The notes beneath the pieces were generated by a model, which saw only the letters and a list, made by a program, of their open reading frames with translations, was not told where the DNA came from and did no database searches. Both the position numbers and the translations under genes were made by a program. A stretch of DNA of 37,110 bases from Candidatus Caldarchaeum subterraneum (lineage in GTDB: Archaea > Thermoproteota > Nitrososphaeria_A > Caldarchaeales > Caldarchaeaceae): positions 1-37,110 of the forward strand of contig CALHAG010000022.1 in the NCBI GenBank assembly GCA_937934305.1. The letters are read 5' to 3'. Of the stretch, positions 1 through 37,110 are shown in pieces; within the stretch, counting starts at the first letter, position 1, and each line of letters starts with the position of its first letter.

Positions 1-233
1 CACAGATAATGGATGACTACATCACATACGACGAGAAAAACAACATGCTTGTCGGCAGAAAATCAGGCAGAAAGCTTTTGGTGGGAGACGATGTCAGAGG
101 CCGTATCAACGCGGTCTCGCTCGCCGGTGGAGCAGGTGGAAAAGTGTCTCTTGTGACGAGGCAGCCGATGATGGGCTCCCTGAAGTGGATAGAAGAGGAT
201 TTAGCGAAGGCGGTGCAGTCAAGTGTCGGCTAA
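1..233 (+). CDS. rpo7: RNA polymerase subunit Rpo7 (RpoE'), C-terminal part
   Basis: This is the 3' end of the gene for Rpo7, the archaeal counterpart of eukaryotic Rpb7, which with Rpo4 forms the stalk of RNA polymerase and binds emerging RNA. The reading frame is open from base 3, so the true start lies upstream of the window. The visible part is the S1/OB-fold half: MDDYITYDEK, then GRKSGRKLLVGDDVRGRI, and the closing KVSLVTRQPMMGSLKWIEED, all typical of the family's C-terminus. The spt4 gene overlaps its last codons by 11 nt, the usual archaeal rpo7-spt4 pairing, so the two are probably cotranscribed. Identification is by remembered family motifs. Confidence 0.88.
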   Translation, partial: QIMDDYITYDEKNNMLVGRKSGRKLLVGDDVRGRINAVSLAGGAGGKVSLVTRQPMMGSLKWIEEDLAKAVQSSVG

Positions 234-414
234 GCCGCGGGCCTGTAGAAACTGCAGAAGAATAGTTGTGGGAAAAACCTGTGATGTGTGCGGGTCCTCG
301 AACCTAAGCACCAGCTACTCTGGGCTTGTGATAATCCTCGACGTGGAGAACTCTGAGATTGCGAAAGAGCTTGGGATAAGGAAATCGGGAAGATACGCGG
401 TCAAAGTTGACTAG
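223..414 (+). CDS. spt4: Transcription elongation factor Spt4 (RpoE'')
   Basis: Spt4 pairs with Spt5 (NusG homologue) on the RNA polymerase clamp to keep elongation processive. The 63-residue product has the expected zinc ribbon: CRNC near the N-terminus (residues 8-11) and CDVC at 20-23, followed by the short Spt5-binding half with SGLVIILDVENSEIAKELG, and length fits the family. The start is GTG inside the end of rpo7; the next gene begins within its last bases at 407. The tight overlap with rpo7 and the dephospho-CoA kinase gene suggests one transcript. Confidence 0.9.
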   Translation: MSAKPRACRNCRRIVVGKTCDVCGSSNLSTSYSGLVIILDVENSEIAKELGIRKSGRYAVKVD

Positions 415-913
415 CATCTGGAGCCGCCCCATAGTCTTCACGGAGGAAATGAAGAACCGTGTACGTAAACCTTTGGGGGAGCTGAGGCACGGAGACCTAG
501 ACTATTCTCCGGAACTGGCTGATGCCAAGCCGCTTGTCGTTGTTGGAGACTACACCTACAAACGGATGATTGAAGCAAACTTGAGACCTGATGTTGTGGT
601 CGTGGATGCGAGGGTTATGAGAAACTCGGCAGAGATACCGAAGCTCGAGGGATACGAGGTGACACGTGTTAGAAACATGGCTGGAGTCATAGAGCCCGAG
701 GCTGCTGAGGCCGTGATAAATGCCGTAAGCAGAGGTCGTGGCGCTGTCTTTGTAGAGGGGGAGGAAGACCTGTTAGCTCTGCCAGCTATTCACGCTCTTC
801 CCGAAGGAGGGGTGGTTGTTTATGGCCAGCCGAGGCAGGGATACGTTGTTGTGAAAGCCTCGACAAAAGTGAAAAAACTTGTGGAGGAAATTATATCGAT
901 GGCTACTGTTTGA
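407..913 (+). CDS. GTP-dependent dephospho-CoA kinase (DUF359 family)
   Basis: The product (168 aa) belongs to the archaeal DUF359 family, shown in Thermococcus to phosphorylate dephospho-CoA with GTP, the last step of CoA synthesis. Recognisable motifs are VVVGDYTYKRM (residues 44-54), RPDVVVVDARVMRN, the acidic EGEEDLLALPAI and the VVYGQP strand-turn near the C-terminus. It starts with TTG or a nearby codon inside the end of spt4, so it is translationally linked to the rpo7-spt4 genes; this gene order is common in Archaea. Its last 11 bases overlap the convergent S27ae gene. Confidence 0.85.
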   Translation: MTSIWSRPIVFTEEMKNRVRKPLGELRHGDLDYSPELADAKPLVVVGDYTYKRMIEANLRPDVVVVDARVMRNSAEIPKLEGYEVTRVRNMAGVIEPEAAEAVINAVSRGRGAVFVEGEEDLLALPAIHALPEGGVVVYGQPRQGYVVVKASTKVKKLVEEIISMATV

Positions 914-1061
914 ACTTGGTGTAGCCACATTTCCCGCATGTATATCTGTTGCCGTGGTCTGCCATGAAGTATCCAACACCACATCGGGGGCATGAGACCA
1001 ACGTCTTCTCAAGCCTTCCATCCTTCAAAACATATCTTTTCCACAGCCCTTGTTCGGTCAT
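903..1061 (-). CDS. rps27ae: Small ribosomal subunit protein S27ae (eS31)
   Basis: This 52-residue protein is read from ATG at 1061 to TAG at 903. Its sequence carries a four-cysteine zinc ribbon, CPRCGVGYFMADH followed by CGKCGY, with the GLWKRYVLKDG lead typical of archaeal S27ae, where the protein is free rather than fused to ubiquitin. It is a small-subunit protein near the decoding region. The ATG overlaps the TGA of S24e by 4 nt, showing translational coupling in the S6e-S24e-S27ae operon. The 3' end runs 11 bases into the convergent dephospho-CoA kinase gene. Confidence 0.92.
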   Translation of the reverse strand: MTEQGLWKRYVLKDGRLEKTLVSCPRCGVGYFMADHGNRYTCGKCGYTKFKQ

Positions 1062-1357
1062 TTCTTCGGCCTCTCCGCGAGCTTGTTTCTGACAAGTATG
1101 TAAAGTGGCTCAAAAACCTTAACGTCTTCCACTCTGTTGTAGACATTTGCGTAAACATCTACGAGTCTTGAGCCTGTGCGGTAGACGATTTTCCTAACAA
1201 CCACTCTAGCGGGGTCTACGTTGAGATGAGCCGCTATCAATTGCTTGGCCTCGTCTCGGGTAATGGGCTTGGTGAATGAAATTTTCGCAATCACCTCACG
1301 ACGTCCCACCAGCTTGTTTTCCACAAGCTTGGAGTCAACCAGCGACATCTTGCTCAC
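1058..1357 (-). CDS. rps24e: Small ribosomal subunit protein S24e
   Basis: The 99-residue protein matches archaeal S24e: KLVENKLVGRREVIAKISF near the N-terminus, then TRDEAKQLIAAHLNVDP and the VVVRKIVYRTGSRLVDVYANVY core. It is a small-subunit protein. Two in-frame ATG codons are possible, 1357 and 1348; I keep the longer. The start overlaps the end of S6e by about 23 nt and its stop overlaps the S27ae start by 4 nt, so the three genes form one tight operon on the minus strand. Confidence 0.93.
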   Translation of the reverse strand: MSKMSLVDSKLVENKLVGRREVIAKISFTKPITRDEAKQLIAAHLNVDPARVVVRKIVYRTGSRLVDVYANVYNRVEDVKVFEPLYILVRNKLAERPKK

Positions 1358-1760
1358 CTTTCTTGATGAGGACGGCGTTTATCTGAGCTATTGCCTCGCT
1401 GATGGTGTCGCCTCTGACTGTGACGCGTTTCCTCAAACCTTTCACCAGCCTTCTCGCCCGCTTCTTCTTCCTCTTCGATGGGGGCTTACGCCGTGGATGG
1501 AACCCGGGGCCGCCGGAGAGCAAAACCTTAACTTTCCTAGGGCCCGAAACATCGGGGCGCATAGGGAAACCGTCTTTGTCAGAACCACCAGTTATTTTTA
1601 TCAAGTATCCCTTATAGCCGAAAACTCCGCCGTCAACAGTTTCTCCAATCCTCTTACCTATCAAAAGCGTAAACTGCTGAGGGGTGAGCTGTATAGTTGA
1701 TGCTTTTTTCTGGACGGGGTCTGACAAAACCATCCGAGGGCCAGCGGCTTGCTGCGACAT
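1335..1760 (-). CDS. rps6e: Small ribosomal subunit protein S6e
   Basis: The 141-residue product is the archaeal S6e: VLSDPVQKKA at the N-terminus, GKRIGETVDGGVFGYKGY, the GGSDKDGFPMRPDVSGPRK block, and a basic stretch with RRKPPSKRKKKRAR before VRGDTISEAIAQIN. S6e lies at the foot of the small subunit. ATG 1760 lies about 30 nt downstream of a TATA element within the end of infB, which fits a leaderless mRNA. It is first in the S6e-S24e-S27ae operon. Confidence 0.95.
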   Translation of the reverse strand: MSQQAAGPRMVLSDPVQKKASTIQLTPQQFTLLIGKRIGETVDGGVFGYKGYLIKITGGSDKDGFPMRPDVSGPRKVKVLLSGGPGFHPRRKPPSKRKKKRARRLVKGLRKRVTVRGDTISEAIAQINAVLIKKGEQDVAG

Positions 1761-1783
1761 CTAAACACCTTCGCCTATGCTCA

Positions 1784-1794
1784 GCAATTTAAAC
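1784..1794 (-). promoter_or_regulatory. TATA promoter of the S6e-S24e-S27ae operon
   Basis: Read on the minus strand, GTTTAAATTGC is centred about 30 nt before the S6e ATG, the spacing expected for a TATA box driving a leaderless transcript. It sits just past the infB stop, partly in the 39-base gap. Inferred from sequence and spacing only. Confidence 0.55.
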
Positions 1795-1799
1795 ATGAG

Positions 1800-4046
1800 C
1801 TACCTCGCCCACAAAGGGTTTTTGACACGCATTATCTCGACATATTCTTCTAAGGCTTTGAGCGCATGTGGCTCCAGCATGGCTGCGTAGGTTGTGAGAA
1901 GCTGTCGGGCGTCTCTCTCTGGGACGGCCACGTAAAGCTCCTCGTCGCCGTGAATTGTGCGGCCGACTACTGCGTCTCTTATGGAGACAGCCACCTTCAT
2001 CCCCTCTTTGGCGAGGCTTATCGCCTGCCCTCTGTCCTGTATCTGGGAAAGCAGGCCCACGGTTTTCCCAGCTTTGTTGACCAACTGGACACCGGGACGA
2101 ACCTCGCCCGCAACAACCTCCACACCCACAATCGCCGGCTCACTTCGCCTGAAAATAAAGTCCTTGAGTATCTTTATCTTTCCCGGCTTTACCAGCGACT
2201 CGAACTCAGCCGCCTGTCTCGCCCTGATGGTGTCGGCGACCCACTTCTCATAATCCTCGAGTAGACGGAAGAGTACGTCGTTTTTGAAGATGCGCACACC
2301 CTTTGACTGGGCTTCGTGCTCGAGCTCGGGGTCGACCCTCACTCCATAGGCGAGGATGACGCCGAGTAGTTCATCCTTCTGGCGAACAACGTGAGCCTCC
2401 ACCACGTCACGTTTAGAGACATCTCCTATGTCGGCCAACCGAATTAATACCCCTTTTTCACGGAGATAGTTAACCGCGGCCTCGAGTGTTCCAAGCGCAT
2501 CAGCCTTTACAACCACGCCAATCTTGTCAGTTGAGAGAATAAACTCCTGAGCCTCCTCAGCAACCCGTCTAAGGTCCTCCTCCTCGTTTTTCACGGCCAA
2601 GATGGGTGAGCCGGCCACCGCTTCCTCAAGCATTTCTGCAACCATTTTAACACCCGCGGCCGCTGAGATTTGGCTGATGCTTTTCAGCCTGTCCCGTGGG
2701 TCGCGTATCTCGTCGAGAGGCTTGGGTAGCAGCAGCGCCTTGACCCTCGACGTTGATGGGCCTCTGCGTGTGAGGAAAGCAACCTTATCGCCGACCCTTA
2801 AAGTTCCTGTGTGGATTAGGATGTTAGCTGTGGCTCCGAAGCCCTCTTCCTCGACTATTTCGAGAATGACGCCTTCACATCGGTCGTCTTTTTTCATGAG
2901 ACGCTGTTTCATGAATTGCTGAGCGAGTCCGAGGAGAAGCAGGAGAAGGTCGGGTATGCCTTCGCCTGTCTTGGCGCTCACGGGAACAATGGCAACCGTG
3001 TCTGTGAATGACCTTATCCGTGTGTAGAGGTCGGACCTGAAACCTAGGAAGCTTAGCTCCCCCATCAAGTTGTATATCCTGTTGTCAAGGTCTTCGGCGA
3101 CTGTTTTATGCTGGTTGTTGTAGGTTTTTATGAATGGGGCGTTGGGCGTCGGCTTCCATCCGGTTATCATGTCGATTTTGTTGGCGGCTACCACGAAGGG
3201 CGTTTTTCTGGAACGAAGCAGTTGAATGCTTTCCCTCGTCTGCTCCTGAACACCCTTCATAACATCGACGACCAGTATCGCCATGTCGGCGACAGAGCCT
3301 CCGCGTTTTCTGAGGTTTGAGAAAGCTGCGTGGCCTGGTGTATCGATGAAGAGGATGCCTGGAATCTCCAGCTTGACTTTGAGCTCGCCCAGCAGCTGTC
3401 GACATGTTTCCTCTATGGCTTTTATCGGGAATATCGTGGCTCCGATGTGCTGTGTTATGCCGCCCGCTTCTCTAGCGGCCACGAGGGTTCCCCGCATCTT
3501 GTCCAGTAGAGAGGTGTTGTGAAGTATGATTTCTTGGGCTTCGTAGAAATGTGTCGGCGGGACCGTGAAGTCATACACGTAAGGGTAGCTTGGTTTAGCT
3601 TGTTCAAGATTTTCCACCGCTACGGATGCGACTTGGTTATTTCTCAAGCTCAATACCCTGTCTCCCGGCTTAAGACTATCTGCTCTGGTGAAAATGTAGA
3701 GTGAGTTGGTGAGAGCTTTTGCGTAGGGGTGTTCGGGTGTTGTCTCCACAGTTTCCCCGTTCGAGAAATGTATGCGGGTAACGGTCTTGGGTGCTTGACG
3801 CCTCCAGAGCAGCACCGCCTCCGCCTCGTTATTCCCGGTCAAGGTCGCGAGGCGAGGTTTCTTAGCCGGCTCCACAGCCACCCCATCAGAAACAGGATAG
3901 ACTTCACCTCTCCAGCTATATTTTCTGAAGATCTTCTCCGCAGAGACGTAGCCCTCACCGGCTTCGTGTATAAGTGTCCATGGGGCCACGCATTTTCCAT
4001 GGTCTACATGGCCCAGAACAACAACTATCGGCTCTCGGTAGCTCAT
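1800..4046 (-). CDS. infB: Translation initiation factor aIF5B (IF2-like GTPase) with in-frame mini-intein
   Basis: aIF5B is the GTPase that promotes ribosomal subunit joining. The 748-residue precursor is 589 residues without its intein (residues 19-177), the normal aIF5B size. Extein landmarks: GHVDHGK (12-18) joined after splicing to TSLLDKMRGT, giving a complete G1 P-loop; GGITQHIGAT (switch I region); DTPGHAAFSNLR (G3); ANKID (G4); SAKTGEGIP (G5); then the beta-barrel and C-terminal IF2-type domains. The intein separates Lys18 from the Mg2+-binding Thr, so unspliced protein should not bind GTP properly. ATG 4046 is about 25 nt from a TATA half of the divergent promoter shared with kae1. 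Confidence 0.96.
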   Translation of the reverse strand: MSYREPIVVVLGHVDHGKCVAPWTLIHEAGEGYVSAEKIFRKYSWRGEVYPVSDGVAVEPAKKPRLATLTGNNEAEAVLLWRRQAPKTVTRIHFSNGETVETTPEHPYAKALTNSLYIFTRADSLKPGDRVLSLRNNQVASVAVENLEQAKPSYPYVYDFTVPPTHFYEAQEIILHNTSLLDKMRGTLVAAREAGGITQHIGATIFPIKAIEETCRQLLGELKVKLEIPGILFIDTPGHAAFSNLRKRGGSVADMAILVVDVMKGVQEQTRESIQLLRSRKTPFVVAANKIDMITGWKPTPNAPFIKTYNNQHKTVAEDLDNRIYNLMGELSFLGFRSDLYTRIRSFTDTVAIVPVSAKTGEGIPDLLLLLLGLAQQFMKQRLMKKDDRCEGVILEIVEEEGFGATANILIHTGTLRVGDKVAFLTRRGPSTSRVKALLLPKPLDEIRDPRDRLKSISQISAAAGVKMVAEMLEEAVAGSPILAVKNEEEDLRRVAEEAQEFILSTDKIGVVVKADALGTLEAAVNYLREKGVLIRLADIGDVSKRDVVEAHVVRQKDELLGVILAYGVRVDPELEHEAQSKGVRIFKNDVLFRLLEDYEKWVADTIRARQAAEFESLVKPGKIKILKDFIFRRSEPAIVGVEVVAGEVRPGVQLVNKAGKTVGLLSQIQDRGQAISLAKEGMKVAVSIRDAVVGRTIHGDEELYVAVPERDARQLLTTYAAMLEPHALKALEEYVEIMRVKNPLWAR
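3516..3992 (-). other. Mini-intein (159 aa) inserted in the aIF5B P-loop
   Basis: The insert begins with Cys (CVAPWTLIHE, block A) right after GHVDHGK and ends IILHN, the block G His-Asn pair, followed by Thr as the +1 nucleophile. Block B is visible as VETTPEHPYA, with the TxxH motif, and block F as YVYDFTVPPTHFYEAQ. No LAGLIDADG endonuclease blocks fit in 159 residues, so it is a splicing-only mini-intein that has lost, or never had, homing capacity. Inteins at this GHVDHGK/T site of aIF2/aIF5B are known in other Archaea. All catalytic splicing residues seen are intact, so it should be active. Confidence 0.95.
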
Positions 4047-4066
4047 TCCAAGAAAGATGACAACAA

Positions 4067-4085
4067 GTATAACTAAAAGTTATAC
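4067..4085. promoter_or_regulatory. Symmetric divergent promoter between infB and kae1
   Basis: A perfect 8-bp inverted repeat, GTATAACT-AAA-AGTTATAC, puts one TATA-like element on each strand. The rightward half is about 25 nt before the kae1 TTG (4107) and the leftward half about 25 nt before the infB ATG (4046). Both spacings match archaeal TATA-to-start distances, predicting two leaderless mRNAs. The function is inferred. Confidence 0.65.
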
Positions 4086-4106
4086 CAGAACCGTATTGGC
4101 TCAGGT

Positions 4107-5087
4107 TTGACGATTGTTTTAGGCATCGAGTCCACGGCTCACACCTTCGGAGTTGGCGTGGCCACTGACGAGGGTAAAATACTTGCGAACATCCAGAAAA
4201 TCTACAGACCTGCAAAAGGCGGAATACATCCACGTGAAGCGGCTCAGCATCATGCAGCCAAAGCGGCTGAAGCCTTGGAAGAAGCCTTCAAAACAGCAGG
4301 AATAAAGCCCAGCGATATTGACGCGGTGGCTTTTTCCCAAGGCCCTGGCATGGGTCCTTGCCTCCGCACAGGAGCGACTGTGGCGAGGACGATTGCAACA
4401 GTTCTTGGAAAACCTTTAATCGGCGTCAACCATGGAATAGCTCACATAGAGATTGGTAAGCTTGTGACAGGATGCGGAGACCCTGTTGTGCTCTATGTTG
4501 CCGGCGGCAACACTCTGATAACGGCTCTTATAAACAAGAGGTATAGGATTTTAGGTGAAACACTTGACATCGCCGCGGGAAACTGTCTAGACTCATTTGG
4601 TATAACTGCTGGAATAGGGCCTATGCCAGCACCTGAGATTAAGGCAGGCGAAGGCGACACTATCTACGAGCTGCCTTACAGGGTCAAGGGGATGGATGTC
4701 TCCTTCTCTGGGATACTGACAGCTGCGGAGAAGCTGCTGCAGCAGGGGAAGCCTATTCCGAATGTCTGCCTATCTTTGACTGAGACGGTTTACAGCATGC
4801 TGACCGAGGTGACCGAGAGAGCTTTAGCTATGCTTGATAGAAGTTCTCTTCTTCTCGTCGGGGGGCTGGCGAGAAGCAGACGCTTGTATAACATGCTTGA
4901 AACCATGTGCAGAGACCGTGGGGCCCGTGTCTACGTTGTTCCCGATGAATACGCGGGCGACAACGGTGCGATGATTGCGTGGACGGGTCTGCTTATGCTA
5001 AGATGCGGAGCAACGCTTCCCGTTGAACAGAGCCACGTGAAGCCTCGGATGAGGATTGACGAGGTGGAAGCATGCTGGAGCAGCTAG
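4107..5087 (+). CDS. kae1: KEOPS subunit Kae1, tRNA threonylcarbamoyladenosine transferase
   Basis: Kae1 (TsaD/Qri7 family) transfers the threonylcarbamoyl group to A37 of ANN-decoding tRNAs within KEOPS. The 326-residue protein starts GIESTAHTFGVGVA, has GGIHPREAAQHHA, the metal-binding NHGIAHIE (two His), the ASKHA elements YVAGGNTLI, TLDIAAGNCLD, PYRVKGMDVSFSG, and ends with EYAGDNGAMIAWTG. The start is TTG at 4107, predicted leaderless from the upstream TATA. The next gene, bud32, overlaps its end by 16 nt; in some Archaea the two are fused. The PMPAPEI segment replaces the PGGPK form seen in euryarchaeal Kae1, but that stretch varies among TACK Archaea. Confidence 0.95.
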   Translation: MTIVLGIESTAHTFGVGVATDEGKILANIQKIYRPAKGGIHPREAAQHHAAKAAEALEEAFKTAGIKPSDIDAVAFSQGPGMGPCLRTGATVARTIATVLGKPLIGVNHGIAHIEIGKLVTGCGDPVVLYVAGGNTLITALINKRYRILGETLDIAAGNCLDSFGITAGIGPMPAPEIKAGEGDTIYELPYRVKGMDVSFSGILTAAEKLLQQGKPIPNVCLSLTETVYSMLTEVTERALAMLDRSSLLLVGGLARSRRLYNMLETMCRDRGARVYVVPDEYAGDNGAMIAWTGLLMLRCGATLPVEQSHVKPRMRIDEVEACWSS

Positions 5088-5716
5088 ATTTCCTTGAAAA
5101 CAGGGTCATCAGAGTCGGCGCCGAGGCGGTCATAAAGGAGATTAGCTGGAAAGGTCTGAGACTTGTCGCAAAACATCGTGTTCCAAAACGCTATAGAACA
5201 GCTGAGATTGATGAGAGAGTTAGGAGAAGCCGCACACTTCACGAGGCCAAAATACTTTGGCATCTATCCGAGAACGGGCAGCCCGTTCCACTTGTTCTCT
5301 TCATAGACCTCGCGAACAGCATCATTTACATGCAGTTTTTAGAGGGGGTTGAGCTCCGAAGTCACCAGTCCCCTCTGAGGTATGCTGAAAGGCTTGGAGA
5401 AATTGTGGCCTCGATGCATAGCATGGACGTCGTTCATGGTGACCTGACTCTTGCAAACATCTTAGCGGGGGAGGATACGGGGCTGTGGCTTGTTGACTTC
5501 GGCCTCAGCGCTTTCAACGCAGACCTCGAGGAGAAAGCTGTCGACATCCATCTACTTGAACGCTCGGCGGCAAGCGCCTTCCCCGACAAGTCTCGAGAGT
5601 TCATGCACCTGTTTCTACGTGGATACAGCAGAGTTGTAGGCCGTGAAAAAACCTCCGAAATCCTTGAGAAAGTGAAGGAGATTAGGAGCAGAGGCCGCTA
5701 CGTTGTCCGTGGATAG
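5072..5716 (+). CDS. bud32: KEOPS subunit Bud32, small atypical kinase/ATPase
   Basis: Bud32 is the compact kinase-fold ATPase that switches Kae1 activity in the KEOPS complex. The 214-residue product has the reduced kinase plan: a glycine-poor start, the ATP-binding lysine in LVAKHRVPKRYR, the helix Glu in LHEAKILWHL, the catalytic loop HGDLTLANIL (residues 124-133) and the VDFGLS metal-binding motif. No activation segment or large C-lobe is present, which is normal for Bud32. It starts at ATG 5072 inside kae1 and ends 14 nt inside the next gene, so all are cotranscribed. Confidence 0.95.
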   Translation: MLEQLDFLENRVIRVGAEAVIKEISWKGLRLVAKHRVPKRYRTAEIDERVRRSRTLHEAKILWHLSENGQPVPLVLFIDLANSIIYMQFLEGVELRSHQSPLRYAERLGEIVASMHSMDVVHGDLTLANILAGEDTGLWLVDFGLSAFNADLEEKAVDIHLLERSAASAFPDKSREFMHLFLRGYSRVVGREKTSEILEKVKEIRSRGRYVVRG

Positions 5717-6281
5717 CATCATCTTCGTCACATCCAATCCACACAAAGCCGAGGAGGTAAGGCGAATCTTCAAGAAATACGGTTTAAGATTCAAAATCCA
5801 CAGCATGAAAACTCTCGAGGTCCAGTCAACCAGCCTCGCCGAAATAGCTTGCATAAGCGCTGCACAGGCCTACGCAAACCTAGAGAAGCCACTCTTCGTG
5901 GAAGACTCCGGCCTCTTCATAGAGGCTCTCCAAGGTTTTCCCGGCCCATACTCCTCATATGTCTACAAGACAATAGGTTTGGATGGTGTTTTGAAGCTGG
6001 TTGGCGATAGACGTGAAGCGGTTTTCAAATCAGTAATCTGCCTATACGGTGTGGAGGATAGGCCTCTTTTCTTCAGCGGAGAATCACGGGGACGTATAGC
6101 GGAGGAGCCGAGAGGCAGGCACGGCTTCGGGTTCGACCCCATCTTCATACCGCGGGGAAGCCGAAAAACCCTAGCGGAAATGTCTCTTGATGAGAAAAAC
6201 CGGTTCAGCCACAGGGGGAGGGCCGTCGAAGGCTTGGTGAAATGGATTTATAAAGACCGCGGCAGGTCTGCAGGAAGGTAG
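5703..6281 (+). CDS. rdgB: XTP/dITP pyrophosphatase (HAM1/RdgB family)
   Basis: This family hydrolyses deaminated purine nucleotides (XTP, dITP, ITP) to monophosphates, cleaning the nucleotide pool. The 192-residue protein shows the family's signature parts: TSNPHKAEEVRRIF at the N-terminus, FVEDSGLFIEALQGFPG with catalytic acidic residues, the HGFGFDPIF loop, and a C-terminal MSLDEKNRFSHRGRA. The likely start is TTG 5703, overlapping the end of bud32, so translation is probably coupled. The link to KEOPS genes is also seen in other Archaea; I do not infer a functional tie beyond shared expression. Confidence 0.94.
   Translation: MSVDSIIFVTSNPHKAEEVRRIFKKYGLRFKIHSMKTLEVQSTSLAEIACISAAQAYANLEKPLFVEDSGLFIEALQGFPGPYSSYVYKTIGLDGVLKLVGDRREAVFKSVICLYGVEDRPLFFSGESRGRIAEEPRGRHGFGFDPIFIPRGSRKTLAEMSLDEKNRFSHRGRAVEGLVKWIYKDRGRSAGR
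6247..6255 (+). promoter_or_regulatory. Possible internal TATA box before rps15
   Basis: TTTATAAAG lies in the end of rdgB, centred about 35 nt upstream of the rps15 ATG. This would give an mRNA with a leader of roughly ten bases, giving the ribosomal gene its own promoter inside the KEOPS operon. Confidence 0.4.
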
Positions 6282-6285
6282 CAAC

Positions 6286-6720
6286 ATGGCGAGAATGCAT
6301 GCATCAAAAAGAGGCAAGTCCGGGTCAACGCGTCCGCTGAGCAAAATTCCGCCACCTTGGCTAAAGCTTTTGCCCGAGGAGGTCGAGTCTCTCGTAGTCA
6401 AATATGCGAAAGAGGGTATGCCGCCAAGCATGATAGGTGTGGTTCTCCGCGACCAGCACGGCGTTCCACTCGTCAAAACAGTAACAGGCAAAACCATACT
6501 TCAGATACTTGAAGAACACAATCTCAAGCCCCCTGTTCCCGAAGACCTTCAAAACCTTTTGGAGAAAATCAGGCGGATGAGGATACATCTTGAGAAAAAC
6601 AAGTCAGACGGACACAACATTCACAGGCTGCAGCTCGTCGAGTCAAAGGTTAGGCGGCTCGTCAAATACTACAAGTCTCGCGGCATACTGCCCCTCGAAT
6701 ACGACCCGTTGAAGGCTTGA
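6286..6720 (+). CDS. rps15: Small ribosomal subunit protein S15 (uS15)
   Basis: The 144-residue product is archaeal S15, which binds 16S rRNA early in subunit assembly. It begins MARMHASKRGKSGSTRP, has the archaeal/eukaryal N-terminal extension PPPWLKLLPEEVESLVVKYA and ends in the conserved helical core with KNKSDGHNIHRLQLVESKVR and RRLVKYYKSRGILP. Its length (about 145) fits the archaeal form rather than the 89-residue bacterial one. The TGA stop overlaps the TTG start of the RecJ-like gene; an S15-RecJ pairing is common in Archaea. Confidence 0.96.
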   Translation: MARMHASKRGKSGSTRPLSKIPPPWLKLLPEEVESLVVKYAKEGMPPSMIGVVLRDQHGVPLVKTVTGKTILQILEEHNLKPPVPEDLQNLLEKIRRMRIHLEKNKSDGHNIHRLQLVESKVRRLVKYYKSRGILPLEYDPLKA

Positions 6721-8183
6721 AGAAATTGGAGGGGGACCTTGAGGGCTTTGTCAAACAGGCTGAGAACGCGGCCGAGAGAATACGAAACTGGGTCGCCCAG
6801 GGTGAGTTCATAGACATCTTCACTCACAACGACGCGGACGCGCTCTCCTCTGCAGGAATAATCGCCGCGGCCCTGCGTAGGGAGGATGCAAGGTTCAGGG
6901 TGAGGTCGCTTAACCGCATAGACGATTTCATCGAGCTCTTTAACACTGGATATGTCGAGTCGAAGTGCATCATCTTCACCGACATGGGCAGCGGCTACAC
7001 ATCCGAGCTCCTGCCCCTTTTAGGCAACAAGTCAGTAGCCATACTCGACCATCACGAGCCTGTGCAAGCTTCGCTGCCACCTGAGTGGGTGCATGTTAAC
7101 CCTCATCACTACGGTTTTGACGGCGCGAGGGAGATTAGCGCCTCCGGGGTGGCCTACTTCGTGGCCAAGGCCATGAACCCAGCCAACGTCGAATATTCTC
7201 CCATAGCTGTTGTGGGGGCCCTCGGAGACCTTCAGGACAAGAACACACAGCGAAGTCTTCACGGCCTCAACGAATACATCGTCGCCGAAGCCGTTGAAAA
7301 CAAGCTTCTAGAGGTGAAGGATGACATCATCCTCTACGGACGCACATTCAGACCGCTCCATGTCTCACTGGCCATGACGACAAGCCCCTACATACCGGGA
7401 ATAAGTGGAAACGAGCAAGCCGCATATAGCTTCCTAACTTCTCTGGGTATTGAGGTTAAGGAGGGTGAGCAGTGGCGCACCTTGGCCGACCTCTCGGAAG
7501 AAGAGAAGAAAAAGCTCTACAATGGACTGATAGAGTATCTGGTCTCCAGGAACCTGCCGACTACAATAGCCAACGAGCTCATAGGAAAAACCTACGACCT
7601 CGTAAAAGAATCTGTCTGGACCTATCTAAGCGATGCAAGAGAGTTCGCCACATTGCTCAACGCTTGCGGAAAATCGGGAAAAGCATGGGCGGGGATACTG
7701 GTGGCCATGGGAGCTCGTTCAGAAGCGTTGGAGGAGGCTCAGCGCATTCTTGAGGAATATCGTCTAAGCGTGGCGAGAGCCATGGATTATGTCTCACAGC
7801 CCGGTGTCCTTGAGGAACTTTCTCACATCGTGGTCCTCAAGGGCGGCGATGTGATAGATTATAGACAGGTTAGCTCAGTGGCGTCGATACTTTCGTCGTC
7901 GGGCCTTCTGCCGTCCGATAAGCCTTTGATAGCTTTGGCCAACGCGGGCAAGACCGTGAAAATATCGGCCCGCGCATCCAAACAGCTTGTTGACAGAGGC
8001 CTCAACCTCGGCTCCATCCTCAGCAGACTGGGGGCGCAGTTCGGTGGAAAGGGAGGAGGACACAACATAGCCGCGGGAGCTGAAATTCCCTATGACCATA
8101 TGATAAAGTTCCTAGCTGAGCTTGATAAGGCGGTGGGTGAAAATGTCGCATCCAGTAAAGGTGAGGTCACGCATAACGATTAG
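6717..8183 (+). CDS. RecJ-like DHH phosphoesterase / exonuclease (archaeal GAN type)
   Basis: The 488-residue product is a DHH-family nuclease of the archaeal RecJ group, some members of which (GAN) bind GINS in the replisome. Metal-binding motifs in order: FTHNDADALSSAG (I), FTDMGSGYT (II), AILDHHEP (III) and VGALGDLQD (IV), followed by a long linker and a C-terminal DHHA1 domain with FGGKGGGHNIAAGA. All active-site acidic and His residues are present, so it should be active on nucleic acid ends. The start is TTG at 6717, overlapping the S15 stop; pcc1 begins within its last 41 bases. Whether it acts in replication, repair or RNA turnover cannot be told from sequence. Confidence 0.88.
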   Translation: MKKLEGDLEGFVKQAENAAERIRNWVAQGEFIDIFTHNDADALSSAGIIAAALRREDARFRVRSLNRIDDFIELFNTGYVESKCIIFTDMGSGYTSELLPLLGNKSVAILDHHEPVQASLPPEWVHVNPHHYGFDGAREISASGVAYFVAKAMNPANVEYSPIAVVGALGDLQDKNTQRSLHGLNEYIVAEAVENKLLEVKDDIILYGRTFRPLHVSLAMTTSPYIPGISGNEQAAYSFLTSLGIEVKEGEQWRTLADLSEEEKKKLYNGLIEYLVSRNLPTTIANELIGKTYDLVKESVWTYLSDAREFATLLNACGKSGKAWAGILVAMGARSEALEEAQRILEEYRLSVARAMDYVSQPGVLEELSHIVVLKGGDVIDYRQVSSVASILSSSGLLPSDKPLIALANAGKTVKISARASKQLVDRGLNLGSILSRLGAQFGGKGGGHNIAAGAEIPYDHMIKFLAELDKAVGENVASSKGEVTHND

Positions 8184-8409
8184 TCCAAAAAATAGTCAAG
8201 ACGCCGAAGCCATATACAATTCCCTAAAGCCCGATGACAAACCGCTTCCGAGAGGCCTTTTCGTTGAGACAAGGCTGGAGAACAACATGGTGGTGGTTGA
8301 TATCGTCTGTGAAAGGGGGCTGGCATCTTTTCTAGCAACCGTCGACGACATCCTAAGAAGTGCAGCCCTATCAGAGAAAGCCGCAGAAACCCTCAGGACA
8401 AAAATATAG
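8143..8409 (+). CDS. pcc1: KEOPS subunit Pcc1
   Basis: Pcc1 dimerises KEOPS and contacts Kae1 and tRNA. The 88-residue protein has the short alpha-beta Pcc1 pattern: KVRSRITISPKNSQDAEAIY, the conserved LKPDDKPLPRGL, then VVDIVCERGLASFLATVDDI and a C-terminal helix. I choose ATG 8143 because homologues start close to the first beta-strand and a GGTGG purine tract lies just upstream; an in-frame ATG at 8122 would add seven basic residues. It overlaps the RecJ-like gene by 41 nt. With Kae1 and Bud32 this leaves only Cgi121 missing from the window. Confidence 0.88.
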   Translation: MSHPVKVRSRITISPKNSQDAEAIYNSLKPDDKPLPRGLFVETRLENNMVVVDIVCERGLASFLATVDDILRSAALSEKAAETLRTKI

Positions 8410-8410
8410 C

Positions 8411-8417
8411 TATATAG
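8411..8417 (+). promoter_or_regulatory. TATA box of rps3ae
   Basis: TATATAG just after the pcc1 stop is centred about 28 nt before the TTG start of rps3ae, consistent with a leaderless mRNA. The 32-base gap holds nothing else that I recognise. Confidence 0.55.
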
Positions 8418-8441
8418 AGACCAAGTAAACCATTCCCAGAG

Positions 8442-9056
8442 TTGTCGAAGAAAGTAAGTGAGCAGAAGAAGCCGAAAAAGGTCTATGAAATCTACGCTCC
8501 ACCATATTTCGGCGGGAGATGGCTTGGGTCGACGATGGCTGATGACCCGTCCAAGGTGTTGGGCAGAGTGTTGAGAACAAGCCTCTACGCGATAACCGAT
8601 GACTTCACCAAACAATACATGTTGATGCTTTTTAAGGTAATGGAGGTCAAGGACAGCGTCTGCAACACAGTCTTCTACGGACATGAATACGGCCGAGAAT
8701 ACCTTAGAAGCCTCGTCAAACGGGGGACAAACAAGATTGAATACATCTTTGACGTAACCACCAGAGACGGATTCGTCATACGCGTCTACCCCATAGTCTT
8801 CACAACTTCCCGAATATCCTCCTCCAAGAAGAAGGCAATTAGGAAGATTATGCGGGAGGTGTTGGAGGAGTCTGCCGCTAACCTGACTCATGACCAGCTT
8901 GCTCAGGAGCTTGTGCTCGGAAAAACCGCGTCAGACATTTACAACAGGGTTAAGAAAATTGTGCTCCCTCGTCACGTCGGCGTCTACAAGAGCAAGGTAA
9001 TCAAGCTCGGCAAAATAGAGGCCGCCAAACCCGTGGAGCAGGAGGCGGCAGCTTAA
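8442..9056 (+). CDS. rps3ae: Small ribosomal subunit protein S3Ae (eS1)
   Basis: S3Ae is a small-subunit protein near the mRNA exit region, absent from Bacteria in this form. The 204-residue product has the YEIYAPPYFGGRWLGSTMAD opening, the LGRVLRTSLYAITDD block and REYLRSLVKRGTNKIEYI, then a C-terminal helix pair. The predicted start is TTG at 8442; the TATA element 28 nt upstream favours it. The C-terminus is Ala/Glu-rich, as in many archaeal S3Ae proteins. The DUF2095-like gene begins immediately after its stop. Confidence 0.95.
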   Translation: MSKKVSEQKKPKKVYEIYAPPYFGGRWLGSTMADDPSKVLGRVLRTSLYAITDDFTKQYMLMLFKVMEVKDSVCNTVFYGHEYGREYLRSLVKRGTNKIEYIFDVTTRDGFVIRVYPIVFTTSRISSSKKKAIRKIMREVLEESAANLTHDQLAQELVLGKTASDIYNRVKKIVLPRHVGVYKSKVIKLGKIEAAKPVEQEAAA

Positions 9057-9386
9057 GTGGAGATTGACGTGGAAGATTTTAGGAGAAAGTTTCCCGCTCT
9101 CTATAAGGAGATTGTGGAGAGGAAGATGGTTCTCCGCGTCTCCGGTGTCAGGAATATGAAGGAATTCGCGGAAGAGGAGGCGGCCCACACGGGTCCCACA
9201 GTAATAGATTATCTGCGGCGATGCGACACAGAGGAGCAGGGACGTGAGGTTATCAACTATCTACGTAACCGAGGAGAGATATCTGAAGAGGTTGCTGAAA
9301 GTCTTCTTAAGCAGCTGGATGAAAAAGGGATTAGGAGCTTCGGCTCCCGCAAACAGCCTGGACACTATCTACGGGAGGGGCTTTAG
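9057..9386 (+). CDS. DUF2095-like archaeal protein of unknown function
   Basis: The 109-residue product resembles the archaeal DUF2095 family, recalled by its FRRKFPALYKEIVER opening and VSGVRNMKEF strand; no function is known to me. The rest is acidic and helical (SEEVAESLLKQLDEKGIRSFG), possibly a small all-alpha protein-binding module. It starts with GTG at 9057 directly after the S3Ae stop, with no gap, so it is cotranscribed and perhaps involved in translation. It ends 4 nt inside the convergent YchF-like gene. The family assignment is tentative. Confidence 0.6.
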   Translation: MEIDVEDFRRKFPALYKEIVERKMVLRVSGVRNMKEFAEEEAAHTGPTVIDYLRRCDTEEQGREVINYLRNRGEISEEVAESLLKQLDEKGIRSFGSRKQPGHYLREGL

Positions 9387-10591
9387 CCCCTTTTCTTTGT
9401 TGAGACGATTGATACAACTTCACCGGGTTTTAACAAGTGGTCGTCGGCTAGCCTCAGACCTGTTTTTGCGTCGACCGCATATAGGTATCCTTCTCCAAGC
9501 TCTGTATGTATTTTGTATGCGAGCTGCCTTGGTGTGGAGTTGCGCGGCATCAGGTATACGTCTGGTAGGACGCGGCCCTCGTGGTCTGTGAGGGTGTGCG
9601 GGTTCTCGACAGGGTAAACAGGTATGTATCCGAGTTTTTCGAGGTAGGCCATGTTCACCAGCTTCTGAACACCTGTTCCACCCCATCTCTCGAACACGTT
9701 CTCCCTAATGTATTCGAGAGCCTTCTTCTGCTGAGGAGTGAGTTTAGACTCGTCAACCATCTCAAAGTTATTGTCGCCCGGGACATATTTGACTAAGCCT
9801 TTCGAGGCTGCGAGGCGGAGAGTTCTCTCGGCTTCTGCTGAGACCGGCACCACGTCATAGCCCCGTTGAACAAGCTTCTCCACGTTTTTCTCTGAACCTT
9901 TAACATCGGCCTTGTTAGCTGCAACGATGAAGGGCTTCGACCTCCGCCGTATCATGGTGGCCAGTTTTAGAAGCTCCTCCTCCTTCCAGGACACAGGCTT
10001 CGACCTGTCCAAACCAGCCGCGTCGATGGCCTCAGAAACCACGTTCTCGTCGACACCAAGTCCCGAAAGCTTCTTGCTCAGCTCCAGGGTCAGCGAAACC
10101 TGCTTGGCCTCGGCGGCCCTTGATATCCTGGGCCAGTCTCGTGAAATAATCTCAGCCAGCCAAGCGTCGAATTCGTCGAGAACCATTTCCACATCCTCTA
10201 CGGGGTCGTGGGTGAATGGCTCGGCAGGGGTGCCGTCGGCGAGTGTTGCACCCGAGACGTCGGCAACAATGATTAGTAGCGAGGCCTGCCTTATCTCGTC
10301 GAGGAACTTGAGGCCGAGGCCTTTGCCCTTGTGGGCTTCACGTATTATTCCGGGGCAGTCGATTATCTGTATGGGGACGAGTCTTACGCCGTCTATGCAT
10401 ATAGAGTTTCTCGGGTTGTCTCTGACGCCGAGTTTTTTGCAGACACATTCTACTCGGACATATGTGACGCCGACGTTGGTTTTCTTTGTTGTAAAGGGAT
10501 AGTTGGCTATCTCGACGTTGACCATGCTTAGAGCTGAGAAAAGAGTGCTTTTCCCAACGTTTGGTTTACCAACTATACCCGCTATCTCCAT
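9383..10591 (-). CDS. YchF/Obg-like GTP- or ATP-binding protein with TGS domain
   Basis: This 402-residue protein is an archaeal member of the YchF/OLA1 group of P-loop NTPases. Motifs: GKPNVGKSTLFSAL (G1, residues 8-21), IDCPGIIREAHKGKGLG (G3), AANKAD (G4) and VPVSAEAERTLR (G5), with a helical insert after G3 and a C-terminal TGS domain (TDHEGRVLPDVYLM ... GEVVSIVSTKKRG). Such proteins bind ribosomes; the bacterial and human relatives prefer ATP. The neighbour L15e and the two-base gap to it fit a translation-linked role. ATG 10591 is the first codon of the P-loop strand, as in homologues. Confidence 0.9.
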   Translation of the reverse strand: MEIAGIVGKPNVGKSTLFSALSMVNVEIANYPFTTKKTNVGVTYVRVECVCKKLGVRDNPRNSICIDGVRLVPIQIIDCPGIIREAHKGKGLGLKFLDEIRQASLLIIVADVSGATLADGTPAEPFTHDPVEDVEMVLDEFDAWLAEIISRDWPRISRAAEAKQVSLTLELSKKLSGLGVDENVVSEAIDAAGLDRSKPVSWKEEELLKLATMIRRRSKPFIVAANKADVKGSEKNVEKLVQRGYDVVPVSAEAERTLRLAASKGLVKYVPGDNNFEMVDESKLTPQQKKALEYIRENVFERWGGTGVQKLVNMAYLEKLGYIPVYPVENPHTLTDHEGRVLPDVYLMPRNSTPRQLAYKIHTELGEGYLYAVDAKTGLRLADDHLLKPGEVVSIVSTKKRG

Positions 10592-10593
10592 AC

Positions 10594-11025
10594 CTAGTGT
10601 GCCTGAACCGCAGGATGACTTGGGTCCACGGCCACAACCTCATACCATCGATACAGCGAATCCTGTGCAAGGGGATAGGCTCCGAGAGGCTTGAGGTTGG
10701 GGAATTGTTTGATAAATCTCTGAACAGCCTCCTCCTTCATTGACACGTTGACCTTGTGCTTCACAACGCCGAGGGCTTTCTGCCTTCTGCCCGACCTAGG
10801 CCTCGGTTTGCTGAAACCTCCTCTCCGCACACGGACCAAGGCGACGACGTAGCCCTGCTTAGCCTTGTAGCCCAGTTCTCGGGCACGGTCTATTCGCAGG
10901 GGTTTTTCCACGCGTTCCACCGCCTTCATCCTACGCCAAGCAACCATCCTCTTCCTCAACTGGGAGCGGAGAGCCTCGGGCCTCTCGCGCCAAAGCTTCT
11001 GCATCATCTTATACATGGACGTCAA
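10594..11025 (-). CDS. rpl15e: Large ribosomal subunit protein L15e (eL15)
   Basis: The product is archaeal L15e, a large-subunit protein in the core of the particle. It shows YKMMQKLWRERPEALRSQLR, the RARELGYKAKQGYVVALV block, VRRGGFSKPRPRSGRR and the closing YRWYEVVAVDPSHPAVQ. Length (143 aa) is somewhat shorter than the family's 185-200, ending soon after DPSHPAVQ, the C-terminal tail being absent. Two starts are possible: TTG 11025, matching a TATA about 30 nt upstream, or ATG 11016, matching homologues (MYK). The YchF-like gene follows after two bases. Confidence 0.92.
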   Translation of the reverse strand: MTSMYKMMQKLWRERPEALRSQLRKRMVAWRRMKAVERVEKPLRIDRARELGYKAKQGYVVALVRVRRGGFSKPRPRSGRRQKALGVVKHKVNVSMKEEAVQRFIKQFPNLKPLGAYPLAQDSLYRWYEVVAVDPSHPAVQAH

Positions 11026-11050
11026 GCTAACAACGACGGGAAAAGGTTGT

Positions 11051-11075
11051 TCTTAAACCTTGAAAACCTAATAAC
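11051..11075. promoter_or_regulatory. Divergent promoter region, L15e and exosome-associated gene
   Basis: TCTTAAACC (11051-11059) read on the minus strand is about 30 nt before the L15e start; CCTAATAAC (11067-11075) on the plus strand is about 27 nt before the ATG at 11099. Both spacings suit TATA boxes for leaderless mRNAs. The 73-base gap holds no other recognised element. Confidence 0.45.
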
Positions 11076-11098
11076 GCCTCGGACAAAAACAGGACAGG

Positions 11099-11500
11099 AT
11101 GCTTAGGCTGGTGAGGCTTACCGTTAGGACACACGTATACTCGACCGAGAGCATCGAGAAGGTGAAAAAAGCTGTCCAAAACATCTTAGGCGATAATATT
11201 CTACAGTCGAGTAAAACAAGCCTCACAGGTCATTTCGGAGACACTATAACAGTTTTGGAGTATGTGTGTGAAGACCCTGAAGTGGTGGGCGAGGTCTTTA
11301 AACGGGTTGTTGCAAAGGTTGGCATGAGTGTTGTCGGGGTTGAGGAAAAAGGAGGAGGCGGAGGAAAACTACACATTCGCCTTGACAAGCAAAAAGCCTA
11401 TTTGGATGAGGTTGCGGCGGAGGACATCGATCCTATCAAGCTCGAGTTCACTTATGTCGGTGACTGGCGAGAGGCGTTGAAATGGCAAAGCATTACGTAG
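11099..11500 (+). CDS. Predicted exosome-associated RNA-binding protein (COG1325-like)
   Basis: The 133-residue product looks like the archaeal COG1325 family, a dsRBD-like predicted RNA-binding protein proposed as an exosome partner. It has alternating strands and helices (VRLTVRTHVYSTESIEKVKK, SSKTSLTGHFGDTITVLEY) and a glycine-rich loop before a C-terminal LHIRLDKQKAYLDEV strand-helix. The assignment rests on this pattern and on gene order: L15e, this gene, Rpp30 and Pop5 travel together in many Archaea. It starts at ATG 11099 and overlaps the Rpp30 gene by 19 nt. Confidence 0.7.
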   Translation: MLRLVRLTVRTHVYSTESIEKVKKAVQNILGDNILQSSKTSLTGHFGDTITVLEYVCEDPEVVGEVFKRVVAKVGMSVVGVEEKGGGGGKLHIRLDKQKAYLDEVAAEDIDPIKLEFTYVGDWREALKWQSIT

Positions 11501-12093
11501 ACTTTTACCTTAGAAGGCTTGACGCGGGGATGGCGTCAGTCCTTAGCGTCCATGGGTTTGGAACAGTTTGCGTAGAGGAGCGTGTGCGGGATGAGGTTTT
11601 GAAGAGCTTGGAGGGTGTGAAGGTTTACGGAAAAGCTGTGGCGAATGCTTCAAGCAGAGGTGAGGTTTTGGAGTTTGCCCGAAAAAATTACGGTAAACGG
11701 GTCATAAGCATAAGGCCCTTTTCCCGCGAAGCTTTAATGACCGCTGGGCGGGATGAAAGAGTTGCATCGGTGATTGTTCACGGCGAAGTTGCTGATTTTG
11801 ATAGACACGTCGCCGAGGTTCTTCTCAACCCTGTCGAGGTCACTGTCTCTGATTTGGTGGAGTGTTTTCAGAGTGTAAACAGCTGGGGGAGGGTTACGAG
11901 ATTTCTGCAGCGTGCATCAGCTGTCGGCAAAAAGATAATTGTATCGAGTGGAGCCGCTGAGGCGGAGGAAATACTGCCACCACATCAGCTGGGCTACGTT
12001 GCCGCAGCCTTGACCGGTGGAAAAAACCTAGACACCAAGCCTGTCTCGGAAACTCCGCTGAAAATTTTGAGGGATAAGATGTTTGGGCGTTAG
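11482..12093 (+). CDS. rnp3: RNase P protein subunit Rpp30 (Rnp3)
   Basis: Rpp30 is a TIM-barrel-like subunit that pairs with Pop5 and helps the RNase P RNA cut tRNA 5' leaders. The 203-residue protein has the FYLRRLDAGMASVLSVHGF opening, the GKRVISIRPFSREALMTAGRD strand, SVIVHGEVADFDRHVA and the C-terminal block with PHQLGYVAAALTGG, which corresponds to the family's helical end. It is somewhat short (about 210-230 in many Archaea) and sequence identity to well-known members is low, but the context, directly before Pop5 with an 11-nt overlap, supports the call. Confidence 0.82.
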   Translation: MAKHYVDFYLRRLDAGMASVLSVHGFGTVCVEERVRDEVLKSLEGVKVYGKAVANASSRGEVLEFARKNYGKRVISIRPFSREALMTAGRDERVASVIVHGEVADFDRHVAEVLLNPVEVTVSDLVECFQSVNSWGRVTRFLQRASAVGKKIIVSSGAAEAEEILPPHQLGYVAAALTGGKNLDTKPVSETPLKILRDKMFGR

Positions 12094-12391
12094 AGTGTAT
12101 AGGATGAGGAAGCGTTACGTCAGCGTAACATGTAGTAGAAGAGTGTCTGGAGAGGCTTTAGAGAATGCTGTGAAAGAATGTTTCACAAAGCTCTATGGGC
12201 TTGATGGGCTTGTGCAGTCTGGGTTGAGGAGGATTAGCGTCGGAGGACAGCCTGTTTTCCTCTGCGGACATCTATGGGTGCCGAGGCTTGTGCTGGCTTT
12301 GACCCTTGTGAGACAAATCGGCGATACTCCAGTGGTTCTCAAGACCGTGGAAGTTTCGGGAACGGTTAGAAGCCTATGGGATATGAGATAG
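12083..12391 (+). CDS. rnp2: RNase P protein subunit Pop5 (Rnp2)
   Basis: Pop5 heterodimerises with Rpp30 in archaeal RNase P. The product (102 aa from TTG 12083) carries MRKRYVSVTC near its start, as in Pop5 proteins, then an alpha-beta core (LENAVKECFTKLYGLDGLV) and VFLCGHLWVPRLVLALTLVR, which corresponds to the RNP-like beta-alpha-beta part. TTG 12083 has a GAGGG purine run nine bases before it; ATG 12104 (MRKRY) matches the usual family N-terminus, so the start is uncertain. It overlaps both the Rpp30 gene and the following CPBP gene. Confidence 0.8.
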   Translation: MGVRVYRMRKRYVSVTCSRRVSGEALENAVKECFTKLYGLDGLVQSGLRRISVGGQPVFLCGHLWVPRLVLALTLVRQIGDTPVVLKTVEVSGTVRSLWDMR

Positions 12392-13041
12392 GCAGAGAGA
12401 TACGAGACATTTTGCTTGCCTTGGCGCTGGCCTTGGCCGCTCTCTATACGGGTGGCTTGGCTGCGGCATACACAGGACTCAGCAACATATGGTCTTCTCA
12501 GCTGGCTCTTCTCGCCGTTGCACTCTTTCTCAGCAGGACAAGGATGCTTGACCCAGGACTCAGAGAAATTAGAGGAGTTTATACAGGGTTAATCCTGGGG
12601 CCCATCGCCACACTCTCAGCCATCATCGCTTCTCTACTCTGGTCCAACCTATTCCCCCAGACCACCGCAGCTCGTCAGCTAACGGTAGCCCTCACCCCAT
12701 CAAGCACAGCCGAATACCTGCTTTACCTAGGTCTCACTCTTTTTGTGGTAGCCCCTGCCGAGGAGATTATTTTCCGCGGAATTGTTCACAGAAAACTATC
12801 ACGGTTCATGAGAAAAGGTTTCGCGGATATAGTTTCTTCGATGGTTTTCGCGGCGGCTCATTCGGATTTGTCGAGGATTGGGCCCACGTTTGTCCTCGGT
12901 CTTTTCCTCGCCCATAGCGTGGACAGAACAAGGTCACTAACTCCAGCCATTATAATCCACGCCATAAACAACACAGCCTACATCACATTACTATTCCTGA
13001 GCTCTTCCGCATTTGCTGCAGAAAACCTCATTCTCCCTTAG
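12376..13041 (+). CDS. CPBP-family intramembrane metalloprotease (CAAX-like)
   Basis: The 221-residue product is a multispanning membrane protein with the three CPBP signature motifs: EEIIFRG (catalytic Glu pair and Arg), FAAAHSD (His) and HAINN (His/Asn). Several hydrophobic segments are visible: LLALALALAALYTGG, LALLAVALFL, LILGPIATLSAIIASLLW, LTLFVVAPA and the last one, ending LLFLSSSAF. Relatives cleave prenylated or signal peptides, but substrates in Archaea are mostly unknown. ATG 12376 overlaps Pop5 by 16 nt. The last 51 bases overlap the end of the convergent tatC gene. Confidence 0.88.
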   Translation: MGYEIGREIRDILLALALALAALYTGGLAAAYTGLSNIWSSQLALLAVALFLSRTRMLDPGLREIRGVYTGLILGPIATLSAIIASLLWSNLFPQTTAARQLTVALTPSSTAEYLLYLGLTLFVVAPAEEIIFRGIVHRKLSRFMRKGFADIVSSMVFAAAHSDLSRIGPTFVLGLFLAHSVDRTRSLTPAIIIHAINNTAYITLLFLSSSAFAAENLILP

Positions 13042-13854
13042 CCCGTTTCCGCAGAACTTGCAGTGGCCGACAATCGTGGTTTTCAACCTGTTCCTCTCAA
13101 CCCTCTTAGCGACAAACAGCGAAGATTCTATCAAGACGACGAGGGGGAGGAAAAGGACCGCGTTTCCGACTAGCCATCCGTCGGGTGTTATGATTGCGAC
13201 CAGGATGTAGAGTATGCCGTAGACGTATAGCCTGTTGCGACTTATCAAATCCGTGCTGATTACCCCGAACCTGACGAGAAGGACGAGAACCGCGGGCGAT
13301 GTGAAAACTACTCCGATAAGAAGGACGGTGGTGAAGACGAGGCTGTAGAAATCCATGGCGCAGACAGTCGGTATCACTCCAGCCAACTCGAAGAAGAAAA
13401 CCATAGCACGCATGATGAGAGGAGCAGCGACAAAGTAGCCGAACACCCCTCCCAATGCGAAGAGAGCCGCAAAAGCCAAAGTAAACCCATAGATCAATCT
13501 GCGCTCATGTGGGTAGAGAGCAGGGTCAACGTAGGCATATGTCTCGTACCCTATCACAGGCATTATGGTCGCTATCGCTAGGAAAGCTGCGGCGAGAAAA
13601 AATATCTCAAAAGGAGATGTCATAGAGCAGCCGATTATCTCGATTCTGGCGCCCGCCAAGTCTTGGACTATTCTTTTCAGAACAAGCGTCACCATAGGCT
13701 CGTAGAACTCAGGGTTTCGGAGAATTTCTGTCAGGTCTGCTGGGAAAGCCATCCAAAAGATAAGCGCGACCACGAAAGAAATCATCACAACTTTCACTCG
13801 GTTCTTTAGCTCACGTAAATGCTCGATAAGAGGCATTTCCTTATCTTTGCTCAA
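12991..13854 (-). CDS. tatC: Sec-independent translocase protein TatC with C-terminal zinc ribbon
   Basis: TatC recognises twin-arginine signal peptides in the Tat export pathway. The 287-residue protein starts MPLIEHLRELKNR, the family's N-terminal motif, has hydrophobic spans (VVMISFVVALIFWMA, AAFLAIATIMPVIGY, FTLAFAALFALGGVFGY, LVFTTVLLIGVVFTSP and two near the C-terminus) and ends with a cytosolic tail that contains CKFCGN followed by CSKCGR, a zinc ribbon not usual in TatC. TTG 13854 is 26 nt from a TATA-like element. TatA is encoded just upstream on the same strand. Confidence 0.94.
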   Translation of the reverse strand: MSKDKEMPLIEHLRELKNRVKVVMISFVVALIFWMAFPADLTEILRNPEFYEPMVTLVLKRIVQDLAGARIEIIGCSMTSPFEIFFLAAAFLAIATIMPVIGYETYAYVDPALYPHERRLIYGFTLAFAALFALGGVFGYFVAAPLIMRAMVFFFELAGVIPTVCAMDFYSLVFTTVLLIGVVFTSPAVLVLLVRFGVISTDLISRNRLYVYGILYILVAIITPDGWLVGNAVLFLPLVVLIESSLFVAKRVERNRLKTTIVGHCKFCGNGLRENEVFCSKCGRAQE

Positions 13855-13873
13855 CCGTCGTCAACCAAAAAAT

Positions 13874-13884
13874 GGATAAATTAG
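13874..13884 (-). promoter_or_regulatory. TATA box of tatC
   Basis: On the minus strand CTAATTTATCC is centred about 26 nt before the tatC TTG, fitting a leaderless mRNA. It lies in the 37-base gap between tatA and tatC, so tatC can be transcribed separately from tatA. Confidence 0.5.
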
Positions 13885-13891
13885 TTCTACT

Positions 13892-14185
13892 TTAGGCTGT
13901 TTTCTGAGATTTTTCCACAATCTCCTTGGCTATCTGGTCCCTCGTCTTGCCCTCGGTGGATATGTTGAGGGCTCTGGCGACCTCGAGAAGTTTGTCATCA
14001 GGAGGAGATGCAGCCGTTGTGGCTGCTTTTGATATCTCTTCCTCCAGCCCCTTCTGAGCTTTCTCGAACTCCCGCTTAGCCTGACCTATTGACTTGGCGA
14101 TTTTAGGCAGTTTATCTGGCCCCCATAGGAAAAGGACCAACACTACAACCGCTACAACAATCCACTCGATGCCTTGTATCGCCAT
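13892..14185 (-). CDS. tatA: Sec-independent translocase protein TatA
   Basis: TatA oligomers open the Tat pathway pore when recruited by TatC. The 97-residue product fits exactly: a short N-terminal hydrophobic helix (EWIVVAVVVLVLFLWG), the conserved FLWGPDKLPKIAKSIG hinge and an amphipathic helix with KREFEKAQKGLEEE, then a polar linker and a C-terminal helical segment (LLEVARALNISTEG) that is longer than in most TatA. A TATA-like CTTAAG sequence about 35 nt upstream is weak. It is followed by tatC on the same strand. Confidence 0.93.
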   Translation of the reverse strand: MAIQGIEWIVVAVVVLVLFLWGPDKLPKIAKSIGQAKREFEKAQKGLEEEISKAATTAASPPDDKLLEVARALNISTEGKTRDQIAKEIVEKSQKTA

Positions 14186-14229
14186 GGTCTCGCCCGATTA
14201 TGCTTCGCAACAGCTCCTCTTAAGCGTTG

Positions 14230-15000
14230 CTATCTTAAAACAGCTCCTCCGTCGACGACGATGGATTGTCCGTTGATGAAGCTCGCCATGTCTGAGCAGA
14301 GGAAACCCGCAACCGCAGCCACCTCCTCGGGCCTACCCCATCTCCCGAGAGGCGACTCGGCCGCGAGAGCTGCATACTCAGCTTTTGTGAGATGCTTGGT
14401 GGATGGCTCTGTCTCTATGCTTCCGAGGACAAGTGTGTAGGCTCTGACGCCGAAGCGTCCATATTCGTAGGCGATGTGTTTGGTTAGGCCGAGGATGGCT
14501 GATTTAGCGAGGGTGTATGCAAGCCCTCTATCGTAGCCTGTTATGGCGGGTGTTGAGCTGAAGTTGACGTAGACGCCTCCCCGCTGCTTCACCATCTGCT
14601 CCACGGTGTGTTTAACCATGTTGAAAGACCCGAGCAAGTCAACGCTCATCACATCGATTATTTCCTGCATCGTTGTTTCGACGAGGCCCTTGTTCCAAAG
14701 CCTCGGCTCCAGAACATATCCCGCGACATTCACAACAGCGTCTACGCGCCCGAACCGCTCCAGAGTCTTAGCCACAAAGCTCTCCACAGATTTTTCGTCT
14801 ACGACGTCGAGCATGTCAACGTGTATCCTTTCGGGGCCAAACATCTCGGCCCAGGTCTTCTCCAGGTCACGGAGAACCTGTAAACGCCTCGCTCCCGCCG
14901 AGACAAACGCCCCTTGCCCAAGGAACCAATATGCAACAGCTCTCCCGATGTCACCCGACGCGCCTGTGACGATACACACCTTGCCCTCTAAAATTCCCAC
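14230..15000 (-). CDS. Short-chain dehydrogenase/reductase (SDR family)
   Basis: The 256-residue product is a classical SDR. It has the nucleotide-binding TGASGDIGRAVAYW (TGxxxGxG), NVAGYV for the NAG motif, catalytic Ser in VYVNFSSTPA, and the YxxxK pair in YTLAKSA, with a C-terminal PLGRWGRPEEVAAVAGF block and SIVVDGGAVLR end. A 3-oxoacyl-ACP reductase-like or glucose dehydrogenase-like activity is possible, but the substrate cannot be inferred. ATG 15000 sits about 25 nt from a palindromic TATA shared with rps13 and is predicted leaderless. Confidence 0.9.
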   Translation of the reverse strand: MGILEGKVCIVTGASGDIGRAVAYWFLGQGAFVSAGARRLQVLRDLEKTWAEMFGPERIHVDMLDVVDEKSVESFVAKTLERFGRVDAVVNVAGYVLEPRLWNKGLVETTMQEIIDVMSVDLLGSFNMVKHTVEQMVKQRGGVYVNFSSTPAITGYDRGLAYTLAKSAILGLTKHIAYEYGRFGVRAYTLVLGSIETEPSTKHLTKAEYAALAAESPLGRWGRPEEVAAVAGFLCSDMASFINGQSIVVDGGAVLR

Positions 15001-15020
15001 GACGGTGTCGTGTCGTTGGC

Positions 15021-15030
15021 ATATTTAAAT
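15021..15030. promoter_or_regulatory. Palindromic TATA box shared by SDR and rps13
   Basis: ATATTTAAAT reads nearly the same on both strands. It is about 29 nt before the rps13 ATG and about 25 nt before the SDR ATG, so one element could direct transcription both ways, with leaderless mRNAs on each side. Confidence 0.55.
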
Positions 15031-15054
15031 AGACCATGTGGACATCTAAACCGG

Positions 15055-15540
15055 ATGTCGAAAGACTTCCGCCTAATCGTCAGAGTGCTGAACACCGACG
15101 TCGACGGAACACTCAGGCTGCCCTATGCTCTAGCACGCGTGAAAGGAATTGGTGTAAACCTCGGCTACGCCATTGCGAGGGCTGCTGGCATAGACCCTTC
15201 CACTAGGATGGGAAACCTCACAGAGAAGCAGATTGAGAAAATTGAGCAGATAGCGAAAAACCCTACCCGCTTCGGTATACCTGCTTGGCTTCTAAACAGA
15301 CGGTTTGACCCCGTCACAGGAGAGGACAGACACCTCATCGGAGCCGACCTCGAGCTGGCTATCAAAGAGGATATCCAAACCATGATGAGGACTAAGAGCT
15401 GGAAAGGTATACGACACTCGCTGGGGCTGAAAGTCAGGGGCCAGAGGACTCGGACAACAGGTAGAAAAGGAATGACTGTCGGCGTATCTAGGAAAGCTGT
15501 TGCGCAGCAGACTGGGCAACAGAAAGAGGAGAAGAAATAG
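15055..15540 (+). CDS. rps13: Small ribosomal subunit protein S13 (uS13)
   Basis: The 161-residue product is archaeal S13 at the head of the small subunit. Motifs: RLIVRVLNTDVDGTLRLPYA, ARVKGIGVNLGYAIARAAGI (the helix-hairpin part), EDIQTMMRTKSWKGIRHSL and the basic GLKVRGQRTRTTGRKGMTVG. The reading frame is open further upstream (to 15010), but ATG 15055 is right: homologues begin here and the TATA box is 29 nt ahead. In many Archaea S13 is followed by S4, S11 and Rpo3; here metE follows on the other strand, so the gene stands alone. Confidence 0.95.
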   Translation: MSKDFRLIVRVLNTDVDGTLRLPYALARVKGIGVNLGYAIARAAGIDPSTRMGNLTEKQIEKIEQIAKNPTRFGIPAWLLNRRFDPVTGEDRHLIGADLELAIKEDIQTMMRTKSWKGIRHSLGLKVRGQRTRTTGRKGMTVGVSRKAVAQQTGQQKEEKK

Positions 15541-15542
15541 CT

Positions 15543-16658
15543 TCAGCCAAACATTTCACGAGCCATCGCCGCACCTCTCACGAGGCTGAGCTGCTTTTGG
15601 TAAGCCACATCCCAGCTACGGGTGCGTAGGCCGCAGTCGTTGCAGGCCACGACTTTACCCGGGTCTCCCAAAACCTTCGCAGCGTAAAGAGCCCTATCCC
15701 GAACAAGCTCAGGAGGCTCGACAAAATCTGTGTGGACGTCGACAAGCCCTGGAGCCACTCTAAAGCTTACATCATACTCTTTGAAGACCTTGAGAACCTC
15801 GAACCCTGGTCTCGCATCGGGGTCGGTGCCGAGTCTTGTGGTGTCGGCGTTGGAGCACGAGATTGAGAGAACGTCTATCTTAAGCTCGAGTAATGCGGGG
15901 AATAGTGCCTTGTAATCGGTGTAACAGATGTGTACGGCTTTCTTTGCTCTTATGCCTTGGAAAGTTTCGTTGATGCTTTCAACCACGAGCTCCGACTCAT
16001 GGGGTTTAGTGGCAGCCGCAGGTTCATCCAACTGTATATAATCAACTCCTTCGCTGTCAAGCGCCTTGACAACAGGCCTCAACACCTCTTCCACGAGGTC
16101 GAGAACAAAGTCCCTTCTCCCAGCATTTGCTCTAGCCGCCAAATCTTCCCCCGTTGCATGTTTTGAGTAATATTCATCAAAGGACCAATCGGCGAGTGTA
16201 TAGGCTGAGGTGACTGGAACTTTCAAAGGCTTTTTCGCATGTTTCTTGTTGAATCTCAGCTCGTCCATGTGATAGGGCTGGATGAGCCTTGGCCTTTTTA
16301 CCACAGCGGCCTTGCGGTAGAATTCGTTGTCCCAAACCCTTACCACACCACGGTACTCGAAGCCCTCGATGTATCTCAGCGGATGCTCATACATCTCAAC
16401 CCTTCTCTGCTCACCATCATATACAACATCCAGTCCAGCGGACTCGAAAAATCTAAGTCCATAGATACAAGCCCAATCAACCAACAAATCCTCAGAGACC
16501 TGTCTATTTCTGAGCAGTTCAACCAATTCTTCATAGTTCTCCACATCAAGAGCCTTTCCCCATTTCTCCGCCTGCTCAACAGCTCTAGCCAAGTCCTTGA
16601 CCCTGAACGGCGCCTTGTTGAGGCTTCCAACCTCCATAACAGGAAACAGTTTACTCAT
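15543..16658 (-). CDS. metE: Methionine synthase, catalytic (MetE C-terminal type) protein
   Basis: The 371-residue protein corresponds to the C-terminal barrel of cobalamin-independent methionine synthase, which methylates homocysteine. It shows HPLRYIEGFEYRGVVRVWDN, the SAYTLADWSFDEYY part, EGVDYIQLDEPAAATKPHES, HICYTDY (His and Cys zinc ligands) and CNDCGLRTR (the last zinc Cys). The usual Glu ligand position (VITIEN in the E. coli type) reads SISCSN here. In Archaea lacking the N-terminal half such core MetE proteins use methylcobamide or folate donors; the neighbouring gene supplies an N-terminal-like partner. Its start overlaps that gene's stop by four bases. Confidence 0.9.
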   Translation of the reverse strand: MSKLFPVMEVGSLNKAPFRVKDLARAVEQAEKWGKALDVENYEELVELLRNRQVSEDLLVDWACIYGLRFFESAGLDVVYDGEQRRVEMYEHPLRYIEGFEYRGVVRVWDNEFYRKAAVVKRPRLIQPYHMDELRFNKKHAKKPLKVPVTSAYTLADWSFDEYYSKHATGEDLAARANAGRRDFVLDLVEEVLRPVVKALDSEGVDYIQLDEPAAATKPHESELVVESINETFQGIRAKKAVHICYTDYKALFPALLELKIDVLSISCSNADTTRLGTDPDARPGFEVLKVFKEYDVSFRVAPGLVDVHTDFVEPPELVRDRALYAAKVLGDPGKVVACNDCGLRTRSWDVAYQKQLSLVRGAAMAREMFG

Positions 16659-17602
16659 AGCGACTCACCAGACAGCTTCACGACCTCGCCTAACACCTCA
16701 ATCTTCTTTAAAGCGTATTCATGTGGAAGATGCTCAAGCTCACAGTTCGGCCCTATGTGCAGCTCTCCGAAACTCGCCATCGAGGCCACTTTCTTCATTA
16801 AGGAGACCGTGGCAGCGGCGTCTTCGAGCAATGTGTTTCTTCCGTCGACAAATCCGAGGAAAATACACTTATCCGTCTCCAGTCCACGCAAGCATTCAAC
16901 CCTTGTCTTAAACATGTCCAAGCCAATCACATCAACCGGGAAATCCAGAAAATTGTCGAGGTTCTTCTCCGCTGAACCGAACTGTAAATGGAGCATAAGC
17001 TCCGCGTCAACTGTTTTCCTCAAAACCTCGACGGCTGAGCGAGACAATTCCAAATCCTCTGAAGAAACCTTACCAGAAACGAGATAAGCCGCCGTCAGCT
17101 GAACCTGCGCAAATTCCCCCAATTGTCTAAGATAATGGGCCAAAGCCTGGGCAATATCGTAAACGAGGTCATCCAATCTACTGTAGAATTTGTTGAATGA
17201 GAGTTTTGCGAAGGTGAGCGGCTCGGGGACAACAATCTTTCTCTTCTCGGTCTCGATGAATTGGTGGAAAAAAGGGGATGTATCGATTCTGTTTCGGAGG
17301 CTGAGCTTGCCTGTGATAACTGGTGCTTTGTAGAAAAAGTTGTTGTCAAACCATCGGCTCAAACCGTTGACCACGACGTTTTCAAGAGATGATGCAAACG
17401 GTCTGAGGAGGTCGTTCCAGCCAAGCATCCCGTCTATGATGTAGGCGAAGCCGTTTCGCCGCTGAACCTCGATATAGGCGCGGGAGGTGGACTCCAGCTC
17501 ACTGAGAAGAGCTGTGTCTGATATCTTGTTCTTGGCTCTATCCCTATAGGCTTTTATGAGCTTCTCTGTGCGGGGCAGAGCGCCCACTAGATATGCCTTC
17601 AT
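16655..17602 (-). CDS. MetE N-terminal-domain-like protein (split methionine synthase partner)
   Basis: This 315-residue protein resembles the N-terminal barrel of MetE: MKAYLVGALPRTEKLIKAYRD, YIIDGMLGWNDLLRPFASSL, RWFDNNFFYKAPVITGKL and EPLTFAKLSFNKFYSRLDDL. It lacks the zinc site that the catalytic gene downstream carries. Split MetE halves encoded side by side are known in Crenarchaeota. I start at ATG 17602 rather than upstream, because homologues begin near this and the extension is basic and unlike MetE. The stop overlaps the catalytic gene's start, so the two are translated together and probably work together. Confidence 0.78.
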   Translation of the reverse strand: MKAYLVGALPRTEKLIKAYRDRAKNKISDTALLSELESTSRAYIEVQRRNGFAYIIDGMLGWNDLLRPFASSLENVVVNGLSRWFDNNFFYKAPVITGKLSLRNRIDTSPFFHQFIETEKRKIVVPEPLTFAKLSFNKFYSRLDDLVYDIAQALAHYLRQLGEFAQVQLTAAYLVSGKVSSEDLELSRSAVEVLRKTVDAELMLHLQFGSAEKNLDNFLDFPVDVIGLDMFKTRVECLRGLETDKCIFLGFVDGRNTLLEDAAATVSLMKKVASMASFGELHIGPNCELEHLPHEYALKKIEVLGEVVKLSGESL

Positions 17603-17603
17603 G

Positions 17604-18608
17604 CTACATCCTTCTCTCGGAGCTATGGCCTGGGAAGTAGCCTGCCTTCGGGTCCACGTAGTTTTTGGCAACGTTTACCGCTATGGCTGCCTGCGCAAAC
17701 CCTATCACGAGAAGAGCCAGCTTAACGGAGTCAGGCTGGGTTGCGATGTCTCCAGCGGCGTATACCCCTGGGATGTTAGTCTCGCATCGGGCGTTGATTT
17801 TAATGGCGTTGCCCTCCATCTCGAGGCCCCATTTCTTGAAAAGCGAGACATCGACTATGTGACCTAGCTGGAGCAGTAGTGCATCGCATTCTATTGTCAT
17901 CTCCTCGCCGGTCTTGTTGTTGTAGACCGTTACCTTCTCCAAGTGTTCGCCACCATGTGCTTCCTTGACCTCATAAGGTATCAAGACTTTGACAGGCGAG
18001 TGGAATAGCTCTATGACGGTCCCCTCATGTGCTCTGAATTCGCTGCGTCTATGAACAAGGTAAACCTCAGACGCGATGTCTTTGAGATTGAGGGCCCAGT
18101 CGACAGCAGAGTCACCGCCTCCGACAATAACCACCCGCTTGTTCCTAAACATCCACTTGTCCTTGACCGTGTAGTAGACGCCCTTGTTCTCAAACCGTTC
18201 AACCGAGGGGTTCCCGAGTTTACGGGGTGTAAACGCACCATGTCCAGCGGCTATGAGAACGGTTTTGGAGAAGTGGACACCTTTATCAGTAATCAGCTCG
18301 ATTATTCCGCCGTCAAGCCTCGTCAGGTTAAGAACCTTCTCCGAGAAATGGAAAGTCGGGTTGTATGCGCTCGCCTGTTCATACAAATTTTTCGCCAAGT
18401 CTTTGGACAGAATCTTCGGAAAACCGGCGACGTCGTAGATGAATTTATCGGGGTAAAGGGTTGTTAATTGTCCGCCATAGGTGTCCAGAGCCTCAATCAC
18501 CTTCGTTTTCATACCCCTCATACCAGCGGCGTAGAAGGCCGCGAACAGGCCAGTGGGTCCGGCGCCGATGATGGTGATGTCGTAAACATCAAAAGGCTCC
18601 ATGGTCAT
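17604..18608 (-). CDS. Thioredoxin-reductase-like ferredoxin-NADP+ reductase
   Basis: The 334-residue flavoprotein has the FAD motif IIGAGPTGLFAAFYAAG, EALDTYGGQLTTLYPD, the NADPH-binding VVIVGGGDSAVDWAL and the second FAD motif VYAAGDIATQPDSVKLA, ending with FPGHSS. It lacks the CxxC redox pair of true thioredoxin reductase, and the GHSS tail is that of TrxR-like FNR (YumC type), so ferredoxin-NADP+ exchange is the likely role. ATG 18608 is about 26 nt from a TATA element; TTG 18614 or ATG 18602 are alternatives. One base separates its stop from the MetE-partner start. Confidence 0.88.
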   Translation of the reverse strand: MTMEPFDVYDITIIGAGPTGLFAAFYAAGMRGMKTKVIEALDTYGGQLTTLYPDKFIYDVAGFPKILSKDLAKNLYEQASAYNPTFHFSEKVLNLTRLDGGIIELITDKGVHFSKTVLIAAGHGAFTPRKLGNPSVERFENKGVYYTVKDKWMFRNKRVVIVGGGDSAVDWALNLKDIASEVYLVHRRSEFRAHEGTVIELFHSPVKVLIPYEVKEAHGGEHLEKVTVYNNKTGEEMTIECDALLLQLGHIVDVSLFKKWGLEMEGNAIKINARCETNIPGVYAAGDIATQPDSVKLALLVIGFAQAAIAVNVAKNYVDPKAGYFPGHSSERRM

Positions 18609-18629
18609 CTTCAATAATGCATTTGTGCA

Positions 18630-18640
18630 GATTTAAGTTT
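18630..18640 (-). promoter_or_regulatory. TATA box of the ferredoxin-NADP reductase gene
   Basis: On the minus strand AAACTTAAATC, at the end of the PhoU-like gene, is about 26 nt before the ATG at 18608, suggesting that the reductase and the MetE pair can be transcribed from here. Confidence 0.45.
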
Positions 18641-19625
18641 GCCTCGCCACATACGGCTTAATGGGGAGGCTCAGCTCAGCCACGTCAGCTAGGTCCTCGC
18701 ATACTCTCGCGAGATGGAAGTGTAGCTTGTAGAGTGACGCGGTGTCGCCTCGTCCCGACACTCTCCTGAGAAATTCTTCGCTTCGCTTCATGAACTCGCT
18801 TCTAAGCCCCGTGACTTTGTTTACAAGAGTGATTTCGTGGCTGAAGAAGGCGTCGATTGGGTCGAAGCCTGTTGAGAGAACAATTTTGGCGATGTTTCTG
18901 AACTCCTGTTTCACATCATCGCTCATGGGCTTTTTGTTTCTCAGTTTTTCCTTAGCCATCTCAGCGGCTTGGTCTCCCGCGTCTTCTATGAACTTGGCTG
19001 CGACCCTTAGGTCGAGGAGGTTGAGGGGTGAGGTGTTAAGCCGTTTGGCGAGCGCGGGGTCAACCAGCGCAGAGCGGAGGACACGCACCAGAGTGAAGTA
19101 AAGCCTGTCAACCTCCTCATCCCGTGTGACCGCAACTCTCGCAAGCGAAGAATCATCCATCAACACAGCGTTGACAGCATACTCAACCATTCCCATCACA
19201 AGGTTGTATTGACGTCTTAGAAGCTTCTCGGGGGCCACTGTTTCCTCGTTGAGAACAATCTGCACCTCCACGCTTTCATCGGACTCGTCAACTATCTCCG
19301 CTCCAGCCAACCCGCGGACAACCCGCCTTATCATCTCGAGCCATGTATCGGTTATGGGTGTTTTTGAGACAATTTTTATGGTGTCGTATCCATAGAGATA
19401 TGCGCCGACGAGCAGCTGGCTAAGGTCCTCCGTCAACATAATCTCAACCAATGAAGGACGCCGCGAAAACGGCTTGTCTGGGTAGATGTGCAGCCCACCA
19501 TCCTCCGCGGGACTTATGATTACCTGGGAACCTTTAGACAGCCCCATCCTCTCCACCCATTCCTTTGGAAGAGTGACCGTGAAAGAGCTACCTCCCGTAA
19601 GCTGAACAGCTCTCCTAACTTCCAC
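18633..19625 (-). CDS. AbrB-PhoU domain protein (archaeal phosphate uptake regulator-like)
   Basis: The 330-residue protein has an N-terminal AbrB/SpoVT swapped hairpin (VQLTGGSSFTVTLPKEW, residues about 6-22) followed by a long helical PhoU-type region with repeated QYNLVMGMVEYAVNAVLM and LHFHLARVCEDLADVAEL. Archaeal proteins of this plan are annotated as phosphate uptake regulators, though direct evidence is scarce and no pst genes lie nearby. The start is GTG 19625 (MEVRRAVQLTGG), as in homologues; an upstream GTG at 19664 is only 12 nt from the TATA element and so unlikely. Confidence 0.85.
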   Translation of the reverse strand: MEVRRAVQLTGGSSFTVTLPKEWVERMGLSKGSQVIISPAEDGGLHIYPDKPFSRRPSLVEIMLTEDLSQLLVGAYLYGYDTIKIVSKTPITDTWLEMIRRVVRGLAGAEIVDESDESVEVQIVLNEETVAPEKLLRRQYNLVMGMVEYAVNAVLMDDSSLARVAVTRDEEVDRLYFTLVRVLRSALVDPALAKRLNTSPLNLLDLRVAAKFIEDAGDQAAEMAKEKLRNKKPMSDDVKQEFRNIAKIVLSTGFDPIDAFFSHEITLVNKVTGLRSEFMKRSEEFLRRVSGRGDTASLYKLHFHLARVCEDLADVAELSLPIKPYVARQT

Positions 19626-19671
19626 AATAAGGATAACCTTCGTGGTTGTTGTTAAGCCTATCACAAGATAC

Positions 19672-19680
19672 CTTTATAAC
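19672..19680. promoter_or_regulatory. Divergent TATA element before rpl22 and the AbrB-PhoU gene
   Basis: CTTTATAAC reads GTTATAAAG on the other strand, a good TATA box both ways. It is about 39 nt before the L22 ATG and about 51 nt before the PhoU GTG, allowing short leaders. It is the only promoter candidate ahead of the large ribosomal operon. Confidence 0.5.
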
Positions 19681-19714
19681 ATGACTTGATGGGTTGGATA
19701 ATTTAGACGCGAAA

Positions 19715-20173
19715 ATGCCGACCTGGAGATATTCAACAACAGTCGGTGAAAAGGAGGATGAGGTGCGGGCGAGCCTCAGAGAGATAGATGTCTCACCCAA
19801 GTGGGCGAGGGAGGTCTGCGAGGCTCTTAAGGGCCTGACCATCCCCGAGGCCAAGAAACTGCTCGAAGACGTGATAAATAAGCGGAGAATGATACCCTAC
19901 AAAAGATATAGAAAGAAGCGGGCGCATCATGCGGAGACAAAGGGGCCTGGAGGCTACCCCATCAAAGTCTCTAAGCATCTTCTCAAACTTGTTGAAAGCT
20001 TGGAGGCAAACGCTGAGTTCAAGGGCCTCGACCCAGAGAAGACGAAAATTGTCCACGCGGCGTCACACAAGGGCCGCGTTCTTCGAAAAAACATTGAAAG
20101 AGCCTTCGGACGTTCAAGCCCATATAATCGGACTTATGTTCATATTGAGCTTGCGGCGGTGAGTAAAGGATGA
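19715..20173 (+). CDS. rpl22: Large ribosomal subunit protein L22 (uL22)
   Basis: The 152-residue protein is archaeal L22, which lines the exit tunnel: MPTWRYSTTVGEKEDEVRAS, ALKGLTIPEAKKLLEDVI, the archaeal YKRYRKKRAHHAET insert, PIKVSKHLLKLVESLEANA and RSSPYNRTYVHIELA. Homologues begin at the MPTW Met, so ATG 19715 is chosen over the upstream in-frame codon at 19694. L22 opens the ribosomal operon here; in most Archaea S19, L2, L23, L4 and L3 come before it, so the cluster is split in this genome. Confidence 0.95.
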   Translation: MPTWRYSTTVGEKEDEVRASLREIDVSPKWAREVCEALKGLTIPEAKKLLEDVINKRRMIPYKRYRKKRAHHAETKGPGGYPIKVSKHLLKLVESLEANAEFKGLDPEKTKIVHAASHKGRVLRKNIERAFGRSSPYNRTYVHIELAAVSKG

Positions 20174-20781
20174 CGCTAGTTAAACAGATTCTCGAAACAA
20201 GGATTAAGAAGGCGGATATTGAGGAGTATTTGAGGGAGAAGCTGAAGAACGCTTTCTTCGGCGGGGTTAGCATCAGCTTTACTCCCCTCGGCACAAGAGT
20301 TACAATCTATGCCATGAGGCCGAGCAGGGTTATTGGCCCTAAGGGTAAAGTCATCAAGGAGATTACAGAGGCGCTGGAGAAACAGTTTGGGGTTGAGAAC
20401 CCTGTGGTGACAGTGGTTGAGGTGGAGGTTCCAGAGCTTAACCCCTACGTCATGGCTGAGAGAATTGCGCAGGACCTTGCCAGAGGCCTCAGGTATAGAA
20501 GAGTTGGTTTCTGGGCGGTGAAGCGGATAATGGAGGCAGGGGCTAAGGGAGTGGAGGTTCACATAAGCGGTAAATTGACATCGGCGAGGGCGAGGACGGA
20601 GAAGTTCACAGAAGGGTTTATGCCCAAGTCGGGAGAGCTTGCGATGAACTACGTCCTAGAAGGCAAGTCCTCGGTGCTGCTGAAAACCGGGCTCTTCGGC
20701 GTCAGAGTTCTCATCTACCCACCCGACGCGCCTCTTCCAGAGGAGATAAAGGTGAGGCAAATTGAAGCTCCAAGAGCTTAG
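20170..20781 (+). CDS. rps3: Small ribosomal subunit protein S3 (uS3)
   Basis: The 203-residue product is archaeal S3, part of the mRNA entry channel. It has the KH domain with RPSRVIGPKGKVIKEITEAL, VPELNPYVMAERIAQDL and the C-terminal domain with RVGFWAVKRIMEAGAKGVE, HISGKLTSARARTEKF and GVRVLIYPPDAPLP. ATG 20170 overlaps the L22 stop by four bases, and the L29 TTG lies within its last 20 bases, so translation is coupled on both sides. Confidence 0.96.
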   Translation: MTLVKQILETRIKKADIEEYLREKLKNAFFGGVSISFTPLGTRVTIYAMRPSRVIGPKGKVIKEITEALEKQFGVENPVVTVVEVEVPELNPYVMAERIAQDLARGLRYRRVGFWAVKRIMEAGAKGVEVHISGKLTSARARTEKFTEGFMPKSGELAMNYVLEGKSSVLLKTGLFGVRVLIYPPDAPLPEEIKVRQIEAPRA

Positions 20782-20962
20782 AGAAATGGATGAGAAGGAG
20801 CTGGCTGAGAAAATCGAGGAGCTCAAAGCCGAGCTGAGGCAAGTGGTCTCGGAGATAGGGAAGGGAGGCATGGTTGAAAACCCGATGAGAAAGAGGGAGC
20901 TACGGAAAGAAATAGCAAGAGCCTACACGGTGCTGACTGAGAAGAGGCGACAGAAGAAATGA
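20762..20962 (+). CDS. rpl29: Large ribosomal subunit protein L29 (uL29)
   Basis: The 66-residue two-helix protein matches L29, which sits near the tunnel exit and contacts SRP. It shows LQELREMDEKELAEKIEELK, the ELRQVVSEIGKGGMVENP turn and RKREIRKEIARAYTVL-like C-terminal helix. The start is TTG 20762, within the S3 gene; the next gene starts four bases before its stop. Confidence 0.93.
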   Translation: MKLQELREMDEKELAEKIEELKAELRQVVSEIGKGGMVENPMRKRELRKEIARAYTVLTEKRRQKK

Positions 20963-21198
20963 CCAAGCCACTTAACATCTACATTCTCGGCAAAAGAGTC
21001 AAAGTCATGTACAACAACAAAACATCAGAAGGAGTTGTGGTGTCCGAGACACGTAACATGGTTATGGTGAAGACCATGAAGGGCGCGAAAAGCTTTCCCA
21101 AGATGAACTCTGTATTCATCGTTGACGGCAAGGTTGTCGAGGGAGATATGATGGTTGCAAGGCCTTTCGAGAGATTGTTGAGAGGTGGCGGAAGATGA
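20959..21198 (+). CDS. rnp1: RNase P protein subunit Rpp29 (Rnp1, Pop4)
   Basis: The 79-residue product is a small beta-barrel with GKRVKVMYNNKTSEGVVVSE, TRNMVMVKT and KSFPKMNSVFIVDGKVVEG, the Rpp29 pattern. It teams with Rpp21 to stabilise the specificity domain of RNase P RNA. Its place between L29 and S17 is the conserved archaeal site for this gene; the translation factor aIF1 that often sits beside it is absent here. With Rpp30 and Pop5 at 11482-12391, three RNase P subunits are encoded in this window. Confidence 0.87.
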   Translation: MTKPLNIYILGKRVKVMYNNKTSEGVVVSETRNMVMVKTMKGAKSFPKMNSVFIVDGKVVEGDMMVARPFERLLRGGGR

Positions 21199-21524
21199 GC
21201 GAGACACGCAACATAGGCATCCCGGTCAACCCGCCGAAAACATCCTGCAACGACCCCGACTGCCCCTTCCACGGAAAATTAACCGTGAGAGGTATTTTGC
21301 TAAGCGGCGTAGTCTACAAAAAGAAGATGGACAAAACCGTGGTCGTCGAGAACGAGCATACCGTCTACGTCAAGAAATACAAGAGATACATGCGGAGAAG
21401 ATCACGGATATCCGCACACCTGCCTCCCTGCATAGACGCTGATGTAGGTGACCGGGTGAGGCTGGGCGAGTGCAGGCCTCTGAGCAAGACAGTCAGTTTC
21501 GTAGTTCTGGAGAAGATGGGGTGA
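21195..21524 (+). CDS. rps17: Small ribosomal subunit protein S17 (uS17)
   Basis: The 109-residue protein is archaeal S17, an OB-fold 16S rRNA binder. The N-terminal block GIPVNPPKTSCNDPDCPFHG is the archaeal/eukaryal extension, followed by VRGILLSGVVYKKKMDKTVV and the C-terminal VGDRVRLGECRPLSKTVSFV. ATG 21195 overlaps the rnp1 stop by four bases; L14 follows after a four-base gap. Confidence 0.95.
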   Translation: MSETRNIGIPVNPPKTSCNDPDCPFHGKLTVRGILLSGVVYKKKMDKTVVVENEHTVYVKKYKRYMRRRSRISAHLPPCIDADVGDRVRLGECRPLSKTVSFVVLEKMG

Positions 21525-21528
21525 GAGT

Positions 21529-21963
21529 ATGGCTAAGCGAACACGTGCAGTTGCAGCTGTAGGGGTTCTTGAGAGAAGGCCCAACATACCGCGCACCATA
21601 GTGCCAGGCTCGTTGATAACATGCGCCGACAACTCGGGGGCTCAGATTCTCAAGATTATTCAGGTTCATGGAGTATCTACGAGGCTTCGCCGAGTTCCTG
21701 CCGCGGCGGTTGGAGACAAAGTGAGCGTTACTGTGAAGAAGGGGTCAGCAGACTTGAGGAAGAAGCCGATGCACGCCATAGTGATTCGGCAGCGTAAACC
21801 CTATCGGAGAAGCGACGGAACATGGATATCTTTTGAGGAAACAGCCGCGGTTCTTGTAACACCTGAGGGAGACCTCAAGGGAACAGAGATAAAGGGCCCC
21901 GTAGCCAAGGAGGCGGCGGAACGCTGGCCTCGCGTTGCAAACGCGGCCAGCATGATAGTATGA
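21529..21963 (+). CDS. rpl14: Large ribosomal subunit protein L14 (uL14)
   Basis: The 144-residue protein is archaeal L14 at the intersubunit face. It contains ERRPNIPRTIVPGSLITCAD, NSGAQILKIIQVHGVSTRLR, VPAAAVGDKVSVTVKKGSAD and VIRQRKPYRRSDGTWISFEE. Its start is preceded by a GAGTATG-type gap with a weak purine run. It lies between S17 and L24 as in most Archaea. Confidence 0.95.
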   Translation: MAKRTRAVAAVGVLERRPNIPRTIVPGSLITCADNSGAQILKIIQVHGVSTRLRRVPAAAVGDKVSVTVKKGSADLRKKPMHAIVIRQRKPYRRSDGTWISFEETAAVLVTPEGDLKGTEIKGPVAKEAAERWPRVANAASMIV

Positions 21964-21973
21964 GGTGAAAATC

Positions 21974-22333
21974 ATGTCTTCAGCTTCTCCGAGGAAACAG
22001 CGTCTACGCCGCTACAAAGCTCCCAGACACATTTTAGCCAAGTTTCTGGCTGCTCATCTCTCGCCTGAGTTGAGGAATAAATACGGCAGACGGGCTGTTA
22101 GGCTCAGACAAGGTGACACGGTGAAGGTGATTAAAGGCACTTTCAAGAACATAGAGGGCAAAGTTAAGAGAGTGGATGTCAAAAGACAGATGGCCTACAT
22201 CGAAAACGTCTCAATCAAGAAATCTGACGGCTCCACGGTAGACGTCCCCATAAGGATACCTAACCTCATGATAACGCAGCTCAACCTCGACGACAAATAC
22301 CGTAAAGAAAAGCTGGAGGCGAAGCAGGCATGA
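21974..22333 (+). CDS. rpl24: Large ribosomal subunit protein L24 (uL24)
   Basis: The 119-residue protein is archaeal L24: SPRKQRLRRYKAPRHILAK, LSPELRNKYGRRAVRLRQGD, the KOW motif DTVKVIKGTFKNIEGKVKRV, and KSDGSTVDVPIRIPNLMI. L24 starts assembly of the large subunit. I choose ATG 21974, since a GAGGTGA Shine-Dalgarno run lies five bases before it; the alternative GTG at 21965 lies inside that run. S4e begins four bases before its stop. Confidence 0.94.
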   Translation: MSSASPRKQRLRRYKAPRHILAKFLAAHLSPELRNKYGRRAVRLRQGDTVKVIKGTFKNIEGKVKRVDVKRQMAYIENVSIKKSDGSTVDVPIRIPNLMITQLNLDDKYRKEKLEAKQA

Positions 22334-23046
22334 CGCATCTAAAAGCTCTCGCAGCACCCCGCCATTATCCGAAAAAAGCGACGGTCTTCACCGTAGCTCC
22401 CAGCCCAGGCCCACATGCTAAGAAAAAATCAATCCCACTTCTCATAGCTGTGAGAGACCTGCTGAACTTGGCGGACAACGCTCACACGGCGCGAAGGCTC
22501 ATAAAAGAGGGAAAGTTCTTAGTCGATGGGAGGGTGGTGAAAGATCCCCGGTTCCCGCTTGGGTTGATGGACGTTTTGTCGGTGCCAGAGCTGGGTGAAA
22601 ACTATCGGGTATTGATTAAACCTGGTAAAGGCCTAACACTAGCCAAAACATCCAGCGAAGAAGCAGGGTTCAAAATCTGTCAAGTCTTGAGGAAAAACCA
22701 TGTACGCGGCGGTGCACTGATGATAGGACTGCACGACGGCAGAACAATACTGTTCCGTGGAGAGATGCTTGATAGAGGACGAGCCATAAAAACCCTCGAC
22801 TCGCTCAAAATCGCGGTCCCCAGCCAAGAAATAATTGAAACAATTTCTCTCGACAACGGAGTTTATGCATACATTCACAGCGGCGCCCGCGCAGGCCTGC
22901 ACGGCAAAATCTCGAAGATAAGGAGGGAAGTGGTTTTCCCCGACAAGCCTACGGCCACAATCGATACCGGGCAAGGAATTGTGACAACTCTTCTCAGGAA
23001 CATAATGCCGGTGGGAGGTGAAGCTCCATGGATAACGCTTCTGTAG
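22330..23046 (+). CDS. rps4e: Small ribosomal subunit protein S4e
   Basis: The 238-residue protein is archaeal S4e: LKALAAPRHYPKKATVFTVA, SIPLLIAVRDLLNLADNAHT, the S4-type RNA-binding block RRLIKEGKFLVDGRVVKDPR, VRGGALMIGLHDGRTILFRG and a KOW-like C-terminal stretch. It overlaps L24 by four bases, and L5 begins 19 bases before its stop. The usual archaeal order L24-S4e-L5 is kept. Confidence 0.96.
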   Translation: MTHLKALAAPRHYPKKATVFTVAPSPGPHAKKKSIPLLIAVRDLLNLADNAHTARRLIKEGKFLVDGRVVKDPRFPLGLMDVLSVPELGENYRVLIKPGKGLTLAKTSSEEAGFKICQVLRKNHVRGGALMIGLHDGRTILFRGEMLDRGRAIKTLDSLKIAVPSQEIIETISLDNGVYAYIHSGARAGLHGKISKIRREVVFPDKPTATIDTGQGIVTTLLRNIMPVGGEAPWITLL

Positions 23047-23552
23047 AGCTGTTAAAGAGGCCGAGGATAGAGAAAGTAGTCGTCAACTGCGCTGTAGGCG
23101 AGGGGGGAGCGAGGCTCGAGAGAGCTCAGAAAATTCTCGAGTCACTCGTCAACCAGAAACCAGAGATAAGGAAAGCGAGGAAAACCATACGAGGCTTCGG
23201 CATACACAAAGGTGAACCAATAGCTCTCAGGGTAACCTTAAGGAAAGAAGCAGCGGAGGAGTTTCTTAGAAAAGCCTTTGCAGCCGTCAACAACAAGATA
23301 AAAAAGTCTTCCATAGACAGTATGGGAAGCTTCTCCTTTGGCATCAAAGAGCATCTTGACATTCCGGGGACACGTTACAACCCAGAGCTCGGAATAATCG
23401 GGATGGATGTGACGGTTCACTTGGTCAAGCCCGGATACAGGGTTTCTAAGAGAGCTTACCGGAGGTCGAAGATCGGCACGGGTCAGCGGGTAACGGTGGA
23501 TGAGGCAATCGAGTTTCTGAGGCAAATGGGTGTGGAGGTGGTTGAAGAGTGA
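23028..23552 (+). CDS. rpl5: Large ribosomal subunit protein L5 (uL5)
   Basis: The 174-residue protein is archaeal L5, which contacts 5S rRNA and the P-site tRNA. It shows PRIEKVVVNCAVGEGGARLE, NQKPEIRKARKTIRGFGIHK, GEPIALRVTLRKEAAEEFL, SFSFGIKEHLDIPGTRYNPE and GYRVSKRAYRRSKIGTGQRV. ATG 23028 has GGGAGGTGAAG just upstream, a strong ribosome-binding site within S4e. Confidence 0.96.
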   Translation: MDNASVELLKRPRIEKVVVNCAVGEGGARLERAQKILESLVNQKPEIRKARKTIRGFGIHKGEPIALRVTLRKEAAEEFLRKAFAAVNNKIKKSSIDSMGSFSFGIKEHLDIPGTRYNPELGIIGMDVTVHLVKPGYRVSKRAYRRSKIGTGQRVTVDEAIEFLRQMGVEVVEE

Positions 23553-23710
23553 AACACAAACCGCCTAAGCAGAGGAAATTCGGCAAAGGGGTCCACGTCT
23601 GCAGAAGATGCGGCACAAGCGTCGGCGTCATCAGAAAATACGGACTCTACATCTGTAGAAGATGCATAAACGAAATCGCCCCTAAGCTAGGTTTCATTGT
23701 ATATGATTAG
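23549..23710 (+). CDS. rps14: Small ribosomal subunit protein S14 (uS14), zinc form
   Basis: The 53-residue protein reads from GTG 23549 to TAG 23710. It has KQRKFGKGVHVCRRCG, then GLYICRRCINEIAPKLGF, the two CxxC pairs of the zinc-binding S14 form found in Archaea. It sits in the head of the small subunit. The GTG overlaps the L5 TGA by four bases, in the canonical L5-S14-S8 order. The gene is short but its sequence is unambiguous. Confidence 0.95.
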   Translation: MKHKPPKQRKFGKGVHVCRRCGTSVGVIRKYGLYICRRCINEIAPKLGFIVYD

Positions 23711-23721
23711 GTGACGACGAT

Positions 23722-24105
23722 ATGACGGACCTTGTTTCAGCTTTGTTCACAACCTTGCAGAACAATGAGATGGTCCGAAACAGAGAATGCATAGTTAAAG
23801 CGAGTAACCTCGTAGCAGAGATACTGAAGGTTCTTCAGAGGACGGGATACATCGGCGCGTTTGAATACATTGACAACGGCCGTGGAGGATTGTTTAGAGT
23901 GCAGCTTCTAGGTAGAATAAACAGGTCCGCCCCAATACGGCCTAGGATGAGCGTGAAAGCAAACCAGTTCGAGATGTTTGAACAACGATACCTGCCGGCT
24001 AAAAATGTCGGCATCCTTGTTGTCACAACACCCAAGGGGGTCATGTCCCATGAAGAAGCTAAAAAAACTAGGACAGGGGGGAGGTTGCTGGGTTATGTCT
24101 ACTAA
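23722..24105 (+). CDS. rps8: Small ribosomal subunit protein S8 (uS8)
   Basis: The 127-residue protein is archaeal S8, a central-domain 16S rRNA binder. It begins MTDLVSALFTTLQNNEMVRN, has IVKASNLVAEILKVLQRTGY and the C-terminal LPAKNVGILVVTTPKGVMSH and GGRLLGYVY end. L6 starts 11 bases before its stop. Confidence 0.96.
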   Translation: MTDLVSALFTTLQNNEMVRNRECIVKASNLVAEILKVLQRTGYIGAFEYIDNGRGGLFRVQLLGRINRSAPIRPRMSVKANQFEMFEQRYLPAKNVGILVVTTPKGVMSHEEAKKTRTGGRLLGYVY

Positions 24106-24637
24106 GTATCTCGAAGAAATATTCCAGATACCTGACAAAGTCAATGTCAGGTTTGACGGGAAATCTCTAGTCTTCGAAGGTGCAAAGGGCCGAGTCATAA
24201 AGGATATAAGCCACATCCCTGCAGAGGTAAAGATTGCAGATGGAAAGATTGTTTTCAGGGTTCCGGGGAAGTCGAGAAAAGCAAAAGCACTACTAGGCAC
24301 TCTCGTCTCGATTGCGAGAAACGCGGCGATAGGTGTTACCAAAGGATATGTATACAAAATGAAGGTGGTTTCTTCACACTTCCCGATAACGGTGAAGGTT
24401 GTGGGTGGGGAGGTTCACATCACCAACTTCATCGGTGAAAAATATGTTCGGAGGGCTAAGATTGTCGGTGATGTGAAGGTGCAGGTTAAGGGTGACGAGA
24501 TAATTATAACTGGTGTTGATAGAGAGAGTGTTGGCCAGACAGCTGCAAACATTGAGAACGCCACACGTATACCGAGAAAAGACCCACGCAAGTTTCTCGA
24601 CGGAATTTATGTGATGGAGAAGGCGGTGGGTGAGTAG
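24095..24637 (+). CDS. rpl6: Large ribosomal subunit protein L6 (uL6)
   Basis: The 180-residue protein is archaeal L6 near the factor-binding stalk base: EIFQIPDKVNVRFDGKSLV, FEGAKGRVIKDISHIP, GTLVSIARNAAIGVTKGYVY, MKVVSSHFPITVKVVGGEV and NIENATRIPRKDPRKFLDGI. An ORF in frame extends far upstream through S8, but ATG 24095 matches homologues. A run of purines (GGGGGGAGG) precedes it. L32e follows after one base. Confidence 0.95.
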   Translation: MSTKYLEEIFQIPDKVNVRFDGKSLVFEGAKGRVIKDISHIPAEVKIADGKIVFRVPGKSRKAKALLGTLVSIARNAAIGVTKGYVYKMKVVSSHFPITVKVVGGEVHITNFIGEKYVRRAKIVGDVKVQVKGDEIIITGVDRESVGQTAANIENATRIPRKDPRKFLDGIYVMEKAVGE

Positions 24638-24638
24638 C

Positions 24639-25016
24639 ATGTTGCCCGCAAAGGTGTTGAGAAAAAGGAGAAAAACTCCCAAGTTTGTGCGGCAGGAGAG
24701 CTGGAGGTACGTGAGGCTTGAGACGGGTTATCGAAGACCGCGTGGAAAAGACAGCCGCATGAGGCTTCAGAAAAGCGGCTCACCTCCTCTTGCGAAAATT
24801 GGCTACGGTTCACCCAAAAAATATCGAGGTCTTCACCCATCTGGTCTGCGAGATGTTTTGGTCTCAGCGGTTGCTGAACTGGAGAAGCTATCGCCGGAGA
24901 GGGATGCTGTTCGGATTTCGGGGCGGCTTGGCCTGAAGAAGAAGCAGGAGATTTTTGAGGCTGCCCAGTCCCGTGGATTCAAGGTTCTTAACCCGCCTGC
25001 TAAAGAGGGTGGTTGA
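24639..25016 (+). CDS. rpl32e: Large ribosomal subunit protein L32e
   Basis: The 125-residue protein is archaeal L32e: RRKTPKFVRQESWRYVRL, GYRRPRGKDSRMRLQKSG, IGYGSPKKYRGLHPSGLRD and a C-terminal part with VRISGRLGLKKKQEIFEAAQ. ATG 24639 follows GGTGGGTGAG, a Shine-Dalgarno-like run, and is preferred to the GTG at 24630. It is specific to Archaea and eukaryotes. Confidence 0.93.
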   Translation: MLPAKVLRKRRKTPKFVRQESWRYVRLETGYRRPRGKDSRMRLQKSGSPPLAKIGYGSPKKYRGLHPSGLRDVLVSAVAELEKLSPERDAVRISGRLGLKKKQEIFEAAQSRGFKVLNPPAKEGG

Positions 25017-25018
25017 CG

Positions 25019-25459
25019 ATGACGCTTGAGATGCAGAAGAGGTTGGCCGCGGATTTGCTCAAATGCGGCGTGACCCGTGTAAGGTTTGACCCGGAGAGGC
25101 TGGAGGACATCGAGTCAGCGATTACAAGAGACGAGATAAGGGGGCTGATAAAAGACGGAGCGATATACAAGGTTCCTGAAAAAGGTGTCAGCAGGGCACG
25201 TGTCGAACGAGGCCGTAAAAGAGGTGAAGGAAGCAGGAAAGGCACCAAACACTCTCTCGTACCGAGGAAACGAATGTGGATAATCCGTGTCAGAGCACAG
25301 AGACGTTTCCTTAAACAGCTCAGGGAGAAGGGTATGATAGACTCTCATGGATACAGGCTTCTTTACAGCTTCGTGAAAGCAGGCAACTTTAAATCCGTCG
25401 CCTCTCTCCGCGAATTCATTAAAAGCAAAGGATTGTTGAAAGAGGTTTCGGCACCATGA
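25019..25459 (+). CDS. rpl19e: Large ribosomal subunit protein L19e
   Basis: The 146-residue product is archaeal L19e: MQKRLAADLLKCGVTRVRFD, DIESAITRDEIRGLIKDGAI, a basic GVSRARVERGRKRGEGSRKG and RKRMWIIRVRAQRRFLKQLR. L19e makes an intersubunit bridge through its long helix. I choose ATG 25019 over TTG 25013, as homologues begin near it. L18 starts four bases before its stop. Confidence 0.94.
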   Translation: MTLEMQKRLAADLLKCGVTRVRFDPERLEDIESAITRDEIRGLIKDGAIYKVPEKGVSRARVERGRKRGEGSRKGTKHSLVPRKRMWIIRVRAQRRFLKQLREKGMIDSHGYRLLYSFVKAGNFKSVASLREFIKSKGLLKEVSAP

Positions 25460-26034
25460 CAGAGGTTTTGAAGAGGGTTAAGCCACGGCGAAGGCGTCAG
25501 GGCTACACCGATTACAGGAAACGCCTCAAGCTGGTGAAGTCAGGGCTTCATCGACTGGTCATCCGTCGTGGGACCAGGAGAATAGTGGTTCAAATCGTGA
25601 AATCCAGGGCAGGCGGCGACGAAACTCTCGTCACAGTCGGCTCAGAGGTTCTCAGAAAATATGGCTGGAAAGCCTCGTTAAAATCTGTCCCAGCGGCCTA
25701 TCTAACGGGACTGCTGGCGGGTAAGAAGGCTCTGGAAAAGGGGGTGGAGAAGACGATTGTTGACATCGGTGTCTACAGGTCTGTCAAAGGCTCTAGGCTT
25801 TACGCCGTGGTTAAGGGAGCTTTGGACGCGGGGCTCGAAATTCCTGTTAGTGAAGAAGTTTTACCTAGTGATGAAAGAATTCATGGTAAACACATCTCAG
25901 ACTATGTGGCCATGATTGCCGACAACCCAGTCGGATTCCAGTTCATCGCTTCGGATAAGGAGTATCTTCTCAAACTGGGTGAAGAGGTTGAGAGAATTAA
26001 GCGCGAGATTTTAGGAGGTGGAGAAGATGAGTGA
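25456..26034 (+). CDS. rpl18: Large ribosomal subunit protein L18 (uL18)
   Basis: The 192-residue protein is archaeal L18, a 5S rRNA binder. It has RRRRQGYTDYRKRLKLVKSG, RLVIRRGTRRIVVQIVKSRA, AAYLTGLLAGKKALEKGVEK and EVLPSDERIHGKHISDYVA. The length (about 190) fits the archaeal form. S5 begins eight bases before its stop. Confidence 0.96.
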   Translation: MTEVLKRVKPRRRRQGYTDYRKRLKLVKSGLHRLVIRRGTRRIVVQIVKSRAGGDETLVTVGSEVLRKYGWKASLKSVPAAYLTGLLAGKKALEKGVEKTIVDIGVYRSVKGSRLYAVVKGALDAGLEIPVSEEVLPSDERIHGKHISDYVAMIADNPVGFQFIASDKEYLLKLGEEVERIKREILGGGEDE

Positions 26035-26641
26035 ATGGGTTCCTCGAACACGTTTGGGCCGTCTTGTGCAAGAGGGTAAGATAAACTCGCTGGACCAGAT
26101 TTTCCAGATGCATGGCCGGGTTCTTGAGCCGGAGATAGTGGACAGGCTGCTGCCCAACCTCGAGCAGGAGGTCATAGACGTCAAGCTTGTTCAGAGACAG
26201 ACCGATGCAGGAGAAAAGACACGGTTCAAAGCCCTTGTCGTGGTCGGAAACAGGGATGGCTACATCGGCATAGGCACAGGCAAATCAACCCAAGTGGTCC
26301 TCGCCATAGAGAAAGCTATCCGAAACGCCAAACTCAACATAGTCCCCGTTGTACGTGGATGCGGTAGCTGGGAATGTGCATGCGGAGAACCCCACAGCCT
26401 TTTGGTCAAATCCGAAGGCAAGTATGGCAGCGTGAAGGTGCAGCTACTACCCGCTCCAAGAGGCCTCGGCCTAGTGGCCGGCGAGTCGCAGAAGGTTGTT
26501 CTGGCTTTGGCTGGTGTCAGAGATTGTTGGACAAGGAGCTTCGGCGAAACAAGGACATCGCTTTCAGTGGTCGGCGCCGTCTACGAGGCCCTGAAACGCA
26601 CAGCCGAAGCCGTGTTACCTAGTCTATGGAGGACTGTGTAA
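26027..26641 (+). CDS. rps5: Small ribosomal subunit protein S5 (uS5)
   Basis: The 204-residue protein is archaeal S5, involved in decoding accuracy: EWVPRTRLGRLVQEGKINSL, RFKALVVVGNRDGYIGIGTG, KSTQVVLAIEKAIRNAKLNI and RGCGSWECACGEPHSL, an archaeal cysteine-bearing loop. ATG 26027 follows GGAGGTGG at seven bases, hence preferred over GTG 26018. L30 begins just after it. Confidence 0.95.
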   Translation: MSEWVPRTRLGRLVQEGKINSLDQIFQMHGRVLEPEIVDRLLPNLEQEVIDVKLVQRQTDAGEKTRFKALVVVGNRDGYIGIGTGKSTQVVLAIEKAIRNAKLNIVPVVRGCGSWECACGEPHSLLVKSEGKYGSVKVQLLPAPRGLGLVAGESQKVVLALAGVRDCWTRSFGETRTSLSVVGAVYEALKRTAEAVLPSLWRTV

Positions 26642-26643
26642 CC

Positions 26644-27054
26644 ATGGCTGTGGTCGCGGTTATACGAATCAAAGGACACGTCGGAATAAGACCCGACATC
26701 AAGAAAACTCTCGAGTCGCTTAAACTGGATAAGGCTTTCAAAGCAGCCCTGTTCAACGAGAGCGACGTTCTCTACGGCATGTTGAAGAAAGCGCAACGGT
26801 ATCTGACATGGGGCACCCCCAATAAACAAACTATCCTGACGCTGCTGAAGAAAGCAGGCGTCGGCGGCGAAGACGTGGAGACACTTGCAGAGAAGCTTGC
26901 CAAAGGAGAGGAAAAGCTCGGCACACCTGTATACGTCTCACTACATCCACCGAGCCAAGGCTTCAAAAACACAGTCAAAAGAAGCTACAGGTACAAAGGC
27001 GAGTATGGAGACAGAGGCGAAGCAATTAACGACCTAATCCGACGCATGGTTTAG
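26644..27054 (+). CDS. rpl30: Large ribosomal subunit protein L30 (uL30)
   Basis: The 136-residue protein is archaeal L30, longer than the bacterial form. It has VAVIRIKGHVGIRPDIKKTL, KAALFNESDVLYGMLKKAQR, YLTWGTPNKQTILTLLKKAG and PSQGFKNTVKRSYRYKGEYG. I use ATG 26644, since homologues start at the first beta-strand; an in-frame ATG at 26626 would overlap S5. Confidence 0.93.
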   Translation: MAVVAVIRIKGHVGIRPDIKKTLESLKLDKAFKAALFNESDVLYGMLKKAQRYLTWGTPNKQTILTLLKKAGVGGEDVETLAEKLAKGEEKLGTPVYVSLHPPSQGFKNTVKRSYRYKGEYGDRGEAINDLIRRMV

Positions 27055-27062
27055 CCCGGAAA

Positions 27063-27073
27063 CATTTAATAAC
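27063..27073 (+). promoter_or_regulatory. Possible internal promoter before rpl15
   Basis: CATTTAATAAC sits in the only sizeable gap (63 bases) in the ribosomal operon, about 50 nt before the L15 ATG. A transcript begun near 27094 would have a 25-nt leader with GGTGA six bases before the start codon. It could give extra expression of L15, SecY and the insertase. Confidence 0.4.
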
Positions 27074-27117
27074 AAACACGGCACTCGAGACGAGGGAAAG
27101 CATAACCGGTGAAAACT

Positions 27118-27531
27118 ATGCCGACAAGGTTTCGCAAAGTCCGAAAGTACAGAGGCTCGCGGACACATGGATGGGGCCAGATAGGACAGCATAGAAAAAC
27201 CGGGGCAAAAGGAGGCAGAGGAATGGCCGGCGGACACAAACACAAATGGACCAAGCTATTGGACAAAGACTATTTTGGAAAAGACGGCTTCACACCAATC
27301 ACACGACGAGAGGAGAAGACAGCAAATCTTTTGACGGTCTCGATGCTGGCGGAGAAGAGTGGAAACAACCTGGTGAACCTCGTCGAATCAGGCTACACCA
27401 AGCTGCTCGGAGATGGAAAGATAACCACCCCGCTCACAATTGTCGTGGAGAGGTGGAGTAAAAAAGCAGAAGAAAAAGTGAAGCAGGCGGGCGGACACCT
27501 TGTTAAGCCAGCTGAGCTGGTGCAGAAATGA
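27118..27531 (+). CDS. rpl15: Large ribosomal subunit protein L15 (uL15)
   Basis: The 137-residue protein is archaeal L15: TRFRKVRKYRGSRTHGWGQI, HRKTGAKGGRGMAGGHKHKW, and a C-terminal segment with NLLTVSMLAEKSGNNLVNLV and KKAEEKVKQAGGHLVKPAEL. ATG 27118 follows GGTGA; GTG 27109 is in frame but inside that sequence. SecY begins four bases before its stop, as in nearly all prokaryotes. Confidence 0.94.
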   Translation: MPTRFRKVRKYRGSRTHGWGQIGQHRKTGAKGGRGMAGGHKHKWTKLLDKDYFGKDGFTPITRREEKTANLLTVSMLAEKSGNNLVNLVESGYTKLLGDGKITTPLTIVVERWSKKAEEKVKQAGGHLVKPAELVQK

Positions 27532-28961
27532 GCGAAAAATCAAGCACCCGAACATTTTTAGAAAAAATTTCGAAAATTCTACCGGAGATTAAGAAGCCAG
27601 GTAGGAAAGTTGGCTTAGGAGAGAAACTGGTATGGACAGCACTCGCCCTGATTATCTACACATGGATGGGTCACACCATTCTCTATGGCCTACCTCAGGG
27701 TACACAGGTGGGCCAAAGCCCAGCCCTTCTAAACGTCGTCTTCGCGCAGAAGACGGGCACACTCATAACCTTAGGCATAGGCCCCATAGTCACCGCGGGC
27801 CTGATACTGCAGCTTCTCGTAGGCGCTGAGCTGATAAAGCTCGACCTAAGCAAGCCCGAGGACAGAGGCCTCTTCACATCGATGAGCAAGCTTCTCGCCA
27901 TCGTGATAGCCTTGTTCCAGAGCGCCGCCTACGTCTACGCAGGGTTCTTCGGACCCACCAACGCAACCCAGAACATAGCCATCTTCATCCAGCTTGTAGC
28001 CGCCACAATACTCATAATGCTTCTAGACGAGCTTGTCCAGAAAGGCTGGGGCCTCGGAAGCGGTATAAGCCTCTTCATTGTCGCCGGAGTAGCCGAAGAA
28101 ATCTTCGTCGCACTCTTTTCACCAATCATCTTACCCGACCAAGCCTACCAGGGAATAATACTCGCATCAATACAGGCAATCTTCACCGGAAATCTTCCAA
28201 GCATCCTAGTCCGTCAGGGCGGGTACCCAGACCTAGTTGGTCTCTTCTCCACAATTTTCCTAGTTCTTGCCTTGATATACATCGAGGCAATCCGCGTCGA
28301 AATCCCGATATCATACGCCAAGTTCCAGGGATACAGAGCCAAGTACCCCGTAAAGCTGCTCTATGTCTCGAACGTGCCCATAATCTTCGCCACAACAGTC
28401 TTCAGTAACATCTTCTACCTCGGCTCACTTATATGGAGCCGCTTCAACCCCAATAACGACAACATCTTCCTAAACCTAATCGGCACATACAGGTTTGACG
28501 AGCAGCTGGGAACAGTCGTGTCTACGGGAGGTTTAGCATATTATGTAATTGGCCCGCGGGGAATAGCCTCGGTGCTCCAGGACCCTGTTAGAGCGGTTGT
28601 CCACGCTGCTCTGTTGATAGTTTTTGCTGTCTTGTTCGCCAAATTCTGGGTACAGGTGTCTGGGCTGGCTCCCGAGAAGGTTGCCGAGCAGCTTATTCAG
28701 GCAGGTATGCAGGTGCCGGGCTTCAGGCGTTCTCCCGAAGTCATCGCAGCGGTCATCGGCAAGTACATCGGGACAGTGACAATCCTCGGCGGTCTGTTGA
28801 TAGGCTTAGTGGCTAGCGTGGCAGACTATGTTGCGGTTTTCGGCTCCGGCATAGGGATTCTACTCACCATCGGCATCCTCCAACAATACTACCAGCTGCT
28901 CATACGTGAAAGAATATCCGAGATGTACCCTGGGTTGGGCAAGCTATTGGGGAGGGAGTAA
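27528..28961 (+). CDS. secY: Protein translocase subunit SecY (Sec61 alpha)
   Basis: SecY forms the protein-conducting channel in the membrane. The 477-residue product has ten predicted membrane spans, beginning with LVWTALALIIYTWMGHTI, and shows the plug-region NVVFAQKTGTLITLGIGPIV, TAGLILQLLVGAELIKLDLS, KGWGLGSGISLFIVAGVAE, EIPISYAKFQGYRAKYPVKL on the cytosolic side and GIGILLTIGILQQYYQLL near the end. It starts with ATG within L15 and is followed by a DUF106 insertase homologue rather than adenylate kinase. Confidence 0.97.
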   Translation: MSEKSSTRTFLEKISKILPEIKKPGRKVGLGEKLVWTALALIIYTWMGHTILYGLPQGTQVGQSPALLNVVFAQKTGTLITLGIGPIVTAGLILQLLVGAELIKLDLSKPEDRGLFTSMSKLLAIVIALFQSAAYVYAGFFGPTNATQNIAIFIQLVAATILIMLLDELVQKGWGLGSGISLFIVAGVAEEIFVALFSPIILPDQAYQGIILASIQAIFTGNLPSILVRQGGYPDLVGLFSTIFLVLALIYIEAIRVEIPISYAKFQGYRAKYPVKLLYVSNVPIIFATTVFSNIFYLGSLIWSRFNPNNDNIFLNLIGTYRFDEQLGTVVSTGGLAYYVIGPRGIASVLQDPVRAVVHAALLIVFAVLFAKFWVQVSGLAPEKVAEQLIQAGMQVPGFRRSPEVIAAVIGKYIGTVTILGGLLIGLVASVADYVAVFGSGIGILLTIGILQQYYQLLIRERISEMYPGLGKLLGRE

Positions 28962-28963
28962 AA

Positions 28964-29506
28964 ATGTTCCTCGACATGCTTTTGCTTTCTTCACTGGCCG
29001 CGGCTATCTCAGCGGCAACCACAGCCATAAGAAAAATCGTCTTCAAAAAAGAGGATTTGGCGAAGATAGCTGAAATCCAGTCATACAACCGTGAGCTAAT
29101 GACCGCGACACGGAAAAAAGACCAGAAAACCATCCAAAAACTTCAGAAGAAACAAGACTACATCAGACAGATAAACGCGGAGGTGACGAAGAAAAACATG
29201 ATAACTATGTTCGCCAGCCTCCTCATTTTCTTCACAATCTACCCCACTTTAGGAGGATTTTTCGGCACGCAGATGCTCGGATACGTTCCAGCGGGTTTAG
29301 ACATACCTTTCGTGACAGATTCTGGTAAACTCTATTTTTACGGATGGTTTATTTTGTCGTTTTTCGGAGTAAGCTCGCCCATAACAAAAATATTTGGGCT
29401 GGGCTTAGCTGGGATGCCTACGGCGGGAGGTGGTGAAGATGAGAAGAAGGCTGAGGACAAGAAGCAAGAGGAGAAAGCAGGTAAGGACACCGAGCGGCGT
29501 AAATAG
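28964..29506 (+). CDS. EMC3/YidC-like membrane insertase (DUF106 family)
   Basis: The 180-residue protein is a DUF106 (EMC3/TMCO1-type) homologue, an archaeal relative of YidC/Oxa1 that helps insert membrane proteins. It has an N-terminal membrane helix (LLLSSLAAAISAATTAI), a coiled-coil cytosolic hairpin (KKDQKTIQKLQKKQDYIRQI) and two further spans (MFASLLIFFTIYPTLGGFFG and FYGWFILSFFGVSSPI), with a charged lysine/glutamate tail. Its position after SecY suggests that it works with the translocon. Its last 68 bases overlap L34e in another frame. Confidence 0.9.
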   Translation: MFLDMLLLSSLAAAISAATTAIRKIVFKKEDLAKIAEIQSYNRELMTATRKKDQKTIQKLQKKQDYIRQINAEVTKKNMITMFASLLIFFTIYPTLGGFFGTQMLGYVPAGLDIPFVTDSGKLYFYGWFILSFFGVSSPITKIFGLGLAGMPTAGGGEDEKKAEDKKQEEKAGKDTERRK

Positions 29507-29699
29507 GCTTCACTTCTTCGAGAAGAGGCCAGGGCCGAGGAAATGCCGTTTCTGCGGAAGCATCCTAAGCGGGGTGTCGATTGACCCACGTGCAGCCCAT
29601 AGCATGAAGACGGTTGAGCGAAGATATGGCGGAGAAGTATGTCATAGGTGTCTCGAGAAGTCTATCCTCGTCTCCGCTGCCGCCGAGTGGGGGCTTTGA
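29439..29699 (+). CDS. rpl34e: Large ribosomal subunit protein L34e
   Basis: The 86-residue protein is archaeal L34e: RLRTRSKRRKQVRTPSGVN, HFFEKRPGPRKCRFCGSIL and EVCHRCLEKSI, giving a CxxC...CxxC zinc ribbon. ATG 29439 is chosen because GGAGGTGG lies just before; the GTG at 29430 would be inside that run. It starts inside the insertase gene and its last 38 bases overlap cmk on the other strand. L34e is patchily distributed in Archaea, which helps placement in TACK lineages. Confidence 0.92.
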   Translation: MRRRLRTRSKRRKQVRTPSGVNRLHFFEKRPGPRKCRFCGSILSGVSIDPRAAHSMKTVERRYGGEVCHRCLEKSILVSAAAEWGL

Positions 29700-30264
29700 A
29701 AAAGTTTTTCGCCGTCTGGACAACAATCTCAGCAACCTGATTCGGACTAAGCCCCGAGGTATCAACTATTAGATGGAAAGGAGAAAGGTCGCGGCCAATC
29801 CTTATGCCGTAAAGCCGCTTATAGATTTCTGAGCTTTTCCTATCACGGCTTCTCAACAGACGTGACGCCTGTTTCACAGAAATTTTGCTACGTTTAGCCA
29901 TCCTCTCCGCTCTGCTTTTGAAGTCTGCGGTAAGCCACACCTTAAACGCCCTGCCCTTATACAGCCACGGCATCACCCACGAATCAACCACCACGCCACC
30001 AGCTCTACAAATCTCCAACAACTTCTTGTCAACCTTCTTATCAAAACTAGGGTCACGAGCTCTCAGACCGAGAAACTCTAACCCCTTAGCTGTCTCCCAC
30101 CAGCCGGCGCCGCCTGGTCTATATCCCATATCCACGGCCAGCTCCTTGAGAGCGTCGCCTCCAGAAACATACTTTAGCCTAAGCCGTTTGGCGACAATTT
30201 TTCCGACAGTGGATTTCCCGACGGCTGCGAAGCCGGCGAGGCAGATGACGGGTTTATCGGACAT
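29662..30264 (-). CDS. cmk: Cytidylate kinase (archaeal CMP kinase)
   Basis: The 200-residue P-loop kinase begins ICLAGFAAVGKSTVGKIVA (Walker A GFAAVGKST) and continues with RLRLKYVSGGDALKELA, the NMP-binding region, ARDPSFDKKVDKKLLEI and VVVDSWVMPWLYKG, the lid and the RSRDRKSSEIYKRLYGIRIG segment. It converts CMP/dCMP to the diphosphates. In most Archaea cmk lies between L34e and L14e on the same strand; here it has kept its place but is inverted. Its end overlaps L34e by 38 bases. Confidence 0.88.
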   Translation of the reverse strand: MSDKPVICLAGFAAVGKSTVGKIVAKRLRLKYVSGGDALKELAVDMGYRPGGAGWWETAKGLEFLGLRARDPSFDKKVDKKLLEICRAGGVVVDSWVMPWLYKGRAFKVWLTADFKSRAERMAKRSKISVKQASRLLRSRDRKSSEIYKRLYGIRIGRDLSPFHLIVDTSGLSPNQVAEIVVQTAKNFFKAPTRRQRRRG

Positions 30265-30284
30265 GGCGAGACCCAGCTCCAGCG

Positions 30285-30302
30285 AAATTTATGTATAAAA
30301 AT
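30285..30302. promoter_or_regulatory. Divergent promoter between cmk and rpl14e
   Basis: TGTATAAAAAT (30292-30302) is about 32 nt before the L14e ATG, and on the other strand ATAAATTTC is about 24 nt before the cmk ATG. Both spacings fit TATA boxes. The inversion of cmk would have required these. Confidence 0.5.
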
Positions 30303-30327
30303 CGTCGGTGCATGTGGTTTTGCAGCC

Positions 30328-30651
30328 ATGGTTGATGAATCGCTTGTCGGACGTGTAGTGGTCAAGTCGAGGGGCAGGGACGCAGGGTTAAAGGGAGTGG
30401 TCGTGTCAGTGTACGGAGACGGCTATGTCCTCGTCACGGGCCCCAAACCCCTCACCGGGCTGAGGAGAAGAAGAGTAAACGCTTCACACATTATACCTAT
30501 GCCCCACAAACTATCGATACCCAGAGACGCATCGGATGAGGAGGTTATGAAAGCCATAAAGGAAGCCGGTTTAGAAAAATATATGGCTGAACCACATGCA
30601 ATCAAACAATCCGCCTTGGAAGCGGAGCTTCGAAGTCCTAGTCAAACGTGA
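30328..30651 (+). CDS. rpl14e: Large ribosomal subunit protein L14e
   Basis: The 107-residue protein is archaeal L14e, with the KOW-type start LVGRVVVKSRGRDAGLKGVV, the VLVTGPKPLTGLRRRRVNAS block and SHIIPMPHKLSIPRDASDEE. It is transcribed from a TATA element 32 nt upstream, and cbf5 begins inside its last 56 bases, so both are read from one mRNA. The L14e-cbf5 linkage is common in Archaea. Confidence 0.92.
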   Translation: MVDESLVGRVVVKSRGRDAGLKGVVVSVYGDGYVLVTGPKPLTGLRRRRVNASHIIPMPHKLSIPRDASDEEVMKAIKEAGLEKYMAEPHAIKQSALEAELRSPSQT

Positions 30652-31620
30652 AGCGGAGACGGACCCGCGATACGGCAAGCCACCCGACCGAAGAAACCTT
30701 GAGGAGCTTCTAAACCTAGGCGTAATAAACCTCGACAAGCAACGGGGGCCTACTAGCCACGAGGTCGCATACATGGCGAAGAAAATCATGAATGTGGAGC
30801 AGGCCGGTCACGGCGGGACCCTAGAACCATACGGGGAAATCCCGCCGTCTCCGGCGTCTTACCGCTTCTCCTCAATGAGGCCACAAAGCTTTCACACGTT
30901 TTCATGCATGGGGGCAAAGAGTATGTCGGGTTGATGGAGCTTCATGGCGACGTCACAGACGAAAAACTGCTGGAAGCCTTCAAGATCTTCACGGGAGACA
31001 TTTATCAAGTGCCTCCGGTGAGGGCGTCTGTAGCGAGAAGACCAAGAATCAGACGAGTCTATTATTTTGACGTGATTGAGAGGGACGGCCGCTACGTCTT
31101 ATTCAGAATAGGGTGCTCAGGCGGAACCTACGTCAGAAAAATCTGTCATGACATTGGTCTTTACCTCGGCGTCGGCGCCCATATGGAGGAGCTTAGAAGA
31201 ACGAGAGCAGGCTCCCTGGAGGAAAAAAACAGTGTAACACTATTACAGGTCTACGAAGCCATTGCGAAATACAGAGAAACAGGGGACGAAAAGGCGGTGC
31301 GTAAAGTAGTGCATCCTGTTGAGAAATGTCTGGATCTTTTGCCAAAGGTATACATTCTTGACACAGCCGTAGACGCCGTATGCCATGGCGCCGACTTGAT
31401 GGTTGCAGGTGTCTCGATGATTGACTCTGATGTTGCAGAGAACAGCGAAGTAGCTCTGATGACTTTGAAGAACGAGCTGGTGGCTCTGGGGAAAGCCACT
31501 ATGAATGCACAGTCAATTCTTGAAGCATCCGAGGGAATGGCGGTCGACGTAACTCGAGTCATCATGCACAAGTCCACTTATCCACCAGTATGGAAAGGAG
31601 GACTACAGCGCGTCCAATAA
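30596..31620 (+). CDS. cbf5: tRNA/rRNA pseudouridine synthase Cbf5 (TruB family), interrupted by a 14-nt intron
   Basis: Cbf5 is the catalytic subunit of H/ACA RNPs and modifies U55 of tRNA. The frame is broken: 30596-30824 reads GKPPDRRNLEELLNLGVINL, GPTSHEVAYMAKKI and GHGGTL, then loses sense; from 30839 another frame resumes with SGVLPLLLNEATKL, ending in a PUA domain. Joining 30824 to 30839 removes 14 nt, gives 336 residues, the usual Cbf5 length, and forms a GAT (Asp77) codon in GGTLDPAVSGVLP, where family members have their catalytic Asp. The flanks fold into a bulge-helix-bulge. Read as an intron-containing functional gene; a disabled gene is the alternative. Confidence 0.9.
30810..30848 (+). 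other. Bulge-helix-bulge motif spanning the cbf5 intron
   Basis: Outer helix: ACGGCGGGA (30810-30818) pairs fully with TCCCGCCGT (30840-30848). Central helix: CCCT (30819-30822) with GGGG (30833-30836), three G-C pairs and one G-U. Bulges: AGA (30823-30825) and AAA (30837-30839). The inner seven bases (30826-30832) form a loop, with no further helix, so it is a compact hBH form. Confidence 0.85.
30825..30838 (+). other. Predicted 14-nt archaeal pre-mRNA intron (bulge-helix-bulge type) in cbf5
   Basis: Removing AACCATACGGGGAA restores the cbf5 frame and creates the Asp codon from G30824 plus A30839-T30840 (phase 1). Cleavage after the second base of each three-base bulge, as the archaeal splicing endonuclease does, gives exactly these ends. 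It is the only 14-nt removal placement compatible with both the reading frame and the fold. Bulge-helix-bulge introns in cbf5 are known in Crenarchaeota. Confidence 0.85.
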
Positions 31621-31653
31621 AACCTAAAACAATCCATTAACCAACATCCATAA

Positions 31654-31741
31654 GCCGGGGTCCCTCAGCCAGGTAGAGGGCAGGCCTGGAGAGCCTGTGG
31701 CCCTAACCCGGGCCGCGTGGGTTCAAATCCCACCCCCGGCG
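31654..31741 (+). tRNA. tRNA-Ser (anticodon GGA)
   Basis: A complete type II tRNA folds: acceptor GCCGGGG with CCCCGGC; D-stem CCTC/GAGG; anticodon stem CAGGC/GCCTG with loop CTGGAGA, anticodon GGA at 31688-31690; a long variable arm GGCCC/GGGCC; T-stem GTGGG/CCCAC with loop TTCAAAT; discriminator G. The long variable arm and G73 mark serine. No intron and no encoded CCA are seen. It follows cbf5 after 33 bases. Confidence 0.95.
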
Positions 31742-31759
31742 CATAAGCGAAGTCCGTTT

Positions 31760-32107
31760 TTATGATGTGTCTCGAGGTTTTTGCATAGTCCATTTTATTC
31801 CCCATTGTCTAAGTTGTTCAAGTATGGGGGCTAGCTCCATCGCCATGGGGGTGAGTGAATAGGCTACTGAGAAGGGTTGAAGGCTGACAATTTTTCTTTC
31901 GACGAGTCCTTTCTTCTGAAGGCTTTTTAGGGTTCTTGAGAGGGTTTTGGAGTTGAGTCCAGGCACGGCTTTGAGCAGCTCGTTGAACCCCTTAGGTCCT
32001 TCAACAAGATATGAGATAATCACTATCGACCAAACGCTTCCAAGCAGTTTCGTCGCCGAAACCATTGGACAGACGTTTCCAACCTCCACAGGTTTCGCAC
32101 GCGCCAT
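31760..32107 (-). CDS. HxlR-family transcriptional regulator
   Basis: The 115-residue protein is a MarR/HxlR-like winged-helix regulator: CPMVSATKLLGSVWSIVIIS (a conserved Cys near the N-terminus), GPKGFNELLKAVPGLNSKTL, LSRTLKSLQKKGLVERKIV and the wing YSLTPMAMELAPILEQL. HxlR proteins often sense formaldehyde, thiol stress or redox through that Cys. It is divergent from the DoxX gene and has an inverted repeat three bases before its ATG, pointing to autoregulation. Target genes are inferred from position only. Confidence 0.92.
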   Translation of the reverse strand: MARAKPVEVGNVCPMVSATKLLGSVWSIVIISYLVEGPKGFNELLKAVPGLNSKTLSRTLKSLQKKGLVERKIVSLQPFSVAYSLTPMAMELAPILEQLRQWGIKWTMQKPRDTS

Positions 32108-32109
32108 CT

Positions 32110-32127
32110 AGAGACATATGTGTCTCT
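32110..32127. promoter_or_regulatory. Likely HxlR operator: perfect inverted repeat
   Basis: AGAGACA-TATG-TGTCTCT is a perfect 7-bp inverted repeat with a 4-base spacer between the HxlR and DoxX genes. It covers the predicted transcription start of the regulator, so bound protein would block its own promoter. Shape and size suit a dimeric winged-helix repressor. Confidence 0.65.
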
Positions 32128-32133
32128 ATCCAT

Positions 32134-32142
32134 CTTAAATAC
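32134..32142. promoter_or_regulatory. TATA element between HxlR and DoxX genes
   Basis: CTTAAATAC is about 31 nt from the HxlR ATG on the minus strand and about 41 nt from the DoxX ATG on the plus strand. It could serve one or both genes; the operator lies on the HxlR side. Confidence 0.45.
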
Positions 32143-32178
32143 TTGCCTTTTTCCATTAGGTTGCGAAAGGTGAGCGAC

Positions 32179-32655
32179 ATGGCTGTGTTGGGTGATTTGT
32201 CGGGTTTCACGGATGTAGGTCTTTTGGTGCTGCGTATTGTGCTGGGTTTTATCATGGTTGTCCATGGAGCGCCGAAGCTCTTCGGACCGATGAGGAAGCA
32301 GATGCGCAGCGGCATGTCTCAGCTGGGTGTTCCAGGGGGTCTTTTCGACCTTGCCGGGCTTCTCGAGTTCGTCGGCGGCATAGCGTTGATAATAGGGTTC
32401 CTGACGCAGGTGGCTGGGCTTCTATTCTTCATCCAGATGATTGGGACCATAGTGTTGTATTTGTCGAAGATTGGCAGGTTTGTGCCGCCTCCAGAGATGC
32501 TTCAGCAGATGGTGGCTGGTTCTCGTCAGTTCATGAGGGGTTTTATGGCCGGGGTGGGTGGATGGGAGTTTGACCTCCTAATTCTGGCTGCCGCTTTGCT
32601 TCTGGTTTTCACCGGGGCCGGCGCCTTCTCAGTCGACAGCCTGCTAAACCTCTAA
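32179..32655 (+). CDS. DoxX-family membrane protein
   Basis: The 158-residue membrane protein has four hydrophobic spans: LLVLRIVLGFIMVVHGAPKL (with the DoxX HGAPKLFG motif), LAGLLEFVGGIALIIGFL, LLFFIQMIGTIVLYLSKI and LLILAAALLLVFTGAGAF. DoxX-like proteins are tied to thiosulfate:quinone oxidation in Acidianus or to redox stress elsewhere, so the exact activity is open. I take ATG 32179, with AGGTGA six bases ahead; the reading frame is open upstream but does not look like DoxX. It is divergent from an HxlR regulator that may control it. Confidence 0.85.
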   Translation: MAVLGDLSGFTDVGLLVLRIVLGFIMVVHGAPKLFGPMRKQMRSGMSQLGVPGGLFDLAGLLEFVGGIALIIGFLTQVAGLLFFIQMIGTIVLYLSKIGRFVPPPEMLQQMVAGSRQFMRGFMAGVGGWEFDLLILAAALLLVFTGAGAFSVDSLLNL

Positions 32656-32657
32656 CC

Positions 32658-32668
32658 TTTTTTTGTTT
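32658..32668 (+). terminator. Oligo-T terminator after the DoxX gene
   Basis: TTTTTTTGTTT directly follows the DoxX stop. Runs of T are typical archaeal terminators. No hairpin precedes it. Confidence 0.45.
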
Positions 32669-32693
32669 ATTAGATGGGTTCTATCTGTCATGG

Positions 32694-33200
32694 TTGTTGG
32701 AGACGGGCAGCCGTATCGAGGCCCTTATGCGGGCTCATAAACGTGAAAGAGGCAGCGTGAAGCTTGCGGAGGAATATCTCGAAGCGGTGTATGAAATTCT
32801 TCAACGACGGAGTGGCAGGGTCCGGCCCGTGGATGTTGCAAAGGCTTTGAACGTCGCCCCCAGCACTGTCAAGAAAGTCATTACCCGTCTATGCGAAAAA
32901 GGCTATCTGCGCTACCAGCCATACAAGGTTCTTGAGCTGACTGAGGAGGGGCTTGCGAGGGTGAAGGAGCTTAAGCACCGGCATGACACCGTATCGAAGC
33001 TGTTTCAGGCGCTTGGGCTCGACGAGCTCTCGGCGGAAGTGGAGGCCGAGAGAATGGAGCATAGCCTCAGCGAGACCTCGACGGCGGTTTTGGAGGCTTT
33101 GCTGAATACTCTCGAATCTGACTTGGAGGTGCTTCGCAGGGTTAGGAGTGGTGTTTTTGAGGGGTTGGTCAGCGGCGGTTTTTTACGGAAAAAGGACTAG
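32694..33200 (+). CDS. DtxR/MntR-family metal-dependent regulator
   Basis: The 168-residue protein matches iron/manganese-dependent repressors. An N-terminal winged helix (EEYLEAVYEILQRRSGRVRP, VDVAKALNVAPSTVKKVITR, EKGYLRYQPYKVLELTEEG) is followed by the metal-binding dimerisation helices with KHRHDTVSKLFQALGL and EAERMEHSLSE, where His and Glu ligands are expected. No SH3-like third domain is present. The start is uncertain: TTG 32694, or ATG 32727. Its targets are unknown; the adjacent DoxX and homocitrate synthase genes are candidates only by position. Confidence 0.85.
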   Translation: MLETGSRIEALMRAHKRERGSVKLAEEYLEAVYEILQRRSGRVRPVDVAKALNVAPSTVKKVITRLCEKGYLRYQPYKVLELTEEGLARVKELKHRHDTVSKLFQALGLDELSAEVEAERMEHSLSETSTAVLEALLNTLESDLEVLRRVRSGVFEGLVSGGFLRKKD

Positions 33201-33229
33201 TAATGTTTTCTTCGTAGTTTCACGCAACC

Positions 33230-33238
33230 ATTAAATAC
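33230..33238 (+). promoter_or_regulatory. TATA box of the homocitrate synthase gene
   Basis: ATTAAATAC is about 30 nt before the ATG at 33264, predicting a leaderless mRNA. It is the clearest promoter of this region. Confidence 0.6.
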
Positions 33239-33263
33239 GATTGTTTTAACAGATTTACGACAA

Positions 33264-34652
33264 ATGGTAACAACGTTGCTTGACTCGACTCTCAGGGAGG
33301 GTGAGCTTTTCAGGGTTCTCAAACTTTCTACGAAGCTGGAATTGGTGGAGAGGCTTGCGACCGCAGGGTTAAAAAGAGTTGAGATAACCGTGGATTATCC
33401 TCCTCGGACTACCCGTGAAGATGTGGAGCCGCTGGTTAAGAAATGCAACTCGCTTGGGCTTGAGGTCGTGCTTCATGGTAGAGCGGTTAAACAAGACCTA
33501 GAGGCTGCTGCGAAATATGACGCGGCCGGTGTAGGGCTTTACATCGCTTTGACTGAGATACATCGGACGCACAAGCTTCACGGAATCAGTTATCAAGAGG
33601 GGTTGGAGCGCTTGATGGATGCTGTAAAAACCGCTCGTGAAATAGGCTTCAGATATGTGAGGGCCACGGTAGAAGATGCTTCACGGTTCTACCTTGAGGG
33701 CCAGCTTCCCCTTCTCGTCGACGCGGTCAACTCTGTGAGAAAAGCAGGAGCGACTCTCGTCAGCGTCCCCGACACAGCGGGGCTTCTTTCACCGCAGAAG
33801 GCACGTGAATTTATCACATTTCTGAGAGAGAAAACAGACGCCCCGTTGGCTGCGCATTTTCACAACGACTATGGCATGGCTTCAGCCAACACGGTTGAGG
33901 CGGTGCTGGCTGGTGCTGATGAAGCTCACGTGACTGTGATGGGTGTCGGTGACAGAAACGGGATAGCCGACCTTTACGAGGTTGTCGCGGTGCTTGAGGA
34001 CATTCACGGCATAGACCTCGGTGTGGACCGCTCCAAGCTAAACAGCCTCTACAGCTACTTCTCCAAGGTGGCGGGGCTTAGGCTGCCCTGGCGTCATCCA
34101 CTATCAGAGGAAGCGAGAACAATACGTGCAGGAGTTCATCAGTCGATGGCTGTGGAAAAACCCGAGGGATACATGCCTGAGAAAAAATTGAGGCACGACG
34201 TCGAGAACCCTGTCTTCGAAATCGGGGTCTACGCCAGCCACAAGCTGATAGCTTATTTGACAGGCCTACCGCCGACAGACCCAAAAGCCCGCTCCACGAC
34301 GGAGGCTCTCGCGAGAAAGGCGCGTGAGAAAAACGGCCGCCTCAGCATAAGCGACATAAAAGAGGTGCTGAAAGACGAGCTGGGAATCGAGGTGGATAAC
34401 AATAGGCTGAGCAGGTTTTTCGGGGGGGAGAAAGTCTACATTCTAGCCAAGCTTAACCCAAGGTTTGACCCCGCGAAGATTTACGAGACGCTGATTTCAT
34501 GGGATGATGTGGAGTCGGTTGACGAGGTTTATGGCGATGCTGACCTCGTAGTGGTGGGTAGAATGAGGCTTTCGAGCCAAAACCTTGTTGAAAGGTTTAG
34601 AGACATTTTCGCAGAGGCTATCGACGACCTGAAGGTTTTGGTGGCCGATTAG
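33264..34652 (+). CDS. lysS: Homocitrate synthase (LysS type) with C-terminal RAM domain
   Basis: The 462-residue protein is a DRE-TIM metallolyase-like synthase: DSTLREGELFRVLKLSTK, EITVDYPPRTTRED, HFHNDYGMASANTVEAVLAG (HxH metal ligands) and MGVGDRNGIADLYE. The C-terminal part (VYILAKLNPRFDPAKIYETL, DADLVVVGRM) is an AsnC/Lrp-type RAM domain, as known for Sulfolobus homocitrate synthase of the AAA lysine pathway, where it likely confers lysine regulation. An isopropylmalate or citramalate synthase remains possible. It has its own TATA box and no other lysine gene nearby. Confidence 0.83.
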   Translation: MVTTLLDSTLREGELFRVLKLSTKLELVERLATAGLKRVEITVDYPPRTTREDVEPLVKKCNSLGLEVVLHGRAVKQDLEAAAKYDAAGVGLYIALTEIHRTHKLHGISYQEGLERLMDAVKTAREIGFRYVRATVEDASRFYLEGQLPLLVDAVNSVRKAGATLVSVPDTAGLLSPQKAREFITFLREKTDAPLAAHFHNDYGMASANTVEAVLAGADEAHVTVMGVGDRNGIADLYEVVAVLEDIHGIDLGVDRSKLNSLYSYFSKVAGLRLPWRHPLSEEARTIRAGVHQSMAVEKPEGYMPEKKLRHDVENPVFEIGVYASHKLIAYLTGLPPTDPKARSTTEALARKAREKNGRLSISDIKEVLKDELGIEVDNNRLSRFFGGEKVYILAKLNPRFDPAKIYETLISWDDVESVDEVYGDADLVVVGRMRLSSQNLVERFRDIFAEAIDDLKVLVAD

Positions 34653-35065
34653 CGCCTCAGAATGGCTGGAGTGGCTTTCGCCGATTCTTCTCCGAGGGCC
34701 CTCACGATGTCTGTGACCGTTACTATTCCCACCAGCTTCTCACCTCTCACGACAAGCAGCCTCCGCACATGGTTGGAAGCCATGATGGCCACCGCCTCCT
34801 CTAAGGTAGTGTTTTCGCCAACGACCACCACAGGGGACGTCATAACATCCTTTACTGAAGTTCTCCGCGGCGACAAACCTGCCGCCACAACTCGTCTCAC
34901 AACATCCCTCTCAGTCAAAACACCGACAGGCTTCTCGCCCACGGTCACGACCAGCGAGCCAACCTCCTCCTCAGCCATTAACTTAGCCGCTGCGTACACC
35001 GATGTCTCAGGCGAAACTATCACAACATCAGCCGTCATCACATCCTTTACAAGCATGCTTGACAT
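34649..35065 (-). CDS. CBS-domain pair protein
   Basis: The 138-residue protein is two CBS domains in tandem: LVKDVMTADVVIVSPETSVY and VGEKPVGVLTERDVVRRVV, then SVKDVMTSPVVVVGENTTLE and VRGEKLVGIVTVTDIVRALG. Such stand-alone modules bind AMP, ATP or SAM and act as energy or metabolite sensors; the ligand cannot be told. ATG 35065 is about 28 nt from a TATA element. The 3' end overlaps the lysS stop by four bases. Confidence 0.9.
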   Translation of the reverse strand: MSSMLVKDVMTADVVIVSPETSVYAAAKLMAEEEVGSLVVTVGEKPVGVLTERDVVRRVVAAGLSPRRTSVKDVMTSPVVVVGENTTLEEAVAIMASNHVRRLLVVRGEKLVGIVTVTDIVRALGEESAKATPAILRR

Positions 35066-35087
35066 CCTATGAAATGGTGGGAACCTG

Positions 35088-35117
35088 TGTTAAAAAGTGT
35101 TTCAAACGGTTTAAATC
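35088..35117. promoter_or_regulatory. Divergent promoters between CBS gene and rpl44e
   Basis: ACTTTTTAACA (read on the minus strand, 35088-35098) is 28 nt before the CBS ATG and GGTTTAAATC (35108-35117) is 30 nt before the L44e ATG. Both fit leaderless mRNAs. The 77-base gap holds no other element that I recognise. Confidence 0.5.
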
Positions 35118-35142
35118 ATGCTCCGAAAAGATGGTGGACGGA

Positions 35143-35421
35143 ATGAAGGTTCCCTCCAAGATAATGACCTACTGCCCCAAATGCAACAGCCATACGGAGC
35201 ACACCGTCTCCCTCTACAAGAAAGGTAAGGAGAGAAAACTTGCTCTGGGTGCGAGACGCCACGCGAGAGAGTTGAAAGGATACGGTGGGCAGAAATACCC
35301 GATACAGAGAAAAAAATCCAAGACAACCGACAAGAAAACCCTTGTCCTCAAATGCGTCTCATGCGGCAGAAGCGTGATGAGGGAAGGAATTAGACTGAGA
35401 AAACTGGAGGTGACCCGCTGA
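35143..35421 (+). CDS. rpl44e: Large ribosomal subunit protein L44e
   Basis: The 92-residue protein is archaeal L44e: KIMTYCPKCNSHTEHTVSLY, the GARRHARELKGYGGQKYPIQ block and LKCVSCGRSVMREGIRLRKL, giving the C-x2-C...C-x2-C zinc site. ATG 35143 fits homologues and lies 30 nt from the TATA; the reading frame runs upstream but is not L44e-like. S27e overlaps its stop by one base. Confidence 0.94.
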   Translation: MKVPSKIMTYCPKCNSHTEHTVSLYKKGKERKLALGARRHARELKGYGGQKYPIQRKKSKTTDKKTLVLKCVSCGRSVMREGIRLRKLEVTR

Positions 35422-35621
35422 TGTCAGAGATGTGGCGTAACCTGATACCAACGCCGCAGTCGAAATTCCTCATCGTAACCTGTAACGAATGCGGAAACAA
35501 TCAGATAGTCTTCGACTCGGCTAAAATAGTTGTGAAATGCAACGTCTGTGGAGCTGTCTTGGCTAAGCCAAGCGGAGGAAAAGCAATCATACTGGGGAAG
35601 AAGGAGAGGACGCTTGAGTAA
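35421..35621 (+). CDS. rps27e: Small ribosomal subunit protein S27e
   Basis: The 66-residue protein is archaeal S27e: LIPTPQSKFLIVTCNECGNN, DSAKIVVKCNVCGAVLAKPS, with two CxxC pairs forming a zinc finger. L44e, S27e and aIF2-alpha are a conserved archaeal operon, and aIF2-alpha begins eight bases before its stop. Confidence 0.94.
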   Translation: MSEMWRNLIPTPQSKFLIVTCNECGNNQIVFDSAKIVVKCNVCGAVLAKPSGGKAIILGKKERTLE

Positions 35622-36378
35622 TGTCCCAGAGGTTGGAGAGCTGGTAATAGGGCGTGTCAAAGAGGTTAAGGACTACGGAGCCTATGTCGAGATAAACGAA
35701 TACCCTGGCTACGAGGGGTTTGTTCATGTCTCGGAGGTGTCGCTGAAATGGGTCCGCAACATCCGTGAGCATCTCAAGGAGGGACAGCGAACTGTCTTCA
35801 AAATTATACGTGTTAACCCCGCGGCTATGCAGGCCGACCTCTCCATCAGAAGAGTCTCTCAACGGGAGAGGATGGAGAAGCTGCTCGAGGTGAAGAAGGC
35901 CGCAAAAGTCAGGCGTGTTCTAAAGGTTCTCGAGGAAGCATCTGGACCACAGGCTGTTGAGAAAATATACGCGAAAACACGGGACATAGATGTTTTGTAT
36001 GACATTTTTGAGCAGATATCCGCTGACCAACCAGTTAAACAGTTTTTCCCACAGCTTGATGACAAGGAGTCGGAAACCCTTCGCCGCGCCATTGAGAACG
36101 AAATCCGTGTGCGTGAGCACGAAATCAAGAGAGACATAATCATGCGCTGTGAAGCTCGGAGAGGTGTGATGGCTATACGCGAGGCCGCGGCAGCGGCTGA
36201 GGAGCTTGCTGGGCCCGGGGAATCGGTTGAGATAAGGTCTAAGGGGGCGCCGATCTATGGCGTCCTTGTCAAGTCTTCGACGCGTGAAAAATCTGAAGAG
36301 CTCTTGTCCAAGGTTTTGGAGAAATGCGCCGAGGTCTTGAAGAAGCACGGCGGCGTTGTCGAGGTTAAGGCGGCTTAG
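35614..36378 (+). CDS. eif2a: Translation initiation factor aIF2 subunit alpha
   Basis: aIF2-alpha is part of the heterotrimer that delivers initiator tRNA. The 254-residue protein has an N-terminal S1 domain (GELVIGRVKEVKDYGAYVEI, EGFVHVSEVSLKWVRNIREH), DLSIRRVSQRERMEKL, a helical middle and a C-terminal alpha-beta domain (ESVEIRSKGAPIYGVLVKSS). TTG 35614 is taken because homologues begin here. Nop10 usually follows in Archaea; here it is missing and an unknown convergent gene overlaps the end by 14 bases. Confidence 0.94.
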   Translation: MSNVPEVGELVIGRVKEVKDYGAYVEINEYPGYEGFVHVSEVSLKWVRNIREHLKEGQRTVFKIIRVNPAAMQADLSIRRVSQRERMEKLLEVKKAAKVRRVLKVLEEASGPQAVEKIYAKTRDIDVLYDIFEQISADQPVKQFFPQLDDKESETLRRAIENEIRVREHEIKRDIIMRCEARRGVMAIREAAAAAEELAGPGESVEIRSKGAPIYGVLVKSSTREKSEELLSKVLEKCAEVLKKHGGVVEVKAA

Positions 36379-36697
36379 CCGTCTCTATCTTCTCCATGTT
36401 GAAGAGCAGGGAACGGCGTCGAACTATCGTCGCTCTGTTCTCGACCCGTTGATACTTGGCGTTGACCTCAACATCCATGGGCAAGGGCTCCTGAGTGGTC
36501 TCGACATCCAGAACACGTTTGTCTGGGGGAAAATCAACATGCCTACCTTTCCCCAGCTTCACCTCTATACCGAATATCTTGAACCCGTCCAAAGTCTCGG
36601 GAGGCTCCTCAAGCAAAGTAACCCTGTACCTGTATATCCGCGTCCTCTCAACTCTTGCACGGGTTGCTTCCTTAGTGGGTTGCTTCCGCCGCTTCAT
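36365..36697 (-). CDS. Hypothetical 110-residue protein
   Basis: I do not recognise this protein. It opens with a basic stretch (MKRRKQPTKEATRARVERTR), followed by alternating strands (RYRVTLLEE, FKIFGIEVKLGKGRHVDF, KRVLDVETTQ) and ends in a charged tail. The basic tail plus strand-rich body resembles a nucleic-acid-binding or ribosome-associated protein, but no named family matches. It is likely real: it fills the space, starts with ATG, is about 28 nt from a TATA-like element and has no rival ORF on the other strand with family similarity. Confidence 0.6.
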   Translation of the reverse strand: MKRRKQPTKEATRARVERTRIYRYRVTLLEEPPETLDGFKIFGIEVKLGKGRHVDFPPDKRVLDVETTQEPLPMDVEVNAKYQRVENRATIVRRRSLLFNMEKIETAKPP

Positions 36698-36703
36698 GAC
36701 TCA

Positions 36704-36730
36704 GATTTAATAAAAACACCATAAAATAAG
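36704..36730. promoter_or_regulatory. Divergent promoters between the 110-residue gene and the TauE/SafE gene
   Basis: GATTTAATAAAA (36704-36715) is about 32 nt before the ATG at 36742, and CTTATTTTATG on the minus strand (36720-36730) is about 28 nt before the ATG at 36697. The AT-rich core serves both directions. Confidence 0.45.
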
Positions 36731-36741
36731 ATGTTTTGCCT

Positions 36742-37110
36742 ATGGTTTTGGTAGCCGAAGCCTCCGTGGTTGTTCTGGCATTTTTCTCAGCCTTGGTGGG
36801 CTCTATGCTCGGTGTAGGTGGAGGCTTTATCTTTGTTCCTGTTTCTGTCGGCATCATGGGGTTTCGGCCGTTTGCGGCGGTTCCGGCGAGCCTATCTCTT
36901 ATATTGTCAAACGCATTCTCAGCAACCCTGACAAGGATTATGAAAAAAGCATTCAACCTGAGGCCAAACCTTTGGCTGGTGCTGCCTGCGTCAGGGTTAT
37001 CTATTCTCGGCGCCCTCACCTCGGCCCGTCTCGAGGCACCGGTCTTCAAAATAATTTTCGGCACATTTCTCATAAGCTCCTCTCTACTACTGCTGAGAAC
37101 AAGGGGAATA
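36742..37110 (+). CDS. TauE/SafE (TSUP) family membrane transporter, N-terminal part
   Basis: The reading frame is open from ATG 36742 to the window edge (123 codons), so only the N-terminal half is seen. It reads LVAEASVVVLAFFSALVGSM, then LGVGGGFIFVPV, the family's glycine-rich signature, followed by SNAFSATLTRIM and LRPNLWLVLPASG, LTSARLEAPVFKIIFGTFL. TSUP proteins are eight-helix transporters thought to move sulfite, sulfonates or other organic anions; the substrate is unknown. It is divergent from the 110-residue gene. Confidence 0.8.
   Translation, partial: MVLVAEASVVVLAFFSALVGSMLGVGGGFIFVPVSVGIMGFRPFAAVPASLSLILSNAFSATLTRIMKKAFNLRPNLWLVLPASGLSILGALTSARLEAPVFKIIFGTFLISSSLLLLRTRGI

Follow-up and report, generated by a model that had tools for sequence, protein, structure and literature searches.

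A predicted class 1 mini-intein in the P-loop of aIF5B from Candidatus Caldarchaeum, with indications of vertical inheritance after endonuclease loss

The aIF5B (archaeal IF-2, infB) gene in a 37,110-nucleotide stretch of Candidatus Caldarchaeum subterraneum DNA, referred to here as the window, carries an insert that is very probably a class 1 mini-intein at a known insertion site in the P-loop of this protein, and splicing is predicted from conserved residues, family models and a fold model. Comparison with relatives indicates a single acquisition, loss of the homing endonuclease (HEN) and subsequent vertical inheritance without homing as the simplest history, and the intein appears to be under purifying selection, though of far lower strength than that acting on the host protein. 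A literature search, extending to few subscription journals, returned no description of an aIF5B intein in Caldarchaeum or Aigarchaeota.

Results

The assembly that holds the window comprises 1.56 Mb in 30 contigs and is 97% complete. The 748-codon frame on the minus strand at 1800-4046, which opens with MSYREPIVVVLGHVDHGK, scored 732 bits against the aIF-2 model TIGR00491, and NF011418 and NF003078 were also above their cut-offs (Table 1). With the insert removed, the sequence aligns without a gap across the junction to solved archaeal aIF5B (5fg3, E 2.4e-175; also 1g7r), and the aIF5B of relatives with an empty site aligns to the joined extein halves, again with no gap at the junction. A genome search found aIF5B to be single-copy; the sole other match was a weak, distant GTPase-domain similarity and was rejected as a second copy. 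Divergent from the aIF5B gene lies the gene for Kae1 (326 aa, TTG start), which overlaps a separate Bud32 kinase gene (4107-5716), and farther along, at 15543-17671 on the minus strand, two methionine-synthase-like (MetE-type) frames adjoin and overlap.

Table 1. Features of the aIF5B precursor gene and its intein in the window
Feature	Position	Strand	Basis
aIF5B (archaeal IF-2, infB) precursor gene, 748 aa; predicted 589 aa spliced	1800..4046	-	TIGR00491, NF011418, NF003078, 5fg3
N-extein, 18 aa, ends GHVDHGK (P-loop up to Lys)	3993..4046	-	
Predicted class 1 mini-intein, 159 aa, Cys1 to Asn159	3516..3992	-	Family models, fold model, five-allele comparison
Block A, catalytic Cys1	3990..3992	-	Invariant in five alleles
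Block B, T85-P-E-H88 (TxxH)	3729..3740	-	Invariant in five alleles
Tight turn between strands E112-117 and E120-132, position of a would-be endonuclease domain	3633..3644	-	AF2 secondary structure, RadAmin 4e2u alignment
Block F, VYDFTVPPTHFYEA (D141, H148)	3537..3578	-	Both residues invariant in five alleles
Block G, His158-Asn159	3516..3521	-	Invariant in five alleles
C-extein from Thr+1 (TSLLDKMRG, P-loop Thr) through the rest of aIF5B and stop codon	1800..3515	-	

The insert corresponds to precursor residues 19-177 (3516-3992, minus strand); it reads CVAPWTLIH...VYDFTVPPTHFYEAQEIILHN, is followed by TSLLDKMRG, and separates GHVDHGK from T, placing the Walker A Lys and Thr 159 residues apart. 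Both the Pfam model PF14890 Intein_splicing (36.1 bits, cut-off 35.8) and the NCBIfam model TIGR01445 intein_Nterm (30.8 bits, cut-off 24.5) matched it. A phmmer search with the insert matched the PabCDC21-1 intein (1e-9) and Pho RadA inteins, and among solved structures it is closest to two Pyrococcus P-loop mini-inteins, those of CDC21 and RadA. An AlphaFold2 model built from four alleles has a HINT fold with a mean pLDDT of 87.7, and inteins head the list of structures that Foldseek returned for it (6rpp, E 2.5e-12, TM 0.88; then 6rpq, 4e2t and 4e2u). Across the five alleles described below, C1, T85-P-E-H88, D141, H148, H158 and N159 are all invariant and every allele ends HN/T (the slash marks the splice junction), although identity to the window intein drops to 37%. 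Judged on these sequences, a chance occurrence of the insert anatomy is ruled out. A preliminary description of this DNA had placed a mini-intein at 3516-3992, and the splicing blocks, intein models and HINT fold agree with it down to the exact coordinates; it had also named a mutated terminal Asn among relatives as a sign against splicing, and both N159 and H158 are kept in all five alleles.

The same description held that the insert has no endonuclease, which its 159-aa length agrees with. A family-model search of the insert found no match to a homing-endonuclease family at E≤1, and the AF2 structure contains no HEN remnant, having a two-residue turn where the HEN would sit; this stretch aligns gap-free to RadAmin (4e2u).

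We searched 100 relatives for aIF5B inteins and found mini-inteins of 159-162 aa at the same junction in all three other Candidatus Caldarchaeum genomes sampled (G001-G003), as in that of the window (G000), and in a member of another genus of the family, the sister genus (G005, Archaeon HR01). Named records exist for three of these inteins (Candidatus Caldarchaeum SKYG24 and SKYG59, and Archaeon HR01). Counted over the 42 genomes of the order with an aIF5B gene, five carry the intein, 36 have an empty site and in one (G040) the gene is ended by the contig end. GHVDHGKT is uninterrupted in three genomes of the same family (G004, G006 and G007) as well as in other members of the order. A check of close relatives for empty or HEN-bearing alleles, suggested in the preliminary description, yielded 36 empty members of the order, and no HEN-bearing ancestral allele of this lineage was found among the Caldarchaeales genomes sampled. 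Longer aIF5B frames in G004, G061, G076 and G094 were considered as extra inteins and rejected, as their P-loops are uninterrupted and the added length consists of upstream open-frame extensions. A viral origin was also considered, and a whole-protein scan of viral contigs returned nothing.

The five carriers group as a single clade in the aIF5B tree (support 100/99), with the three empty members of the family as its sister group. The intein tree, built from 171 columns and with moderate support, has the order G005,(G001,(G003,(G000,G002))), which is also the extein order; these columns do not place the root of the aIF5B inteins. Rates were compared in the closest pair of carriers, G000 and G002, where intein and extein have dS values of 0.275 and 0.335 (Fisher p 0.46) and dN values of 0.086 and 0.011, respectively, the latter corresponding to a nonsynonymous rate about 8 times that of the extein. 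The resulting dN/dS is 0.31 for the intein (synonymous/nonsynonymous p 1e-4) and 0.03 for the extein.

A profile of the five alleles was scanned against 85,000 species genomes, and four further archaeal aIF5B genes proved to have inteins at GHVDHGK/T, in agreement with the earlier statement that other archaeal aIF2/5B proteins are interrupted at this exact site. Two Pacearchaeota (L037, L038) have same-junction inteins of 524 aa with the intact LAGLIDADG motifs GCIAGDGH and AGLIDTDG; a member of the Desulfurococcales (L040) has one of 358 aa, with a LAGLIDADG profile score of 30 bits and no intact motif; and that of a member of the Micrarchaeota (L035) is cut by a contig end. All four share GHVDHGK or AHVDHGK/C, and the complete ones end HN/T before the same C-extein. 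At GHVDHGK/T, inteins are also known from the IF-2 of Methanocaldococcus and Thermococcales. NF011418 is a 1049-aa IF-2 model, and its match to the window protein starts within the intein and runs unbroken into the C-extein, which is what an intein at GHVDHGK/T would produce. A grouping of the window-type inteins with the other aIF5B inteins is compatible with the 171 columns but not singled out by them (AU p 0.16), and an EF-2 intein (L036) falls among them in the tree.

Inteins in other hosts were also recorded. The EF-2 P-loop inteins (L036, L039, L042, L043, L044) include HEN-bearing forms of 539 aa in Bathyarchaeota and a HEN-less form of 170 aa in Diapherotrites, the latter lying near the aIF5B inteins in the tree, possibly owing to a jump between paralogous GTPases. 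HEN-less inteins of 157-162 aa in the Smc P-loop (GRNGSGK/S; L061-L064, L069, L077, L088) were present in seven genomes of one genus (g20, family f10); they are distant relatives of the aIF5B intein and constitute a second genus-wide P-loop mini-intein in the phylum. The genome of the window itself (G000, contig C5, ~350-3240; L058/L068) has a second intein in the 964-aa frame of an RtcB-like protein, split as YDIN/CLPGG...SN/CGVRLM and containing the LAGLIDADG-like motifs YFTGDGA and AGLFGAE. In addition, adjacent archaeal ATP synthase A- and B-subunit genes (L067, G036:C1) have one intein each, of 521 aa at FGTGK/T in the A subunit and at TNMTNY/C in the B subunit, and large inteins in RNA polymerase A'' of Aenigmatarchaeota (L041, L049, L053, L054) end HN/TMRTYHFAGTAG or HN/TMRSYT.

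Discussion

The conserved residues and the fold suggest that the HINT domain would excise itself after translation, through an N-S acyl shift at Cys1, transesterification to Thr+1, cyclisation of Asn159 assisted by His158, and a final O-N shift. Excision would restore GHVDHGKT and with it active aIF5B. Because the Walker A Lys and Thr are split, the precursor would be inactive, and we strongly infer that, unspliced, it is unable to bind GTP. The reading in which the intein cannot splice and the protein works as the 748-aa precursor has virtually no chance of being correct, given that it would have to accommodate a P-loop with its Lys and Thr separated by 159 residues in a single-copy gene, along with purifying selection on the intein and catalytic residues that are invariant in five species.

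A homing intein would have invaded aIF5B no later than in the last ancestor shared by Caldarchaeum and the HR01 lineage, and the HEN-bearing relatives at the same site suggest that a LAGLIDADG domain was then lost; inheritance would have been vertical since, as the trees and dS support. One acquisition and vertical descent are favored because the carriers form a single clade, the trees are congruent and dS is equal; an earlier gain, in the ancestor of the family, followed by loss from the sister clade is less simple, as it costs one extra step. Homing or gene transfer in recent times would fit the existence of HEN-bearing aIF5B inteins in other archaea, but in that case neither the equal dS of intein and extein in a close pair nor the confinement of carriers to one clade with matching branching orders would be expected, and we consider a recent arrival extremely unlikely.

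The intein was probably kept because aIF5B is essential and precise deletion is rare: the host needs the spliced protein, and nothing short of an exact in-frame deletion would rid the gene of the intein. The preliminary description had claimed that the splicing module is retained even without homing, and this claim gains from the single clade, the dN/dS of 0.31 with extein-equal dS and the invariant catalytic residues. That selection on host function preserves splicing once the HEN is gone is the usual explanation within the homing cycle (PMC8966425), so the retention argument is not new; it is a textbook idea to which the trees and dN/dS values now lend support.

It had also been proposed that cold or redox sensitivity of splicing could tune translation initiation, and the analysis gave this part no support. 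Cys1 is the only cysteine of the window intein, the N-extein has none, and the additional intein cysteines of relatives are at non-conserved positions. No conserved Cys partner near the splice site that could trap Cys1 was found, and disulfide-based redox regulation was rejected for want of such a partner. Temperature-activated splicing of P. horikoshii RadA in native exteins needs a vestigial endonuclease loop as its hinge (PMC5790916); in the alignment and AF2 model of the window intein, this flexible hinge loop is absent, with the two-residue turn in its place. A domesticated post-translational switch, in which cold, oxidation or another signal slows splicing and thereby gates translation initiation, would fit the long vertical, HEN-less retention in an essential factor and the conditional splicing of a structural relative, the P-loop RadA mini-intein of Pyrococcus (PMC5790916). 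However, besides the missing cysteines and hinge, nonsynonymous evolution about 8-fold faster than in the extein gives no sign of conserved regulatory surfaces, and simple essentiality explains the retention, making a switch very unlikely. There is likewise only a slim chance that the intein was recruited as a gate that keeps aIF5B inactive until conditions favor splicing, through intein-extein contacts invisible in sequence. Nothing in the alleles or the models points to conditional splicing, and no regulatory role appears to be needed.

The other aIF5B P-loop inteins share host gene, site, Cys1/Thr+1 chemistry and N- and C-terminal splicing blocks with the window intein, but they bear a LAGLIDADG domain that is intact in those of 524 aa and degenerate in that of 358 aa, or are truncated by a contig end (L035), whereas the window intein has no such domain. 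The Pyrococcus CDC21-1 mini-inteins (6rpp, 6rpq) are likewise HEN-less, located in a P-loop and ~164 residues long, and are its best fold match (TM 0.88) and best PDB sequence match; they differ in having an MCM host and 22-25% identity. The P. horikoshii RadA mini-intein (4e2t, 4e2u) is also a HEN-less P-loop intein with the same fold, but an 11-residue flexible loop is needed for its thermoregulated splicing, in contrast to the two-residue turn here. P-loop inteins of aEF-2 (L036, L039, L042-L044) and Smc (genus g20) have the same Cys1...HN/[TS] anatomy, and the aEF-2 site HVDHGK/T is homologous to that of aIF5B, although the hosts are different and the EF-2 versions mostly bear a HEN.

In conclusion, the intein described here is a clear-cut but unexceptional example of a phenomenon already known and leaves the understanding of inteins unchanged. 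The homing cycle has active, decaying and lost stages (PMC8966425), and intact HENs in Pacearchaeota, a degenerate one in Desulfurococcales and the absence of one in Caldarchaeum would fit such a series. Small inteins derived from hot springs may be a source for protein engineering. Five alleles, together with counterparts at this codon junction that bear a HEN or are losing it, make up a concise series through the homing cycle, and those of the Caldarchaeum set gauge how a splicing-only intein would evolve under vertical descent, at ~8 times the nonsynonymous rate of its host and with frozen catalytic residues.

Follow-up and report, generated by a model that had tools for sequence, protein, structure and literature searches.

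Very probably, the cbf5 gene of Candidatus Caldarchaeum, an aigarchaeon (Aigarchaeota) of the order Caldarchaeales, is interrupted by a genuine intron that belongs to a known kind; the gene encodes the pseudouridine synthase Cbf5. We put at about 96% the probability that the 14-nt insert is a pre-mRNA intron of the bulge-helix-bulge (BHB) type, in a relaxed bulge-helix-loop form. Its predicted position is the known one, splitting the catalytic Asp codon after its first base (PMC2738675). The cbf5 intron has been described from Desulfurococcales and Sulfolobales only, at lengths of 16 to 44 nt and with a gain placed in their common ancestor (PMC2738675), and a paper from 2020 still calls it a crenarchaeal feature (PMC7714728). 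Our literature search returned no report for Aigarchaeota or Bathyarchaeota; an earlier mention is possible, for example in the 2011 C. subterraneum genome paper. As far as the literature that we found goes, its occurrence in Caldarchaeales, in Bathyarchaeota, and in 28 of 39 sampled families is new, as are the minimum length of 13 to 14 nt and a natural control on exon codon choice.

Frame break and fold at the cbf5 site

Within the window, by which we mean the whole 37,110-nt stretch of DNA that was analyzed, cbf5 occupies positions 30596 to 31620 of the plus strand. Read unspliced, the frame stops at 30934 after 112 codons. Removal of 30825 to 30838 leaves 1,011 nt (336 codons and a stop), and the product reads GHGGTL-D-PAVSGVLP across the junction, where the catalytic Asp codon is formed, and formed only there, from G30824, A30839, and T30840. 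The initial annotation had proposed this break and its repair to a 336-residue Cbf5 with LDPAVSGVLP, which we recovered base for base, along with the junction-built GAT codon. The spliced protein exceeds the curated cut-offs for Cbf5, that of the NCBIfam CBF5 equivalog among them, with 415 bits against NF003280 (cut-off, 242) and 400 bits against TIGR00425 (cut-off, 238); alignment of the joined protein with solved archaeal Cbf5 covers residues 12 to 329 and is gap-free across both the junction and the catalytic Asp. Just 3' of cbf5 lies a tRNA-Ser (GGA) gene without an intron (31654 to 31742), and a minus-strand cytidylate-kinase-like gene (29662 to 30264; name assigned by eye) sits between a ribosomal-protein-like gene (29430 to 29699) and the genes on the plus strand that lead up to cbf5. 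The features of the site are as follows.

30596-30824, plus strand: cbf5 exon 1, whose final G opens the catalytic Asp codon (CBF5 equivalog match of the spliced protein)
30810-30818, plus strand: outer helix, 5' arm ACGGCGGGA, exonic (pairing missing in intronless sister genera)
30819-30822, plus strand: 5' strand (CCCT) of the central 4-bp helix, exonic (covarying with the 3' end of the intron)
30823-30825, plus strand: 5' bulge AGA, expected cut after 30824 (fold; cut rule of PMC2738675)
30825-30838, plus strand: predicted 14-nt intron AACCATACGGGGAA (length shared with three other Caldarchaeum genomes, sequence different)
30833-30836, plus strand: 3' strand (GGGG) of the central 4-bp helix, intronic (pairing and covariation in relatives)
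30837-30839, plus strand: 3' bulge AAA, expected cut after 30838 (fold; cut rule of PMC2738675)
30839-31620, plus strand: cbf5 exon 2, beginning with the AT of the Asp codon (gapless alignment to solved Cbf5)
30840-30848, plus strand: outer helix, 3' arm TCCCGCCGT, exonic (pairing missing in intronless sister genera)

The site folds into a 9-bp exonic outer helix (30810 to 30818 with 30840 to 30848) and a central helix of 4 bp, CCCU with GGGG, capped by a 10-nt terminal loop; because there is no inner helix, the AGA bulge runs into this loop. The initial annotation gave this arrangement exactly, from the 9-bp outer helix through the AAA bulge, the 4-bp helix, and the AGA bulge to the missing inner helix, and RNAfold returns it as both the minimum-free-energy and the centroid structure, at -27.4 kcal/mol. 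Compared with dinucleotide shuffles, the 51-nt site has a z score of -3.4, and when flanking exon codons were redrawn synonymously from the gene's own codon usage, with intron and protein kept, 2 of 2,000 recodings folded equally well. From this sequence alone, the intron could lie at 30825 to 30838 or at 30826 to 30839, with identical mRNA; we place it at 30825 to 30838 because the cut falls after the second bulge base and because the introns of some relatives do not begin with A (for example, at loci L022, L040, and L041).

The site shows the cbf5-intron motif of a 3-nt bulge, a 4-bp helix, and a second 3-nt bulge, with predicted cuts after the second bulge bases. The canonical hBHBh' motif has an inner helix that closes the 5' bulge, where this site has a 10-nt open loop. 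As modeled, the Caldarchaeum site is thus a relaxed and not a canonical BHB motif, which leaves its membership among cbf5 introns unaffected since most published cbf5 introns are also unconventional (PMC2738675).

Stable hairpins also span some recoding sites, and the ribosome might bridge the break by programmed frameshifting or by bypassing the hairpin. We consider this very improbable, as insert lengths in orthologues fall into all three mod-3 classes (remainders 0, 1, and 2 in 16, 37, and 36 genes, respectively) so that no fixed shift would work, a shift would not provide the catalytic Asp, and cDNA of crenarchaeal orthologues shows splicing at the same site (PMC2738675). Even less credible is an error of sequencing or assembly, or decay of the gene: the window does come from a draft assembly of 30 contigs, but a 14-nt insert with other inner bases recurs in three further genomes, of which one is a single contig, the gene is the sole cbf5 found in a 97% complete genome, and the 20, 7, and 78 differences from genome G002 at first, second, and third positions of 318 codons, in both exons, argue for protein-level constraint on both exons. 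Frameshifting, bypass, assembly error, and a pseudogene were therefore all rejected, error being already refuted by the congeners.

Covariation and exon codon choice

Covariation was assessed in 89 distinct intron-bearing cbf5 genes. The central helix is paired at 353 of 356 positions, a count never reached when the strands were re-dealt among genes (2,000 shuffles; mean, 338; maximum, 343) and one to be read with the proviso that this shuffle treats genes as independent and ignores their relatedness. CCCU pairs with GGGG or AGGG, CUCU with AGAG or GGAG, and CCUU with AAGG or GAGG; double changes from CCCU/GGGG to CUCU/RGAG and to CCUU/RAGG recur in separate families, and one genus holds the wobble form CUCU/GGGG (L023) alongside CUCU/GGAG (L021). 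Compensatory changes in relatives, named as a check in the initial annotation, are therefore present.

Sister genera with and without the intron provide a natural experiment on exon codon constraint. Among Caldarchaeales, contiguous pairing in the outer helix averages 6.8 bp in genes with the intron (n = 26) versus 0.5 bp in genes without it (n = 12), and for the second Gly of GHGGTL all 26 of the former use GGG and all 12 of the latter GGA. The Leu codon before the cut, compared across a wider set, is CTA in 76 of 89 intron-bearing versus 3 of 58 intronless genes. It had been argued that both arms of the outer helix must code as well as pair, and this is borne out by the intronless sisters, which lack the synonymous codons that form the pairing. 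Judged from these sequences, the exon codon constraint is real and vanishes where the intron is absent; the exon stem appears to be kept by synonymous codon choice only as long as the intron is present.

Predicted splicing and related introns

The direct basis of this analysis is the sequence, fold, frame, conservation, covariation, and exon codon constraint, together with the genes for both EndA subunits and RtcB; from established archaeal splicing, we infer cleavage and ligation of the cbf5 transcript, with EndA and RtcB as their enzymes. The nascent mRNA would fold so that exon 1 pairs with exon 2 (9 bp) and with the 3' end of the intron (4 bp). An (alpha-beta)2 splicing endonuclease would cut each 3-nt bulge between its second and third bases and free 14 nt, and ligation of the exons by RtcB would rebuild both the reading frame and the catalytic Asp codon. 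Since the unclosed 5' bulge makes this no strict canonical BHB, the predicted cleavage depends on an EndA of broad specificity.

The genome encodes two EndA genes, for a catalytic alpha subunit (178 aa), whose best PDB match is 3p1z of A. pernix (6e-53), and for a divergent beta subunit. K36 of the alpha subunit aligns gap-free with A. pernix K44, a lysine of the Crenarchaea-specific loop that has been tied to the cutting of relaxed motifs (PMC6379350). As read from its genes, the same genome thus holds a heteromeric (alpha-beta)2 EndA with the loop lysine, and a broad-specificity enzyme of this form is what would be expected for the relaxed cbf5 motif. In C. subterraneum, tRNA introns are numerous and lie at noncanonical as well as canonical positions (PMC3293823). 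RtcB is also encoded in the genome; the gene for this expected exon ligase (L142, G000:C5) carries an intein inside the DINC metal-binding motif. A change in EndA as the cause of intron loss is unsupported, as two EndA genes and the loop lysine are likewise found in sister genera that lack the intron.

The crenarchaeal cbf5 intron (Watanabe 2002; Yoshinari 2006; Yokobori 2009, PMC2738675) shares with the Caldarchaeum insert the gene, codon, and phase, a mostly relaxed BHB motif, the cut after the second bulge base, and an exon-encoded outer helix. It differs in length, published as 16 to 44 nt versus 14 nt in Caldarchaeum and 13 nt in relatives, and in range, its published gain being in the ancestor of Desulfurococcales and Sulfolobales whereas we find it also in Caldarchaeales, Bathyarchaeota, and others. 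Published position, phase, and cut rule (PMC2738675), with the insertion conserved in congeners, support the initial annotation in its interpretation as a cbf5 BHB intron and in calling it very short, since it is among the shortest of its kind (published minimum, 16 nt). The crenarchaeal type assigned there stands as to kind; the host is an aigarchaeon, outside the crenarchaeal orders from which the type was described.

Archaeal bulge-helix-loop tRNA introns share the motif class and the enzyme predicted here, and tRNA introns are quoted from 11 nt upward (PMC2738675); their exon helix is part of the tRNA fold, whereas that of Caldarchaeum cbf5 lies in coding sequence. The BHB intron of Haloferax HVO_1309 (PMC7714728) is likewise in an mRNA processed by EndA, as predicted here, but it lies in the 5' untranslated region and the Caldarchaeum intron in a catalytic codon.

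Length, distribution, and age

All four Caldarchaeum genomes carry a 14-nt insert at the site (AACCATACGGGGAA, AACCGTATGGGGAA, AAGCACCTGGGGAA, and AACATGGTGGGGAG), with differing inner sequences. Inserts in other Caldarchaeales measure 13 to 23 nt, and the other relatives in one scan had 13 to 35 nt or none at the same site. The cbf5 gene at locus L059 (G044; 1009 to 3375, minus strand) combines a 22-nt intron with an in-frame intein of ~520 aa that bears intein-splicing and LAGLIDADG domains, so that splicing at the RNA level and at the protein level would both be needed to make its Cbf5. Intronless Caldarchaeales, which include Geocrenenecus, Wolframiiraptor, Benthortus, and relatives, form one clade in the Cbf5 tree (99% SH-aLRT support), consistent with one loss explaining every absence of the intron within the order.

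Across the 89 genes, introns are 13 to 40 nt long, with 13 nt in six distinct genes (families f1, f2, f3, f9, and f10) and 14 nt in another six. The fixed parts take up 1 nt of the 5' bulge, 4 nt of the helix, and 2 nt of the 3' bulge, leaving a spacer of 6 to 7 nt; hence, 13 nt may be the structural minimum of a cbf5 intron, and introns of 13 to 14 nt would mark the minimal mRNA substrate for EndA. In the positive-control genomes, which we take to be A. pernix, S. tokodaii, I. aggregans, S. hellenicus, and T. aggregans, the introns as extracted were 38, 31, 39, 36, and 19 nt, respectively, equal to the published sizes.

Sampling one or a few genomes per family from 39 families of the phylum, we found the intron at the exact site in 28 and absent in 11, with three families mixed. 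Named carriers include Bathyarchaeota, Candidatus Culexarchaeum, and some Thermofilaceae metagenome-assembled genomes; the Archaeoglobi cbf5 genes scanned are intronless. Intronless genes (L117, L124, L129, and L135) are scattered among intron-bearing Bathyarchaeota and their neighbors and suggest further losses there. Presence in most of the sampled families suggests that the cbf5 intron is much older than published. We lean, by a modest degree, toward an intron already present in or near the ancestor of the phylum (here, Caldarchaeales, Bathyarchaeota, Culexarchaeum, Desulfurococcales, Sulfolobales, and others), repeatedly lost, and shrinking to a 13-nt structural floor.

Several gains at one site, where the codons of GHGGTLDP would favor a hairpin, are a less probable history. 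Presence is patchy, the Cbf5 tree showing 13 changes of which five or more are forced by well supported branches, and the protein sequence alone yields some G-C pairing at the site. Against repeated gain, site, phase, and motif are the same wherever the intron occurs in those 28 families, a single loss covers all absences within Caldarchaeales, and intronless genes retain no ready-made stem. Deep branches of the Cbf5 protein tree are too weakly resolved for dating the gain.

An intron once thought limited to two crenarchaeal orders is thus present in the majority of the families sampled, uncultured Aigarchaeota and Bathyarchaeota among them, and in these lineages automatic gene calling will probably break up or shorten the essential cbf5 gene. 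If the intron does go back to the ancestor of the phylum, no protein-coding intron known in Archaea would be older or more widespread, and its persistence within a catalytic codon for so long would suggest a function, such as the coupling of Cbf5 output to splicing capacity.
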